NCBI GenBank assembly: GCA_018003315.1
Contig: JAGNEJ010000022.1
Span: 1 to 57,979 of the forward strand
Direction: 5' to 3'
Origin: Verrucomicrobiales bacterium
GTDB taxonomy: Bacteria > Verrucomicrobiota > Verrucomicrobiia > Verrucomicrobiales > V1-33
DNA length: 57,979 nt
The position numbers and the translations under genes were made by a program. The notes under the pieces were generated by a model. That model ran no database searches. It was not told the origin of the DNA and saw only the letters and a list, made by a program, of their open reading frames with translations. Below, piece after piece: positions 1 through 57,979 of this stretch; position 1 is the stretch's first letter, and each line of letters starts with the position of its first letter.

Positions 1-2
1 CG

Positions 3-1850
3 ACCGAGTATGCCGCGGGCGTTGCCGATGCCCTGAGCCGGCCCAGTGCGCTCAAGCAGGGGGCGACGGTGCTTTCCACTTACAAATATCTGGGCCTGGG
101 CACCAGCATTGAGGTGAAGTATCAGGCGGCGAACAATTTGCTCCTGACTTACGAAAACGGCGGCACGGGAACTGCCGGGGACGAATACACCGGGCTGGAT
201 CGCTTTGGGCGGCTGGTGGAGACGATTTGGAAACAGGGTGCCACGGTGCGGGTGCAGAGCAGCTATGGACGAAACCGTTTTGGCGGTGTAGTCTGGCGGC
301 GCGATGACCTCGCCCATGCCATGAGTGTCACCACCGAGGACAATTTTTACTGGTATGACGGACTTTACCAGGTCCAGCAGCACCAGCGGGGGGAGTTGAA
401 TGCCTATCAAACGGGGATCACCTCACCGGTGCAGGAGGAAGGGTGGAGCTATGACGAGATGGGCAACTGGCTGGCGTATGACACGCAAGTGCCGTCGCTG
501 GATCAGGATCGGGCTTACAACAAGGCCAATGAGATCACGTCGATCACGAATCCGAGCAGCGTGGTGCAGTCGAACTACGACTTCGCCGGGAACATGACGA
601 CGATGCCAAAAGCGGGGGACTGGACGACGGAATGTTTGCTGAAGTGGGATGCGTGGCAACGGCTGGTGGAGATCACTCAGGGAACCGATGCGCCCATCCG
701 CTACACCTACGACGCCCTAACCAGACGGATCATCACCGCCGGCAGCGAATACCGGCAGTATTACTACGATGACCAGTGGCGGGCCGTGGAAGAACAGGTG
801 GGCGAGGAAGAACCGGAAGTGGACTGCGACTACGTGTGGGGAGTCTTAGGCCGCTGGGACCTGGTGCGCCGCCGCAGCGGTGCAAGCCTCGCCACCAGCC
901 ACTTCGTCCTCAAAGACTACCTCGACCCGGTGGCCATCGCCGATGAAGAGGGAGAAGTGCTTGAACGCTTCGGCTACGACGCCTTCGGCCCCGTCCGGTT
1001 CATGGGCAACAACTTCGATCCGACCACCGGCGGCGAAAGCGAATACGCCTGGAGCTTCCTCTTCCACGCCGAATTTCTGGACACTGATACGGGCCTCTAC
1101 AACTACGGCTACCGCTACTACCACCCGCAGTTGGGCCGGTGGCTGAGCAGGGACCCGATTGGGGAGAGGGGGGGGGGGAGCAACTTATTCATAGTGGTCG
1201 GAAATTCACCGACTGAAGCAAACGATAACCTCGGACTCGATTCTACGCCTCTACCCGGACAAACTTCGGTTGAACCTATCAAAACGGAATGGAATGAGAA
1301 AGAGCTTGCCAAACTTGATAAATCGTTAGAGGGTGGGAGTGGTATTACATTACTTTCACCAACCACGGACAATACCGTTGGAATGGTGAATCAAGAATTG
1401 CTCGATAAATTGCAGAAAGAGATCGATAAAGAAAATGCATTAAAAGACTCCAAAGGTCGATCGTGTTACAATATCAAAATTTTGTACAACCCAGCGACGA
1501 GAAATCAGTTCTTTGACGCCGTAAAATGCGCCCATTACGTTATATGCACTGCCCACGGAGATAAGAATCAAAACTTGACAGCCACCGGAAGAGAGACCGT
1601 TGAAGCGTCGGGACTGCACAATACTGCAAAGGCTCATGGCCACCGCGTCGCAACAATCGCTTGCCATACGACCGTCGATGGCAACGCGTCTCCTGGCACA
1701 ACCTCTCAATTAAGGATTATTGGAGTAGCCACCACATGGATTTCAACTCTGAAAGCCAAGACAGATTGCCCTTGCCCGGAAATCATTCGAATTATCGCAG
1801 GCCCCCAGACACAGGATTATCTTTTTCATTACAAAACGAAAGATAAATGA
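3..1850 (+). CDS. Rhs-repeat polymorphic toxin, 5' partial, with caspase/CHAT-like C-terminal tip
   Basis: The reading frame is already open at the left edge, so the N-terminus lies outside the window. YD-type repeats are followed by the Rhs core end (RYYHPQLGRWLSRDPIGE, about 1114-1166), the normal cleavage border between the shell-forming core and the variable toxin tip. The tip of roughly 215 residues (about 1190-1850) is clearly AT-richer than the core, as expected for an exchanged toxin cassette. It contains TAHGD (His codon 1554-1556), then IACHT (Cys codon 1662-1664) 36 residues later, then a hydrophobic IIGVATTW strand. That order resembles clan CD cysteine peptidases (caspase, CHAT). 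Core identity is secure; the peptidase assignment is an inference from motifs. The next gene starts 1 bp after the stop and is the candidate immunity gene. Confidence 0.9.
   Translation, partial: TEYAAGVADALSRPSALKQGATVLSTYKYLGLGTSIEVKYQAANNLLLTYENGGTGTAGDEYTGLDRFGRLVETIWKQGATVRVQSSYGRNRFGGVVWRRDDLAHAMSVTTEDNFYWYDGLYQVQQHQRGELNAYQTGITSPVQEEGWSYDEMGNWLAYDTQVPSLDQDRAYNKANEITSITNPSSVVQSNYDFAGNMTTMPKAGDWTTECLLKWDAWQRLVEITQGTDAPIRYTYDALTRRIITAGSEYRQYYYDDQWRAVEEQVGEEEPEVDCDYVWGVLGRWDLVRRRSGASLATSHFVLKDYLDPVAIADEEGEVLERFGYDAFGPVRFMGNNFDPTTGGESEYAWSFLFHAEFLDTDTGLYNYGYRYYHPQLGRWLSRDPIGERGGGSNLFIVVGNSPTEANDNLGLDSTPLPGQTSVEPIKTEWNEKELAKLDKSLEGGSGITLLSPTTDNTVGMVNQELLDKLQKEIDKENALKDSKGRSCYNIKILYNPATRNQFFDAVKCAHYVICTAHGDKNQNLTATGRETVEASGLHNTAKAHGHRVATIACHTTVDGNASPGTTSQLRIIGVATTWISTLKAKTDCPCPEIIRIIAGPQTQDYLFHYKTKDK
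1168..1178 (+). repeat. 11-base G homopolymer inside the rhs gene
   Basis: An uninterrupted run of 11 G lies in the codons for E-R-G-G-G-S, directly after the conserved DPIGE of the Rhs core and before the variable tip. Gain or loss of one or two bases would shift the frame and remove the toxin tip. It could be a slipped-strand phase switch or a site of sequencing error. Confidence 0.9.
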
Positions 1851-1851
1851 A

Positions 1852-2532
1852 ATGAAGTGGAATCTGATGTTCGTTTGTTCCGTGTTGGCATTTTTGGTGA
1901 CGTTCGCCTCATGCCGCGACAATGGTTTCAGCGCAGCTTCAGTCCGGCGCATCAATATTACATCCGCAAACAATCAGACAAACAACAGCGATTCAAGGGA
2001 GTCCCTAACGGTCCAAATTGGAAAAATCGATCAGATTGACTTCTCCACTTACGGAATTAATCAAATGGCGCAAGTCGAAATTGATTTATGTGAAAATTAT
2101 CAAATCAACGAAGTGGGCCATCTTCTGCAACGCCTTGCTTCCATTTTAGGTGGATCTGTTTTGAACTATCGCCCTTTTGACGGTGACTGGATAGTTTATG
2201 AGTTCCCTCTCCTCGATGGTGGCATAACTCACCCGTGGTATGCTATAGAGGTGGCCGCAAACGATTTCAATGTCAATACGATTCGCGGCACGCGTTATCT
2301 TTCTATCGGCGTTGTTGTGCAAGAAAACCATGTTCGATATAAGAATTCAGAATTGACGTGCAATAAACTGACGGAAATGATTGATGAAATATGCGATAAA
2401 CAGAAAATTGATTCTACAATTGTGCAGTTTTTCATAACGGATCAATCGCGATTTTCAACAATAAATGAATTCCTCAAAATGATAAAAAGAAAGAAATGGC
2501 ATTACGTCTTATCGCTTGCGAAGAATGTTTGA
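1852..2532 (+). CDS. Putative lipoprotein, candidate immunity protein for the Rhs tip
   Basis: This 226-residue protein starts 1 bp after the rhs stop, so the two genes are almost certainly co-translated. It opens with a short basic start, a hydrophobic stretch and FASC at residues 18-21, a near-consensus lipobox; a membrane-anchored periplasmic protein is therefore likely. The last third (about 150-226: a strand, a basic loop, a helix, a VQFFITD strand, a helix, a VLSL strand) resembles the periplasmic domain of ExbD/TolR, but this is a weak resemblance seen by eye. Low GC matches the toxin tip and supports joint transfer. Polymorphic toxin loci normally place the cognate immunity gene here, which is the only evidence for that role. 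An unrelated lipoprotein remains possible. Confidence 0.65.
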   Translation: MKWNLMFVCSVLAFLVTFASCRDNGFSAASVRRINITSANNQTNNSDSRESLTVQIGKIDQIDFSTYGINQMAQVEIDLCENYQINEVGHLLQRLASILGGSVLNYRPFDGDWIVYEFPLLDGGITHPWYAIEVAANDFNVNTIRGTRYLSIGVVVQENHVRYKNSELTCNKLTEMIDEICDKQKIDSTIVQFFITDQSRFSTINEFLKMIKRKKWHYVLSLAKNV

Positions 2533-2732
2533 AGTAGAATGTTTGGTAGGCGCACTGTCACTGGGACATGCTGTCGAAAAGCATCTTGCGAATTCGCACT
2601 GCCGATTTGATAGGCGGCCCTTGACAATTGCATGGTGAACAACGAATTACGCGAAGACCGTGCATTTGAGTTTCCACTTCGTGACGCGGATAATGGTGCA
2701 GATTGAGATTGCGACCATTCCTCGAAGCTTCT

Positions 2733-2775
2733 CCAGTGCGCTCAAGCATGGCACGACGGTGCTTTCCACTTACAA
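2733..2775 (+). repeat. Decayed rhs fragment (43-bp repeat of 43-85)
   Basis: Bases 2733-2775 match 43-85 inside the rhs core with only three mismatches, in direct orientation and 2690 bp apart. The matching frame reads SALK-G-TVLSTYK in both copies. It ends a few bases before the left end of the insertion sequence. The rest of 2533-2732 shows no coding sequence I can support. It looks like a remnant of a displaced rhs core, typical of loci where alternative tip cassettes accumulate. Confidence 0.8.
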
Positions 2776-2779
2776 GTTC

Positions 2780-2804
2780 GGCTCTTCCCGGATTCGTGTG
2801 GGAA
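2780..2804 (+). repeat. Left terminal inverted repeat of the ISL3 element
   Basis: 25-bp end starting GGCTCTTCCCGG. It pairs with the reverse complement of 4064-4088 with one mismatch (T versus A at the sixth base). The adjacent C at 2779 also matches G at 4089, so the repeat may be 26 bp. Confidence 0.9.
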
Positions 2805-2807
2805 TTT

Positions 2808-4025
2808 TCACGGCAACGAGAGGTCGAGTTTTCCGAGGAGGAAGAGAATGCGGACGCGGTAGTGTGCGAAGTTGCGGAACCCTCGGGCGGCGGATTTGAT
2901 GGCTTGAATCACGCTGTTGAAGCCTTCGGCCAGGGCGTTGCTGATGGGGTGGGCAAACCAGTTGAGCAATCGCGGCAGGCTGGCTTTGAAGCTGCGCCCG
3001 AGCTTCTTCATCGGCTCCAGTCGGCAGCGTTGGGTGCGGCGATGCCACTTCGCAAAATACTCCGCGCCCTGCAGCGCACCGGGCTGTTCCCAGAAGCCGC
3101 CGAAGAGTTCCTTGATTTCCCAAGCCCGCGATGTCTTCAACGAGAGCCGCGCCAGGGCTTCGAAGCGGGTGAGTTTCTCGGAACTCAAATTCAGGGGGTT
3201 GGTCAGCCACAGGTACTTCGTGTTCGTCAGGGTGGGGTCTCCCTGCGCTAGGAATTCGGCGTGTTCCCGCCGCCGCACTTGGTCCACGGCCTTGTTCAGG
3301 TCGGCGCTCAGGTGATAGGCATCGTGAACGATCTGGGCCTGCGGCAGCGCTTCTTCCACCGCGGCCTGATAGGTGGGGCTGCGATCCATCGCCACCGCTG
3401 CGACGCTTTGCTGCTGCACCGTCGGCAGGCTTCGAATGGCGGCGACGGCCGCTTCCTTGGTCGCCCCGCTGGTCACCTCCAGCACCCGCCGACCGTCGAT
3501 GTCGCTCAAGACGGTGGCGTAGCGGTGCCCGCGTCCGAAACTCTTCTCGTCGATCCCGACATGCGCCATGGGCTTGTCCTCGCGCCGTGCCAGGCCGCGG
3601 TGGACGGCGCGTTCGATGATTTTATGGGAGCTGTCCCAGTGCAGCCGCAGCAGTTGGCAGGCATCCTCGATGCTGCGGGCGGCCAGCAGCACCTCCAGCG
3701 CCAGTCGCTCGAAGGCCAGCGTCCACCGGCTGTGCGGCGCGGCCCACGGCACGGCTACGACCATCGTTTCCCCGCTACTGGGATTGCGCACCCTGGGAAC
3801 CCTGGCCACGAGTACCGTCTCGTATTGCCAGAAGTCCAGATGCCGCCAAGTGCGCTCCTGCCATCCGTGGATGTGCAGCGCTTCGCCGGTGGCGGGATCG
3901 GCCCACGTTGTCGCCGCACACTCCACGCGCAGCCGCGCCGTGCTGGCCGCATGGTCAATCTCCAAAGAAGTAACCTGCCAAGGTTCCGCCAGGTCCAGCA
4001 TCTGTTCGAGGTCTTTCGCAGTCAT
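2808..4025 (-). CDS. ISL3-family transposase
   Basis: This 405-residue transposase appears intact. Family marks visible in order are RTWRHLDFWQY (N-terminal region), VPWAAPHSR, the catalytic-core entry GIDEKSFGRGHRYATVL, AMDRSPTY carrying the next Asp, VHDAYHL, and the C-terminal block SNALAEGFNSVIQAIK with the last acidic residue. It cuts and joins the element's ends. In most ISL3 transposases the N-terminal region has Cys pairs of a zinc finger (CPxCG...CxxHG). Here those places read WADPATG and NPSSGE, so the zinc-binding Cys are missing. The start is well placed: GAGGAG lies about 11 bases before the ATG. The gene ends only 4 bp from the left inverted repeat, normal for a single-gene IS. 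Confidence 0.93.
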   Translation of the reverse strand: MTAKDLEQMLDLAEPWQVTSLEIDHAASTARLRVECAATTWADPATGEALHIHGWQERTWRHLDFWQYETVLVARVPRVRNPSSGETMVVAVPWAAPHSRWTLAFERLALEVLLAARSIEDACQLLRLHWDSSHKIIERAVHRGLARREDKPMAHVGIDEKSFGRGHRYATVLSDIDGRRVLEVTSGATKEAAVAAIRSLPTVQQQSVAAVAMDRSPTYQAAVEEALPQAQIVHDAYHLSADLNKAVDQVRRREHAEFLAQGDPTLTNTKYLWLTNPLNLSSEKLTRFEALARLSLKTSRAWEIKELFGGFWEQPGALQGAEYFAKWHRRTQRCRLEPMKKLGRSFKASLPRLLNWFAHPISNALAEGFNSVIQAIKSAARGFRNFAHYRVRILFLLGKLDLSLP

Positions 4026-4063
4026 CCTCCAGTCTCCTCAAAAAAGCCCGATTCGCAGACTTT

Positions 4064-4088
4064 TTCCCACACGAATCCGGGATGAGCC
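4064..4088 (-). repeat. Right terminal inverted repeat of the ISL3 element
   Basis: Read on the minus strand it starts GGCTCATCCCGG and matches the left end at 24 of 25 positions. It lies 38 bp upstream of the transposase start, so it may overlap the transposase promoter. Confidence 0.9.
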
Positions 4089-4607
4089 GGCGTGTGCGAC
4101 GGAGCGCCGGACATCCAGCAATGGCTCGAAGAACGCTGCGATGTGCTCACACTCGATTTCTATCATTTGAGCACCTACATTCACAGCATCAAAGAAGCCT
4201 TCGGAAACACGCCGCAGAAGCACGAGGCCTGGGTGGCCCGCACGCTGCATGCGATGAAACACGACGAAGGAGCGGCGGCGAAACTGCTGGGACGCATTGG
4301 CCGTCGTGCCGGCAAAGATCTCCCGGAAGACAGCGCCGAGCTCACCCGCAAGCTGAGCACCTGCCTCGGATATCTGGAACGCAACTTGGAGCGCATGGAA
4401 TACGCGCTAGTCCGCGGGCAAGGCCTGCCCATTGGCAGCGGGATCATCGAGGCGGCATGCAAATGCGTGGTCAAAGAGCGCGTATGCGGCAGCGGCATGC
4501 GCTGGAAGCGCCCGGCGCTCCAGGGCGTGCTCACGCTGCGCAGTCTGGACAAAAGCAGCGACCGCTGGGATCAGTTCTGGACACGCTGCGCCAAATTCGG
4601 CTATTGA
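4089..4607 (+). pseudogene. ISKra4-type transposase, N-terminal half missing
   Basis: The frame begins exactly at the outer edge of the ISL3 element and reads V-C-DGAPDIQQW, the region of the second catalytic Asp. It continues with LDFYHLSTYIHSI and ends with the diagnostic PIGSGIIEAACKCVVKERV, then SGMRWK...DQFW. These are C-terminal signatures of ISKra4-family transposases, which are normally well over 400 residues; only about 172 remain. An in-frame stop lies just upstream inside the ISL3 right end, so no full protein can be made. No matching N-terminal half lies on the other side of the ISL3 element, so this is not a simple insertion into an intact gene. No terminal repeat for this element was found between 4608 and 4765, which looks empty. 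Confidence 0.85.
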
Positions 4608-4765
4608 ATGCCAACCGACACCCGAACCAAGTCATCCACACTAACATTAGCAAATCTCTACATCAGGCCGCGGTCACACCCAGTTCAGGCGTTCAGGAAG
4701 GTGCAGGTTTGCAAAGTCGGCCATTGCCCATTGTTGGTCTGCAGTCATGTTGACAGGAAATTGCC

Positions 4766-5908
4766 ATGCCTGCCTTTTCCGATCCTTTCAAAGAAGCCCG
4801 CGAGACCGCCGGAGTCCTGCGGTGTCCGTTTCACGGGGAAGAAATCACCATGATCCTGCGCCATGAGGATGTGCGCCGCGCGGCGAAGGACTGGCAGACG
4901 TTCAGTTCGGATGCGCCGTTCCGCGTGCCGATTCCGTCAGAGGAGGAGGTGCGCAGCATGCGGCAGATTCCCATTGAAACGGATCCGCCCGAACACACGG
5001 AATACCGGGCGATTGTCGAGCCGTTTTTCCAACGAGCCAAGATGCCGGAGGTGATCGCCAAAGTGGAAGACCTCATCGGCGGGATGATCACGGACGCAGT
5101 GCAGCGCGAGCACATTGAAATCGTGCATGATTTCGCGGTCCCGCTCCAGTCGCGGGCGTTGACCTACCTGCTGAACACCCCGGAAAAGGAGGCGGAGACG
5201 TGGATTGGCTGGGGAATTCATGTTTTCAAGGTGACCGGAGGCGATTTCAAAAAAGGCACGGTGCTGGAAGATTACCTGACACAAAAATTTGACGCTGCAG
5301 AGGCGGTGCCAGGTGAAGACCTCTTCAGTGCGTTGGTGCAGGCAGAGTATCGCGGGCGCAAGCTGACCCGCGAGGAATGCATGGGCTTTGCCAATCTGGT
5401 TTTCGCCGGCGGACGGGACACGATCATTCACACCGTATCGTCCATCATCGGCTATCTTGCGGAGCATCCGGAGGTGCTTGGCTGCCTCCGCGAGGACCCG
5501 AGGCGGATCACACTGGCCAGCGAGGAATTCCTGCGTGTCTTCATGCCGTTGACGCACATTGGCCGCGTCTGTCCAAAGGCAGCGGAAGTCAGCGGCGTTC
5601 CGGTCAACGCGGGGGAGCGGGTCTCGCTGTGCTGGTCCTCGGCCAATTTTGATGAAAGCGTGTTTCCCCAGCCTGGTGAAGTCCGGCTCGACCGCAAGCC
5701 CAACCCGCATTTGAGCTTCGGATTCGGAACGCATCTCTGTCTGGGCGCTCCCCATGCACGGCTGATCCTGCGCACGCTGCTGCGGCTTTGCAGCGAACGC
5801 CTGAAATGCATTCATCTCCTGGATGCCAAGGAACGAGTCGAGCAGGAGGCGAAATTCGACCGTACGCTGGGCTATGCCTCGCTGGTGGTGCGGATGGAGC
5901 CGCTTTGA
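4766..5908 (+). CDS. Cytochrome P450
   Basis: A soluble bacterial-type P450 of 380 residues, a little shorter than the usual 400. All hallmark parts are present: DPPEHTEYR in the N-terminal half (C-helix region), AGGRDT (214-219) in the oxygen-binding I helix, an ExxR pair in the K helix (E254, R257), and the haem loop FGFGTHLCLGAPHAR with the Cys ligand at 325. It should catalyse monooxygenation using electrons from a ferredoxin, but no ferredoxin or reductase gene lies nearby and the substrate cannot be read from the sequence. AGGAAA stands about 8 bases before the ATG. It sits alone between the mobile-element island and the convergent cbb3 operon. Confidence 0.95.
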   Translation: MPAFSDPFKEARETAGVLRCPFHGEEITMILRHEDVRRAAKDWQTFSSDAPFRVPIPSEEEVRSMRQIPIETDPPEHTEYRAIVEPFFQRAKMPEVIAKVEDLIGGMITDAVQREHIEIVHDFAVPLQSRALTYLLNTPEKEAETWIGWGIHVFKVTGGDFKKGTVLEDYLTQKFDAAEAVPGEDLFSALVQAEYRGRKLTREECMGFANLVFAGGRDTIIHTVSSIIGYLAEHPEVLGCLREDPRRITLASEEFLRVFMPLTHIGRVCPKAAEVSGVPVNAGERVSLCWSSANFDESVFPQPGEVRLDRKPNPHLSFGFGTHLCLGAPHARLILRTLLRLCSERLKCIHLLDAKERVEQEAKFDRTLGYASLVVRMEPL

Positions 5909-5941
5909 GTTACCGCAGACATCGGCCAAAATGCCGGGCGA

Positions 5942-8329
5942 TCAGCGGGCAGTGTGCTCCCGGTGTTCGCGGAGTTTCTGCGCGACTAACAGCGCGGTGA
6001 CGACGGAGCTGAGCGGCATGAGGATGGCGGCGAGCAGCGGGTTCATCTTCCCGCCGAGACAGAGGACAATGGCGGAAATGTTATAAATGAGGGCAAACGT
6101 GAAGGCGCGGCGCACGGCGGTGCGGCGCAGCGAGGCCGTTTCAAAAAGGGCGCGCAGCGGGCGCAGGCCGCGGCTCAGGAAATAGAAATCCGACTTTTCC
6201 GCGAGCAGGCAGCGTTCCACCGCGGGGGTGCCGCGCACGAGGGAGGCATCGGCCGCGAGGCTGTCATTGGCACCGTCGCCAATAAACAGCGCGTCGGCCG
6301 GTGCGGTGCGGGAAATCCAATCGGCTTTTTGTTCCGGAGACTGCCGGGCCAGGGCCTGATCCGGCGGGATGCCCAGCCATTCCGCCATGCGACGGACTTT
6401 TTCCGGCCGGTCACCGCTCAACAGATGGATGGCAAAGCCGCGGGCTTTGAATGCGTTCAATTCCCGCCGGGCGTCGGGACGGATCTGTTCCTCGAATTCG
6501 AAGGCCGCCAGCGTGCGTCCGTTGCAGGCAAAGATGGCCTCGCCGGCTTCGGCGGAGTCGGGACGGCGCAGTTCCCAACGGTGTCCAGCCGCGTCGGTGC
6601 AGGCCAGTCCCAAGCCGGGAGTTTCCACGACGGACAGCGCACCGTGATTGCCTAACCATTTGTTGGCGGCCAATGCCTCCCGGAGCGCCGCGGAGACGGG
6701 ATGGCGGCTTTCCAGCGTCATTTGGGAGAGCATCTGCCGCGCGCCGTTGCCTAGCATTTCCAGGGCATGGGGATTTTTAAGCTCCGGGGCATCGAGCGTG
6801 AGCGTGCCGGTTTTGTCGAAGACCAGACAGCGGACCCGTTGGAGCCGCCCCCAGATGTCGGGTCTGCGGACGAACAGCCCTTGTTGCCGCAGGCGGGCGA
6901 CGGCTAGTTCATGCGCCATGGGAACGGCCACGCCCAGGGCGCAGGGACAGGAAACCACCAGCACGGAAATGGTCACCTGCAGGCTGAGGGTCCATTCACC
7001 GGCAAAGACCAGCCAGCCCGCGCCGCCCAGCATCGCCACGGTCAGGACCACGAGCAGGTAAATGCGCAGCACCCGGTCCAGCCAGCGGGCCGCAGGATCG
7101 TCCCTGACGCTGGCTGGCGCGCTCAGGCGCTGCAGGAGGGAATCCTTCCAGTCCTCCCGCGCCCTGAATCGAACTTCCTGCGCAGCAAGATTCACCGCAC
7201 CGGCAGGAACGTGGCTGCCCCGGTGCCAGGTGCGCGGTTCCGCTTCTCCATTGATCCATTCCAGGCTCAGGCTGGCGGTGTCTTCCTGCAATTCCGCCGT
7301 TACCGGCACCACGCCGCCTGAAGGCACGGCAAATTCCGCACCCGGTCCCAGTTGTTCGACCGGCAGCCGGGCCCAGGTGCCGTCCTGCAGGACGCGCAGA
7401 TTTTGCAGCAGCGGATCAGCTCGCAAAATGCGGCTGCGATTTCGGGAAACCGACACCTCCTGTAGTCGCCTGCCTAACAGCATGAGAAAGATAAACGTGG
7501 CGACGAAATCGAAATAGAGCAGACTGGAAGTGTTGGTGAGCCAGCCGACGAGCGATCCGCCCCAGGCTGCGAGGATGCCTCCCGCGATGGGAACGTCGAG
7601 GTGCAGACGCCCCGCGCGCAGCGCGGACCAGGCCCGGTGGATGAAGTAGGATCCTCCAGCGAGCAGGCTCAGCGTGGCGGAAAATGCGGCGATGAGTTCG
7701 AAGATGCCGGCGAGGGGAAAGGATTTTTCCATTCCCAGATAACGGGGCAGGGTAAACGCCATGGCATTGAGCATGAGCGCACCGCACAGGCCGAGCCGCA
7801 GGCCGCTTGCACCGCTGGGCTGCTCTCTGGAAGAAGCCGGTGCCAGCCGGTAGCCGAACTGGCCGATCTGCTGCACAAATTCCGCCAGCTGGAACGTTCC
7901 GGGAATCCACGACAAGGTGGCTTCCCCCCGCGTGGGATCGGTGAAAATGCGGGCGGCGCCGGAGCGTTGCTGAAAGAGGGCATCAATGAGCCAGACGCAG
8001 CCGATGCACGAAACCCCCTGGAGGTCGAGCTTCAGTTCGGCAAGGCCCGTTCCAGCGGCGGTTTCGGCCTGCGCCTGCGCCTCCTCCGCCCAGGCGGCGT
8101 CCGGTTTCACCAACACGGCGCTGCCTGCAGGCAGGATGCGCTCGCCGCCTTTGAGTTCGTAAAACCGGTCGAGGCCGCTGGCGGCGATGAGGTCGTGCAC
8201 GAAGGAACAGCCGGCACAGCAGTATTTCTGTTCCAGATGCTCGGGCTCAAAAGGAGTGCCGCAGTGGAGGCAATCGATGGTCTGGGTTTCCCCGGCGGAA
8301 AAACCGGCCGCGGCAGCGGAGGCATTCAT
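5942..8329 (-). CDS. ccoI: Copper-transporting P-type ATPase of the CcoI/FixI type
   Basis: A 795-residue P1B-type ATPase that supplies copper for assembly of cbb3 oxidase. The N-terminus has the CcoI-type Cys cluster (CLHCG, residues 20-24, then YCCAGC, 37-41). A heavy-metal-associated domain follows with a CIGC pair (108-111), then membrane segments, the ion-path CPC (461-463), the phosphorylation motif DKTGTLT (D505) and GDGAND in the hinge. The actuator loop reads NGEAEP. The ATG at 8329-8327 overlaps the stop of the upstream TauE/SafE gene as ATGA, so this start is preferred to the open frame that extends further upstream antisense to that gene. It is the last gene of the oxidase operon and converges on the P450 gene. 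Confidence 0.94.
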   Translation of the reverse strand: MNASAAAAGFSAGETQTIDCLHCGTPFEPEHLEQKYCCAGCSFVHDLIAASGLDRFYELKGGERILPAGSAVLVKPDAAWAEEAQAQAETAAGTGLAELKLDLQGVSCIGCVWLIDALFQQRSGAARIFTDPTRGEATLSWIPGTFQLAEFVQQIGQFGYRLAPASSREQPSGASGLRLGLCGALMLNAMAFTLPRYLGMEKSFPLAGIFELIAAFSATLSLLAGGSYFIHRAWSALRAGRLHLDVPIAGGILAAWGGSLVGWLTNTSSLLYFDFVATFIFLMLLGRRLQEVSVSRNRSRILRADPLLQNLRVLQDGTWARLPVEQLGPGAEFAVPSGGVVPVTAELQEDTASLSLEWINGEAEPRTWHRGSHVPAGAVNLAAQEVRFRAREDWKDSLLQRLSAPASVRDDPAARWLDRVLRIYLLVVLTVAMLGGAGWLVFAGEWTLSLQVTISVLVVSCPCALGVAVPMAHELAVARLRQQGLFVRRPDIWGRLQRVRCLVFDKTGTLTLDAPELKNPHALEMLGNGARQMLSQMTLESRHPVSAALREALAANKWLGNHGALSVVETPGLGLACTDAAGHRWELRRPDSAEAGEAIFACNGRTLAAFEFEEQIRPDARRELNAFKARGFAIHLLSGDRPEKVRRMAEWLGIPPDQALARQSPEQKADWISRTAPADALFIGDGANDSLAADASLVRGTPAVERCLLAEKSDFYFLSRGLRPLRALFETASLRRTAVRRAFTFALIYNISAIVLCLGGKMNPLLAAILMPLSSVVTALLVAQKLREHREHTAR

Positions 8330-8991
8330 TCGGCGCAAAGCGGACAGGGTGGTTCCTCTGGAGCGCCGATGCCCAAAGTGCCGCGCAGGCGCCAGGCCAT
8401 GATGACCGCAGCCACCAGCGCCAGCGACCGCTGGATTTGCAGCAGGCGCTGGGGTGAAATCTTTCGGGACAGCAGGCCCATGGAGCGGTGCGTCAGCCAG
8501 AGCAAGGGAATGGTGCCCAGGGCAAAGGCCACGGCGAATTCCAGCCCCGCCGCGGCGGACCCCGAAACCAGGCAGGCTCCGAACAGCAGGTAGAGCGGAC
8601 CGCAGGGCAGCAGCGGCGTAAGCAGACCCAGCACCAGGCCTTTGGTGACAAACGAGGATCCCAGCACCCGCCGCGCATACCATTTCCGCAAAAACAGCGG
8701 ACGCGGTATTTTGGGTTTGAAGCCGAGCGCCACGATAACCATGAAAACCACCAGCACCCAGGGAAGCACCGCCAGGGGGGAGCGCATGGCGGCCTTGAGC
8801 GGCAGCTCGCCCAAGGCTCCGCAACTGGCGCCGACCGCGCCGTAGGCAGCAAGCCGGCCAAAATGATAGGATGGCGATGGTCGGGGCAGCGCCGCGCAGA
8901 CCAGCGGCCCGCACATGCCGGCGCAGTGCAGGCTGGTGATGACGCCGACTAGAAAAGCCGCCGCCGTGGTGTTAATCGCCAGGTCGGTCAT
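8326..8991 (-). CDS. Sulfite exporter TauE/SafE family membrane protein, cbb3-associated
   Basis: About 221 residues, six or so hydrophobic segments, and the clade signature ITSLHCAGMCGP close to the N-terminus. A second conserved stretch, PLLPCGPLY, lies mid-protein. This COG2836-type branch is regularly found beside ccoI and ccoG and is thought to act in copper or cytochrome oxidase maturation rather than sulfite export; the exact job is not established. The start ATG (8991-8989) is chosen because the homologous region begins there; it overlaps the stop of the upstream small gene by 20 bp. The stop overlaps the ccoI start by 4 bp, so translation is coupled. Confidence 0.88.
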   Translation of the reverse strand: MTDLAINTTAAAFLVGVITSLHCAGMCGPLVCAALPRPSPSYHFGRLAAYGAVGASCGALGELPLKAAMRSPLAVLPWVLVVFMVIVALGFKPKIPRPLFLRKWYARRVLGSSFVTKGLVLGLLTPLLPCGPLYLLFGACLVSGSAAAGLEFAVAFALGTIPLLWLTHRSMGLLSRKISPQRLLQIQRSLALVAAVIMAWRLRGTLGIGAPEEPPCPLCAE

Positions 8992-9226
8992 GAGCGTCGA
9001 CCAGCGGCACCGTTTCCGGCTGGTGTTTGAGCGCCACGATGATGAACACGGTCCAAGCGCTGAACAGAACCACAAACGCCGCGACAATCCACAGCCACGG
9101 ACGACGCGCCAGCCACCCTCCGCCAAGCGCCGCGGGAGTTGCCGGGGCGGACGCAGCGCCGCATTGGGCGGAGGTGGCGCGACGGTTGTTTTCAGGTGTT
9201 TTCATCGCAGGAGGATCACTTGGCAT
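8972..9226 (-). CDS. Small single-pass membrane protein in the FixH/CcoH position
   Basis: An 84-residue protein with one strong membrane segment (RPWLWIVAAFVVLFSAWTVF) and a short polar tail. It lies between ccoG and the TauE/SafE gene, where fixH/ccoH is expected, and the Arg-Pro-Trp start of the helix is FixH-like. FixH proteins are usually nearer 150 residues with a larger periplasmic domain, absent here, so it is at most a reduced FixH. The start is uncertain: the ATG at 9226 (used) overlaps the ccoG end by 11 bp, and another ATG is at 9205. A lineage-specific oxidase assembly factor is the alternative. Confidence 0.6.
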   Translation of the reverse strand: MPSDPPAMKTPENNRRATSAQCGAASAPATPAALGGGWLARRPWLWIVAAFVVLFSAWTVFIIVALKHQPETVPLVDAHDRPGD

Positions 9227-10622
9227 TTTCCAGAGCCTTGGCATCCGGTCCGGAAAACTGAAACGGCAGTTCAACAACGACGTCTCCCGGCTCGCTGGCA
9301 ATGCGGATTTTCATGGGCTGCGGCCCCTTGTAGGCGGCGCGGGGAACGTCCACGATTGCCACCAGTTTCTGCTCCTCCAGCGGCCCCAGTTTCGTGTTCG
9401 GCTGCGGCCCGATGAGCTGGGTGCCTGGCGGAGCGCCTTCCAGTGTCAGGGTGATGGTCCGCGGCTCCTGCTGCTTGTTGGTCACATAGATCTGGAAGTT
9501 GTTGCGCACTCCGGTGGCATTGACGAAATACGGCAGCCCTGCCATCCGGGTAAGATTGGTGGAGAGCGGCTTGACGGTGTGCAGGGCAATGAGCAGGCCG
9601 AGGGCACCGGCCAGCATCACCACGGTGTACACGATGATGCGGGGGCGCATCCATTGCGTTTTCTCCCCCTTCAGACCGTTGAAGGAATCATAGCGAATGA
9701 GGCCGCGCTTCCGCTGCAGCCGGTCCATGACATCGTCGCAGGCGTCGATGCAGGCCGCGCATCCGATGCATTCCAACTGGAGACCGTCACGGATGTCGAT
9801 GCCGGTGGGGCAAACCTGCACGCATTTGATGCAGTTGACGCAGTCGCCAGCCCCCTCCGTGCCGGCTTTGCCGCGGGGTTCGCCCCGTTTTTCATCGTAG
9901 CCAACCACCAGGGTGTTGTCGTCGGTCAGGGCGCTCTGGATCCGTCCGTAGGGGCACAGCATGATGCAGAACTGTTCCCGGAACCACGCAAAACAGAAAT
10001 ACAGCACGCCTGTCAGGAAAAGGATGATGCTGAATGCCAGCCAGTGTTCCCGGGGCTTCCCCTGCATCCAGTTCCAAAGTTTGGGAAGGGAAACGAAGTA
10101 GGAGAGAAAAATGTGGGTGATGGCGGCTGCGGCGAGCAGATAGAGGGTGTGCTTGAGAACCCTGCGGAAGATTTTTCCGATGGTCCACGGTGCCTTGTCG
10201 AGCTGGCGGCGCTTCGGACCGTCCCCTTCGATGATGCGTTCGATGCGCCGGAACACATGTTCCAGGAAAATGGTGTAGGGACACGCCCAGCCGCACCAGA
10301 GCCTGCCAAACAGCGAGGTAATGTAGAACAGGGAAAAGCCCGCTCCGGTGATGAAGAAAAATCCCAGCCAGAGGTCCTGGGCGAGAAACGTAAGCCCGAA
10401 GAGGTGAAATTTGCGGTTGGCGGTGTCGAGGAAGACCGCGGGGTGTCCGTTGATCTGGATCCACGGGAGCAGAATGTAAACGGCCAGCAGCACCACCGCA
10501 AACACACGCCGCCACAGGGTGAATCTTCCGCGGGCATCCGACGGGTGCAGAAAATAGTGCGAACCATCCGGGTTGATGGTGGTGACACTGTCAACATTCG
10601 GGGATTTGGGACGTGCTGCCAT
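9216..10622 (-). CDS. ccoG: Cytochrome c oxidase accessory protein CcoG
   Basis: About 468 residues. The order is typical of CcoG/FixG/RdxA: membrane helices with RLWCGWACPYT and the later CIMLCPYGR, then two ferredoxin-like 4Fe-4S motifs (CVNCIKCVQVCP and CIGCAACIDAC), another helix, and a C-terminal Ig-like periplasmic domain. In other bacteria CcoG reduces copper for delivery to the CcoN active site. The ATG at 10622-10620 (MAARPKSPN) is favoured over a GTG 69 bp upstream because homology begins shortly after it; no clear ribosome binding site decides it. The 114-bp gap to ccoP is the largest inside the operon. Confidence 0.94.
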   Translation of the reverse strand: MAARPKSPNVDSVTTINPDGSHYFLHPSDARGRFTLWRRVFAVVLLAVYILLPWIQINGHPAVFLDTANRKFHLFGLTFLAQDLWLGFFFITGAGFSLFYITSLFGRLWCGWACPYTIFLEHVFRRIERIIEGDGPKRRQLDKAPWTIGKIFRRVLKHTLYLLAAAAITHIFLSYFVSLPKLWNWMQGKPREHWLAFSIILFLTGVLYFCFAWFREQFCIMLCPYGRIQSALTDDNTLVVGYDEKRGEPRGKAGTEGAGDCVNCIKCVQVCPTGIDIRDGLQLECIGCAACIDACDDVMDRLQRKRGLIRYDSFNGLKGEKTQWMRPRIIVYTVVMLAGALGLLIALHTVKPLSTNLTRMAGLPYFVNATGVRNNFQIYVTNKQQEPRTITLTLEGAPPGTQLIGPQPNTKLGPLEEQKLVAIVDVPRAAYKGPQPMKIRIASEPGDVVVELPFQFSGPDAKALENAK

Positions 10623-10736
10623 GGGGAGGGGGGAGTGGCATGGGATCGGCGGATGGGGGCGGAGCGAAAAAGTCCGCGTCGCTGGCTTCACCGGAGGCTT
10701 TCCGCAGAATGGCGGCCTCCGGCAATACAGTAGAGA

Positions 10737-11426
10737 CTAACCTTTCGGCACGGCGCAGTTGTCCGGCGCCTGCTTCAGGTGGCTGAGGAGAAATACCACA
10801 ACATTTTTGATTTCCTCCGGCAGGAGCTGCAGGCCGCCTTTGGGCGGCATGACCTGCTGGCCTTTGGCCAGATTCTCCGCAGGATTCGGCGTGCCGGTGG
10901 TCACGGTTTTGATCATGTCCAGCGGCTTGGAACCGTATTTCCACTCGGCATCCACCAGCGACAGGCCTGGAAGCGCCAGCGGCTTGCCCGTCGCCGGATC
11001 ATTCACCGCCGTGCCGTCCGGGAGCCGCTGCTGCGCATCCAGGGAAAACCCGTGGCACGAAAAGCAGATTTTTCCATAGACTGCCTTGCCTGCCTCCACC
11101 ACGGCGGGATCCTGAGCCTGCGCCCAAAGGGCGGCGTCATCCAGGCCGGCGGTGGCTGCCTCGGTGCTTTTCTTTTCCAGTTCCTTGACCACGGCGACTT
11201 CCTTGGAGGATGACGTGTAGTCGTCGATGTAGGCCTTGCTGGGCATTTGGATTTGGAAGTTCCAAAACCAGTAAACCAACGAAAAGGCGATGGCGATGTA
11301 GAGGGTGAAAAGCCACCAGTTGGGCAGCTTTTGGTCAAATTCCTCGATGCCGTCGTAGGTATGCGGGCGCACCGCTGGGCCGCTCGCCGGCCGTGCGGGT
11401 TTGGATGGGGACGAAGGATCACTCAT
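10737..11426 (-). CDS. ccoP: cbb3 oxidase subunit III (CcoP), monohaem form
   Basis: A 229-residue membrane-anchored cytochrome c that passes electrons to CcoO. One membrane helix lies at about 36-56, preceded by the YDGIEEFDQKLPNWW segment conserved in CcoP. Only one haem c site is present: CFSCH (C121, C124, H125) with the axial Met in MPPKGG (M193). Canonical CcoP has two CxxCH motifs; here the region before the single site (65-110) has no Cys at all. Monohaem CcoP variants are known in some phyla. It overlaps the end of ccoQ by 8 bp and shares the operon with all other oxidase genes. Confidence 0.93.
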   Translation of the reverse strand: MSDPSSPSKPARPASGPAVRPHTYDGIEEFDQKLPNWWLFTLYIAIAFSLVYWFWNFQIQMPSKAYIDDYTSSSKEVAVVKELEKKSTEAATAGLDDAALWAQAQDPAVVEAGKAVYGKICFSCHGFSLDAQQRLPDGTAVNDPATGKPLALPGLSLVDAEWKYGSKPLDMIKTVTTGTPNPAENLAKGQQVMPPKGGLQLLPEEIKNVVVFLLSHLKQAPDNCAVPKG

Positions 11427-11613
11427 GGCGCAGGGAATCGGTGGATTGAGTTTCGGAATCGTTGTCCAACGGCAGCCGGGCCAGGCGGTCGGCTTCCGGC
11501 CGCTTCATCACGATGGCTCGCACGATGAAGTAGAGGAAAATCCCCAGCGTGAGAGCGAGGGAAAGAATGGGAACGAGGCCGCTCCATGTTTCGGGAATGA
11601 GTTGGCGGAACAT
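11419..11613 (-). CDS. ccoQ: cbb3 oxidase subunit CcoQ
   Basis: A 64-residue protein, one membrane helix (PILSLALTLGIFLYFIVRAI) and a charged tail, in the normal CcoQ place between the catalytic subunits and CcoP. CcoQ stabilises the complex and is poorly conserved, so position and topology carry the call. The ATG at 11613 (MFRQLIPETW) was chosen over a longer upstream start because it yields the usual short N-terminus before the helix. Its stop lies 8 bp inside ccoP. Confidence 0.8.
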   Translation of the reverse strand: MFRQLIPETWSGLVPILSLALTLGIFLYFIVRAIVMKRPEADRLARLPLDNDSETQSTDSLRHE

Positions 11614-11674
11614 GCTGAGTGGGGCAGTGGGTGTCGGAGCGCGAAGGCACGGGTTCTGCAATGGCTCCGGGAAA

Positions 11675-14008
11675 TCATTTTGCAGAGGCCTGGGTCAGGG
11701 CTTCGGGTTCGCCGGCAGGTTTTTTTGGCTCCTCAGAGGCACCGAGCTTCTGCAGATAGGCGATGAGGGCGACCATTTTGCTTTCCTCGGAGACATCGTA
11801 GCCCTTGCCTTTCAGTTCATCGGAGATTTTTTTGCCCTGTTCCAGGGCATTTTGCATGATCTCGTCATTGGTCATGGCCGGATAGGGCACATTGAGCATC
11901 CGCTGCACGGCGATTTTTTTCGGCAATGCCGCGATGTCGGTTTTCCTTTCCTTGAGGTGTGGATAGGCGGGCATGATCGACCCTTCGGAAAGCTCCCGCG
12001 GGTCCATCAGGTGTTTGTAATGCCAGAGGTTGTCGCGCTTGCCGCCTTCGCGGGCGAGGTCCGGACCGGATCGCTTGCTGCCCCACTGGTAGGGGTGATC
12101 GTAAATGGACTCGCCGAGCCGGGAGGCTTCGCCGTAGCGGAGAATGTCCGGCTTGAGGGTGCGGATCATCTGACTGTGGCAGTTGTAGCAGCCTTCGTTG
12201 ACGTAGAGGTCGCGGCCGGCGAGTTCCAGCGGAGTGTAGAGTTTTTGCAGGTGGTCGGTCACATATTTGGGACGGCTCTGCAGCACGTTGGGGATGATCT
12301 GCACCGCCCCGCCGACGGCGGCGGCCACGAAAACCAGGATGGAGAACGGCGCCCAGTTGTGCAGCAGTTTCTCATGCCAGGTGTTCCAGCCGATCATGTT
12401 TTTCTTGAAGAGCACGACGCCGCGCCAGGTGGTGACCAGACCCAGGACCAGCCCCGCATACGCCCACAAACCCTGGTCGCGCATCAGAAACCAGAGACAA
12501 AAGCCGAAGAGACCGACGAGGCAGAATATCACCGGCTCTGAAATGATGCCGCCCACGGGATTCATGCGCTCCATTTCCGGGTTATTTTTATCCACCACGA
12601 CTTCCACCGAGCCGTCCTGCACCTCGCGTCCCTTCACGGAAAGAATCACGTTGATGATGAGCAGGAGCCATCCGGCCAGATACATGGCTCCGCCGATGGC
12701 GCGGAAAAGATAGAGGATGTGAATGTCCTGCAGGGTTTTGAGGAACTCGTTTTTCAGGGTGCCCTGGGCAGTGATTTCGCTGAGCGACAACTCCTGGGTA
12801 ATCCCGGCGATCCACATGGCGGCCACGTAAATGAGAATGCCGGTGAGGCTGATCCAGAAATGCATGTTGGCCAGCCCCTCGCTGCGCAGCCGGGTTTTCC
12901 AGAGCCGCGGCACCATCCAGTAGAGCATGCCCGCAGCCATAAAGCCGTTCCAGCCGAGCGCACCGCAGTGGACGTGGCCGATGGTCCAGTCCGTGTAGTG
13001 GCTCACCGCATTGACTGCCCGGATGGAAAGCAGCGGTCCCTCAAACGTGGCCATTCCGTAAAAGGTGACGCCAGCCACAAAAAACTTGATGACCGGATCG
13101 GTGCGCAGTTTGTCCCAGGCCCCGCGCAGGGTCAGCAGGCCGTTGAGCATGCCCCCCCAGCTGGGTGCCCACAGCATGAGGCTGAAAAGCATGCCCAGGG
13201 ACTGCAGCCAGAATGGCAGCGAGGTGTTCAGCAGGTGGTGCGGCCCCGCCCAGATGTAGAGGAACACCAGCGACCAGAAGTGGACGATGGAAAGCTGGTA
13301 GGAATAGACCGGACGTCCTGCCGCCTTCGGCAGGAAGTAATACATGATGCCCAGAATGGGCGTCGTCAGGAAGAAGGCGACCGCATTGTGCCCATACCAC
13401 CACTGCACCAGCGCGTCCTGCACCCCCGCAAAGATCGGATAGCTGTGGGTGAGGCTGGTGGGAATTTGCAGGTGGTTCACCACATAGAGCATGGTGACCG
13501 TGATGATCGTGGCGATGTAGAACCACAGGGCTACATAAAGGCTGGGCTCATGGCGGCGCTTCAACGTCAGAAAGAAATTTGCGGCGAAGACCAGCCAGAC
13601 CACCGCCACCATGATGTTGATGGGCCAGATGAGTTCCGCGTATTCCTTGCCCCGGGTCAGGCCCAGCGGGAGGGTCACCGCGGCGCACACGATGATGAAC
13701 TGCCAGCCCCAGAAATGGATGCTGGAAAGCAGGTCTGAAGCCATCCGCGCCTTGCAGAGCCGCTGGGTCGAATAATAGATCCCCGCGAACATCATGTTGC
13801 CCACAAAGGCAAACACCACGGCATTGGTGTGAAGCGGACGCAGCCTCCCGAACGTCAGCCATTCCCCCAGGTTCAACTGGTGAAAATTCAACTGAAGGGC
13901 AATGAACACCCCGACCAGCATCCCCACCGCTCCCCAGAACAGGGTGGCGTTGAAAAATCGGCGGACGGTTCGGTCGTCGTAGGCAATCGTGATTTTTTGA
14001 GCGTTCAT
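11675..14008 (-). CDS. ccoNO: Fused cbb3 oxidase subunits I and II (CcoN-CcoO)
   Basis: A single 777-residue chain joins the catalytic subunit CcoN (about 1-480) to the monohaem cytochrome CcoO (about 490-777). The CcoN part has the haem and copper ligands: H60 (RPLHTNAVVF), H207 (WWYGHNAVAFF), H257-H258 (GPHHLL), and H345/H347 (GHVHCGALGW). The CcoO part has an anchoring helix, CYNCH (C607, C610, H611) and the axial Met in SIMPAYPHL (M679). It reduces oxygen to water in the inner membrane with high oxygen affinity. The fusion itself is known from some phyla. Its ATG overlaps the ccoS stop as ATGA. Confidence 0.96.
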   Translation of the reverse strand: MNAQKITIAYDDRTVRRFFNATLFWGAVGMLVGVFIALQLNFHQLNLGEWLTFGRLRPLHTNAVVFAFVGNMMFAGIYYSTQRLCKARMASDLLSSIHFWGWQFIIVCAAVTLPLGLTRGKEYAELIWPINIMVAVVWLVFAANFFLTLKRRHEPSLYVALWFYIATIITVTMLYVVNHLQIPTSLTHSYPIFAGVQDALVQWWYGHNAVAFFLTTPILGIMYYFLPKAAGRPVYSYQLSIVHFWSLVFLYIWAGPHHLLNTSLPFWLQSLGMLFSLMLWAPSWGGMLNGLLTLRGAWDKLRTDPVIKFFVAGVTFYGMATFEGPLLSIRAVNAVSHYTDWTIGHVHCGALGWNGFMAAGMLYWMVPRLWKTRLRSEGLANMHFWISLTGILIYVAAMWIAGITQELSLSEITAQGTLKNEFLKTLQDIHILYLFRAIGGAMYLAGWLLLIINVILSVKGREVQDGSVEVVVDKNNPEMERMNPVGGIISEPVIFCLVGLFGFCLWFLMRDQGLWAYAGLVLGLVTTWRGVVLFKKNMIGWNTWHEKLLHNWAPFSILVFVAAAVGGAVQIIPNVLQSRPKYVTDHLQKLYTPLELAGRDLYVNEGCYNCHSQMIRTLKPDILRYGEASRLGESIYDHPYQWGSKRSGPDLAREGGKRDNLWHYKHLMDPRELSEGSIMPAYPHLKERKTDIAALPKKIAVQRMLNVPYPAMTNDEIMQNALEQGKKISDELKGKGYDVSEESKMVALIAYLQKLGASEEPKKPAGEPEALTQASAK

Positions 14009-14190
14009 GGGTCAATTTTCGCAGTCACCGAAGGCGGCGTCGGACGGACTGCCGGATCGTCCTGAAATGGCAGCAGCGCCTCGCGTTCCCAAGCGCCTGC
14101 ATGCGGCTTCGTAGCCTGCCGCACAAAGGCGACGGCGAACCAGGCAGCGAGACAGAGACTCAGAAAAACGGTTAAAATCAACACTTCCAT
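14005..14190 (-). CDS. ccoS: cbb3 oxidase maturation protein CcoS
   Basis: A 61-residue protein: an N-terminal membrane helix (MEVLILTVFLSLCLAAWFAV), then a short tail with the LLPFQDD element resembling the ILFDDD end of CcoS. CcoS is needed for cofactor insertion into cbb3 oxidase. In many bacteria it follows ccoI; here it leads the operon and is coupled to ccoNO by an ATGA overlap. The start at 14190 gives the expected CcoS length; the frame stays open upstream but would add an unrelated basic stretch. The operon promoter should lie in 14191-14427, shared with the divergent gene; no convincing promoter or FNR box was found. Confidence 0.85.
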   Translation of the reverse strand: MEVLILTVFLSLCLAAWFAVAFVRQATKPHAGAWEREALLPFQDDPAVRPTPPSVTAKIDP

Positions 14191-14427
14191 GACGGACGCT
14201 CCGGCGTGGCCTGAAATCCACGGTGCGAGTGATGGTGGATCGTAGAGGGATTGCCCAATCGTGCTGCGCATGAATTGCGGAAATTTGCGCGGTTTTTTTG
14301 AATCGCCCGGAGAACCTGTTTTCACCGCTGGGGGGCAGTGGGGGCGTGATTTTCGCAACATTTCCCTTCCCGCCTGAGAGAATTCTGTTATAAGACCCGC
14401 AATCATCACTTGAAACGACCCATTGAC

Positions 14428-15231
14428 ATGAAACTCCGTCTCTTCCTCGCCTTGGCGTCCGCAATTGCTTGCGCCTCCGCTCCAGCCTCCCTCGTGGCAT
14501 GGTATCCGCTGGATGAAGGTACGGGGAATGTTGCGAACGATGCCTCGGGCAACGGGAATTTTATGCAAGGCAGTCCCACTTGGCTGGGTACGGGTGCGTT
14601 TGGCGGGAGTATCCAGGTCAGCCCCGGCGCCACCCTGCTCGCCCGCACTGGTTCCAGTGGTTCGCTCGCGGGAATCAATGCCACCACCGGCAACAAAGTC
14701 ACCATTCTCGCCTGGATCAAACCCAACGCGGAGAACATCGGCGAGTCCCCGTTCTGGATCAGTGGAAGCAATTCGGGAGCCGAACCGCGCATCTTCTCAA
14801 CGCATCTGGAGTGGTATAATGGCAACACCTACTGGGACGCAGCGCATGGTGGCAGTTATAATCGCGTGGTTGGGGATTTGGGAACGGTGGCCGACGCCTT
14901 GCACCACTACGCCTTCACCTACAATGGAGACACGGGGCTCATGGAAGTTTACAAGGACGGGGTGGCCACGATCAGCGGAACGGGTCTTACCCAGGCAGCG
15001 CTGCCATGGGGGTCAATCCAGAATTTTGAGATCGGAGCGACCTCCTTCTCTGCGTTCTGGCCGGGGGGACAGTTGGATGATTTCGCCATTTTCAATGAGG
15101 TGCTCTCCCCGACGCAGATCAACCAGGCCCGCACCAGCGGGGTAGCGGCGCTCGCCGTTCCGGAACCCGCAACCACCGCGATGGCCGGTTTCGCACTGGC
15201 AGGTCTGCTCGTCCTGCGCCGTCGGCGCTGA
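14428..15231 (+). CDS. Secreted LamG-like PEP-CTERM protein
   Basis: A 267-residue exported protein. A signal peptide (about 1-20, ending after SAPAS) is followed by a concanavalin A-like/LamG-type beta-sandwich (LVAWYPLDEGTG... to the GGQLDDFAIFNEVLSP block that typically closes this fold) and a PEP-CTERM sorting tail (VPEPAT, a hydrophobic helix, RRRR). Such tails are recognised by exosortase, cut, and the protein is released or attached at the surface with exopolysaccharide; no exosortase gene is in the window. The start ATG gives a clean signal peptide. Ligand unknown. It is divergent from the cbb3 operon. Confidence 0.88.
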   Translation: MKLRLFLALASAIACASAPASLVAWYPLDEGTGNVANDASGNGNFMQGSPTWLGTGAFGGSIQVSPGATLLARTGSSGSLAGINATTGNKVTILAWIKPNAENIGESPFWISGSNSGAEPRIFSTHLEWYNGNTYWDAAHGGSYNRVVGDLGTVADALHHYAFTYNGDTGLMEVYKDGVATISGTGLTQAALPWGSIQNFEIGATSFSAFWPGGQLDDFAIFNEVLSPTQINQARTSGVAALAVPEPATTAMAGFALAGLLVLRRRR

Positions 15232-15291
15232 AGGGGTTGCACCTGCAGAATCAACAAACGGCGGGTTTCAGCAAAAAATCCCAAAAAGCGC

Positions 15292-15319
15292 TTGCGCAGC
15301 GCAGTCGGCTCCATATACT
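15292..15319 (+). promoter_or_regulatory. Probable sigma70 promoter of the S10 operon
   Basis: A -35 box TTGCGC (15292-15297) and a -10 box TATACT (15314-15319) are separated by 16 bp, with an A-rich stretch just upstream (15273-15287). Transcription should start near 15326. Consensus match and placement are good; not experimentally supported. Confidence 0.65.
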
Positions 15320-15419
15320 CCGCGCTCCTTCTTGGACCGGGGGCAGTTTGCCTCCTTTGGCGGCTGCCCGGTTTGCAAAGGATTTATCGGGAGCGGCTCC
15401 GGAAAAGAGGCTGCGTAAT

Positions 15420-15446
15420 TGGCGATGCGCCACCTGTTCTTTGACA
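15420..15446 (+). promoter_or_regulatory. boxA-like antitermination element with upstream hairpin
   Basis: TGTTCTTTGACA (15435-15446) closely resembles the boxA RNA element bound by NusB and S10 (NusE). It is preceded at 15420-15432 by a perfect 5-bp hairpin, TGGCG-ATG-CGCCA. The element lies about 123 bases before rpsJ, which encodes the boxA-binding protein S10 itself. The alternative reading as a TTGACA -35 box fails because no -10 box follows at the right distance. Confidence 0.55.
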
Positions 15447-15568
15447 GATTGGGTATTTCGGCATCGGCGTCCCGTTGAATCTTTTGCGCCTCCAGGCGGG
15501 AACTCCGGGGTGGCACCCGCCACCCGCACCGAAACCTTTCTGTCATCCTTCACCCTTCAAGAACAGCC

Positions 15569-15877
15569 ATGCAAAATCAGCGAATCCGCATCCGCCTCCG
15601 CGCCTACGACCACCGCGTGCTGGACAAATCGGTTCTGGAAATTGTCGATACCGCCAAACGCACCGGAGCCAAGGTGGCAGGGCCGATTCCGCTTCCCACC
15701 CACATCTGGAAGCGTACGGTGAACCGCTCTCCCCACGTGGACAAAAAGAGCGCCGACCAGTTCGAGCAGCGCACCCACAAGCGCCTGCTGGACATCGTGG
15801 ACCCGACCGCCCGCACCGTCGATGAGTTGAAGAAACTCAACCTCCCCGCAGGCGTGGACATCACCATCAAGATTTAA
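15569..15877 (+). CDS. rpsJ: 30S ribosomal protein S10 (NusE)
   Basis: 102 residues, the standard S10 length, with the family opening [16 protein letters not shown] and the central block GPIPLPT. S10 is part of the 30S head and, as NusE, pairs with NusB on boxA RNA in antitermination. It is the first gene of the operon. No tuf, fusA or rpsG gene precedes it here, unlike the str-S10 arrangement of many bacteria. Confidence 0.98.
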
Positions 15878-15975
15878 GACGCAGACCCAACCGTCACCAT
15901 CCCTTTCCAGCCGCTCCGACACCTTTCCCTCGCGATGCTGGACCCAACCAGAAACCACCAACAGAACCAGAGACC

Positions 15976-16692
15976 ATGATCGGCACCGGACTACTCGGAA
16001 AGAAGCTGGGCATGACCCACGTTTACGACGCCAATGGACGCGCCATCGCCGTAACGGCCGTGGACGTCAGCGACAATGAAATCCTTCAGATCAAACGGAA
16101 GGAAACCGACGGCTACACCGCCGTGCAGGTGGGCGCAGGCGACAAAAAGGAAAGCCGCGTAAACAAGGCGCAGCAGGGACATTTCAAGAAAGCCGGAGCG
16201 AAACCGAAGTATTTCGTCCGGGAATTCCGGCTTGAAAACGACTCCCAGCTTCCTGCCGCGGATGCAAAGCTCGGGGTGACTTTCTTTGAGGACGGCCAGT
16301 GGATCGATGTCATCGGCATCTCCAAAGGCAAGGGCTTCCAAGGTGCGGTGCGCCGCCATAATTTCAAAGGTCAGCGCCAGACGCACGGTCAGATGATGCA
16401 CCGCCGAACGGGAGCCATTGGCTGCCGTTTGACACCCGGCCGCGTCTGGAAAAATCAGAAAATGCCCGGCCACATGGGCCAGGACCAAAAGACGATCCAA
16501 AACCTCCGAGTGGTTGCCCGGCGTGAACAGGACGGCGTGCTGCTGGTCAGCGGCAGCATTCCGGGAGCCAAGGGCACGTTCGTCATCATTCGCCCGGCCA
16601 AAAAGAAGGGGTCCCCCCAGGAGGAGGCCGCAAAGATTGCCGCCCGCCAGGCGGCGGCCGAGAAGTCCACCAAGGCTGGCAAGAAGAAATAA
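15976..16692 (+). CDS. rplC: 50S ribosomal protein L3
   Basis: 238 residues; E. coli L3 is about 209, and the extra length includes a Lys/Ala-rich C-terminal tail (about 215-238). Family marks: GLLGKKLGMTHV at the start, KGKGFQGAVRRHNFKG and the loop with MPGHMG that reaches toward the peptidyl transferase centre. L3 is an early assembly protein of the 50S subunit. The 98-bp gap after rpsJ has no other gene. Confidence 0.98.
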   Translation: MIGTGLLGKKLGMTHVYDANGRAIAVTAVDVSDNEILQIKRKETDGYTAVQVGAGDKKESRVNKAQQGHFKKAGAKPKYFVREFRLENDSQLPAADAKLGVTFFEDGQWIDVIGISKGKGFQGAVRRHNFKGQRQTHGQMMHRRTGAIGCRLTPGRVWKNQKMPGHMGQDQKTIQNLRVVARREQDGVLLVSGSIPGAKGTFVIIRPAKKKGSPQEEAAKIAARQAAAEKSTKAGKKK

Positions 16693-16747
16693 CGCCGGAC
16701 CGCCACGCCAACAGAACCTGCATCCTTAACGAAAAGGACCACACCAA

Positions 16748-17359
16748 ATGTCAGCTCACGTTCTCACCATCGACGCCGCCAAGGAGGCGAAATTCACCCT
16801 TGTGGAAACCAACCGCGGCACCCAGGCCGTCCACGATGCCGTGGTCGCCATGCGGGCCAACCGCCGCACCGGCACTGCCTGCACCAAGCTCCGCGGCGAA
16901 GTCGCCGGCAACAACAAGAAAATCTACCGCCAGAAAGGCACCGGCAACGCCCGTCACGGCGACAAGCGCGCCCCGATTTTTGTGGGCGGCGGCGTGGTTT
17001 TCGGCCCGCGTCCGCGCGACTACTCCAAGCACATTTCCAGGAAGACCAAAAAGCTGGCCTTCCGCAAGGCGCTGAGCGAGCGGATCAAGGCGGGAGATGT
17101 CCTGTCCACCGGGTCCTTCGCTGTGACCGACGGGAAGACCCGCAGCTTCATCAAAGCCCTCACCGCCCTGACAGACGCCCGCAAGGTGGTCATCGTCGCC
17201 GCGGCGTTCGATGAAAAAACCTACCTCGCAGCCCGCAACTACGGCAAGGCCCTGCTGATGACTGCAGCGGAGCTGAACGCCGAGCACCTGCTCTATTTCG
17301 ACAAGATCATCCTCACGAGCGACGCCTTCGACACGCTGGCCCGCCGCACTGCCGCCTAA
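16748..17359 (+). CDS. rplD: 50S ribosomal protein L4
   Basis: 203 residues, close to the E. coli 201. The extended internal loop is recognisable by KIYRQKGTGNARHGDKRAP and FGPRPRDYSKHISRKTKKLA, which lines the exit tunnel. In gamma-proteobacteria L4 also represses the S10 operon; whether that holds here cannot be seen. AAAAGGACC stands before the start. Confidence 0.98.
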   Translation: MSAHVLTIDAAKEAKFTLVETNRGTQAVHDAVVAMRANRRTGTACTKLRGEVAGNNKKIYRQKGTGNARHGDKRAPIFVGGGVVFGPRPRDYSKHISRKTKKLAFRKALSERIKAGDVLSTGSFAVTDGKTRSFIKALTALTDARKVVIVAAAFDEKTYLAARNYGKALLMTAAELNAEHLLYFDKIILTSDAFDTLARRTAA

Positions 17360-17383
17360 CCTTCCGCCCGCATCCCTCGCGCC

Positions 17384-17668
17384 ATGAAAGACATTTTCCG
17401 CGTCATTAATACCATTCGTCTGAGCGAAAAAGCCACCCTGCTCGGAGAGACGAACAATGAATTCGTCTTCGAAGTCGATCCCAAGGCTAACAAATTGGAA
17501 ATCAAGCAGGCCGTGCAGCAGATTTTCGGCAAGAAAGTGGTGAGCGTGCGGACCATGCACTATGCCGGCAAAAAGCGCCGCCAGCGCCGTGCTGACTTCG
17601 GACGCACCGCCCATTGGAAGAAGGCCATCGTGAAGCTCAAGGCCGGAGAAAGGATCGATCTCGTCTAG
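17384..17668 (+). CDS. rplW: 50S ribosomal protein L23
   Basis: 94 residues, normal for bacterial L23. It has the expected RLSEKATLL near the start, the KLEIKQAVQQIFGKKV segment and VRTMHYAGKKRRQRR. It sits at the tunnel exit and docks trigger factor and SRP. It follows rplD after 24 bp in standard order. Confidence 0.97.
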   Translation: MKDIFRVINTIRLSEKATLLGETNNEFVFEVDPKANKLEIKQAVQQIFGKKVVSVRTMHYAGKKRRQRRADFGRTAHWKKAIVKLKAGERIDLV

Positions 17669-17726
17669 TTTTGACGCGCAATTCTTCAACCACCAGGAAC
17701 AACAAACCTGAACCAGGAATCGAATC

Positions 17727-18572
17727 ATGGCACTGAAAACCTTTCGCCCGTTCACTCCGGCCAACCGCTACAAACAGTGGCCTGGATTTGACGAAATCAC
17801 CAAATCCACTCCGGAAAAGTCCCTGCTGGCCACGAAAAAGCGTTCCGGCGGACGGAACAACCAGGGGATCATCACCTGCCGCCACATCGGCGGCGGGCAC
17901 AAGAAAAAATACCGGATCGTCGATTTCAAGCGCACCAAGCGCGACTGTGCTGCCAGCGTGGTGGGCATCGAGTATGATCCAAACCGCTCCGCCCGCATTG
18001 CCCTGCTGGAATATGCTGACGGCACCAAATCCTACATCCTGGCCCCGACCGGCTTGAAGGTGGGCGCCAAGGTGGTCTCCGGAGAGAAAGCCGCCCCCGA
18101 GGTTGGCAATGCGCTGCCACTGCGCGTGATTCCGCTCGGCACGGCGATTCACAACGTGGAACTGATTCCGGGCCGCGGAGGACGCATTGCACGTTCCGCT
18201 GGACAGTCGGTCATGCTCAACAACCGTGAAGGCAACTACGCGCTGGTGAAGATGCCATCTGGTGAAATCCGGAAAATCCATGCCGATTGTTACGCCACCG
18301 TCGGCACGGTGGGGAACAGCGAGCACATGAATGTCATTTCCGGCAAAGCCGGACGCACCCGCTGGCTCGGCGTGCGCCCGACCGTCCGCGGCATGACCAT
18401 GAACCCGATCGACCACCCCAACGGCGGTGGTGAAGGACGCTCCAAATCCGGCGGCGGACGCAAGCACCTCAAGAGCCCATGGGGGCACGCCAAGGGACAG
18501 AAAACCCGCAAGAAATACCACAAGACGGACAAATTCATCGTGCAGCGCCGCAATGCCAAAAAGTCCGGCTAG
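17727..18572 (+). CDS. rplB: 50S ribosomal protein L2
   Basis: 281 residues, the usual 270-280. Motifs seen: [25 protein letters not shown] near the N-terminus (written here as [10 protein letters not shown] then [12 protein letters not shown]), [13 protein letters not shown], and the C-terminal [24 protein letters not shown] with the His required for peptidyl transferase activity. The second element of the assembly core, it binds 23S rRNA. Confidence 0.98.
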
Positions 18573-18612
18573 GTCCCTGTCCTGAGATCGCCACTTCCTA
18601 CCATTTATTCCC

Positions 18613-18891
18613 ATGCCACGTTCCCTGAAAAAAGGCCCGTTTGTGGAGCAGAAGCTGCTCCTGAAAATCGACAAGCTCAACGAAGCCGAGCAAAAGCGTC
18701 CGATTAAAACCTGGTCACGCCGGTCCATGATCACTCCGGATTTTGTCGGACACACGTTCCTCGTCCACAATGGAAAGGATTTCGCCAGCGTTTACGTGAC
18801 CGAAAACATGGTCGGCCACAAACTCGGTGAATTTGCGCCCACCCGAATTTTCAAAGGCCACGGCGCCCACACCGCCAAGGTGGCGAAGTAA
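18613..18891 (+). CDS. rpsS: 30S ribosomal protein S19
   Basis: 92 residues with the family start [16 protein letters not shown], then [22 protein letters not shown] and [12 protein letters not shown]19 sits in the 30S head next to S13. In the common S10 operon rplV, rpsC, rplP, rpmC and rpsQ would follow; here a strong terminator starts 43 bp downstream and the next gene is on the other strand. Confidence 0.98.
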
Positions 18892-18934
18892 GCTTCCCCG
18901 CTCGAACCGGCCCCCAAACCGGTCGCTTTTCAAA

Positions 18935-18970
18935 AACGGCCGTCTGCATTGCGCAGGCGGCCGTTTTTTC
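18935..18970 (+). terminator. Rho-independent terminator ending the S10 operon segment
   Basis: A 13-bp stem with one G-U pair (18935-18947 with 18953-18965), a 5-base loop, and a run of T at 18964-18969. A-rich bases precede the left arm, so it may also work for the convergent exonuclease gene on the minus strand. Confidence 0.9.
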
Positions 18971-18991
18971 ATTCAGTCCCCGACGCCTGCC

Positions 18992-20014
18992 TCATCCCTC
19001 CGCGGTCAGGAAGTCAAATTCCAACTGGTCCTCGCCCTTGAGGCACCAGGCATTCCACCGACGGCGGCGGAGTGTGGCGGCGAAATCCCGACAAAATCCG
19101 TGCGTGGTCAGGATGCGCCCCGGTTGCACGCGTTCGACCAACTGCAGCAGTTCCGGGAAGTCGGCGTGGTCAGAGAGAGGAAATGCCGCATCCACCCGGA
19201 ATCGGAACCTGGCGCCGGATGGCAGTGCCCAGCCGCTGAGCATGGCGGTGGCGGTCCCTCGGATGCCAGCAAGGATGGGGCCGCGGACGGCATTGGGCGG
19301 CATGACCAGCACCCGTCCCGGTGCGAGCACCATCGCGTTTTCAGCAGTGACCGTATGGAACGGCGGAAATGTCAGGCCGAGGGTTTCGTACACCTGACAC
19401 ATCGCGGCAATGCCCGGATGCACCGCCAGTGGGAAGTCGGCACCATCGAACAGGCGCAATATTTCCTGAGCCTTGCCCAGGGCATAGCCCAGCAGAACCG
19501 GGGTTCTTCCATCGTCCAACTGGCATCGGCACCAGTGGAGCACCTGTTGCCGGATTTCCTCGCGCGGGGGAAAGACGTAGCCTGGCCGCCCAAAGGTGCA
19601 TTCCATGATGAGCGTGTCTGCCGTCTGCGGAGCGGCGGGCTCAGCCGCAGGACTGGCGCGCAGTTTGAAATCGCCGGTATAGAGGAGCGAAGCGCCATCT
19701 GAGAGCCGGGTCACATGCACCATCGCCGAGCCGAGGATGTGTCCGGCGGGGAGCAGTTCGATGCGGTGGCCCTGCTGTTCCCACGGTGCATGATAGGGGC
19801 GGACATCGTAGGCGGCGCGTTTTCTGGGATAACGCTGCTGGAGGATGGCCGCCGTACCCGGGGTGGCCGTGGTGGTTCCGTGCGGGGCCACATGGTCGGA
19901 ATGCCCGTGAGTCACGATCGCCAGGGGCCGGGCGGTTTGCGGGTCCAGCCACACTCCGGCCTGCGGCAGAAAAATGCCGCGGTTGTTTTCAACGGGAATG
20001 AAGCCGGAGGACAC
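18992..20014 (-). CDS. MBL-fold exonuclease-like protein (ligase-associated family)
   Basis: About 340 residues. The metallo-beta-lactamase core is shown by THGHSDHV, the later AGHILGSAMVHV, YTGDFKL, and the beta-CASP part with SDHADF and LTTHGF. The start RGIFLPQAGVWLDP and overall layout match the ligase-associated DNA exonuclease family, which usually sits beside an ATP-dependent DNA ligase and helicase; neither is here. Start is uncertain: GTG at 20014 gives the usual family length, with longer GTG options at 20065 and 20089. A related RNA-processing function is possible. Confidence 0.82.
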   Translation of the reverse strand: MSSGFIPVENNRGIFLPQAGVWLDPQTARPLAIVTHGHSDHVAPHGTTTATPGTAAILQQRYPRKRAAYDVRPYHAPWEQQGHRIELLPAGHILGSAMVHVTRLSDGASLLYTGDFKLRASPAAEPAAPQTADTLIMECTFGRPGYVFPPREEIRQQVLHWCRCQLDDGRTPVLLGYALGKAQEILRLFDGADFPLAVHPGIAAMCQVYETLGLTFPPFHTVTAENAMVLAPGRVLVMPPNAVRGPILAGIRGTATAMLSGWALPSGARFRFRVDAAFPLSDHADFPELLQLVERVQPGRILTTHGFCRDFAATLRRRRWNAWCLKGEDQLEFDFLTAEG

Positions 20015-20119
20015 GGAAAAACGCAAAGGGAGCGGCCCTCCAACGGCCTGGCAAGCGGAATGCACGCCGAGCCATGCCGGCGTTGACACCCGGCGGATTT
20101 CCGGAAAGGTGGCCGGGCC

Positions 20120-21280
20120 ATGTCCCGTCCGCTTCCCTGTTCCGAGCTTGATCTCTCTCTTGTGCCCAGCCCTTCGTTTGTGGTCGATCTGGGCTGTTTG
20201 CGGCGCAATCTGGCAGTGCTGCGCGACGTGCAGGAACGCAGCGGCGCAAAGATCCTCCTCGCCCTGAAGGGATTCGCCATGTGGAGCACGTTTCCATTGG
20301 TCCGCGAATCGCTGGCCGGCGTGTGCGCCAGCGGCCCGTGGGAGGCCAGACTGGGGCGGGAGAAATTTGACCGGGAGGTCCATGTGTATGCCCCGGCGTT
20401 CACCGACGACGACCTGGAGGAAACCCTGCCTCTGGCCGACAAGATCAGCTTCAACTCCGCGGCCCAGTGGCGGCGGTTTCGCCGCCGGGTGAAATCCTGC
20501 GGACGGGAGATCGAGTGCAGCATCCGGGTCAATCCGGAATGCTCCACCGGAAACGTGCCGCTGTATGATCCCTGCGTGGCGGGCAGCCGCCTTGGGCAGA
20601 TCGCATCCGGCATCACGGAGGACGACATCGCCGGGCTCGACGGGCTCCATTTTCACACCCTCTGCGAACAGAACTCCGATGCCCTGGAACAGACTCTGGA
20701 AGCCTTCAGCGCACGGTTCGGCAAATTCATGCCGCGCCTGAAATGGCTCAATATGGGCGGCGGCCACCACATCACGCGGGCGGACTACGACCGCGAACGC
20801 CTGATCCGGCTGGTTAGGACTGCCCGGGAACAGTGGGGTGTGGAGGTGTATCTGGAACCGGGTGAAGCCATTGCCCTTGGCACCGGGGTGCTCATCGGCT
20901 CGGTTGTGGACCTGACCTGGAATGCGCTGGACATTGCCATTGTCGATGTTTCCGCCTCCGCCCACATGCCCGACACTCTGGAAATGCCCTACCGTCCGGA
21001 GATTCGCGGTGCCGGACTGCCGGGAACACTGGCTTCCACCGCCCGCCTGGGCGGCCTGACATGCCTGGCCGGCGATGTCATCGGCGACTATTCATTCGCT
21101 GCGCCATTGGAAATCGGGCAGCGGCTCGTCTTCGAAGACATGGCGCACTACACCATGGTCAAGACCACCTTTTTCAATGGAGTCAAACATCCGGCGCTCT
21201 GCACATGGGACCCTGACACACGGGAATTGAACGTGGTGCGGCGGTTCCGTTACGAGGACTACCGCGACCGCCTTTCCTAG
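20120..21280 (+). CDS. nspC: Carboxynorspermidine decarboxylase
   Basis: 386 residues, the normal NspC size. It is a PLP fold III decarboxylase: the PLP Lys is K50 in LLALKGFAMWS, the glycine loop is MGGGHHI, and the C-terminal active-site Cys is in LTCLAGDVIGDY. It makes norspermidine or spermidine from the carboxy-precursor in the polyamine pathway that begins with aspartate semialdehyde. The partner dehydrogenase gene, often adjacent, is not in this window. The start codon lies in a region divergent from the exonuclease gene. Confidence 0.93.
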   Translation: MSRPLPCSELDLSLVPSPSFVVDLGCLRRNLAVLRDVQERSGAKILLALKGFAMWSTFPLVRESLAGVCASGPWEARLGREKFDREVHVYAPAFTDDDLEETLPLADKISFNSAAQWRRFRRRVKSCGREIECSIRVNPECSTGNVPLYDPCVAGSRLGQIASGITEDDIAGLDGLHFHTLCEQNSDALEQTLEAFSARFGKFMPRLKWLNMGGGHHITRADYDRERLIRLVRTAREQWGVEVYLEPGEAIALGTGVLIGSVVDLTWNALDIAIVDVSASAHMPDTLEMPYRPEIRGAGLPGTLASTARLGGLTCLAGDVIGDYSFAAPLEIGQRLVFEDMAHYTMVKTTFFNGVKHPALCTWDPDTRELNVVRRFRYEDYRDRLS

Positions 21281-21398
21281 CTCTCCGGAGGCAGGTGAAC
21301 CGGGGAACTCCGGGTCTCCTGGCGCCGGTTCCGAACCGAAACATGCAGGCGGTGTTTGACTCGACAAAAACCGGCGGCAACTGTGCCGTTCGTTCCCC

Positions 21399-22262
21399 AT
21401 GCTCCGCGCTCAGTTGAAAATTCTCGCAGCCATCCTGGCCCTCGGCGTGCTGGGGGGAACGGTGGTGGGTGCCTTGTATTTCTGGGAAAAAATCTTCAAG
21501 CCGGACGCCGCCACCAGCAAGGAACTGAACGCCGTTCTGGCGGCCAAGGCAGGCAAGGCGGACCCGGGCAGGGCCGTTTACGCCCAGGGCATGGAACTCA
21601 TCCGCCACAATGACCTGGAGGCAGCCAGGGAAAAGCTGCGCATGGTGACCCGCATTTACCCGGATTCCGAATTCTTTGACGATTCCCGCCGCGTGCTGGG
21701 CGAAATGAACCTGGACCGGCTGTTTTCCCGTGCTCCCATGCCGGGAAAACTGGAATACACCGTGGGGCCGCGCGAACCGGGACTGGATCCTATCGCAAAA
21801 AAAAACCGCACCACCATTCCGTTCATCCGCCGCATCAACAACCTCAGCGGTACGGTCATCCATCCCGGCGACCACCTCATCCTTTTCCCATTGGATTTTG
21901 AAATCGAAGTCCGGGTATCGCGCCAGACCCTGACGCTGTTGCAGAAGGGCGAATTCTTCAAGGACTACTCCATCGTCGAGTTCAACCTTGGTACCAGCAA
22001 GCTGCCCAGCGCCACCTACATCGGCACCAAGCCCGCCTTCATCGCCGGCAAGGCCGTGCGGGACTTCGACCCACACTACACCTCCGCACGCAAGTGGCTG
22101 CAGACGGTTTCCAAGCCCGGCCGCCCCGGCGTGATCTTCTGCGCCGCTCCGAAGAAAAAGGATGACGGAACGCCCAACGGCATTTATCTGGACGAGGCTG
22201 ACATTGAGGAACTTTCCACCATTGTGCGCCTCAATACTCCCGTGAAATTCATCCAGCGCTGA
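21399..22262 (+). CDS. Membrane-anchored LysM-like / degenerate L,D-transpeptidase-fold protein
   Basis: 287 residues: an N-terminal membrane anchor (about 8-28), a TPR-like helical part (AREKLRMVTRIYPDSEFFDDSRR), a LysM-like stretch (IAKKNRTTIPFIRRINNL...IHPGDHLIL), then a region that runs like a YkuD L,D-transpeptidase: VRVSRQTLTLLQKGEFFKDYSIVEF..., GTSKLPSATYIG, and DEADIEELSTIVRLNTPV at the end. In active enzymes the last block is preceded by SHGC(I/V)R; here that place reads NGIYLDE, so the catalytic Cys and His are absent. It is therefore probably a non-catalytic cell-wall-binding or scaffold protein. A run of nine A (21797-21805) lies in the coding sequence. Confidence 0.7.
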   Translation: MLRAQLKILAAILALGVLGGTVVGALYFWEKIFKPDAATSKELNAVLAAKAGKADPGRAVYAQGMELIRHNDLEAAREKLRMVTRIYPDSEFFDDSRRVLGEMNLDRLFSRAPMPGKLEYTVGPREPGLDPIAKKNRTTIPFIRRINNLSGTVIHPGDHLILFPLDFEIEVRVSRQTLTLLQKGEFFKDYSIVEFNLGTSKLPSATYIGTKPAFIAGKAVRDFDPHYTSARKWLQTVSKPGRPGVIFCAAPKKKDDGTPNGIYLDEADIEELSTIVRLNTPVKFIQR

Positions 22263-22334
22263 ACACCTCTTTCCCGATTCAGCCCCCCCCCCGCTGCAAC
22301 GCTCCCGCCGCATTTCCCGACTTTTCCCGCATCC

Positions 22335-23336
22335 ATGAAACTGCAGCCCCTGGAGTTCGAAAAACCCATCATCGAATTGGAAAAGCAACTGGAGAGCCTG
22401 CAGTGGCGCTCCGCCTCCCAGGACATCGACGTCAGCGGGGAGATCGCCTCCATGCAGGAAAAAATCCGCCAAACCCGCGAGGAAATTTACCGCGGTCTTT
22501 CCGCTTGGCAGCGCGTCCAGATCGCCCGGCATCCCGCCCGGCCCTACATGCTCGACTACGTCACCCGCTGCTGCACCGACTGGGTGGAAATCCACGGCGA
22601 CCGGCATTTCGGAGACGACCGTGCCATGCCCTGCGGCTTTGCCACCATCGCGGGCATCCGCTGCGTCATCATCGGCCATCAGAAAGGCCGCGACACCAAG
22701 GACAACATCCTGCGCAATTTCGGCTGCGCCCACCCGGAGGGCTACCGCAAGGCCCTGCGGCTCATGCGGCTCGCGGAAAAATTCAGCCTGCCCATCGTCG
22801 CGCTCATTGACACTCCCGGCGCCTACCCCGGCATCGGCGCGGAGGAACGCAACATCGCCGAGGCCATCGCATTCAACCTCCGGGAAATGATGAGCCTGCG
22901 CACCCCCATCGTCGCCGTCATCCTGGGCGAAGGCGGCTCGGGCGGAGCACTGGGTATCGGGGTGGCAGACCGCGTCCTGATGATGGAAAATGCCTACTAC
23001 TCGGTCATCAGCCCCGAAGGCTGCGCCGCCATTCTTTGGAAGCACCGCCAGCACGCCCCGGAAGCCGCCGAAGCCCTCAAAATCACGGCCTCCGACCTTC
23101 AGCGCCTCCAGATTGTCGATGAAGTCGTTTCCGAACCTGTTGGCGGAGCCCATCACGACCACCAGACCGCCGCCCAGAATCTCAAATCCGCGGTCATGCA
23201 CAATCTCATCGCACTCGGCAAAATGCCCGCGGACGAGTTGCTGCAGCGCCGCTATGAAAAATTCCGCCGCTTTGGAGCCTTCGAGGAATCCGCCCCGCAA
23301 CCGTCCACTATTGCCTCTGCGACCGAAGATTCGTGA
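22335..23336 (+). CDS. accA: Acetyl-CoA carboxylase carboxyltransferase subunit alpha
   Basis: 333 residues, normal for AccA. The start EFEKPIIELEKQLESL, then GDRHFGDDRAMPCGFA, GRDTKDNILRNFGCAHPEGYRKALRLM, PGAYPGIGAEERN and GEGGSGGALGIGVADRVLM are all family blocks. With AccD it transfers carboxyl from biotin to acetyl-CoA, the first step of fatty acid synthesis. AccD is not in the window. A run of ten C (22283-22292) lies 42 bp upstream of the start. The stop overlaps the next gene's GTG start (GTGA). Confidence 0.97.
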   Translation: MKLQPLEFEKPIIELEKQLESLQWRSASQDIDVSGEIASMQEKIRQTREEIYRGLSAWQRVQIARHPARPYMLDYVTRCCTDWVEIHGDRHFGDDRAMPCGFATIAGIRCVIIGHQKGRDTKDNILRNFGCAHPEGYRKALRLMRLAEKFSLPIVALIDTPGAYPGIGAEERNIAEAIAFNLREMMSLRTPIVAVILGEGGSGGALGIGVADRVLMMENAYYSVISPEGCAAILWKHRQHAPEAAEALKITASDLQRLQIVDEVVSEPVGGAHHDHQTAAQNLKSAVMHNLIALGKMPADELLQRRYEKFRRFGAFEESAPQPSTIASATEDS

Positions 23337-23620
23337 AACTCACATCCGAAGAACGTGAACTGGCCTGGCTGGGAGATGCCGTGCTCTCCCTGTTTTCCCG
23401 TCAGAAAATCCTGCAGGAAGGCCGCGGCATGGACCAGGAAAGGCTCGCCGCCATGACCAGCAACCAATTCCTCAGCTGCTTCGGAAACCCCACCCGCATC
23501 GAAGCCGCCATCGGCCTCACCTTCCAGCAGCACGGCCTGGACTCCGCCTTCGCCAAGATTGAAGCGGATCTTCTCCCCGTGTTCGGACGCCAGTGGAAAA
23601 ACCGCGGCCGCAAATCCTAG
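23333..23620 (+). CDS. Small RNase III-domain protein (Mini-III-like)
   Basis: 95 residues starting with GTG inside the accA stop (GTGA overlap), so it is translationally coupled. ERELAWLGDAVLSLFSRQKIL corresponds to the RNase III signature (catalytic Asp in LGDAV), MTSNQFLS to the next conserved helix, and RIEAAIGLTFQQHG to the block holding the second catalytic acidic residue. There is no double-stranded RNA-binding domain. Mini-III, which trims 23S rRNA precursors in Firmicutes, is about 130 residues, so this is shorter; activity is plausible but not certain. Confidence 0.7.
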   Translation: MKLTSEERELAWLGDAVLSLFSRQKILQEGRGMDQERLAAMTSNQFLSCFGNPTRIEAAIGLTFQQHGLDSAFAKIEADLLPVFGRQWKNRGRKS

Positions 23621-23726
23621 CAATCGACCCTCAGCGTGAATGCGGCAGGGCACCGGCTGCATGTCTTGCAGGGGACACCATTCTCCCGGCTTGCGCGGAC
23701 TGGAGGGATTTCCTAGTGTGGCCGCC

Positions 23727-24728
23727 ATGTCACCGACCATGAAAGCGATGATTCTCCGCGAATTCGGCGGGCCGGAAGTGCTTTGCGAAACGGAAATTCC
23801 ACGGCCCGGCATCCGGCCCGGACACCTGCTGGTGAGGGTGCGGGCGTCCAGCGTGAATCCAGTGGATGCCAAGATCCGCCGGGGGATGCTGGCGGCGATC
23901 GCACCGGATCCTCCCACCGTGCTGGGCTGCGACATGGCTGGGGTGGTGGAGGAAGTGGGGGAAGGGGTGAATGATTTTGCCGTGGGCGATGAGGTTTACG
24001 GCTGCGCCAGCGGAGTGAAGGGCTGCGGCGGAGCCCTGGCCGAATGGCTGGTGGCAGATGCAGCGCTGGTGGCGCGGAAACCGCAAACGCTTTCCTTTGC
24101 GGAAGCGGCCGCCCTGCCGCTCGTGGGCATCACGTCCTGGGAAGGTTTGTTCGACCGTGCGGACCTGCAGACGGGCCGCACCGCACTGGTGCATGGCGGG
24201 GCGGGCGGAGTCGGGCACATGGCCGTGCAGCTTGCGGTGAGCCGGGGAGCCCGCGTGTTTGCCACCGTTTCCACTTCGGAAAAGGCGGCGCTGGTGCGGC
24301 GCTGCGGGGCCGAGCCGGTTTTTTACCGCGAAAAATCGGTCCAGGAATATGTGGATGAATGCACGGGCGGAGCGGGCTTCGATCTGGTGTTCGACACCGT
24401 GGGGGGGGACAATGTGGCGGGGTCTTTTGCGGCGGCGGCAGTCTGCGGGACGGTGGTCAGCATTTCCACGCGGACCACGGCTGACCTTTCGCCGCTGCAC
24501 GCCAAGGGGCTCTCCCTCCATGTGGTGTTCATGCTCATTCCCATGCTGTTCAACCTCCGCCGGGCCCGCCACGGCGAAATCCTCCGGCAGATCGCCGCCC
24601 TGGCGGAGGCCGGCAAGCTCCAGCCGATCATTGACCCGCAGCAGTTCTCCTTCCGCGAAGCCGCAGCAGCCCATGCCCATCTGGAGAGCGGGCGGGCCGT
24701 GGGGAAAATCGTCCTAACTGGATTCTGA
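23727..24728 (+). CDS. Zinc-independent MDR-family oxidoreductase (quinone reductase-like)
   Basis: About 333 residues of the medium-chain dehydrogenase/reductase fold: MKAMILREFGGPEVL at the start, RVRASSVNPVDAKIR, VLGCDMAGVVEEVG, the NADPH-binding HGGAGGVGHMAVQLA, FDLVFDTVGG and the closing ESGRAVGKIVL. The structural and catalytic zinc Cys clusters of alcohol dehydrogenases are missing, pointing to the quinone oxidoreductase/enoyl reductase branch. Substrate unknown. ATG at 23727 is used; an in-frame ATG at 23739 (MKAMIL) fits the family start equally well. Confidence 0.88.
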   Translation: MSPTMKAMILREFGGPEVLCETEIPRPGIRPGHLLVRVRASSVNPVDAKIRRGMLAAIAPDPPTVLGCDMAGVVEEVGEGVNDFAVGDEVYGCASGVKGCGGALAEWLVADAALVARKPQTLSFAEAAALPLVGITSWEGLFDRADLQTGRTALVHGGAGGVGHMAVQLAVSRGARVFATVSTSEKAALVRRCGAEPVFYREKSVQEYVDECTGGAGFDLVFDTVGGDNVAGSFAAAAVCGTVVSISTRTTADLSPLHAKGLSLHVVFMLIPMLFNLRRARHGEILRQIAALAEAGKLQPIIDPQQFSFREAAAAHAHLESGRAVGKIVLTGF

Positions 24729-24773
24729 GCCAGTGCACCGGCAGACTGCCATGTTTCCGTCATCCACCATTCC

Positions 24774-26078
24774 ATGATTCGCGGCCTTGTTGGGATTTTT
24801 GTGCTCATCGCCATTGCGTGGGCGTTTTCGCTGAACCGGCGACAGATCAACTGGCGTACCATTGCGGGCGGACTCGTGCTCCAACTGATGCTGGCCGCTG
24901 CGTTCTTCAAGTTCGGAAGCTGGACGCAGTTGGCCATCGATCCCGTGGCCAGATTTTTTGCCGACGTCACCCGGTTCTCCGACAAGGGCGCGCAGATGCT
25001 GTTCGGACCTTTCATTGATGATGCCGCGATGCAGAAGCTTTTTGGATCGCAGTTTTACATTTTCGCCTTCCGGGTCCTGCCCACCATCATCTTCTTCTCC
25101 GCCCTGACCTCCGTGCTGTATTATCTGGGTGTGCTGCAGCGCATGGTTTTTGCCTTCGCCTGGGTCATGAAGCGGCTCATGCGCATGTCCGGAGCGGAAA
25201 GCCTGGCGGCAGCGGGCGAGGTGTTTCTGGGACAGACGGAATCCGCCCTGCTCATCAAGCCCTATGTGCCGACGATGACCCGGTCGGAAATGATGACGCT
25301 GATGATCGGCGGGCTTGCCACCATTGCCGGCGGAGTCATGGCCGCCTACATTGGCATGCTCAGCGGCGGGGACCAGGCCAGGGCGCTGGAAATTTCCCGC
25401 AATCTGCTCTGCGCCAGCCTCATGAATGCCCCGGCAGCCATCATCATGGCCAAACTGCTGGTGCCGGAAATCGAGGCGGTGAACGAATCCCTCACCGTGC
25501 CGCGTGACAGGATGGGGGCCAACCTTTTCGATGCCATGGCCGGCGGAACCACTGAGGGTCTGAAGCTGGCATTGAACGTGGGGGCCATGCTCATTGCCTT
25601 TGTCGCCTTCGTTCACTTCCTCAATTATTTCCTCGGCGGCATCGGCGGCGTTTCGTTCGGCGGGGAGTCGCTCAACGCCTGCATTTCCCGGTGGAGCGGC
25701 GGGGCGTTCCAGGGTCTTTCGCTGCAAAGCATCCTCGGCACCCTGTTTGCCCCGCTGGCCTGGCTCGCCGGAGTGGAAGGCGGTCAGGATCTGCTCAAGG
25801 CCGGCAGCCTGCTGGGCACCAAGCTGGCGCTCAACGAATTCATTTCCTATGACCAACTGGGCCAGATGAAAGACAGCCTCCAGCCGAAAACGGTGTTCCT
25901 GATGCAGTTCGCCCTCTGCGGATTCGCGAACATCGGCAGTATTGGCATTCAGATCGGCGGCATTTCGACCATTGCCCCCAGTCAGAGGGAAACTTTGGCG
26001 CGCTTTGGCGTTAGGGCTTTGCTGGGCGGCACGCTGGCCACCCTGTTGAGTGCGGCGATGGCGGGCATGTTTTTCTGA
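24774..26078 (+). CDS. Concentrative nucleoside transporter (NupC/CNT family)
   Basis: 434 residues, mostly hydrophobic helices. Family features include FSLNRRQINWRTI near the N-terminus, the GQTESALLIKPYV block that forms part of the nucleoside site, MTLMIGGLATIAGGVMAAYIG, and NEFISYDQL followed by CGFANIGSIGIQIGG. It imports nucleosides with H+ or Na+ across the inner membrane. It lies 9 bp before the glycosyltransferase gene, suggesting cotranscription without an obvious functional tie. Confidence 0.94.
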   Translation: MIRGLVGIFVLIAIAWAFSLNRRQINWRTIAGGLVLQLMLAAAFFKFGSWTQLAIDPVARFFADVTRFSDKGAQMLFGPFIDDAAMQKLFGSQFYIFAFRVLPTIIFFSALTSVLYYLGVLQRMVFAFAWVMKRLMRMSGAESLAAAGEVFLGQTESALLIKPYVPTMTRSEMMTLMIGGLATIAGGVMAAYIGMLSGGDQARALEISRNLLCASLMNAPAAIIMAKLLVPEIEAVNESLTVPRDRMGANLFDAMAGGTTEGLKLALNVGAMLIAFVAFVHFLNYFLGGIGGVSFGGESLNACISRWSGGAFQGLSLQSILGTLFAPLAWLAGVEGGQDLLKAGSLLGTKLALNEFISYDQLGQMKDSLQPKTVFLMQFALCGFANIGSIGIQIGGISTIAPSQRETLARFGVRALLGGTLATLLSAAMAGMFF

Positions 26079-26087
26079 CCCGATCCC

Positions 26088-26813
26088 ATGCCGGAGGACC
26101 CGACGCTTTCGATCATCATCCCCTGTCTGAACGACGCGGTGGAACTGCGCCACTGTCTGGTGCGACTGGAGAATGTCAGGAAATCCGGAGCGGAAATCGT
26201 CGTCTGTGATGCCACGGAGGATGAATCCTGCCGGGATGTGGCTCGCGAATTTTCCGTGCCGGTGGTGCGCTGTGCGGGCGGCGGACGCGGCCCGCAGCTC
26301 AATGCGGGTGCCGCGGCGGCCCGGGGAGAGGTTTTGCTATTCAATCATTGCGACACCTTGCTGCTGCCGGACCATGTGACGGCGGTGCGGCAGGCGGTGC
26401 AGCGTTCGCATCCGCCCTTTCGTTGCGGGGCCTTTTTCAAGGATCTGCCGTGGCATTACCCGCGCTGGGCCTGGGCGGATTCGCTGGTGCGGCGCTGGTC
26501 AACCGACTTTGGAACGGTGTATGGCGATCAGACGCAGTTCTTTCGCCGCAGTCACTTCGAACGGCTCGGGGGCTACCCTGACATTCCCATCATGGAGGAC
26601 GTGGTGATGTCCGGGCGCATGCGCCGCGGAGGCGGCTTCCTTCTTCTGGATCCGCCGCTGCGCACGTCGATGCGGCGATTTCAACAGCGCGGACGCTTGA
26701 AAAATCGGGCGCAAAACCTGCTGCTGCTCGCGCTGTTCCATGCCGGGATCGCCACTCCACAGGGCATCTACCGCTGGTATTACCGGCGCTCTGCCGCACG
26801 GAAGCCGAACTGA
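26088..26813 (+). CDS. Family 2 glycosyltransferase
   Basis: 241 residues with a GT-A fold: LSIIIPCLNDAVEL at the start, AGGGRGPQLNAGAAAARGEVLLFNHCDT carrying the metal-binding region (HCDT, where relatives have HADT), YGDQTQFFRR and PIMEDVVMSGRMRR, then RTSMRRFQQRGRLKN. This arrangement is that of the TIGR04283-type glycosyltransferases, whose acceptor is not established. It lacks a membrane domain except a weak hydrophobic stretch near the C-terminus. Confidence 0.9.
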   Translation: MPEDPTLSIIIPCLNDAVELRHCLVRLENVRKSGAEIVVCDATEDESCRDVAREFSVPVVRCAGGGRGPQLNAGAAAARGEVLLFNHCDTLLLPDHVTAVRQAVQRSHPPFRCGAFFKDLPWHYPRWAWADSLVRRWSTDFGTVYGDQTQFFRRSHFERLGGYPDIPIMEDVVMSGRMRRGGGFLLLDPPLRTSMRRFQQRGRLKNRAQNLLLLALFHAGIATPQGIYRWYYRRSAARKPN

Positions 26814-26889
26814 CCGGTGGAAAATTTGTCCTTGGGCGGTGTCTGGATGCCGCTACGGTGATCGTGAGTCGTCCATTTTGCAGCACCCC

Positions 26890-28257
26890 ATGTCCCAGCC
26901 AACCGGTCGTCAGGATATCCGCCATGCCTTGCGTGAACACCGCGTCGAACCGACCCGCGGCATGGGGCAGAACTTCCTGACGGACCGCGGGGTGGCGGCG
27001 TGGATTGTGGACCAACTGGAGATCGGTCCTGACGATGCCGTGTTGGAAATTGGACCCGGCCTGGGCGCCCTGACTGAACACCTGGCAGGGAAGGGGCGGG
27101 AGACCCTGCTGCTGGAAAAGGATGCGCGGCTGGCGGCGAGGCTGCGCCAGGAACCGGCAGGCCTGCAGGCGCGTGTTATCGAAGGGGATGCGGTGCGTTT
27201 CGACCTCCGTTCGTTGTTCAAGCTGCGTCCGCTCAAAGTCATCGGCGCACTACCGTATTCCTGCGGCACGGAGATCGTCCGCCATTTCCTGACAAATCCC
27301 AGTCCGGTGGACCGCGCGGTCTTTGTTCTGCAGAAGGAGGTGGTGGACCGCATGTGCGCCGCGCCGGGCACGCCGGACCGCGGGCTGCTCAGCCTGCGCG
27401 TGCAGGCGCGGTGGAATGCGGCGGCGCTGCGCACGCTGCCGCCTGACATTTTTGTGCCGCGGCCCAGGGTGGATTCCGCGGTGGTGCTGCTGACCCCGCG
27501 CTGCCGGACGGAACTGCCGGTTTTTGACGATGCCATCCTCGACCGGCTGCTGCGCATGGGATTCAGCCAGCGGCGGAAAATGCTGCGCAAGCTGCTTCCG
27601 GATCTGGGCGTGGGGTGGGGGGAGGTTGCGGTGTCGCTGGGATTTCCCGCCACAGCGCGGGCGGAGCATTTGAGCCTGGCGCAGTGGGTCGGCCTGGCCC
27701 GGCTGGCAGATCCACATGTGCTGAAGGACATTCCACAGCGTGGGGAGGAGGTGTTCGACGTGGTGGATGATGCCAATCAGACCATTGGACAGCGCACCCG
27801 GCGGGAGGTGCATGCGCTGGGCCTGCGCCACCGTGCGGTGCATGTGTTTGTGCTCAACTCCCGCAGCGAACTGTTCCTGCAGAAACGCAGCCACCTCAAG
27901 GATGCCGAGCCGGGAAAATGGGACACCAGCGCCGCCGGTCATCTGGATGCCGGGGAGGATTACCTGCCGGCCGCCGTCCGGGAACTGGAGGAGGAGCTGG
28001 GCATCTCCATGCGGGCGGATCAGCTGATTGCCCTTGGCCGGATCAGTGCCGGTCCGGCGACCGGATGGGAATTCGTGGAGATGTTTGCGACGCAGTGGGA
28101 CGGCAGGATGCAGTGGCCGGCTGCGGAAATCGAGGGTGGGGCCTGGTTCCCGCTGGAGGAAGTGGACGCATGGGTCGAACGGCGTCCGCAGGATTTCGCC
28201 TCCGGATTCATCGAGTGTTGGAAGGCCAGCGAATTCTGGAAGCCGCGGATTTCCTGA
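26890..28257 (+). CDS. RsmA/KsgA-like rRNA dimethyltransferase fused to a NUDIX hydrolase
   Basis: 455 residues in two domains. Residues 1-275 follow RsmA: TRGMGQNFL, the SAM motif VLEIGPGLGALTEHL, IEGDAV, FVPRPRVDSAVV and FSQRRKMLRKLL. The methyltransferase motif that is NLPY in RsmA reads ALPY here (A120), so the Asn that normally holds the target adenine is missing. Residues 285-455 form a NUDIX domain of the YfcD/Idi-like type with a perfect Nudix box (G350, E356, REL-EEELGI 364-372). RsmA dimethylates two adenines of 16S helix 45. The start ATG is at MSQPTGRQDI; the open frame upstream lacks homology. It is either a bifunctional enzyme or one with reduced methylation activity. Confidence 0.88.
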   Translation: MSQPTGRQDIRHALREHRVEPTRGMGQNFLTDRGVAAWIVDQLEIGPDDAVLEIGPGLGALTEHLAGKGRETLLLEKDARLAARLRQEPAGLQARVIEGDAVRFDLRSLFKLRPLKVIGALPYSCGTEIVRHFLTNPSPVDRAVFVLQKEVVDRMCAAPGTPDRGLLSLRVQARWNAAALRTLPPDIFVPRPRVDSAVVLLTPRCRTELPVFDDAILDRLLRMGFSQRRKMLRKLLPDLGVGWGEVAVSLGFPATARAEHLSLAQWVGLARLADPHVLKDIPQRGEEVFDVVDDANQTIGQRTRREVHALGLRHRAVHVFVLNSRSELFLQKRSHLKDAEPGKWDTSAAGHLDAGEDYLPAAVRELEEELGISMRADQLIALGRISAGPATGWEFVEMFATQWDGRMQWPAAEIEGGAWFPLEEVDAWVERRPQDFASGFIECWKASEFWKPRIS

Positions 28258-28268
28258 CAAAACATTCG

Positions 28269-29666
28269 CTAACTTTTCAAATGCGGAGGCAGGGAGGAAA
28301 TGACCGGAGTTTGGGCGTCGAGGGAGATGTCCTTGGTTTGGAAACGCTTCAGGTCGTGCGCAAAGCCCGGATAGGAAGTGTCTGCGCAGGCGGCGTCCTC
28401 GATGACCGTTTCGCCTTCGGCAAAGAGTCCGGCCACCGCAAAGGCCATGGCGATGCGGTGGTCGCCGAAGGAGGGAATTCTGGCTCCATGCAGCGGTTTG
28501 CCACCTTCAATTTCCAGCCCGTCGTAAAGCTCCCTGACTTCCACTCCCATGAGGCGCAGATTCTGAGCGACGGCTGAGAGGCGGTCGGATTCCTTGACGC
28601 GCAGTTCCTGGGCATCGCGGATGACGGTGCGTCCGTTTGCCAGGGCGCCGGCCACTGCGAGGATCGGCAGTTCATCGATCACGTTGGGGATTTCATCCCC
28701 CGCAATGACCGTGCCGCGCAGCGGTGCGCCTTTTACGGCGACGTTTCCTAGCGGTTCGCACTGGTCCAGGTCTCCGAGCACTTCGGTGATTTGCGCCCCC
28801 ATGCGCAGGAGCACTTTCAGCACGCCAGTCCGCGTGGGATTGAGTCCCACATTGCGCACGATGAGGTCCGAACCAGGCTGGGCGGCGGCGGCGACGATCC
28901 AGAATGCGGCGCTGGAAATGTCCCCCGGCACCGTGAAGTCACGGCTTTCAGGAATCTGGCCACCGTAGATGGTGACGCTGTGTTCATGGCGCAGGGTTTT
29001 GATTCCGAAAAAGCGGAACATCGTTTCCGTGTGGTCGCGGGTCGCCTGCGGTTCGACCACCGTCGTCTTTCCCTCCGCAAAGAGGCCTGCCAGGAGCACC
29101 GCGCTTTTGACTTGGGCGCTGGCCACGGGCAGCGTGTAGCGGATTGGACGCAGCCGACCTCCGTTGATGACCAGCGGAGGGGCGCCATTGGCCCCCTCGG
29201 CCACCAGTTCGGCACCCATCTCCGACAGCGGTTCGATGACGCGCTTCATGGGGCGGCGCGAGAGTGAGGGATCGCCGGTAAGGCGTGAGGTGAAGGGTTG
29301 TCCGGCCAGGATGCCGCTGAGCAACCGCATGGTGGTTCCGGAGTTTCCGCAGTAAAGATCGCGCGTTGGTGCGGTGAACGTTCCCCCGCATCCGTGTACC
29401 AGCAGCCGGGTCGGGCCGAGCTTCCGTCCGGCGGGGTCCGGGTTCCAGGGGTTGCCAAGCTCGTCGAGGGCTTCGATTTTGACACCCAGACTGCGCAGGC
29501 ACTCCACGGTGGCCAGACAGTCCTCGCTGGCCAGAAAACCGTCGATGAGACACGGGCCGTTTGATAGTGCGGCGAGCATCGCGGCACGGTGGGAAATGGA
29601 TTTGTCACCGGGGACGCTGAGTTCAGCGCCGATGGGCTTGGCTCGTTTGACGCGGTATTCTGCCAT
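28269..29666 (-). CDS. aroA: 3-phosphoshikimate 1-carboxyvinyltransferase (EPSP synthase)
   Basis: About 465 residues, a little longer than the usual 430. The start PGDKSISHRAAMLAAL, then LYCGNSGTTMRLLSGILA, LTGDPSLSRRPMKRVIEPL, IPNVIDELPILAVAGA, ESDRL and FGDHRIAMAF are the substrate-binding blocks. It joins PEP to shikimate 3-phosphate in aromatic amino acid synthesis. The ATG at 29666 is used; a TTG at 29678 that overlaps the tyrA stop is an alternative. It is cotranscribed with tyrA upstream, a frequent pairing in the pathway. Confidence 0.96.
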   Translation of the reverse strand: MAEYRVKRAKPIGAELSVPGDKSISHRAAMLAALSNGPCLIDGFLASEDCLATVECLRSLGVKIEALDELGNPWNPDPAGRKLGPTRLLVHGCGGTFTAPTRDLYCGNSGTTMRLLSGILAGQPFTSRLTGDPSLSRRPMKRVIEPLSEMGAELVAEGANGAPPLVINGGRLRPIRYTLPVASAQVKSAVLLAGLFAEGKTTVVEPQATRDHTETMFRFFGIKTLRHEHSVTIYGGQIPESRDFTVPGDISSAAFWIVAAAAQPGSDLIVRNVGLNPTRTGVLKVLLRMGAQITEVLGDLDQCEPLGNVAVKGAPLRGTVIAGDEIPNVIDELPILAVAGALANGRTVIRDAQELRVKESDRLSAVAQNLRLMGVEVRELYDGLEIEGGKPLHGARIPSFGDHRIAMAFAVAGLFAEGETVIEDAACADTSYPGFAHDLKRFQTKDISLDAQTPVISSLPPHLKS

Positions 29667-29674
29667 GTGGGAAG

Positions 29675-30577
29675 TCAAGGGTGGTTTGAAGTGGGCTCCG
29701 GGGGAGGCTGGGGGCCGTCGATCCGGCGAGGATAGCGGGCATCACGCAGGGCTTTTGCCGCCGTCAACCGGGTGAAAAGCGCCTGATCCTCCACTTTTTC
29801 AAGCATTTCAAGCAGTTCGCCCAGATTCCGTTGCAGCTTGCGCGCGGCATCCAGCACCGCGGTTCGGTTTGTCATGAGAATTTCCTTCCACATGGCCGGG
29901 TCGCCACTGGCTACCCGCGTGGTGTCACGCAGTCCTCCGGCGGCCAGGGCGCCAAGTTCCGGCTGTTCTGCCAGGGCTGCCAGGGTGACGGCTGCCGCTG
30001 CCAGGTGGGGCATGTGGCTGACATGGGCCACCGCGGCATCGTGCGCCGCGGCATTCATTTCCACGACGCGGCAGCCCAGCGTTTCCCAAAAGTTGCGAAC
30101 CCGCTGCAGCGCGCCGGGGCTGGTATCCGGTTCGGGTGTCAGCAGGCAGGCCGCACTAGCAAACAGTCCGGTCCGGGCGGCATCCAGCCCCACTTCATGG
30201 GATCCGGCCATGGGGTGACTGCCGACAAAGGGAATCCCCGCCTTGCGGAGAATGCATCCCGCACCGTCCAGCACCGCCTGTTTGACGCTGCCGACATCCG
30301 TCACCACCGCGTCCAGCTCCAGTTGGCAGGCCGCCAGCCGACGGGCCAGGGATTCATAGGTGCCGGTGGGAGTGGTTAGAATGATCAAACTGGCTCCCTG
30401 CACCGCCTGCGCCAGATCCGTCGTGGCCACGGCGGCCAGCCCATGGATGCGAATGGCCGCCGCGGTTTCCTCCCGCCGCGCCCATGCCTGCATCCGCCAG
30501 CCCAGCCGCAGGCCGTCCTGCAGCAGCGAGCCGCCGAGCAGGCCGGGACCGAGAATGGCAATGGTGCGTTCGTTCAT
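29675..30577 (-). CDS. tyrA: Prephenate/arogenate dehydrogenase
   Basis: About 300 residues. An NAD(P)-binding start (IAILGPGLLGGSLL), then VTDVGSVKQ, FVGSHPMAGSHEVGLDAA, HVSHMPHLAAAAV and GGLRDTTRVASGDPAMWKEI, the conserved TyrA blocks. It makes 4-hydroxyphenylpyruvate (or tyrosine from arogenate). No chorismate mutase or ACT domain is fused to it. The ATG at 30577 gives the dinucleotide-binding strand right at the N-terminus; the frame upstream is open but not family-like. aroA follows 8 bp later. Confidence 0.95.
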   Translation of the reverse strand: MNERTIAILGPGLLGGSLLQDGLRLGWRMQAWARREETAAAIRIHGLAAVATTDLAQAVQGASLIILTTPTGTYESLARRLAACQLELDAVVTDVGSVKQAVLDGAGCILRKAGIPFVGSHPMAGSHEVGLDAARTGLFASAACLLTPEPDTSPGALQRVRNFWETLGCRVVEMNAAAHDAAVAHVSHMPHLAAAAVTLAALAEQPELGALAAGGLRDTTRVASGDPAMWKEILMTNRTAVLDAARKLQRNLGELLEMLEKVEDQALFTRLTAAKALRDARYPRRIDGPQPPPEPTSNHP

Positions 30578-30657
30578 GGGGTTTGGGAAATCGCGCCGCA
30601 GGGAATCCAGATTCCCCGTGAAGTCATGCGGAAGTTTCCGGCTTCTGCACCGGGGGA

Positions 30658-32028
30658 TCAGCGTTCCCCGCGCAGGGCTCTGGCCGGGTCTTCCCTGGAG
30701 CTGAAAAACGCCGGCAGCAGGGCCGCCCCCGAGCACAGCACGAAGGCGGGCAGGCAAATCCAGAACACGTCCATGGGGCGCAGGTAGGCGGGCAGTTCCG
30801 CCAGCCCATAGACATCCGCCGGAAAGATCTGGATGTTGAAGGCATTGGCCAGCGTGGAGCGGATGCCATTGCGGTAGTGCAGCACCAGCAGTCCGCCGAT
30901 GGCTCCCAGAATCACGCCCAGCAGCCCGACCACCATGCCCTGGCCCAGAAAGATGCCCAGCACCTGGCTGGTTTTCGCTCCCAAGGCGCGAACCATTCCG
31001 ATCTCCCTCCGCTTCTGCACGGCAAAGATGATCATGCTGATCATGGTCGAAAATGCCGCCACCAGGACGATGATCATCAGCACCAGAAACATCATGCTGC
31101 GTTCGTTCTGGATCGCGTCGAAAAAGGTTCGATTCTTGTCGATCCAGGTGAAGCCGCCCCAGTTTGGCGGCGCCGTTTCCAGAATCCGCGCCAGGTATTC
31201 GTCCGCGCGGAAGGCATCGGATGTGGTCACCGAGAGGCCGCTGACGTAATCATTTTCCCCGTGTCCGCTCAGGGTTTGGCCGCTTTCCAGGGAGAGGACC
31301 ACGTAGTCCGCGTGCTGCAGGGAATTGAAGAGCCCGGCCACCACATATTCATTGGGCACCAGCAGGCGGTCCATTTTTTCCTCGATGGATTTGCGCTCCT
31401 CCGGCTTGTCCTTCGTCTTTTCCCACTCCGCCCAGGCTTTTCGCACTTCCTTCATGTTTTCCGGCGAAAAGGCATTGACCTTGTCCCCCACATCCACGCC
31501 CAGTCGGCTGGCCAGCCGTTCGTTCATCACCAGATTGTCCCCGTCCCGGCCGGAACCGAGATCAAATTCCCCGCGCACCATCATCTTGCGGATTTTTGCG
31601 GCCTGATCCTTGTCCGCTGGATCCAGTCCCAGAAAATGCGCGATTTCCGGACGCGGGGAGCCTTCGATGTCCGGTTCCACCAGCGTTGTCAGGGCGACAA
31701 AGGGAGTGACTTCCAGCACGTCGGGCTGGGTCTTGAGTTGCTGCTGCATTTCCCGCCAGCCCTTGAATTCCGGCGGCACCGGCACCGGCTCGCCTTTCTC
31801 GTCGAGCAGCGGACCGCGCTCTGCCTCGGTGTCGTTCAGCACGATCTGCGCCTGCAACCCGAGGATTCCCTCCTTGATCTGCCGTTCGAATCCGCTCATC
31901 ACGCCGATGACCACAATGAGCACGCCCACCCCCAGCAGCACACCCAGGATCGACAGCAGGGTGATCAGGGAAAAAAACGTGCCCCTGGGCTTGAGGTAAC
32001 GCAGCGCGAGGAACCAGATGAATTTCAT
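30658..32028 (-). CDS. Lipoprotein-releasing ABC transporter permease (LolC/LolE type)
   Basis: 456 residues. The N-terminus FIWFLALRYLKPRGTFFSLITLLSILGVLLGVGVLI is the LolC/E first helix (FIWFLALRYLKPRG then ITLLSILGVLLGV), followed by MSGFERQIKEGILG, a long periplasmic domain (about 50-325) and three C-terminal helices with the FtsX-like block KRREIGMVRALGAKTSQV. It moves lipoproteins from the inner membrane to the LolA carrier together with the ATPase LolD, which is not adjacent here. The periplasmic domain has a charged insert (KAWAEWEKTKDKPEERKSIEEK). The start ATG is at 32028. Confidence 0.9.
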   Translation of the reverse strand: MKFIWFLALRYLKPRGTFFSLITLLSILGVLLGVGVLIVVIGVMSGFERQIKEGILGLQAQIVLNDTEAERGPLLDEKGEPVPVPPEFKGWREMQQQLKTQPDVLEVTPFVALTTLVEPDIEGSPRPEIAHFLGLDPADKDQAAKIRKMMVRGEFDLGSGRDGDNLVMNERLASRLGVDVGDKVNAFSPENMKEVRKAWAEWEKTKDKPEERKSIEEKMDRLLVPNEYVVAGLFNSLQHADYVVLSLESGQTLSGHGENDYVSGLSVTTSDAFRADEYLARILETAPPNWGGFTWIDKNRTFFDAIQNERSMMFLVLMIIVLVAAFSTMISMIIFAVQKRREIGMVRALGAKTSQVLGIFLGQGMVVGLLGVILGAIGGLLVLHYRNGIRSTLANAFNIQIFPADVYGLAELPAYLRPMDVFWICLPAFVLCSGAALLPAFFSSREDPARALRGER

Positions 32029-32143
32029 GGGCGGCAAAATCGGGAGGAAGCCCGGAATTGCAAGAGCCGTCCGCCGCCCCGGGACACGGCCTACCAGCCA
32101 TCGGCATTGGACAGCGTTTGCATCGTGCTGTTTGCTCGTCGGC

Positions 32144-33928
32144 ATGAACGACCCCGCCTGTGCTTGCCTTCTCAAAAAATCCCTGCGCAACTGGTTCGCC
32201 GGAGTGCGCCGTTGCCGACGTCGGTTTTTGCTCGCTTTTGCCTACATGGGCGTGCTGGTCGGGCTGTGCCTCAATCTGGGGGAGAATTATCCGTTTTCGC
32301 CCTTTCCGATGTATGGAAATCCCAAGCCGGAGGACGTGGATTATTTTTTCCTGACCGACGCCGGCGGCAATCCACTGTCCACGCAGGACTACGCCGGGAT
32401 GACCGCGCCGCAGATCAAAAAGCGGATCAATTCCTCCATCGAGGCCCTGCGCGACAGCCTGGGCGGCGACAATAAGGCCGAGGCAACGCTGTCCGAGGCC
32501 CTGAGGGGAATTCTCCTGCAACTGAGGGAGAAAAAATTCCCCGAGCCGAAGAGCAGCCATCCGAAAAAAATCGACCCTGCCCTGCTGGCTGCGGTGGCCA
32601 AAGCGGAGTTGGCGAAAATGCGGGAGGATGCGGCGAAGAAGACGCCGGCGCTGATCCAGTGGCCTGCCGGGGTGCAATTGAAGATGGGCTTGATCGAGAC
32701 GACCGAGCAGGGGTTTCGCGAACAGTTCCGCACGGTGACCGAACTGTCCGATGCCGGGCCGCCGACCACGGGGGAACATGTGGTGCGTCCGCCGGGCAGC
32801 GCCGCCACGGGAATGCTGGATACCATGCGCAGTTTCGGACTCCAGCATGCCTGGCTGCTGGGAGGACTCGCGGTGTGCCTGGCTGCACTGCGGCTATTCC
32901 CCCCGGGGTGGCGGCAGTTTGCCTTGGGGGGCAGCGACCGCTGGAATACCGGACGCCTCGAGGGACTCTGCCTGCGGGCGGGGCTGGCGTATGTCATGTG
33001 GCAGTCGCTGCAGGTCAGGGTGGAGTATTCCTCCCTGCCGAAGCCTGCCGGACTTGCCTGGTTTGACCTCCAGTGGCTGCGGGATGCGGTGCTGTGGTTT
33101 GGCACGCCGGAGCATTGGAATTCCATGCAGTCCTGGCTGCTGCCCATGCTGGTCTGGTATGTGCTCGGCTGGGGTGCGGTGGTGCCGCTCACGGTCGTGA
33201 CCTTCACCCAGATTTTCGCCCGTTCGCTCTACGCCTCGCAGGGGGCACCGCATCACGGTCATCAGATCATCGGTCTGGTGTTTGCAGCCCAAATGCTGGT
33301 CGCCTGGGCGGTGCTGGCCGGACGCCTGTGGCGCTGGATCAGAAAGTCCCCGGCGCCACCCGCGCCCTGGCTGCGCTGGGGAAACTGGTCGTCCAGTTGG
33401 CTCTTTGCGGCAGCCACCATTGCGGCGGCCTATTTCATCACGGTCGTGACCAAGCTCGATGAGTCCAACGGTCGGTGGATCAAGAACGCCCACTATTTTT
33501 CCAACCAGATCGTCAAGACCCACCGGCAGAACTTTTATAACGATCTCAATCCCGAATATCTCAAGGGCGTTCCCGCAGTGGCCCAGGAATCGCCGGATCC
33601 TGACAACGACCGCTACCGCCACAACATTCCGCAGCAGGCTGACTGGATGCTCAAGCATCCCCTGCAGGCGAAGGTTTTTTTCACCCTGGGCTTCATCATG
33701 GAAGCCACCTCGCTGTTCCTCATTCTCTCGCGCAGCCTCGCCCTGCTCTACGGAGTGCTCATCATCGCCTTTCACCTGCTAGTGCTGTGGCTGATGCAGC
33801 TCACCTTTCCGCTCAATGTGGAAACGGTGCTCGTGGTCTGCGTCAACCTGCCCGGATGGCTCATTTTCCTCGCCAGGCGCCGGCTGCTGTCGGAGCCGTC
33901 GGGGGCGCAGTCAACGTCCGCCGCCTGA
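32144..33928 (+). CDS. Multi-pass membrane protein of unknown function
   Basis: About 594 residues. One helix near the N-terminus (28-46) is followed by a large polar domain of nearly 190 residues and then at least six hydrophobic segments. PFSPFPMYGNPKPEDVDYFFL after the first helix is a distinctive stretch. The C-terminal half (WLRDAVLWFGTPEHWNSMQSWLLPML, then a soluble loop with HRQNFYNDLNPEYL, then two helices) is loosely like HTTM/vitamin K carboxylase-type membrane proteins, but I cannot confirm it. The ATG at 32144 is preferred over a start 126 bp upstream that would overlap the divergent permease gene. Its 3' end overlaps the next gene by 18 bp, tail to tail. Confidence 0.8.
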   Translation: MNDPACACLLKKSLRNWFAGVRRCRRRFLLAFAYMGVLVGLCLNLGENYPFSPFPMYGNPKPEDVDYFFLTDAGGNPLSTQDYAGMTAPQIKKRINSSIEALRDSLGGDNKAEATLSEALRGILLQLREKKFPEPKSSHPKKIDPALLAAVAKAELAKMREDAAKKTPALIQWPAGVQLKMGLIETTEQGFREQFRTVTELSDAGPPTTGEHVVRPPGSAATGMLDTMRSFGLQHAWLLGGLAVCLAALRLFPPGWRQFALGGSDRWNTGRLEGLCLRAGLAYVMWQSLQVRVEYSSLPKPAGLAWFDLQWLRDAVLWFGTPEHWNSMQSWLLPMLVWYVLGWGAVVPLTVVTFTQIFARSLYASQGAPHHGHQIIGLVFAAQMLVAWAVLAGRLWRWIRKSPAPPAPWLRWGNWSSSWLFAAATIAAAYFITVVTKLDESNGRWIKNAHYFSNQIVKTHRQNFYNDLNPEYLKGVPAVAQESPDPDNDRYRHNIPQQADWMLKHPLQAKVFFTLGFIMEATSLFLILSRSLALLYGVLIIAFHLLVLWLMQLTFPLNVETVLVVCVNLPGWLIFLARRRLLSEPSGAQSTSAA

Positions 33929-34597
33929 GCGCAGGCGGCCGCGCACTGTCATGATGAGCGCGCTGCCCGCGCCCAGCGCCAGCATGCTCAGGGATACCTG
34001 GGCAATGGCCTTTCCCAGGGACTCCTTGGCCATGCTGCTGCCGGCCAGGGCCACCGGGATGTTGCTGGGCAGATAGCCGAGAAAGGTGCCCAGCAAAAAC
34101 ATGCGGTGCCGCGTGGACAGCACCCCGAGCAGCACATTCGCAACGATTCCCGGCACCGGAAGCTGCCGCACCACGAAAATGCTTCCGATGCTGGGATTTT
34201 CCAGCAGGGGCCGCAGGCGTTGCGCGCCGCGCAGCCGCTGCCGCACCCATTCCCGCGGACCCCACAACCGGGTGATGAGAAACGCTCCGTAGGACCCAAG
34301 CACTCCGGAAAACTGTGCAAGCAGCAGCCCTTCCAAAAAACCAAACAGCACCCCGCCCAGCCCGCAAAGCACCAGCCGGGGTGCTCCCAGGGCGATGGCC
34401 ACGACGCTCCCGAAGAGAAACAGTGCGTGGGCTTTCCACCCGTAGTCGTCGATGCGCGACTTCAGATCCTGCGCCTGCACCAGCCACCGGTTCAGCGGGG
34501 TAAAGTGCAGCGCCAGCACGATGCCCGCCACCAGCAGTGCGCCGATGACCAGCCGTCGCGTTTCGGTGGTCGGATCGTTGGTGTTTTCAGGAGGCAT
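33911..34597 (-). CDS. VTT/DedA-type membrane protein (TVP38/TMEM64 family)
   Basis: 228 residues with about five hydrophobic segments. GAPRLVLCGLGGVLFGFLEGLLLAQFSGVLGS (GLGGVLFGFLEGLLL) and FVVRQLPVPGIVANVLLGVL followed by FLLGTFLGYLPSNIPVAL match the VTT domain order of TVP38/TMEM64 proteins, which have re-entrant helices with Gly/Pro and an Arg. Members are linked to lipid scrambling or undecaprenyl phosphate transport in other bacteria; the substrate here is unknown. It is convergent with the preceding membrane protein gene. Confidence 0.85.
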   Translation of the reverse strand: MPPENTNDPTTETRRLVIGALLVAGIVLALHFTPLNRWLVQAQDLKSRIDDYGWKAHALFLFGSVVAIALGAPRLVLCGLGGVLFGFLEGLLLAQFSGVLGSYGAFLITRLWGPREWVRQRLRGAQRLRPLLENPSIGSIFVVRQLPVPGIVANVLLGVLSTRHRMFLLGTFLGYLPSNIPVALAGSSMAKESLGKAIAQVSLSMLALGAGSALIMTVRGRLRSGGGR

Positions 34598-35068
34598 TCC
34601 GCACCATAGCGACGGTTACGGTGGTGACAAATGGGCCGGTCCGCTTTCCGATTGCCCGAACAGGGCCGGACAAGGTGTCCGAGCGGCGCTTGGCAAGGCG
34701 CTGCCTGCGGATGAGAGCGGGGCGGCAGTTTTGCAGTCGGTGCCGAAGCGCCCCGTGCGCGTCAGGGGCTGACGGCCGCCAGGCATCGGCAGTCGAAACC
34801 GCAGTCCTGACAAAAACACAGGTGCTGTGATGCGGGATGCTCAAGTTTCGGGCAGGGGCAAACGGAACGGCATGGGGCCTGGGTTCCAGGCTTTGTGATC
34901 CCGGAAAATGGCAGCGCGAACGGGCAGCCTGGTTTCAGACACACAAAAAGCCTGGTTTCGAATGCACGCGGACAAGGGCAAAGATGCCTCTTGCCTCCGG
35001 GGGGGCAGTTCTGATAGACGCTGCAGCATTCCGGAGTTCTGGAAATGTTATTTGCGCCTTCACTTCCC
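34598..35068. other. Intergenic region, mostly without recognised genes
   Basis: About 470 bases between divergent genes. It contains a possible small Cys-rich reading frame on the minus strand (34762-35070) and short repeats of GCCTGGTTTC (in 34927-34960). No clear promoter motif was identified for either flanking gene. Confidence 0.6.
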
Positions 35069-35070
35069 AT
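34762..35070 (-). CDS. Possible small Cys-rich protein
   Basis: A 102-residue frame starting with ATG next to the divergent start of the secreted GDPD gene. It has about 17 Cys, many in CPCP, CFCQDCGFDCRC and C-x4-C arrangements that could form metal sites. No family is recognised. No clear ribosome binding site was seen, and Cys-rich frames can arise by chance on the complement of Gly/Ala-rich DNA, so this is only a candidate. Confidence 0.3.
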   Translation of the reverse strand: MGSEGANNISRTPECCSVYQNCPPGGKRHLCPCPRAFETRLFVCLKPGCPFALPFSGITKPGTQAPCRSVCPCPKLEHPASQHLCFCQDCGFDCRCLAAVSP

Positions 35071-37735
35071 GAATCACTTCCTTGCACTTCCTTTCCTGCT
35101 GGCCTGTTCCATCTCCAGCGCCGCCACTGTCTGGAACTTTTCCAATACCGGCGATCCCCTGGCACCGGTTTCCGGGCCTGGGACGATGGCCTATCACGAT
35201 CCCGGTGCGACGAACTGGGCCGCCGGACAAGTGAGCTTCGCCAAAGCCAGTGTGCTGGGGCTTCCGGCGCTGCCGGGGGGCGATGCCGACGTCATGGTGT
35301 TTCCTGCCTGCACCCCGCAGCAGGGTTTTGTGGTCACGCACGGGGAAAATGCCAGCGGAGTGTATGGAGAGTCGCTGGGCCTGGTGTCCAGCTATACCCT
35401 GGTCATGGATGTCCTCTACCCGGCCTCCTCCAATGGCTGGCGGGCGCTTTGGCAGTCCAGTCTGGCCAACTCAGACGATGCCGATTTTTTCATCAACAAC
35501 GCGGTCCCGACTGGAGGACTGGGAACGCTGGGGAATTATCGCGGTGCGGTCACTGCCGGCGAATGGCACCGCATCGTGGTGACGATGCGTGCGGCCCCCG
35601 GCGAGGGACACTGCCAGCGCTACATTGACGGACAGTTTGTTGGCGGCGTCGGCACCACTGGAAACCCTCTGGAACAGCGGCATGCAATGGAAAGCCAGTT
35701 TCTGCTCTTCACGGATGACGACGACGAAACAGCGCCCGGCTACTGCGCCAGCGTGGCTTTTTTGAATTTTGCCATGCTGCCTGCGGAGGTGGCCGCGCTG
35801 GGCGGACCTCATGCTGGCGGCGCACTCACACCCGGAGCCGCACCGGCACCGCTTTCGCCGCCGATGGCGCGCCGGACCGGTGTCATCGCGCACCGCGGCG
35901 GGGCTTTCAACCGTGCGCCGGACAATACGCTGTCCGGCATTCGGGCGGCGATTGCCGATGGAGTGCAGGGCATCGAGGTGGACACCCGGGTTACCGCGGA
36001 TGGCGTGTGCATTGCCTTTCATGACAGCACGGTGGACCGCACCACGAATGGCACCGGTGCGGTGGAAGCCATGACCCTGGCGGAACTGAAGACGCTGGAT
36101 GCGGGCTCGTGGTACCACCCGTCCTTCACCGGGGAACAGGTGGCGGCCCTGTCGGAAGTGCTCACGGAAGCCAAGGGGAAATGCTTCATCTTCCTCGACA
36201 TCAAAACCGCCGGCCAGGCTCCAGCAATCCGCGCCGCGGTGGATGCGGCCGTCTTTCCTCAGCAGGACTTGTGGCTGTGGACCACGACTTCCGAGGATGT
36301 GGCAGCCATGCAAGCGGAGCTTCCGGATGCGGTCTATATGTGGGGCGCTCCGTCAGGATCCTGGAGCACGGATCCCAATTACTTTACGGACCTCAAAACC
36401 ATGGGCGTGGACGGCTTTTCCTTCGGTGCCGGCAACGGTTCGGTGGACAGTTACTTCTGCGCCCGGGCCAAGGAGGAGGGCATGCGGGTGGAAATTTTCA
36501 CCATCCTCGATCCGGATGCGATGCGGCAGGCCGCGCTCTCGGGCGTGGACTTTGTGGAGAACGACTATCCGTCTGTCATGAATGCGCTGCAGCCCGTGCA
36601 GACTGCGGCTGCCAGCAGCCCCTTTCCAGCCAACGGGGCCACGGAAGTGCCGACCGAAGTGGTGCTGCGTTGGGTGACTGGCCAGAATGCGGTGCAGCGC
36701 CGCGTTTATTTCGGCACCACTCCGCCGGGTGCCGATCTTGGCGTGCGCACCAGCGACCTGCTGGCGCGCACCGGCCTCGCGGCGGCGACAACCTATTATT
36801 GGCGGGTGGATGAAATGACCGCGGGAGGCGTGACCACGCAGGGACCGGTATGGAGCTTTACCACGGTGGCCGCGGCGGCGACCCCGCTCGCCGGGCTGTG
36901 GCTTTTTGACAGGCCGGACGATCCCGGCCATGCGACGATCGGCAGCGACCTTCAGATCGAAGGCACCACGCCCCAGGCATTTTCCGCCGTGAGTGACGAT
37001 GCCGGATTCACCGTCAGCGGGGCGATCCTCACCAGCGAGGGGGTGGCCAGTCGGCTGCGCAGCGTGCATGGCATCGGTGCCAATGGAGGCGGGACATACA
37101 CAAACCGTTACAGCATCGTGGCCGATGTCTATTCACCGCCTGCCAGCCGCACATTTTACCGTTCCTTTCTGCAGACGGACCCCAACAACGGAAATGACGG
37201 CGACTACTTCCTGCGCGATTCGGACAGCCGCATCGGAACCGCGGCCCTTGGGTACGGACCGGCGGTGGACGACACGCGCTGGACGCGCATCGTCTTCAGC
37301 GTGGACCTGCAGGCAGCCGCGGCTTCGTCGGTCATCCGCACCCACTTGAATGGCGGCGCACCATTCATGCACACCGGCCTGGCGCGGGACGGACGTTATT
37401 CGCTCGACACCTCCGTATTCTTTTTCACGGACAACGACGGGGAAAATCCGCCCATTTACGTCGGAATGCTCGCGTTGTTTGCCGGTCCATTGAGTCTTGC
37501 CCAAGTGGAGCAGCTGGGGGCGGTGCGCTCCGAGGGGCTTTATGCACGCCCCAGCCTGCAGCTCAGCGCCGCCGGGGCCATGGTGGACTTTGCCTGGCCT
37601 GCCACGCCTGGCTACCTGCTGCAAAAAAGTGCGGATCTTTTGAATTGGACAAATCTCGAGGAAACCATCAATCTCGGCGCATGGTCCCTGCCGCGGGATC
37701 AGCCGCATCAATTTTTCCGTCTTGCACCCCGCTGA
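35069..37735 (+). CDS. Secreted glycerophosphodiester phosphodiesterase with LamG-like domains
   Basis: 888 residues. Signal peptide (1-19, SSAATVW), a first LamG-like domain (about 20-250), then a GDPD barrel (about 268-525) starting with VIAHRGGAFNRAPDNTL and GIEVDTRVTADGVCIAFHDSTVDRTTNG split over two blocks: H-R and E-x-D early, HD later, then FLDIK and FVENDYPS at the end. The catalytic His pair and acidic residues are present. An FN3-like domain (about 530-605) and a second LamG-like domain (about 610-815) follow; the end (LLQKSADLLNWTNLEE...FFRL) is a common verrucomicrobial C-terminus. It should hydrolyse glycerophosphodiesters outside the cytoplasm. The second LamG-like module is homologous to the next gene. 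Confidence 0.88.
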   Translation: MNHFLALPFLLACSISSAATVWNFSNTGDPLAPVSGPGTMAYHDPGATNWAAGQVSFAKASVLGLPALPGGDADVMVFPACTPQQGFVVTHGENASGVYGESLGLVSSYTLVMDVLYPASSNGWRALWQSSLANSDDADFFINNAVPTGGLGTLGNYRGAVTAGEWHRIVVTMRAAPGEGHCQRYIDGQFVGGVGTTGNPLEQRHAMESQFLLFTDDDDETAPGYCASVAFLNFAMLPAEVAALGGPHAGGALTPGAAPAPLSPPMARRTGVIAHRGGAFNRAPDNTLSGIRAAIADGVQGIEVDTRVTADGVCIAFHDSTVDRTTNGTGAVEAMTLAELKTLDAGSWYHPSFTGEQVAALSEVLTEAKGKCFIFLDIKTAGQAPAIRAAVDAAVFPQQDLWLWTTTSEDVAAMQAELPDAVYMWGAPSGSWSTDPNYFTDLKTMGVDGFSFGAGNGSVDSYFCARAKEEGMRVEIFTILDPDAMRQAALSGVDFVENDYPSVMNALQPVQTAAASSPFPANGATEVPTEVVLRWVTGQNAVQRRVYFGTTPPGADLGVRTSDLLARTGLAAATTYYWRVDEMTAGGVTTQGPVWSFTTVAAAATPLAGLWLFDRPDDPGHATIGSDLQIEGTTPQAFSAVSDDAGFTVSGAILTSEGVASRLRSVHGIGANGGGTYTNRYSIVADVYSPPASRTFYRSFLQTDPNNGNDGDYFLRDSDSRIGTAALGYGPAVDDTRWTRIVFSVDLQAAAASSVIRTHLNGGAPFMHTGLARDGRYSLDTSVFFFTDNDGENPPIYVGMLALFAGPLSLAQVEQLGAVRSEGLYARPSLQLSAAGAMVDFAWPATPGYLLQKSADLLNWTNLEETINLGAWSLPRDQPHQFFRLAPR

Positions 37736-37778
37736 TTCCATTTTCCCAACCGCAACCCAACCAGTCAATCCATCTGCC

Positions 37779-38558
37779 ATGAAGCACACTCTGTTTCTCC
37801 TGCTCTTCGCCACCGCACCCGTTGGGGCCGCCACCCTTGCCGGACTGTGGGAATTCAACAATTCAGGGAATCTGGCCCAGGCCACGGTTGGCACCGACCT
37901 GAGCTTCGCTGGTTCCGCTCCCGGCAGTTGGAGCGCCACCCTGGCCGATGACGCCAGCAATGCGCTCACCGGAGTCATCACCACCCCGGCGGGTGCTCAG
38001 GCCAACATCATCTCCGCCACCCACGGCATCGCTCCGAACGGCGGCGGGGCCTACGTGAATCAATACTCGATCCTCGTGGACATCCACAGTCCCGCCAGCT
38101 CACGAAACACTTGGCGAGCCATCTACCAGACGAACACAACCAACAGCAACGACGGCGACTACTGGATTCGGGACGCCGACGACGTTTTGGGTGTCGGCGC
38201 TCTGGGTTACACCCCAACTGCCATCGATGAAACGGTCTGGAGCCGACTCGTGGTGACGTTTGATCTGGGAGCCAATGATGTGCGTACTTATCTGAACGGC
38301 TCACTGGTTTATGCGCACGGCGTCGGGGGACTCGACGGACGCTTCTCCCTGGACCCGCAGGTGCTGTTCTTCGCTGACGAGAATGGCGAGAATGCCCCGA
38401 TGAATGTCGGTGCCATCGCCATTTGGGACGGGGTCCTCACCGCCGGAGATGTCAGCGCCCTCGGTGCCGCCGGAGCCGCCATTCCCGAGCCGGGAACTGC
38501 CAGCCTGCTCGTCGGCGTATCCGTCCTGCTGCTCGGTGCCCGCCGCCGCAGACACTGA
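37779..38558 (+). CDS. Secreted PEP-CTERM protein with LamG-like domain
   Basis: 259 residues: signal peptide (1-18, GAATLAG), one beta-sandwich module, and a PEP-CTERM tail (IPEPGTASLL, hydrophobic helix, RRRRH). The module aligns by eye with residues about 610-815 of the upstream GDPD protein: LAGLW-F at the start, HGI-PNGGG-Y-N-YSI--D-HSP, NDGDY--RD-D, and a final ENAPMNVGAIAIW/ENPPIYVGMLALF block. The two genes are 43 bp apart and probably co-transcribed, the module having been duplicated. The PEP-CTERM tail predicts exosortase processing and surface or matrix location. Function unknown. Confidence 0.87.
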   Translation: MKHTLFLLLFATAPVGAATLAGLWEFNNSGNLAQATVGTDLSFAGSAPGSWSATLADDASNALTGVITTPAGAQANIISATHGIAPNGGGAYVNQYSILVDIHSPASSRNTWRAIYQTNTTNSNDGDYWIRDADDVLGVGALGYTPTAIDETVWSRLVVTFDLGANDVRTYLNGSLVYAHGVGGLDGRFSLDPQVLFFADENGENAPMNVGAIAIWDGVLTAGDVSALGAAGAAIPEPGTASLLVGVSVLLLGARRRRH

Positions 38559-38591
38559 GGCGGCCAGGCGGCATCCCAGTCCGCTCCCCCG

Positions 38592-38628
38592 CCTTGCCTA
38601 GCAAGGGCCTTTGGTGGCTCCCAAAGGC
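38592..38628 (+). terminator. Two adjacent hairpins after the PEP-CTERM gene
   Basis: CCTTGC-CTA-GCAAGG (38592-38606) is followed at once by GCCTTTGG-6 bases-CCAAAGGC (38607-38628). Both stems are perfect. No T run follows, so termination is uncertain; an RNA structure affecting the downstream operon is an alternative. Confidence 0.4.
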
Positions 38629-38832
38629 ATGCCGCGCCTTGATGCCACATCGCTTTGTGCGGCACTGCCCGAAACCTGGATTCAGGGTAATCCCCCATTC
38701 CAGCTTCCTCGTCGGATGCACCGCATGACTTGGTTCGCCGATGGTCTGCATCGTCATTTGCCCGCCTCGGTCGCTGCAATTTCGAAATTTGCGCCTTTCG
38801 CAATCATGCGGGTGCGTTCAGACTGACCGCTG

Positions 38833-41331
38833 ATGCTGCCGACCTCTGCTGCGCTGGACAAACTGGTGCTGCCCTCCCTGCCGGTGCCGTCCCGGAGCGG
38901 GAGCGCCGTGGAGTTCACCGTGCAGGGGGCAGAGCTTCCGCCGACACCCAGTGCGGCGCTCACCGCTGCCTGTCACCTCATTCCCTGCATGGCTGCCCGC
39001 CGGACGCTGCAGCTGCCGGAACCGCTGGACGCACGCCTGGCGCTCGGATTGCCCAAGTTGATCCAGCTGCTGGCGGAATGGAATCCCACCCTGCATTCCA
39101 TTTCGGTCAAAACCGCATCGGACAAGCCCTGCGTCCCTCCGTCCAAAGGGACCCGCGGGGTTGCCGCCTGCTTTACCGGGGGAGTGGATTCCTTCTACAC
39201 GTTGGTGACGCGACGCGGGGAAATCGACACCCTGATTTATGTCCTCGGTTATGACCTTCAGCAAAAACAGGAGACGCTGTGGCAGCAGGTGCGGACCATG
39301 ATTGAGGCGGTGGCGGCCCACTATCAAAAGCGCCTGATTGTCGTGCGGACGAATCTGAGGCGGTTTCTGGATCCGCTGCTGCCGTGGGGCATGACCCACG
39401 GAACCGGTCTGGCAGCCGTGGGGCATTTGCTGTCCAATGAAATCCAGCGTCTGATCATCCCCACCGGATTCGCCGCAAATCAACAGCAGCCGTGGGGGTC
39501 GCATCCGGAACTGGATCCACTCTGGAGCAGCCAGGCATTGGAAATCGAGCATGATTCCATCGAACCGACCCGGCTGGAAAAGTTGCGCCGGCTGGCAGAG
39601 GAAGAATTTCCGCTCCGGCACCTGCGGGTTTGCTGGAAAAATCCAGACCAAACCTACAACTGTGGCAAGTGCGCCAAATGTTTCCGCACCGTGGCCGGAC
39701 TGGCGGCGCTCGGGGCGCTTGGGCGGACGCAGGTTTTCCCTCCACGGCCCGATCTCGCTGCGGCGGCCCGGTTGGATTTGGGGGAAGAACTCGACGCTCT
39801 GTACCTCGCAGAAGTGCGGGCGGAACTCGACCGCACTGGACGAGAGCCGGACCTGAACGCTTTCCTGCACAGGCTTCCGGGAGCCGACCGTTCGCTGTCG
39901 GTGCCATTTGCCCGCCTGCGTCATCAGAACAGACGGCAAAAGGAACCTTTGGTGGTCAGGGCAGCACGTCTCTCGGTGGCCAGCGGGCAGACCGAGTTGC
40001 GCGCGGAAATCCAGTGGGGCGACCTGCGCACCGTCCTGGAAGTGGCTTTTGATCTGGGCGGCGAGGCACCGGGTTTGGCGGGCGATGCGCTTTTGCTGTG
40101 GATGGTGCTGCCCGCCATGCGCAGCGGCGTGCCGTTGGTGCTGGAGGATCCGGTATCCGCGGATCTGCTGGAGGGAATCAGCCATGCTCAGGGTTTCTGG
40201 TCGTCCCATCGCGCCTTTGCCGGCCATTCCCGCATCGCCATCCACGCACCTGAAATGCCCCGCTCACGAAAACCCGAAACGGAGCGGCCCTGGGCAGTCG
40301 CGTTCTCCGGCGGAGTGGATGCCATGTTCACTGCCCGGTCAGAACGGCAGCGCATCGGATTCCTGGTGTGGATCGACGGCATGGACAGCGAGGCCGTCGA
40401 TCCATCCGGGAGACACCGCACCCACCGCTGGATGCAGGAAGGTGCCGCGGCGCTGGAATTGCCGCTGGTCACGGTGCGCACCAACCTGCGCCGCGTGCTC
40501 TGCAGGGATTTGGGAGCCTCACAGGAATTGATGCGCCTCATGGCCCCCTGCGGACTGGCCCATCTTCTGCAGGCACATGTCGGGGGCATGTTTCTGGCGG
40601 CGGAATGCAGCCATGCGGACATGGTGTCCAGAAATTCCCTGCCATTTCCCCATCCGCTGCTTGACAGCTGGCTGTGCACACCACGCACCGCCATCCGAAC
40701 CCATGGAATGACGCAGGACCGCTGGCAAAAGCTGGCGGCACTGTGCGCCACGCCGGATTTGCTGGACCGGCTGGTGGTATGCCCGCAGCCGGACTTGGCC
40801 GGAGCGCGCAACTGCGGACGGTGTGAACATTGTCAGGAAACCCTGCTGGCCATCCGCGCGGCGGGAGGCCCGCACCCTGCGGCAGCCTTTGATGGTCCGC
40901 TGGATTTGCAGTGGTTCACTGGCTCCTCCGACGCACCGCCCCTGGTTGCTGACCGGCTCCGATCCTATCAAACCATGGAACGGCACCTGCAAACTGACAT
41001 TCCCAATCCGGAACTGCTCGCCCTGCTGAGTCCACTCCTCCGCCGTGCGGAAGAAAGAGAGGCCGCCAGTCAGGCGAAAGCCACGCTCGACAAGCTGCGG
41101 AGGGATCCGCACTGGCCGGTCCTGCTTGCGGAGCACGGAGCGGTCCTGGCGGAGGCACTGTTCGCAGACAAGCCGTCGGCGCGTCTGCAGGCGCTGCTTG
41201 AGGATCCGCCTTCCGCCGGCCTTGGGGAATGTCTGCTGCCTGCTGTGCGTAAGGATGCCGGACGCGGCCGGATGCTGCGCCGGATTTTTTGCAAACTCCT
41301 GCGGGGGGATTTTGGAGGAACCACCACATGA
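38833..41331 (+). CDS. Tandem two-module PP-loop (ExsB/QueC-like) protein
   Basis: 832 residues made of two homologous modules, each a mixed alpha/beta N-terminal part followed by a PP-loop ATPase domain. Module 1 has CFTGGVDSFYTL (TGGVDS 115-120), TNLRRFLDPLLPWG, and a metal site C267-x9-C277-GK-C280-AK-C283. Module 2 has AFSGGVDAMFT (SGGVDA 492-497), TNLRRVLCRDLG, and C650-x10-C661-GR-C664-EH-C667. PP-loop enzymes adenylate a carboxyl or carbonyl group; QueC uses the same zinc-Cys layout. A similar NCGKCxKC tail occurs in uncharacterised proteins of polysaccharide gene clusters. The substrate is unknown. The stop overlaps the next start as ATGA. Start choice is not supported by a clear ribosome binding site. 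Confidence 0.78.
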   Translation: MLPTSAALDKLVLPSLPVPSRSGSAVEFTVQGAELPPTPSAALTAACHLIPCMAARRTLQLPEPLDARLALGLPKLIQLLAEWNPTLHSISVKTASDKPCVPPSKGTRGVAACFTGGVDSFYTLVTRRGEIDTLIYVLGYDLQQKQETLWQQVRTMIEAVAAHYQKRLIVVRTNLRRFLDPLLPWGMTHGTGLAAVGHLLSNEIQRLIIPTGFAANQQQPWGSHPELDPLWSSQALEIEHDSIEPTRLEKLRRLAEEEFPLRHLRVCWKNPDQTYNCGKCAKCFRTVAGLAALGALGRTQVFPPRPDLAAAARLDLGEELDALYLAEVRAELDRTGREPDLNAFLHRLPGADRSLSVPFARLRHQNRRQKEPLVVRAARLSVASGQTELRAEIQWGDLRTVLEVAFDLGGEAPGLAGDALLLWMVLPAMRSGVPLVLEDPVSADLLEGISHAQGFWSSHRAFAGHSRIAIHAPEMPRSRKPETERPWAVAFSGGVDAMFTARSERQRIGFLVWIDGMDSEAVDPSGRHRTHRWMQEGAAALELPLVTVRTNLRRVLCRDLGASQELMRLMAPCGLAHLLQAHVGGMFLAAECSHADMVSRNSLPFPHPLLDSWLCTPRTAIRTHGMTQDRWQKLAALCATPDLLDRLVVCPQPDLAGARNCGRCEHCQETLLAIRAAGGPHPAAAFDGPLDLQWFTGSSDAPPLVADRLRSYQTMERHLQTDIPNPELLALLSPLLRRAEEREAASQAKATLDKLRRDPHWPVLLAEHGAVLAEALFADKPSARLQALLEDPPSAGLGECLLPAVRKDAGRGRMLRRIFCKLLRGDFGGTTT

Positions 41332-42665
41332 GCCTCCCAGCATGGCAATCCGCTCCGGATGGTGTCCGGATTTTCATTCCAGATCCGGTTTTGGAGGAAT
41401 CGCACCGGGGGGCGGAGTATTCCTTTTCCGTGTGGTTGGAACGCCGTCAGACGGGGCCGCTGCTGCTCGGAAATGTCACCTTCTCGTTGAATGTGGCCGT
41501 CGGACGAGTCGCAGATGCCGGTTCTGCCGCTCTCCTGGTGGCACTGCTGCCGGCGATGCGCATGGGCCTACCGCTGCGGATCGAGGCGCCCGTCTCCCCA
41601 TTGCTGCTGCAGCATGCCCGCGAGGTTCAGGAAATTTTTTCCACCTGGCTGGATGCGCTGACGGTGGTGCCCGTCCAGGCTCCGTGCGCTCAGCCTGCCG
41701 CACCTTCCGCGGACGATGGGCGCGGCACGGCCTGCCTGTTTGCGCCGGACGTCGATGGATTTCATACGCTGCAGCGGCAGGGCGACGGCATCACAGATCT
41801 GCTCTGCATTCGCGCACTGGATGCCAGTGGTGACCAGAACGCCCCGCGAACGGCATTGGTAAAGGTTGCTGCCCGGCATGGCAGGCCGCTGATGGTTGTT
41901 CACACGAACGCACGGAGCTTCACCGATTCCTTTCTCCGGTGGGACCACTGCTGCGGCTTCGTTGCGGGGGCGGCGGCGCACCTGCTTGCCAACCACCTGG
42001 CCCGGGTCTTTGTGGCATCGAGTGCGCCGTATGACGGATTCGTCCCGTTCGGAACAAACGCGCTCACCGATCCGCTGCTCTCCAGCGAGCGCTTGACGAT
42101 GGTGCATGACGGAGCGGAATTTTCCCGTCTGCAAAAATTGGAACAGCTCGCGCAGGATCCGTTCGTCCTGCAAAACCTCCGCGTCTGTCGGGAAAACGAG
42201 GGAACCGCGCAGAACTGCGGTCGCTGCGCCCTGTGCCTGCACGCCATGACGGCACTTTCCCTGCAGGGCGTGCTGGATGCCAGTCCGGTATTTCCTCAGC
42301 AGATTGACCTGAACGCCATCCGCAAACTGCGGCTTGAAGAGCAGTCTCTGCTGGATGCGCACGAACTCCAGGATCATGCGCGGCAGCTGGGAATGGAGGA
42401 CTCGCCGCTCATGCAGGCCTGGGAGGAGTGTCTCGTCCGCGGCATGGCCGAATCCCTGACAAATCCAGCGGCGGAATTTGTGAAGTCCCTCCCCAGACGC
42501 GATCGCGAGCTGCTGCTGGAGGACTTGCGCCGCCATGCTCCCGACGCGCTTTGTCGCGCAGCGGCAAACCATGCCGGGCGCTCCCGCCAGGCGGTGTTCG
42601 ACTTCCTCTGGAAACGGCACCGCCCGGCAGTGCTGCGTTCCCTTTTCAAGCGCGATCGGCCATGA
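41328..42665 (+). CDS. PP-loop protein homologue with degenerate nucleotide loop
   Basis: 445 residues, a third copy of the module in the preceding gene. Residues 62-112 (ALLVALLPAMRMGLPLRIEAPVSPLLL) match residues 419-465 of the upstream protein. The Cys site is complete (C287, NCGRC C297/C300, C303), and VHTNARSFTDSFLRW replaces VRTNLRR. The ATP loop, however, reads CLFAPDVDGFHTL (139-144 APDVDG in place of SGGVDS), so pyrophosphate binding is probably lost. It is likely a non-catalytic partner that forms a complex with the active protein. GGAGG precedes the ATG by 9 bases, and the start overlaps the previous stop (ATGA). Confidence 0.75.
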   Translation: MSLPAWQSAPDGVRIFIPDPVLEESHRGAEYSFSVWLERRQTGPLLLGNVTFSLNVAVGRVADAGSAALLVALLPAMRMGLPLRIEAPVSPLLLQHAREVQEIFSTWLDALTVVPVQAPCAQPAAPSADDGRGTACLFAPDVDGFHTLQRQGDGITDLLCIRALDASGDQNAPRTALVKVAARHGRPLMVVHTNARSFTDSFLRWDHCCGFVAGAAAHLLANHLARVFVASSAPYDGFVPFGTNALTDPLLSSERLTMVHDGAEFSRLQKLEQLAQDPFVLQNLRVCRENEGTAQNCGRCALCLHAMTALSLQGVLDASPVFPQQIDLNAIRKLRLEEQSLLDAHELQDHARQLGMEDSPLMQAWEECLVRGMAESLTNPAAEFVKSLPRRDRELLLEDLRRHAPDALCRAAANHAGRSRQAVFDFLWKRHRPAVLRSLFKRDRP

Positions 42666-43930
42666 AAACAAAGCGCATTCTGATACTGGGTGGCACCACC
42701 CACGCCAACCGCGGAGACCTCGCGATGCAGGCGGGGCTGATCCAATGGCTGCAGCGAGAAGTGCCGGGAGCCGAAATCCGGATGCTGGCCTCCAACCCTG
42801 ACCTGACACGACAGGTGCTGGGAGTGCCCGCATTTCCCTCGCCCGATTCCTGGCTGGCCACTCCTTGGACCAGGGAAACCCCCACCAGCACCAGCCAACG
42901 AAAACGGGCCATCCGAAAGGGGCGCCGCTTCGCAATCCAAACCCGTCTGGCGCGATGGATTCCCGTTGCGGTGCATCCGTCCGCCAGGGAATTCGCCTCC
43001 CATCTGCGGTGGGCAGATGCGGTGTTTGTGCCGGGCAGCGGGTCCATGAACAGCCTGTGGTGGCATGACTGGCTCTATCCCAAAGCGTTTACCGTTCTGG
43101 CAGCCGCAGTTCTGAGAAAACCTGTGTTTATGACCAGCCAGGGGGTTGGCCCGGCCTTTTCCCATGCCTTGGATGCTGCGGTGGCCGGACGGATGTTCCG
43201 CGCCTGCCGGGCCGTCGGAGTCAGGGACGGCGAAGCCTCCGGCGCCATTCTGCGCAGCGTCGGCGTGGATGCAGGATCCATCCTCCTCACCGGCGATGAC
43301 GCCCTGCTTTTCACCTCGGATGCCCAGGCACTCTCCCGCCCCCACGGCAAGCTGGTGGGGGTGAACCTGCGCGATTCCTCCGGTTATGGTAAGCGGTATC
43401 CAAAACCGGAACTCGAAGCCTGCGCGACCGCTCTGCGCCGGGTGCTCCAGCGTGACGCCGCCGTAAAGCTGGTGTTCATCCCCATCAGTTATGATTCCCA
43501 CGACGATGACCGCAAATCCGCTGCCGCGGTGGCCTCGCTAATCGGCCTGCCCGAACGGATCACCCTCATTACCGAGGAACTGGATGCCGCACAACTGCGC
43601 GGAACCATCGCCGGAATGGATGTCTGTCTCGGAGTTTCCTATCATTTTTTGCTCTTCGCCTTGTCCTCCGGCGTGCCCTGCCTCGGCTTTTGGCAAAACC
43701 CCTACTACCAGCAGAAACTCGGCGGGCTGTTCCGGCTCTTCGAGTGGGAAGACCAGGCGCTGGATTTTTCCGCAGGCATTTCCGAAAACTCCCAGGAGCT
43801 GCTTGCCGACCGCCTCGCAAGCCTGCTGGAAAACCGCAACAGGCATCACCGAATGCTGGCACAACGTCAGTCGGTCATTGACAGTGAATGCCGCGCGGCA
43901 AGAAATCAAATTCTCCACCGCCTCGCATGA
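42662..43930 (+). CDS. Polysaccharide pyruvyl transferase-like protein
   Basis: 422 residues with the fold of CsaB/WcaK-type pyruvyl transferases: ILILGGTTHANRGDLAMQAGLI at the start (GGTTHANRGDLAM), FVPGSGSMNS, FMTSQGVGPAF, GVRDGEAS, and the C-terminal HFLLFALSSGVPCLGF in place of the family's H-RIHA/SGVP block (YHFLLFALSSGVP). It would add pyruvate from PEP to a sugar of a surface polymer, or act as a related glycosyltransferase. Overlaps both neighbours by ATGA, so it belongs to the same translationally coupled unit as the PP-loop genes. Confidence 0.78.
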   Translation: MKTKRILILGGTTHANRGDLAMQAGLIQWLQREVPGAEIRMLASNPDLTRQVLGVPAFPSPDSWLATPWTRETPTSTSQRKRAIRKGRRFAIQTRLARWIPVAVHPSAREFASHLRWADAVFVPGSGSMNSLWWHDWLYPKAFTVLAAAVLRKPVFMTSQGVGPAFSHALDAAVAGRMFRACRAVGVRDGEASGAILRSVGVDAGSILLTGDDALLFTSDAQALSRPHGKLVGVNLRDSSGYGKRYPKPELEACATALRRVLQRDAAVKLVFIPISYDSHDDDRKSAAAVASLIGLPERITLITEELDAAQLRGTIAGMDVCLGVSYHFLLFALSSGVPCLGFWQNPYYQQKLGGLFRLFEWEDQALDFSAGISENSQELLADRLASLLENRNRHHRMLAQRQSVIDSECRAARNQILHRLA

Positions 43931-44850
43931 CGCCAGCCATTGCCATCATCACCCGGACAAAAAACCGCCCGCAACTGCTGGAAAGGGCGCTGCGTTCGAT
44001 CCTCGCCCAAAGCCTGTCCGACTGGATTTGGGTCGTGGTGAACGCAGGGGAAGCTGCGCCGGTGGAGGCCCTGTTCACCAAATACGCCGGTGCGCTCAAG
44101 GGGCGCGCTCGGCTGCACCAGATTCCTCCGGACACAACCATCAGCGCCGCTTCCAACCATGGCATTCGCGCCAGTGACAGCCGGCTGGTCACCCTGCTGG
44201 ACGATGACGACACCTGGGAGCCGGACTTTTTGGAGTCGATGCTCGGGGCACTGGACAGCAAGCCGAACGTCGCGACCGCAGGAGTGGCCTGCCATGCGCT
44301 GTGCGTCGAGGAGGAACCCGATGAACACGGCAACCTGAAGCCAACCAAGGAGTATTTGCAAAACCCGCAGTTGCGAAACCTCAGCCTGGGTCTGATGGCG
44401 GTGATGAACCAGTTCTGCGTTCATGCCTTCGTGTATGAGCGCAGAGCCTTTGATCTGCTGGGTGGATACACGGAAACCCTGCCTGTGCTCGACGACTGGG
44501 AATTCAACCTCCGGTTCCTTCGCCGGTTTGACATCCAATTCCTGCCCCGTCCGCTGGCCCGCTACCACCTGCGCCCCGCCGTGTCGCAGGGGGACGGGGC
44601 GAATTCACAGTACGCCGCGCAGCCACTGCACCTGCATTTCGAGGCCCACATCATCAATGAAGCGCTGCGGGCCGACGCGGAGGGGCGCGGCCAGGGACTC
44701 GGGCTGCTGCTGGCCCAGGGAGCCGCCCAGCGGCAAATTTTGCAAGGCATGCGGAGCGCCGGACGCAGGCTGGAATCCATCAGCAAAAAGGTCGGCAGCA
44801 TCGACTCCCGAACCAAAACCCTCAAGGATCACGTCCTGCGAAAAAGCTAG
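43927..44850 (+). CDS. Family 2 glycosyltransferase
   Basis: 307 residues. GT-A features are AIAIITRTKNRPQLLERALRSILAQ at the N-terminus (IITRTKNRPQLLERAL), AASNHGIRASDSRLVTLLDDDDTWEPDFLE with the metal-binding DDDD, and GGYTETLPVLDDWEFNLRFL with the catalytic-base region. The C-terminal 80 residues are helical and polar (about 225-307), probably for partner or membrane contact. It is the last gene of the four-gene ATGA-linked unit and probably builds the glycan that the other products modify. Confidence 0.88.
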   Translation: MTPAIAIITRTKNRPQLLERALRSILAQSLSDWIWVVVNAGEAAPVEALFTKYAGALKGRARLHQIPPDTTISAASNHGIRASDSRLVTLLDDDDTWEPDFLESMLGALDSKPNVATAGVACHALCVEEEPDEHGNLKPTKEYLQNPQLRNLSLGLMAVMNQFCVHAFVYERRAFDLLGGYTETLPVLDDWEFNLRFLRRFDIQFLPRPLARYHLRPAVSQGDGANSQYAAQPLHLHFEAHIINEALRADAEGRGQGLGLLLAQGAAQRQILQGMRSAGRRLESISKKVGSIDSRTKTLKDHVLRKS

Positions 44851-45007
44851 GAGACGGCCGGGAAATTCCGGAATGCAGCCAGGTGCAGTCTCGCCCGGGT
44901 ATCGACGGCCCGCTGCGGCGACGGGGAGCGGCAGGCCTCAAAAACGCCAATCAAAACCCGACGGTGTTTCCGATTGCAAAACAGGGTGACCCGCTATCTT
45001 CGGCGGA

Positions 45008-45412
45008 ATGGATATTCAAGTGGCAACCCTCTGTGATTCGGCGATGGATTATAACAGCAAGCTGTGCGTCCTCGGAACGTTTGACACCATTGGCTCCCGG
45101 ACCCTTCCGGTGCTGCACCGGAACTGCGTGCTGGCACTGCGCGTCTGCTTCCGTCCCACCGACGAGGGGCAGCACAATTTATCGATCCGGATCATCGACG
45201 TGGACGGAAAGGATGTGATTCCGGCGCTGCCGCCGGTACAGTTCGAAGTGCGGCTGCCCCAGGATGTTGATTTTGTGACCCGAAACATGATCCTGCATTT
45301 CGAAGCGCTGAAGTTCGACCAGCCGGGGACATTTTCGATCGAGATCTCGGTGGATGGCAACGAACTGAGTTCGATTCCACTGCGCGTGGTTTACATGCCG
45401 GCACAGGGGTAA
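45008..45412 (+). CDS. DUF6941-like small beta-rich protein
   Basis: 134 residues, no signal peptide or membrane helix. The pattern LCDSAMDYNSKLCVLGTFDTI, ALRVCFRPTDEGQHNLSIRIIDVDG and LPLRVVY-like ending (IPLRVVYMP) is that of the DUF6941 family, common in Planctomycetota and Verrucomicrobiota, with no known function. Strands predominate and an immunoglobulin-like sandwich is likely. It stands alone, 157 bp after the glycosyltransferase. Confidence 0.75.
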   Translation: MDIQVATLCDSAMDYNSKLCVLGTFDTIGSRTLPVLHRNCVLALRVCFRPTDEGQHNLSIRIIDVDGKDVIPALPPVQFEVRLPQDVDFVTRNMILHFEALKFDQPGTFSIEISVDGNELSSIPLRVVYMPAQG

Positions 45413-45451
45413 GGGCGCGGCAGACCGCTCCTTTCCCCGCTCCTTTGCGTC

Positions 45452-47269
45452 ATGGCTGCACCCCGCATTCCCGGTGTCTGGAATCTGTGGGGAAATCCCA
45501 TTTTCAGGCGCTACTGCCGCTCGCGGCTGCGGGCTGGGGTGCTGGTGCCACTGATTTTCATCGTGGTCATCTGCGCGGCGTTTGTCTTCCTGACGCCCTA
45601 TCTCTATGTGCTAACCAAGGAAGGACAGCAGGCGTGGACGGAGGCTCGGGCGGCGCGCTGGGCGGTGTGGGCGATCTTCCCGCTGCAGGCGCTCATCCTG
45701 ATGCTGCTGGGCACGGGCAGTGTGGCCAGCGGATTGAGTCAGGAGCACGAGGACGGAATGATCGACTATCAGCGGCTGACGCCGATGCCTCCGCCGACAA
45801 AAATCATGGGGTATCTGTTCGGCCTTCCGGTGCGGGAATACGTGCTGTTTCTGGCGACGATGCCCTTTTTGATCTATGCCGCGTGGATGGGTGAAGTCCC
45901 GGCGCCAACGTTGCTGCGCTTTTACCTGATTTTCCTGACATCCGCGGTGCTCTACCACCTGGCGGGACTGGTGACCGGAACGATTTTCAAACGCCGCCGC
46001 GCCGGGATGATGGCTCAGTTGTTGGTGGTGCTGCTGTATGTGGTGATTCCGAATCTTTCCTTTGTCGGTTTTGGCGCGTTCCGGTATTTCACGGTCATTC
46101 CGGAATTTTTCAAGGACTTGGGACCGGTCCTGCTGGAGGATGCCGGACGCCTGACCAGCAGCCGGATGAATCTGCTCATGCAGCAGCCGGGCCCGGTCTT
46201 TTTTGGTTTTGAGTTTTCCGTGACCTCGTTTTCCCTGCTGGTGCAGGCCGGGCTCATCGGCGGGTTTTGCATGGTGTTATGGCGGAAGTGGCGGCGCAGC
46301 GAACACCATGTCCTGGGCAAGCCGATGGCGGTGGCCGGCATGCTGTGGGTGGCCCTGCTGCTGCTGGGCAGCTCCCTGCCGCAGGTCTCCACCGGACAGA
46401 TTTTTCCTTTTGAAAATGTGAGGAAATCGCTGGCTGACCAGGAACGGCAACTGCTGAATGAAGCGAAGGCAAGGTGGAAAGGCTCCGAACCGCTTGACAT
46501 CAACCGGCTGCTGACCCGATCCCGCGCCCTGCAAAGCAACCAGCGGACGCGTCGGGAACTGGAGCGTCAGTTCGACCGCGCGCTTCCGGAGAACAAGCAA
46601 CTGCTCGCGCAGGCGGTGCTGGTGGCGGGATTTTTCGGACTGCTGTGCTTTGGATCCGGCCTGGTGTTCCTTTCCATGATCACGCCGACCCGGGACGAAT
46701 TCCGCAATGGGCTCCAGCGCACCTGGAAACTGGGACGCCGTTTCATTCCCCCTTGGGCTGATGAGGCAGGGGCCTTGCCCTGGGCCGCATTCATCGCCGG
46801 CATTGGCGTCATCGCTTGGCTGTGGTTCTGCCGCGAACTGTTCGAATCGCACTGGATCCACTCCCCGCTGCCTGCCGGACTGGAAATCAAGCTCGCCGCG
46901 GCGCTGGTGCTGCCGCTGCTTTGCTATCAGGCCTTGCAGGAGCAGTTTGGCCGCGGACGGGCACTGTTGGCCGCTTTCGTGCTCTGGGTCGTTCCTGTTT
47001 TCGCCGGCATCCTGGCAGTGGTGGTGCGCAGGCCGGACGTGGCCGCCTTCTGCCTGGCATTTTCCGCACTGCTGCTTCCGCTGCTGGCCACCCTGGAGGT
47101 TTCCGGTCTGGTTTCCGCCCCGAACCTTGACAAATGGCCGGTGGATGACGGCGTGCACGTTGCGCTGGGCATTTATGCGCTGCTGCTGGTTGGCCTGCTC
47201 CTCCTGCGGGCAAGGACGGTGCGCCATCTGCGCCGGGCAGTCTTTGCCAAAACCGATGCCGGTTTGTGA
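45452..47269 (+). CDS. ABC-2-type membrane permease-like protein
   Basis: 605 residues with about twelve hydrophobic segments. The N-terminal half (NPIFRRYCRSRLR, then a helix, then LSQEHEDGMIDYQRLTPMPPPTKIMGYLFGLPVREYVLF) follows ABC-2 permeases, which carry a conserved E-x-G-T/M-x-x-Q... loop and a G-x-P region after the second helix. A soluble coil-like stretch (about 325-375) precedes the second half. No ATPase gene is adjacent. Export of a polysaccharide or another substrate would be the family expectation; nothing in the sequence decides it. Confidence 0.7.
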   Translation: MAAPRIPGVWNLWGNPIFRRYCRSRLRAGVLVPLIFIVVICAAFVFLTPYLYVLTKEGQQAWTEARAARWAVWAIFPLQALILMLLGTGSVASGLSQEHEDGMIDYQRLTPMPPPTKIMGYLFGLPVREYVLFLATMPFLIYAAWMGEVPAPTLLRFYLIFLTSAVLYHLAGLVTGTIFKRRRAGMMAQLLVVLLYVVIPNLSFVGFGAFRYFTVIPEFFKDLGPVLLEDAGRLTSSRMNLLMQQPGPVFFGFEFSVTSFSLLVQAGLIGGFCMVLWRKWRRSEHHVLGKPMAVAGMLWVALLLLGSSLPQVSTGQIFPFENVRKSLADQERQLLNEAKARWKGSEPLDINRLLTRSRALQSNQRTRRELERQFDRALPENKQLLAQAVLVAGFFGLLCFGSGLVFLSMITPTRDEFRNGLQRTWKLGRRFIPPWADEAGALPWAAFIAGIGVIAWLWFCRELFESHWIHSPLPAGLEIKLAAALVLPLLCYQALQEQFGRGRALLAAFVLWVVPVFAGILAVVVRRPDVAAFCLAFSALLLPLLATLEVSGLVSAPNLDKWPVDDGVHVALGIYALLLVGLLLLRARTVRHLRRAVFAKTDAGL

Positions 47270-47338
47270 TCCAGCCGGAGATTTTCGTTGCGCATTCCCC
47301 GTGGAAAAAACAACAATGCGCCCATCGGTTTTACTCCA

Positions 47339-48892
47339 ATGCCCCGCCCCTCAACCCGCCGTCTGCTCTCCTGGCTGCTCTTTACAGTCCTGGTCGGCTT
47401 GGGGCTGGTTTTCTACCTCAGGGCGGTCACAGCCATGTGGCAGCACAACCCGCTGCTGACCGGAGAGTCCAAGAGCTACGACCAGACCTTTTACATGGAA
47501 CATGCCGCGGGAATCGCCCTGGGCATGGACAAGGACGATTTCCCCCGCAGCCGCATGCCCCTCTATCCCTGGCTGCTGCATTTCTTTTTTGAGAAGGAAC
47601 TCTACGACACCAAGACGCTGTATGAACGCTACATGCGCTTCAATGTGGTCGTTTCCATCGCAGCTCTGCTGGGAGCCTTTGAAATCATGCGCCGCAGTGG
47701 CCTGGGCGCGCGGGCCGCGGGTGGCATCACCCTGATGACCGCCCTGCATGTCCACATCTATAAAGCCGTGCTTTTTCAGCCGGAACTGGCCTTCTTCACG
47801 CTCTATTTCCTGTGTTTCGTGCTCATGTGGAAGTCCCTGCAGGGCAGGTCGTGGAAATGGCTGCTGGCAACCGGAGTGTGTGCGGGCATCACCCACCTCA
47901 TGAAAGGGTCCGCCCTGCCGATGTTTTTTGGATTCGGTCTCCTGCTGGGGTGCCGCCAGGTCTGGGAATGGTGGCACCGAAGGCGTGACCCTGACAAGCC
48001 TGGCCTGGTGCGGCAGGCGGTGCCGGTGGCGGCTTTTGCAGGAGGCTTTTTGCTCATCACCGGGGTGTTCCTCTTCAACAGTTGGAAACACTACGGAAGC
48101 CCGTTCTACGATGCCAACAGCCGCTACTACTTCTGGGCGGAGAATTCAGGGGAAATGGCGGCCCTGCAGGGAACAAAAATGGCGATCATCAAGCCGCAGG
48201 TCACAAAGGAGCAGTTGAGTCACCCCCAGCTGATGAAATATCTGCCCATCTGGGCAAAGGACCCAGCGGTGGCCAGGCAAATCGTCCGCAAGGCACGGGC
48301 TGGCCAAACGGTGATGCTGGAAGGCAGATACGACATTCTCCCTGGCCGCCGGAACTATTTCCGGGACCATACCCTGGCAGATGCATGGCAGCGGATCTGG
48401 GATGGACTCACGGGCGAACACGGCATCCTGCTGCACAATTTCCGGCATCCCAACGGCTACGGCATCTACGTGGTGCTGTTCGGCAGCATGGCACTGGCCG
48501 CACTGCTGCTGGCGTTCCTGTGGGACCCGCGGGGCATCTGGAGCGCTGTCCGCCGGAATCTTTTTCCGATTCTTTTCGCCGGCGGCTCCATCATCGGCTG
48601 CATGCTGCTTTACGCCTGGTGGGCTCCGGTGAGCAACCGCAACCGGTTTGTGCTCACTCAGTTCCTCCCTGTCATATTTTCGCTCTCCGTGGTTCTGCGG
48701 GCCTGCCTGCTGCGGCTGCCGGTGCGCTTGCCGCTGCCCTGGCCCCGTGTTGCCGGTGGCGGGGTCGTTCAGATCACGCTCTGGGGCATCTTCGTCGCCA
48801 CGTTGTGGATGCTGGTCATCGATGAAGCGGATGAACGCATCCCAGAACTGATCAACCGTCCTCACATTGGCCACCGCAACATCTCCCAGTAG
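47339..48892 (+). CDS. Membrane glycosyltransferase-like protein (GT39/PMT-type)
   Basis: About 517 residues with around ten membrane helices. The first periplasmic loop has ESKSYDQTFYMEHAAGIALGMDKDDF-type acidic residues and SRMPLYPWLL, matching the P-x-YP-x-L pattern of lipid-linked sugar transferases such as the dolichol/undecaprenyl phosphate mannosyl type and ArnT. It would transfer a sugar from a polyprenyl phosphate carrier at the outer face of the inner membrane. The ATG at 47339 is used since an upstream TTG would only add a basic stretch. Confidence 0.75.
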   Translation: MPRPSTRRLLSWLLFTVLVGLGLVFYLRAVTAMWQHNPLLTGESKSYDQTFYMEHAAGIALGMDKDDFPRSRMPLYPWLLHFFFEKELYDTKTLYERYMRFNVVVSIAALLGAFEIMRRSGLGARAAGGITLMTALHVHIYKAVLFQPELAFFTLYFLCFVLMWKSLQGRSWKWLLATGVCAGITHLMKGSALPMFFGFGLLLGCRQVWEWWHRRRDPDKPGLVRQAVPVAAFAGGFLLITGVFLFNSWKHYGSPFYDANSRYYFWAENSGEMAALQGTKMAIIKPQVTKEQLSHPQLMKYLPIWAKDPAVARQIVRKARAGQTVMLEGRYDILPGRRNYFRDHTLADAWQRIWDGLTGEHGILLHNFRHPNGYGIYVVLFGSMALAALLLAFLWDPRGIWSAVRRNLFPILFAGGSIIGCMLLYAWWAPVSNRNRFVLTQFLPVIFSLSVVLRACLLRLPVRLPLPWPRVAGGGVVQITLWGIFVATLWMLVIDEADERIPELINRPHIGHRNISQ

Positions 48893-49070
48893 GGCGCCAA
48901 CCCGTCCGGACCTGCCGTGGACCCGCGCAACCCTTCCGTCGCCAGACCCGGATGAAACGTCCACTTTGTTGCCGCGATTGACGCGCACACCATTTCCCCC
49001 TTCTTTGACGCCTCCTCTCTGACCTGCGGCGTCCAGAACCCCGCAACCTCCATCCCAACCAACCATTTTC

Positions 49071-50258
49071 ATGAACCGCCGATCCTTCCTCACCAAATCC
49101 GGAGCCGCTGCAGGCCTGACCGTCGTTTCCGCAAAAACGGCCTTCGGCTTTTCCGCCAATGAAAAAATCAAGCTCGGTTCCATCGGCTGCGGAGGCCGCG
49201 GATCGTTTGTGGCAAACATTTTCAAAGAGGATGGCGGCTATGAATTCACCGCTGCTGCAGACTATTTCGCTGATCGCCTCACCCCGTATGCCAACAACTT
49301 CGGAGTGCCGAAGGACAAGTGCTTCACCGGCCTGGACGGCTACAAAAAGGTCATCGAATCCGGCGTGGATGCCGTGGCGGTCCACAGCCCGCCGTATTTT
49401 CACCCGGAACACAGCGCCGCAGGCATCGCCGCCGGAAAGCATGTTTTCCTGGCCAAGCCAGTGGCGGTGGATGTCCCCGGCACCCTCAGTATCGAGGAAC
49501 TCGGAAAACAGGCCACCTCCAAAAATCTGGTGATGCTCGTGGATTTTCAGTCGCGGGGCGATGCCATTTGGCAGGAAGGCCTGAAGCGGACCAAGGAAGG
49601 TGCCATCGGCGAATTTTGTTTTGGCGAGTGCGTCTATGAGGCGGATACGCTCCAGGCGCATGCTTCTGGCACCAGTCCGGAGGACAATCTGAAAAACTGG
49701 GTCTTTTTCCAGAAACTTTCCGGGGACATCATCACCGAACAAAACATCCATGCCCTCGACATCATGGCCTGGGCGCTGGGGAAACCGGTGAGAGCCACCG
49801 GCACCCGCGGACGGAAAGTGCGGACCAATGTTGGCGACACCTCCGACCACTACTCCGTGCTCTTTGAATTCCCCGGCGGAGCGGTCAATTTCCACAGCAG
49901 GCAGTATTCAGCCTGGGGCGTGCAGTTCATCTGTGCCAACCGCATCTATGGCACCACCGGAGCCCTTTTCACCGACTTCGGCGGCCGCGTCATGATCCGG
50001 GGTACCTCCAAAACCGCCTGGAGCGGCGGCATTTCCAAGAACCTCTACAAGGACGGATCGGTTGCCAACGTGAAGACGTTCCGCGAGTCCATGCTCAACG
50101 GAAAATATGAAAATGCGACCGTTCCGGAAAGCGTGAACACGAACCTTGTCACCATTCTGGGGCGCACGGCGGCGGAAAAGAAGCAAACGGTCACCTGGGA
50201 GGAAATGCTCGCCGACAAGGCCAAGCTGGAGTGGGACCTCACAGGGTTGAAAGCCTGA
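49071..50258 (+). CDS. Tat-exported Gfo/Idh/MocA family oxidoreductase
   Basis: 395 residues. A twin-arginine signal (MNRRSFLTKSGAAAG, cut near AFGF) is followed by the NAD(P)-binding start KLGSIGCGGRGSF, the GKHVFLAKPVAVD block containing the conserved Lys-Pro of the family, and DIITEQNIHALDIMAWALG with the catalytic His. It should oxidise or reduce a sugar or inositol-like compound, probably with a tightly bound cofactor because Tat exports folded proteins. This Tat-signalled branch is expanded in Planctomycetota and Verrucomicrobiota. No operon partner is evident. Confidence 0.92.
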   Translation: MNRRSFLTKSGAAAGLTVVSAKTAFGFSANEKIKLGSIGCGGRGSFVANIFKEDGGYEFTAAADYFADRLTPYANNFGVPKDKCFTGLDGYKKVIESGVDAVAVHSPPYFHPEHSAAGIAAGKHVFLAKPVAVDVPGTLSIEELGKQATSKNLVMLVDFQSRGDAIWQEGLKRTKEGAIGEFCFGECVYEADTLQAHASGTSPEDNLKNWVFFQKLSGDIITEQNIHALDIMAWALGKPVRATGTRGRKVRTNVGDTSDHYSVLFEFPGGAVNFHSRQYSAWGVQFICANRIYGTTGALFTDFGGRVMIRGTSKTAWSGGISKNLYKDGSVANVKTFRESMLNGKYENATVPESVNTNLVTILGRTAAEKKQTVTWEEMLADKAKLEWDLTGLKA

Positions 50259-50334
50259 CGCGCTTCCGCCCTTCCACTTGGGCGGCCATGAGCAATTGGT
50301 GGACTTTCCCGAATTTCGGCGCACTGGTTGCGGC

Positions 50335-51495
50335 ATGATGCCGTCGTCCCTCTCAATCGCCGCAGCATGGTTTTTGTCCACCCTGGCCGTCGCATGGGGG
50401 CAGGATGCCGTGGAAAAAAAGTCGGACAAACTGAAAATCGGCGATCCGGCTCCGAAGCTGCAGGTGGCCAAATGGGTGCAGGGCGACGTCGTCAAGGAAT
50501 TCGAGAAGGACAAGGCCTACATTGTGGAATTCTGGGCCACCTGGTGCGGCGCCTGTGTGGCCACCATCCCCCACGTCAACGAACTTCAGCAGAAATATGC
50601 CGACCAAGGACTGGTGGTCATCGGTCAAAACTGCTGGGAAGAGGATGAAGCCACCGTGCCCGATTTCGTGAAGAAAATGGGCGAAAAAATGACCTATCGG
50701 GTGGCGCTGGACGACAAGTCCGCTGACGAACGCGGCGCCATGGCGACCAACTGGATGATGGCTGCCGGGCGCAGCGGCATCCCCTGTGCATTCGTGGTGG
50801 ACAAAACCGGCAAAATCGCGTGGATCGGCCACCCGGCGCAGTTGAAGGAGGAAATCCTCGACGCCGTGCTGGCAGGAACCTTCGATGTCACCAAGGCCGC
50901 TGAGATCGAAGCCGCAGCGATGAAAGCCGAGCGGGAAGCCGCCGCCCTGCGCGCCAAGGAAATGGAAGCACAATCGGAAAAGCAAATGGCCGTCATCCAC
51001 CTGCAGACCGGACTTGGCAAGGCGATGCGGGCGCGTGACTGGCCGGCTGCGGAGAAATTCCTGACAGATCTGGAAGAGATTTCTCCCGACGATGAACGGA
51101 AATTTCTGGCCTTCCCGCGTTTTCAAATTCTTCTCGGCCAGAAAAAAACCGAGGATGCCTGCAAGCTGGCCGGGCGGCTCAGTGACGAAAATCCAAAAAG
51201 CCCGAAACTGCACAATGATCTGGCCTGGGCGCTCGCCTCCGCACCGGACACTGACAAACTGAACCTTGACTTGGCGGAAAAACTCGCCCGCCACGCCGTC
51301 GAAATCGCCCCGGAAAAAGGCCAGCCGATGACCCGCGACACCCTGGCCCGCATTCTGTTCCTGCAGGGGCGCAAGGACGATGCCATCAAGACCCAGGAGG
51401 AAGCCGTGGCCGCCGCCCCGCCGGATACCAAGCCCGAGTACGAAAAAACCCTCCAATCCTACCGCGAAGGCACGCTGCCGCCGGTTGCAAACTAA
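50335..51495 (+). CDS. Exported thioredoxin-like (TlpA-type) protein with TPR-like C-terminus
   Basis: 386 residues. Signal peptide (about 1-21, AVAWGQ), a TlpA/AhpC-type domain with the redox site WATWCGAC and the cis-Pro region SGIPCAFVVD (about 30-185), a short charged coil, and a helical repeat part (about 230-386) with TPR-like blocks such as LHNDLAWALASAP. The CGAC pair makes it a periplasmic thiol reductase or oxidase. The repeats probably bind a partner. Start: ATG 50335; the next ATG at 50338 gives the same signal peptide. Confidence 0.88.
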   Translation: MMPSSLSIAAAWFLSTLAVAWGQDAVEKKSDKLKIGDPAPKLQVAKWVQGDVVKEFEKDKAYIVEFWATWCGACVATIPHVNELQQKYADQGLVVIGQNCWEEDEATVPDFVKKMGEKMTYRVALDDKSADERGAMATNWMMAAGRSGIPCAFVVDKTGKIAWIGHPAQLKEEILDAVLAGTFDVTKAAEIEAAAMKAEREAAALRAKEMEAQSEKQMAVIHLQTGLGKAMRARDWPAAEKFLTDLEEISPDDERKFLAFPRFQILLGQKKTEDACKLAGRLSDENPKSPKLHNDLAWALASAPDTDKLNLDLAEKLARHAVEIAPEKGQPMTRDTLARILFLQGRKDDAIKTQEEAVAAAPPDTKPEYEKTLQSYREGTLPPVAN

Positions 51496-51513
51496 ACCGC
51501 CAGCGGCAAGCGT

Positions 51514-54027
51514 TCAGGAAAAGAGGGCAAATTCCGGCTGAACGGATTCGGGACCGGCAACGGCGGCGGCGCTGCGTTTTCGGGGGCGGGGGGGGGCTCC
51601 CGCGGCGGCCCCACCGGAGTTCGCAGGTGCGCTCCCCGCTTCCAGATGAGTGAGGATTTCCCGTGCCCGGTCCACGATTTCACGGGGAATGCCGGCGAGG
51701 CGCGCCACCTGGATGCCGTAGCTTTTGTCGGCGGCTCCAGCGATGATTTTGCGGAGAAAAATGATCCGGTCATTCCACTCCCGCACCGCAACATTGTAGT
51801 TCTGCACGGCGGGGCGCTGGCGGGCCAGTGCAGTGAGTTCGTGGTAGTGAGTGGCAAAGAGGGCGCGGCAGCGAATGACATCATGCAGATGTTCGGCAAC
51901 GCTCCAGGCAATGGCCAGTCCGTCGAAGGTGGCCGTCCCGCGTCCAATCTCGTCCAGAATGACCAGGCTGTGCTCGGTGGCGTTGTTCAGGATGGCCGCG
52001 GTCTCGTTCATCTCCACCATGAAGGTGGACTGGCCGCGGGAAAGATCGTCGCTGGCCCCAACCCGGGTGAAAATCCGGTCGGCCAGTCCGATTTCCGCCT
52101 GGGCAGCGGGAATGAAGCTGCCGATTTGAGCCATCAGGGTGAGCAGGGCAACCTGCCGGATGTAGGTGCTTTTTCCCGCCATGTTAGGCCCGGTGATCAA
52201 CAGAAGGCGGTTTTGCTGCGGTTCGAGCAGCACGTCGTTGGGGACGAATTTTTCCCCGGCCAGGTTCTGGTCAAGCACGGGATGCCGTCCGTCCTTGATG
52301 TGCAGGTTGAGCGATTCGTTCAGGACGGGCCGGCAGTAATTGAACAGCCGGGCGGTTTCCGCCAGGCCCGCCAGGACATCGACCTCCGCCAGGGCGTCCG
52401 CCGTATCCTGCAGGATTTCCAAATGGGAAAGCAGGTCCTCGCGCAGCCGGCAAAATTCATCGTATTCCAAGCGCTTGGCCCGCTCATCTGCTCCCAGGAT
52501 TTTGTCCTCCATTTCCTTCAGTTCCGGAGTGTAGAAGCGCTCTCCGGTGGCAGTGGTCTGCTTGCGCGTGTAGGCACCCGGCACGAGGTGCAGGTTCGAC
52601 TTGGTGATTTCAATGAAGTAGCCAAACACTGCATTGTATTTCACCTTGAGCGACTTGATTCCGGTGCGGCTGATTTCCCGCTCCTGCAGGTCGGCGATCC
52701 ACTGTTTTCCCCGTCCGGAGGCGCTGCGCAGTTCATCCAGCGCCGGACTGTAGCCGTCACGGAACATGCCCCCTTCCTTCACGGTGCCGGGCGGTTCATC
52801 GACGATGGCGCTCTGGAGCCGTTCCACCAGTTCGGGATAGGCGCGAAGCCGCGGGCGGAGTCGGGTCAACCGTTCCGGCACGGACCCCTCGCCCGTTTGC
52901 AGGACATCGAGGTGCGACTGAATCTCCGGTATCCATTGCAGGGAAGAGGAAAGCACCTGAAGGTCGCGCGCATTGCCGCTCTGCTGGCCGAGCCGCCCCA
53001 GGGTGCGTTCGAGGTCGCGGATTTCGCGCAGCGATTCGCGCAGTTTTGTCAGGATAAACGGCTGGGCGAGCAGGGCGGCGATCAGTTCCTGCCGGGCGCA
53101 GAGCATTTGCAAATCGCGCAACGGATGCAGAATCCAGTCCCGGAGCTTTCTGGCTCCCATGGGTGTTCCGGTGCGGTCGAGGGCATGCAGCAGGGTGAAT
53201 TCGTTTCCGCCGCGGTGGCTGACGAGATCGAGATTCGCACGGCTCGCGGCATCGATGATGACAAACTGATCCGGCTGGTAGGTTTGCAGTCGGCGGAGGT
53301 GGTCCACCTTCCGGTGCAGCGTGTTCCTGACATAATGCAGCACGGCTCCCGCGGCACCAATGGCGGCCCCCAGTCCGGAGCACCCGAATCCGTCCAGGCT
53401 CTGCACGCCGAAATGCTCCTTCAGCAGGTGACTGGCCTGGTCCTGAAGGAACGTGTAGCCGTCTGCGGCGCTGGAGCGCTTGAGGCTGGAAAACTCCGCG
53501 TGCTGCTCCTCGCTGTAGAGGATTTCCGCCGGGCTGATGCGCCCCAGTTCGTCCTCCAGTTCCTCAAAGCTGCCGAGTTCGGAAACGCGAAACTCTCCGG
53601 TGCTGTGATCCAGAAAGGCCAGGCCGAAGCGTTTTCCCTCGCGGCGGACTGCCGCCAGATAGTTGTGCTGGCGGCTTTCCAGCATTCCCAGATCCGTGAC
53701 GGTCCCGGCGGTGATGATCTGGGTCAGCTCCCGCTCCACCAGTTTTCCCGGAACCGGTTCGCTGGTCTGCTCGCCGATGGCGACCCGTTTCCCGGCGCGG
53801 ATGAGCCGCCGAATGTAGCTGTCCGCGGAATGATGCGGCACTCCGCACATGGGAATGCCATTGCGTTGTGTCAGGGCGACATTCAAAATGCCCGCCGCAG
53901 CCTTGGCATCCTCAAAAAACATTTCGTAAAAATCGCCCAACCGGAACAGCAGCAGGCAGTCCTCCGGCAGACCGCGCCGCATCGCGTGGTACTGCTTCAT
54001 CATGGGAGTGAGTTCCGACCCTGCCAT
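51514..54027 (-). CDS. mutS: DNA mismatch repair protein MutS
   Basis: 837 residues, close to E. coli MutS (853). The N-terminal mismatch-binding motif FRLGDFYEMFFEDA is present (Phe-x-Glu at YEMF region as F-Y-E-M), then connector, lever and clamp domains, and the ATPase with Walker A TGPNMAGKSTYIRQ, DEIGRGTATFDGLAIAW and ATHYHEL. It recognises base mismatches and recruits MutL. The ATG at 54027 (MAGSELTPMMKQY) matches the family start. The region between this and the divergent nnr gene (92 bp) holds both promoters. Confidence 0.97.
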   Translation of the reverse strand: MAGSELTPMMKQYHAMRRGLPEDCLLLFRLGDFYEMFFEDAKAAAGILNVALTQRNGIPMCGVPHHSADSYIRRLIRAGKRVAIGEQTSEPVPGKLVERELTQIITAGTVTDLGMLESRQHNYLAAVRREGKRFGLAFLDHSTGEFRVSELGSFEELEDELGRISPAEILYSEEQHAEFSSLKRSSAADGYTFLQDQASHLLKEHFGVQSLDGFGCSGLGAAIGAAGAVLHYVRNTLHRKVDHLRRLQTYQPDQFVIIDAASRANLDLVSHRGGNEFTLLHALDRTGTPMGARKLRDWILHPLRDLQMLCARQELIAALLAQPFILTKLRESLREIRDLERTLGRLGQQSGNARDLQVLSSSLQWIPEIQSHLDVLQTGEGSVPERLTRLRPRLRAYPELVERLQSAIVDEPPGTVKEGGMFRDGYSPALDELRSASGRGKQWIADLQEREISRTGIKSLKVKYNAVFGYFIEITKSNLHLVPGAYTRKQTTATGERFYTPELKEMEDKILGADERAKRLEYDEFCRLREDLLSHLEILQDTADALAEVDVLAGLAETARLFNYCRPVLNESLNLHIKDGRHPVLDQNLAGEKFVPNDVLLEPQQNRLLLITGPNMAGKSTYIRQVALLTLMAQIGSFIPAAQAEIGLADRIFTRVGASDDLSRGQSTFMVEMNETAAILNNATEHSLVILDEIGRGTATFDGLAIAWSVAEHLHDVIRCRALFATHYHELTALARQRPAVQNYNVAVREWNDRIIFLRKIIAGAADKSYGIQVARLAGIPREIVDRAREILTHLEAGSAPANSGGAAAGAPPRPRKRSAAAVAGPESVQPEFALFS

Positions 54028-54119
54028 GCCGCGCAGAGTAGGGAAACTTGGCCGGGTGTCGAGGGGGGAATGCAACGCTGCAGAAATCACCTTGAGCCGC
54101 ACCCGATGCCGGTGGACCG

Positions 54120-55646
54120 ATGCGCATGAGCACCGCGATTCTCATTACCAGCGCGCAAATGCGCGCGGCGGAGCAGGCATGCTTTGCCGCCGGAGTGGCC
54201 GAGGACCTGCTGATGGAGGCAGCGGGTGCGGCGCTGTACCGCGTCATCCGCCACGTCTGGCGGTCGGGCGGCACGCTCGTTGTTTTCGCGGGAAAGGGGC
54301 ACAACGCCGGCGATGCCCTGGTGGCGGGCCGCATCGAGGCGGAATCCACCCGGGGCAGGGTGGAATTGCGCCGGGTTTTCCCCGTCGATGCCTATCGCCC
54401 GCTGGCCCTGCATCAGCACCGGGGGTGTCTCAGCGCCGGAGGCATCGACTGTCCGCTGGATGCTCCGCTGCCCGCACGCGGCCCCATCCTCCTGCTCGAC
54501 GGCCTGTTGGGGATCGGCGCCACTGGCAGCTTGCAGCCGGAAATCCTGGAAGCCTGCCGTCTCATGAACCGCCTGCGGCACGAACACCGCATTCCCATCG
54601 CGGCTGTGGACACGCCCACCGGGCTGGACGCCACCACGGGGATTGCGGATCCGGATGCGATCATCGCCGATCACACCATCACCTTTGGATTTCCCAAAAC
54701 CGGGCTGGTCGCAGACGCTGCGGCGCGGCATGTCGGGCGGCTGCATGTGGCGCCTCTGCCTGGACTGCTTTCGCCAGTCGGCGGCAGTCAGGACTTTGTC
54801 ATCACTCCGGAGGTCGCCCGCGGATGGCTGCCGACCGTGCGTCCTTTTGACCTGCACAAGGGCGCCGCAGGACGCGTTGGAATCGTGGCGGGCGGTCATG
54901 GCTGCGTGGGGGCCGCCCGGATGGCTTCCGCGGCCGCCATGCGCAGCGGGGCCGGCTTGGTGGCGCTTTTTATTCCAAAGGATCTGCTAGCCATCGCAGC
55001 GGCGTCGTGCGTTCCGGAGGTCATGGTTCGAACATTCGAGGAAATTCCCGCCTGGAAGGCCGATGCCTGGGCGGTGGGTCCGGGGCTTGGTGACAACATT
55101 TCGCCGGAGCTGTTCGAATGGATGCTGTCCGTCCCCAAGCCCGTGCTCATGGATGCCGATGCGCTGAACTGGATGGCGGGCAGCGGCAAACTGGATGCCC
55201 TGCTGCGATCCCCCGCGGGTCCAAGGCTGCTCACCCCTCACCCTGGTGAAATGGATCGGCTGCTGGCGGGAACACTGCCTGACCTCCGGAGTAAAACCCG
55301 TGCGGAACAGGCCAGGGAATTCACTTCAACCCACCCAGTGACGCTCCTGTTGAAAGGTGCGCGCTCCGTCATTGCGGAGCACGGCCACGCCCTGGCCTAC
55401 AACACCACCGGCACCCCGGGCATGGCCAGTGGCGGCATGGGCGATGTGCTTTCCGGACTCTGCGCCGGATTGCTGGCCCAGGGATGCCCTGCATTCCAGG
55501 CGGCCGGGCTGGGCTCGTGGCTGCTCGGACGCGCGGGGGAGCTGGCGGAGGCAGCGGACCACTCCCGGGAGGCGCTGTGCGCCACCGACGTGATTGGGAA
55601 ACTGGGAGCCGCCTTCACAGCTGCGGCGGACGACTGTCGCGCCTAA
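54120..55646 (+). CDS. nnr: Bifunctional NAD(P)H-hydrate repair enzyme (epimerase/dehydratase)
   Basis: 508 residues, two domains. The N-terminal NnrE epimerase (about 1-215) has FAGKGHNAGDALVAGR and AVDTPTGLDATTG; the C-terminal NnrD dehydratase (about 225-505) has GGHGCVGAARMASAAAMRSGAG, LTPHPGEMDRLL and GTPGMASGGMGDVLSGLCAGLL, the ATP/ADP and substrate loops. It restores NADH and NADPH from their damaged hydrates. ATG at 54120 is used; an in-frame ATG at 54126 is equally possible. Its 3' end overlaps the next, convergent gene by 4 bp. Confidence 0.95.
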   Translation: MRMSTAILITSAQMRAAEQACFAAGVAEDLLMEAAGAALYRVIRHVWRSGGTLVVFAGKGHNAGDALVAGRIEAESTRGRVELRRVFPVDAYRPLALHQHRGCLSAGGIDCPLDAPLPARGPILLLDGLLGIGATGSLQPEILEACRLMNRLRHEHRIPIAAVDTPTGLDATTGIADPDAIIADHTITFGFPKTGLVADAAARHVGRLHVAPLPGLLSPVGGSQDFVITPEVARGWLPTVRPFDLHKGAAGRVGIVAGGHGCVGAARMASAAAMRSGAGLVALFIPKDLLAIAAASCVPEVMVRTFEEIPAWKADAWAVGPGLGDNISPELFEWMLSVPKPVLMDADALNWMAGSGKLDALLRSPAGPRLLTPHPGEMDRLLAGTLPDLRSKTRAEQAREFTSTHPVTLLLKGARSVIAEHGHALAYNTTGTPGMASGGMGDVLSGLCAGLLAQGCPAFQAAGLGSWLLGRAGELAEAADHSREALCATDVIGKLGAAFTAAADDCRA

Positions 55647-57127
55647 CGATACTCCCGCTCCATCGCATCCAGATACCGGGAAATGGGATCCGACTTCGCG
55701 CGCGCTGGACGTTCCAGCTTGCGGGTGGTTTCGAGATAACCGCGGAAGGCACCGGATTTTTCCGTGCGCTGGGTGGCTTCATACCAGTCGAGATAATCCT
55801 CCACTGCACGGGAATCCCGGACCATCCTGGTGCGCCTGGCCGCCAGCGCCGCAAACTGTTCCGCCAGCCCCCGCTCCTTGCCCTCCGCAAGCAGCGAAAT
55901 GGCGGCCAGGTAGTCGTCGATGATGCCTCGATAGAAGGGATGGGCCCGGAGCTGCAACTGAACCAGGGCGCTTTGATTGCGCTGGAGCAGTTTGGCCAGA
56001 TCGCTTCGATTTGAAAATGTTCCAAGCTCTTCAAAACTGGCAACCACCGCCTGCGGAGCAGCCGCCACGGCACTGGGCGCCTCACTGCCATTTTGGGGCT
56101 GCGGAGGTTTCGGCTTGCCCTTGATGAGGTTTTTCAGTTTTTGGGCGACGCCCGGCTTTGCAGCCGGTGCGGGTTCCGGTGGCAGCACCACCTGAAGCGC
56201 CTGACCAAGCTGGATATCCGTTTCCTGCATGGTGAACAGCTCGTCCTGGGCCGGCTGGGCGCTGGCGGCAAGCTGCAGCGACCACCATTTTTCCATCGAA
56301 TTGGTCTGCCCCCGCAGCATCGGATAATGGCCGAGCAGCAGCACGCTGATGTCTCCCTGGACGGTTGGAATCTCGGAAATGAACCGCACCAGACGGTCCG
56401 GTCCGGAAGGTTGATCCAGCAGCAGCAGGAGCAGCGCACAGGAGGAAATGCGGTAAATCCCCATGGAAACAGAATCCATGTCCGACACATCCGCATTGAG
56501 GATTTCCTGAATGGTCAGGGTTTTGCCCAGGCGAAAGACGCTGGCAAACAAATCGCTGGGCCGTCCGCGCCGCCGGTAGTCAATCAGTTCCAGCACCCCG
56601 TGGTGGAGCCAGTCGGGAAGCTCCAGCGATGCAACTTTTTCCAGCGAATCAGGATTCACCCGGCGGATCATCATTTCGACAAGCACCCAGCGCACCAGCT
56701 CGTCATGCAGCAATGGTTCATCCAGACCAGCTCCGGTCGCCAGGTCGATTTGCAGGCTGACGCTGCCATCGGGCAGCAGCCGAACCGCGCCGCGAATGCT
56801 GCGGGTGCCGACGGCAACACGGTCGAAACTCTGAATGACAATGGGCACCTTCCATTTGTCCGTGCGAAGCTGCAGGGCGTGCAGCACCTCCTTCTTCACC
56901 TCCTCTCCAATGCGGAAGGCCCGCGACCGGATGGAGCCGACCGGTCCGTAAACGGTGAACTGGCTGTCCACCGCAAAGGTTTTCGGCGTTTCACGGGGAC
57001 GAATCCGAACCCCTGGCACCGGCGCTCCCGCTTCTTCCTGTCCGGAAGCACCCAGGCAGGCCGCGGTGAGGGCAGCGGCGGCATATCGGAACAGCGGGGA
57101 CACGGCGCTCGGAATCAGATGAATCAA
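55643..57127 (-). CDS. Exported protein of unknown function, resembling a degenerate peptidase
   Basis: About 494 residues. Signal-like start (LFRYAAAALTAACLGASG), then a domain with FAVDSQFTVYGP and RTDKWKVPIVIQSFDRV. The middle (LHDELVRWVLVEMMIRR...LPDWLHHGVLELID) resembles the zinc-binding helix pair of peptidase MA-type proteins, which have HExxH and an H/E further on, but here the HExxH is absent, so it is not an active metalloprotease of that type. The C-terminus has a Pro/Ala linker (about 308-365) and a helical end. The start is uncertain: TTG at 57127 lies 6 bp after the upstream stop; GTG at 57103 is an alternative with a cleaner signal peptide. Confidence 0.65.
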   Translation of the reverse strand: MIHLIPSAVSPLFRYAAAALTAACLGASGQEEAGAPVPGVRIRPRETPKTFAVDSQFTVYGPVGSIRSRAFRIGEEVKKEVLHALQLRTDKWKVPIVIQSFDRVAVGTRSIRGAVRLLPDGSVSLQIDLATGAGLDEPLLHDELVRWVLVEMMIRRVNPDSLEKVASLELPDWLHHGVLELIDYRRRGRPSDLFASVFRLGKTLTIQEILNADVSDMDSVSMGIYRISSCALLLLLLDQPSGPDRLVRFISEIPTVQGDISVLLLGHYPMLRGQTNSMEKWWSLQLAASAQPAQDELFTMQETDIQLGQALQVVLPPEPAPAAKPGVAQKLKNLIKGKPKPPQPQNGSEAPSAVAAAPQAVVASFEELGTFSNRSDLAKLLQRNQSALVQLQLRAHPFYRGIIDDYLAAISLLAEGKERGLAEQFAALAARRTRMVRDSRAVEDYLDWYEATQRTEKSGAFRGYLETTRKLERPARAKSDPISRYLDAMEREYR

Positions 57128-57133
57128 CGCAGA

Positions 57134-57979
57134 CTAGCGACCAAGGAATTTGTCCAGCCCGGAATCCGGCGTCGCCCCGTTCTGCAGCGCCTGGCGGTAA
57201 TGCTGCTTGGCGAGGTCGAGGCGCGGGTTTTCAGAGGAGGCGTAGAGCACCGCCAGGTTGTAGTGCGCGTCCGCACAGGAGGGATTGAACTCCACCGCCC
57301 GGAGAAACTCCTTTTCAGCCGCAGAGTACTTCTTCTGCCGGATGTGGATGAACCCGAGCGAGAGGTGACCTTCGGCATTGTCAGGCTTGATTTTCAGCCC
57401 TTCGTTGATCGCGGTCACGGCATCGGAAATGTTGCCCTGGCGCAAATGGCAATTGCCCAGCAGATAGTGGGCGAAATCGTTCTGATATTCGTAGGCGAGG
57501 CTTTTTTTCAGATTGTTGATGGCCTCATCCACGCGGCCCTGACGCATCTGCACGACCGCCAGGTTGCAGAGTGAATGCACGTTTTGCGGTTCATCCTTGA
57601 GGATTTTTTTGTAGTTGGCCTCGGCTTCATCGAATCGCTGATCGCGGAAACAGACTTCCGCGGCCGTGGCGAAGGCGCGCAGTTCGTCGCGCAATCCCGC
57701 CTTGTCCTTGGGCGAGTCCGACGGGGAATTTCCGGCAGGGACCGCGGCAGCAGCAGGCATTTCCGCCCGGGCTTCCGGCGGCACCGGCGCCAGCATTTCC
57801 AACTGGATTCCAGAGCCTGCAACCTCCCTGGGCATGCCGGCGGCATTCAACAGGGCCCGCTCCGCGGGAGTGAGTTGATAGGGATCGGACATCTGGTTCA
57901 GATTTTTCAAGAGGTCCTCGGAAAGCTGCCCATTCTGCTCCAGAAGCACCACGGTCTGCTGCTTTGCCTTTTCGCGACC
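57134..57979 (-). CDS. TPR-repeat protein, 5' partial
   Basis: The frame is open to the right edge, so the N-terminus is outside. The visible 281 or so residues end in four to five TPR units (for example FDEAEANYKKILKDEPQNVHSL, YLLGNCHLRQGNISDAVTAINEGLKIKPDN and FIHIRQKKYSAAEKEFLRAVEFNPSCADAHYNLAV, each with W/L-G-A-P spacing; longest parts split by position). It is probably a scaffold, in the same operon as the exported protein that follows 6 bp later. Partner unknown. Confidence 0.85.
   Translation of the reverse strand, partial: GREKAKQQTVVLLEQNGQLSEDLLKNLNQMSDPYQLTPAERALLNAAGMPREVAGSGIQLEMLAPVPPEARAEMPAAAAVPAGNSPSDSPKDKAGLRDELRAFATAAEVCFRDQRFDEAEANYKKILKDEPQNVHSLCNLAVVQMRQGRVDEAINNLKKSLAYEYQNDFAHYLLGNCHLRQGNISDAVTAINEGLKIKPDNAEGHLSLGFIHIRQKKYSAAEKEFLRAVEFNPSCADAHYNLAVLYASSENPRLDLAKQHYRQALQNGATPDSGLDKFLGR

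Follow-up and report, generated by a model that had tools for sequence, protein, structure and literature searches.

Interest in enzymes of the QueC superfamily is current: Cap9 modifies proteins, and QatC is supposed to do the same. QueC itself (7-cyano-7-deazaguanine synthase, PF06508) has a PP-loop core and a C-terminal Cx8-9CxxCxxC site, Cap9 of type IV CBASS carries a four-Cys site and is partnered by a CD-NTase, and QatC of the anti-phage system QatABCD (PDB 9y01/9y02, 9vlk) combines an N-terminal extension, a QueC-like core with a PP-loop, C-terminal helices and a four-Cys site. QueC and Cap9 perform ATP-dependent amide-forming steps on a carboxylate, and a like reaction has been proposed for QatC (PMC13329287, PMC13279940), which lacks in vitro reconstitution (PMC13279940) and is thus an uncertain guide. 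The pattern in QueC and QatC is a zinc site of four Cys, whereas LarE relies on one Cys, or on three Cys on a [4Fe-4S] cluster (PMC13329287). NASAT, of the WbpG kind, acts in LPS synthesis and combines a PP-loop with a zinc tetracysteine site in the order CXXC...[GN]XCXXC (PMC10607449). A survey of PF06508 from 2026 makes no mention of a branch linked to pyruvyl transferases or glycosyltransferases. Among open-licence PMC papers we found none that links PP-loop or QueC-like proteins with pyruvyl transferase or glycosyltransferase clusters and no pathway with the gene set described below, as the original prediction, made from this DNA alone, had supposed.

Results

The window (the whole analysed stretch of 57,979 nucleotides) contains at 38833-44850 four intact ORFs, all on the + strand and linked by ATGA stop/start overlaps at 41328-41331, 42662-42665 and 43927-43930. 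The original prediction of an ATGA-linked operon encoding two PP-loop/four-Cys modules in the first protein, a degenerate third copy in the second, a pyruvyl transferase-like protein and a glycosyltransferase is borne out at all three junctions and in each of the genes. Promoter and terminator scans gave signals at background level and an Rfam search returned no matches. The operon does not lie within a full polysaccharide cluster.

Gene 1 (38833..41331, 832 aa) encodes a tandem QatC/QueC-like PP-loop protein made up of modules M1 and M2 and a helical C-terminus (whole-protein AlphaFold2 model: pLDDT 82.6, pTM 0.75). M1 (residues 1-372, 38833..39948) consists in its predicted structure (pLDDT 91.4, pTM 0.90) of an N-terminal extension of about 105 aa and a QueC-like core, with the PP-loop motif TGGVDS (residues 115-120, 39175..39192) and a four-Cys site at C267/C277/C280/C283 (CWKNPDQTYNCGKCAKC, including NCGKCAKC; 39631..39681) whose Cys are conserved across the family. 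A zinc ion is predicted at this site by analogy with QueC and QatC. M2 (residues 373-740, 39949..41052; predicted structure from model 368-738) has the sequence motifs SGGVDA as PP-loop (residues 492-497, 40306..40323) and NCGRCEHC in its four-Cys site (residues 650-667, 40780..40833). Both modules are homologous by BLASTP (26% identity, E 1e-12).

Gene 2 (41328..42665, 445 aa) is the third module, M3, assigned by its position in the tree and by BLASTP homology to M1 (34% identity, E 5e-42) and M2 (~30% identity, E 2e-20); a Pfam search with it gave no match. Its four-Cys motif NCGRCALC is kept (residues 287-303, 42186..42236), and the PP-loop position is broken and reads APDVDG (residues 139-144, 41742..41759), making M3 a probable pseudoenzyme.

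Gene 3 (42662..43930, 422 aa) belongs to the PS_pyruv_trans family (PF04230, E 8.4e-29; 101.8 bits against a gathering score of 25.3), together with CsaB, Pvg1p and WcaK. To our knowledge, no described PF04230 member has an ATP-PPase partner. In CsaB, PEP is contacted by R148, R306, H308 and K328 (PMC10435577). In an alignment made without CsaB itself, Arg188 of gene 3 (in VRD, 43223..43225) is taken as the R148 position and the His of S326-Y-H328 (43637..43645) as that of H308, whereas Ser replaces R306 and Tyr348 occupies the K328 position, with a Lys four residues beyond this Tyr. Since two of the four PEP contacts known from CsaB and Pvg1p are kept and two are not, pyruvyl transfer by gene 3 is not assured, and the protein may not be a true pyruvyl transferase. 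Gene 4 (43927..44850, 307 aa) encodes a GT2 glycosyltransferase (Glycos_transf_2, PF00535, E 1.9e-16; 60.9 bits against a gathering score of 23.3), close homologues of which also adjoin PP modules at loci L029 and L032. Searches of PDB sequences by phmmer with genes 1 and 3 gave nothing useful.

The fold of the modules was compared using the predicted models, in which M1 and M2 show a shared QatC-like arrangement of N-terminal extension, QueC-like PP-loop core and four-Cys site, with C-terminal helices as in QatC. QatC is the best match for both M1 (Z 14.6 over 291 residues) and M2 (Z 15.6, 297 residues, 17% identity) and leads the Foldseek results (E 1.7e-5), followed by QueC (Z 12-13; 12.2 over 185 residues for M1) and Cap9 (Z 11.3), with LarE, MnmA and TtuA further down the list (Z ~8-10). 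The adenine-nucleotide-alpha-hydrolase (AANH) fold, suggested earlier as a check, was thereby recovered; of the two relatives named at the time, QueC is among the nearest folds and WbpG is not.

In profile searches the modules reached none of the Pfam, NCBIfam and PADLOC cut-offs that were applied. Gene 1 reached 13.2 bits (E 0.06) with the QueC profile PF06508, below its gathering score of 22 bits, and just 4 of 48 relatives matched this profile at E 0.01 or better; NCBIfam QatC matched one of the 48 weakly (E 0.0098), PADLOC matched none, and M2 had a sub-threshold match to a LarE HMM. A contig search with gene 1 alone as query found no relatives, and one with an alignment as query did. The family spans more than 550 loci in many phyla and Archaea, and the annotated relatives seen are all labelled 'hypothetical protein'. 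Of 147 family modules, 146 retain the complete set of four Cys, and no further Cys column is conserved outside the site; the PP-loop pattern [ST]GGxD[SAG] occurs in 118, being fitted by M1 and M2 and not by M3. The Cys spacing is C(x)9 in 103 modules and C(x)8 in 14, in contrast to the C(x)19 of QatC. The modules further differ from QueC in their N-terminal extension and in the absence of its substrate motifs (YxQxHxxE 0/147, VPxRN 1/147, YPDC 0/147), and from QatC in its two motifs of sufficient specificity for a test, with D(x)4R(x)7WxR in 0/147 modules and P(x)4TK in 2/147. The base-recognition motif YxDC of Cap9 is likewise found in 0/147, and Cap9 has no N-terminal extension of the kind seen in the modules. 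We consider that the modules are best read as a new, unnamed clade of the QueC/QatC superfamily.

Other genera also have the set of a fused M1-M2 with a separate M3, and in the tree the modules group by position (support 0.987, 0.991 and 0.968 for M1, M2 and M3), with gene 2 falling among the M3 modules of L026, L018 and L024 (0.968). Recurrence and grouping by position together indicate that the arrangement is not due to chance.

The gene neighbourhood, also put forward earlier as a check, is conserved, and the PP family is tied repeatedly to PS_pyruv_trans and GT2, even within one polypeptide. PS_pyruv_trans accounts for 28 of 130 immediate same-strand neighbours versus no more than 2 of 130 genes at a distance of five or more, where it was not among the 25 families listed, and GT2 for 13 of 130 versus 3 at that distance. 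An adjacent PS_pyruv_trans gene was present at 33 of 117 loci, compared with a mean of 11.7 and a maximum of 22 in 2000 permutations. Such a gene lies within two genes at 46 of 117 loci and is missing there from about 60%, so this partner is recurrent and not obligate. Three fusions were found, with the layouts GT2-PYV-PP (L080), PYV-PP (L091) and PP-PYV (L142), where PYV denotes the PS_pyruv_trans part. The gene arrangement PP-PP-PYV-GT2 was also found in a second family of this order (L029), and PP-PYV-GT2 occurs in further families as well as in other phyla. On independent annotated plasmids, PYV adjoins a gene of the PP family in Gemmobacter, Azospirillum and Gloeothece, and a tandem pair of them in Priestia. 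Other amide-forming enzymes are encoded nearby, namely Asn_synthase (7/130) and ATPgrasp_ST (4/130) among immediate neighbours, and ATP-grasp and FemAB/GNAT proteins near some members. Several actinobacterial copies have lipid acyltransferase genes and one for a FemAB protein close by in place of PYV.

Discussion

We read the operon as a surface-glycan tailoring unit built around this unnamed QueC/QatC-superfamily clade, which would adenylate a carboxylate and form an amide or acyl bond on an intermediate of the surface glycan, a proposal on which our confidence is evenly poised. The active module (M1, probably also M2) would cleave ATP to AMP and PPi, as QueC and Cap9 do, activating the carboxylate as an acyl-adenylate, which an amine or ammonia would then attack, yielding an amide or a different acyl linkage. 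As substrate we envisage a lipid- or nucleotide-linked saccharide; the carboxyl acted upon could sit on the sugar, in the form of a uronic acid or a pyruvate ketal, or a small acid could be coupled to an amino sugar. Gene 4 would add the sugar that the gene 3 protein decorates, and M3, having lost its PP-loop, would probably assist the gene 1 protein in a structural or regulatory role. While the fold and the gene associations are shown by computation, we infer the glycan chemistry itself. Speaking for the reading are the fold, the amide-forming reactions of QueC and Cap9, the conserved four-Cys site, the coupling and fusions with PYV and GT2, and the other amide-forming enzymes nearby; speaking against it are the two PEP contacts missing from gene 3, the loci with no PYV within two genes and the position of the operon outside a full polysaccharide cluster. 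More tentatively, and less likely than not, the trio of GT2, PS_pyruv_trans and QatC-like proteins, in some cases a single polypeptide, may make a previously unseen glycan modification by ATP-dependent amidation, or conjugation through an amide, of a surface-sugar carboxyl, e.g. that of a pyruvate ketal; catalytic and pseudoenzyme paralogues would then work together.

Foremost among the alternatives, though unlikely, is that the PP module makes an acyl-adenylate donor from which the PS_pyruv_trans-like protein moves the acyl group to a sugar, replacing PEP. Besides the direct PP-PYV fusions, this would fit the [S/T]-Y-H and Tyr shared by gene 3 and its counterparts in operons L029, L081, L116, L150 and L168, in place of the R-x-H and Lys of PEP-dependent CsaB and Pvg1p. 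However, R-x-H and Lys are intact in the fusions L080 and L091 and in L100, L103 and L119, so the PP/PYV partnership needs no changed donor, and free acyl-adenylates are labile. Also unlikely, and rated slightly lower, is a sugar amidotransferase of the WbpG/NASAT kind, with ammonia turning the N-acetyl group of a sugar into acetamidino. Like NASAT, the modules pair a PP-loop with a tetracysteine site (predicted to bind zinc) in a surface-glycan setting, and Asn_synthase/GATase neighbours could provide the ammonia; but the closest folds are QatC, QueC and Cap9, and the Cys motifs are ordered otherwise, since the CxxC of NASAT precedes the other pair and a CxxC ahead of the PP-loop SGGxDS, our proxy for that order, occurs in only 2 of 147 modules.

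The original prediction left the chemistry of its glycan-modifying system between nitrogen and sulfur transfer; the gene neighbourhood supports the glycan context, and the sulfur part is unlikely. Sulfur transfer to a thio-sugar or thiocarboxylate, as by LarE, TtuA and MnmA, could account for the presence of these proteins lower in the fold list and for the LarE-like signal in M2, but with no conserved Cys beyond the presumed zinc ligands, and with a four-Cys site of the QueC/QatC type where LarE has one or three Cys, it is improbable. An incidental neighbourhood, in which both gene types gather in variable polysaccharide clusters and belong to no common pathway, agrees with the sporadic distribution in the class (29 of 384 genomes); this reading is already weakened, and a little less probable again, given the peak of PYV at distance 1 and near absence at five or more genes in the same loci and the fusions in three domain layouts. 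A Qat-related anti-phage system is very improbable despite QatC being the best structural match, as PADLOC and the QatC motifs are negative, no phage record matched the one family member searched and the neighbours are glycan genes. Last, deazaguanine conjugation to a glycan or protein as in Cap9, suggested by the use, known or proposed, of 7-carboxy-7-deazaguanine by the nearest relatives and by a separate true QueC and PTPS encoded in the window genome, is the least probable of all, and dependence on deazaguanine was rejected on the absent QueC/Cap9 motifs and on a genome (G155, listed as 100% complete) that has the module and no QueC or PTPS match.

The gene set points to an undescribed chemical modification of surface sugars. 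If the glycan-tailoring reading is true, glycans would join nucleobases and protein termini within the scope of the superfamily, and the reading would account for many genes now called 'hypothetical' in polysaccharide clusters. The clade is widespread while falling under the tested Pfam and NCBIfam cut-offs, and the three-domain L080 and two-domain L142 fusions offer single-protein assay targets. Several family members also show a sub-threshold likeness to DUF6395 (PF19932) near the Cys site, a family for which we found no literature among open-licence PMC papers. One Priestia plasmid carries a DUF6395 gene together with two PP genes.

Structure and family membership

The operon at 38833-44850 (plus strand) comprises four ORFs joined by three ATGA overlaps, exactly as originally described, and the reading of two PP-loop/four-Cys (PP) modules in gene 1 (M1 and M2) and a third in gene 2 (M3) was confirmed, all three being mutually homologous. 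They retain C...NCGxCxxC, while their PP-loops read TGGVDS (M1), SGGVDA (M2), and APDVDG (M3). Pfam places gene 3 in PS_pyruv_trans and gene 4 in GT2. No further module copy was found elsewhere in the genome by a search with gene 1.

The predicted M1 model (pLDDT 91.4, pTM 0.90) had QatC as its top PDB match (Foldseek E 1.7e-5; Z 14.6 over 291 residues); since this alignment starts at residue 17, it extends into the N-terminal extension. QueC (Z 12.2), the QueC-like CBASS protein Cap9 (11.3), and LarE (10.1) followed, and M2 in the full gene 1 model matched QatC with Z 15.6 over residues 368-738. Four Cys occur in 146 of 147 modules, among which no other conserved Cys column was found. However, signature motifs of QueC (YxQxHxxE 0, VPxRN 1, YPDC 0) and QatC (D(x)4R(x)7WxR 0, P(x)4TK 2) are absent or nearly so in these 147 modules, and only 2/147 show the order of WbpG-type sugar amidotransferases, with CxxC ahead of the PP-loop. 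This combination points to a module with ATP pyrophosphatase function of the QueC/QatC type that nonetheless falls outside both families as currently defined. Sub-threshold similarity suggests that DUF6395 (PF19932) may be a sister clade; one such gene (L183:13820-14587) shares a Priestia plasmid with two PP genes.

Distribution and genomic neighbourhood

The module is present in 11/57 genomes among relatives, and in 29/384 genomes of the class. When about 85,000 species genomes were scanned with a pattern, at least 554 relatives were confirmed, spanning Verrucomicrobiota, Omnitrophota, Nitrospirota, Chloroflexota, Actinomycetota, Pseudomonadota, Campylobacterota, Cyanobacteria, Woesebacteria, and others, with plasmid records extending the range to Bacillota and haloarchaea. 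Every annotated relative seen was labelled "hypothetical protein". The frequency of NCGxCEKC is biased upward because 79 loci were retrieved via that string.

Neighbours were unselected, as loci were gathered by the module alone. Among 130 immediate same-strand neighbours, Pfam assigned 28 to PS_pyruv_trans, 13 to GT2, 7 to Asn_synthase, and 4 to ATPgrasp_ST, versus 3 GT2 among 130 genes at least five positions away in the same loci; neither PS_pyruv_trans nor Asn_synthase was among the 25 families listed for these distant genes, which bounds each at 2 (the size of the last listed family). An HMM for pyruvyl transferase-type (PYV; PF04230) genes found 33/223 at distance 1, 10/201 at 2, and 2/519 at 5 or more, with an adjacent copy in 33/117 loci (permutation mean 11.7, maximum 22, 2000 permutations); since the HMM was seeded from neighbouring genes, the Pfam tally gives the cleaner comparison. 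Separate plasmid annotations agree with this link: a PYV gene lies next to the family gene on plasmids of Gemmobacter, Azospirillum, and Gloeothece, and next to a tandem PP pair in Priestia. In Nostoc the family gene is surrounded by polysaccharide genes, and in Halorientalis an ATP-grasp gene adjoins it.

Gene order is conserved as well, with PP-PP-PYV-GT2 in L029 (a locus from another family), PP-PYV-GT2 in L081, L103, and L168, and GT2-PP-PYV in L116. Fusions occur in L091 (PS_pyruv_trans-PP, 772 aa), L142 (PP-PS_pyruv_trans, 724 aa), L100 (GT2-PS_pyruv_trans adjoining PP), and L080 (6824-10228), where GT2, PS_pyruv_trans, and PP form a single 1134-aa protein, an ideal assay target. The genome of the latter (G204) is near complete at 3.5 Mb and belongs to a genus of the order whose genomes are small.

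The combination of a fused M1-M2 with a separate M3 is also found in L026 and L018/L024, and the modules group according to their place in the set (support 0.987 for M1, 0.991 for M2, and 0.968 for M3), indicating old, separate lineages. The PP-loop is being lost in M3, reading SLGVDS in L018/L024, APDVDG in the window, and RGDVHS, together with Cys loss, in L026. A second, different paralogue pair, also clustering by position and carrying LSGGVDG in its second member, is common to a cyanobacterium (Okeania, L113), a gammaproteobacterium (Thiogranum, L123), and a Verrucomicrobiales MAG (L132), which suggests transfer as a unit.

Proposed function

The original prediction of a glycan-modifying PP-loop system holds on both fold and conserved neighbourhood, the points on which it had staked itself, while its nitrogen- or sulfur-transfer chemistry can be narrowed to activation of a carboxyl group in the manner of QueC and QatC. 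Both QueC and Cap9 form an amide at a carboxylate that has first been activated, and the same is proposed for QatC (PMC13329287, PMC13279940). Most likely, the PP module would activate a carboxylate, and an amide or acyl bond would then be formed on a glycan intermediate, given that the module combines a QueC-type core with a QatC-like shell, has glycan genes as partners, and repeatedly lies near genes for amide-forming enzymes (Asn_synthase, ATP-grasp, FemAB/GNAT). A survey of PF06508 reports no branch linked to pyruvyl transferases or glycosyltransferases, and a search of the open-licence PMC literature turned up no description of this gene set.

Gene 3 is PS_pyruv_trans by Pfam, as its pyruvyl transferase-like label implied, but two PEP contacts are replaced, which puts that label in doubt. 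PEP binding by the pyruvyl transferase CsaB requires R148, H308, and K328, with R306 docked to PEP (R217/R337 being the Pvg1p counterparts; PMC10435577, PMC4872226); of these, gene 3 retains the first Arg and the His, R306 being replaced by Ser and K328 by Tyr. The same [S/T]-Y-H plus Tyr variant occurs in L029, L081, L116, L150, and L168, while R-x-H plus Lys is intact in fusions L080 and L091 and in L100, L103, and L119. Judging from these mixed residues, pyruvylation is plausible for the PP-linked PYV family in general and uncertain for the window operon.

Immediately upstream of the PP module there is often a gene of ~600 aa (L108, L110, L111, L118, L119, L120); it is Asn_synthase/GATase_7 in L111 and L119, the others being size-matched or in the Pfam tally only. 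Actinobacterial members (L131, L140, L147, L148; Williamsia, Rhodococcus, Tomitella) form groups of two to four, whose checked neighbours include, instead of a pyruvyl transferase, WS/DGAT acyltransferases, a lipase, a fatty acid desaturase, and a FemAB protein, possibly a second pathway.

Surroundings of the operon

No full polysaccharide cluster encloses the window operon, and a promoter and terminator scan gave no signal exceeding background. Directly downstream, 157 bases past its end and on the same strand, lies a DUF6941 gene (45008-45412; E 2e-40). Upstream are an 896-aa protein with glycerophosphodiester phosphodiesterase (GDPD) and laminin-G-like domains (35045-37735) and a PEP-CTERM-like protein gene (37779-38558). 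In the same genus, L032:6028-10096 carries exosortase EpsH and DUF3485, then GT2 and a PP module; with the PEP-CTERM-like gene ahead of the window operon, a tie to exosortase-dependent surface proteins is possible.
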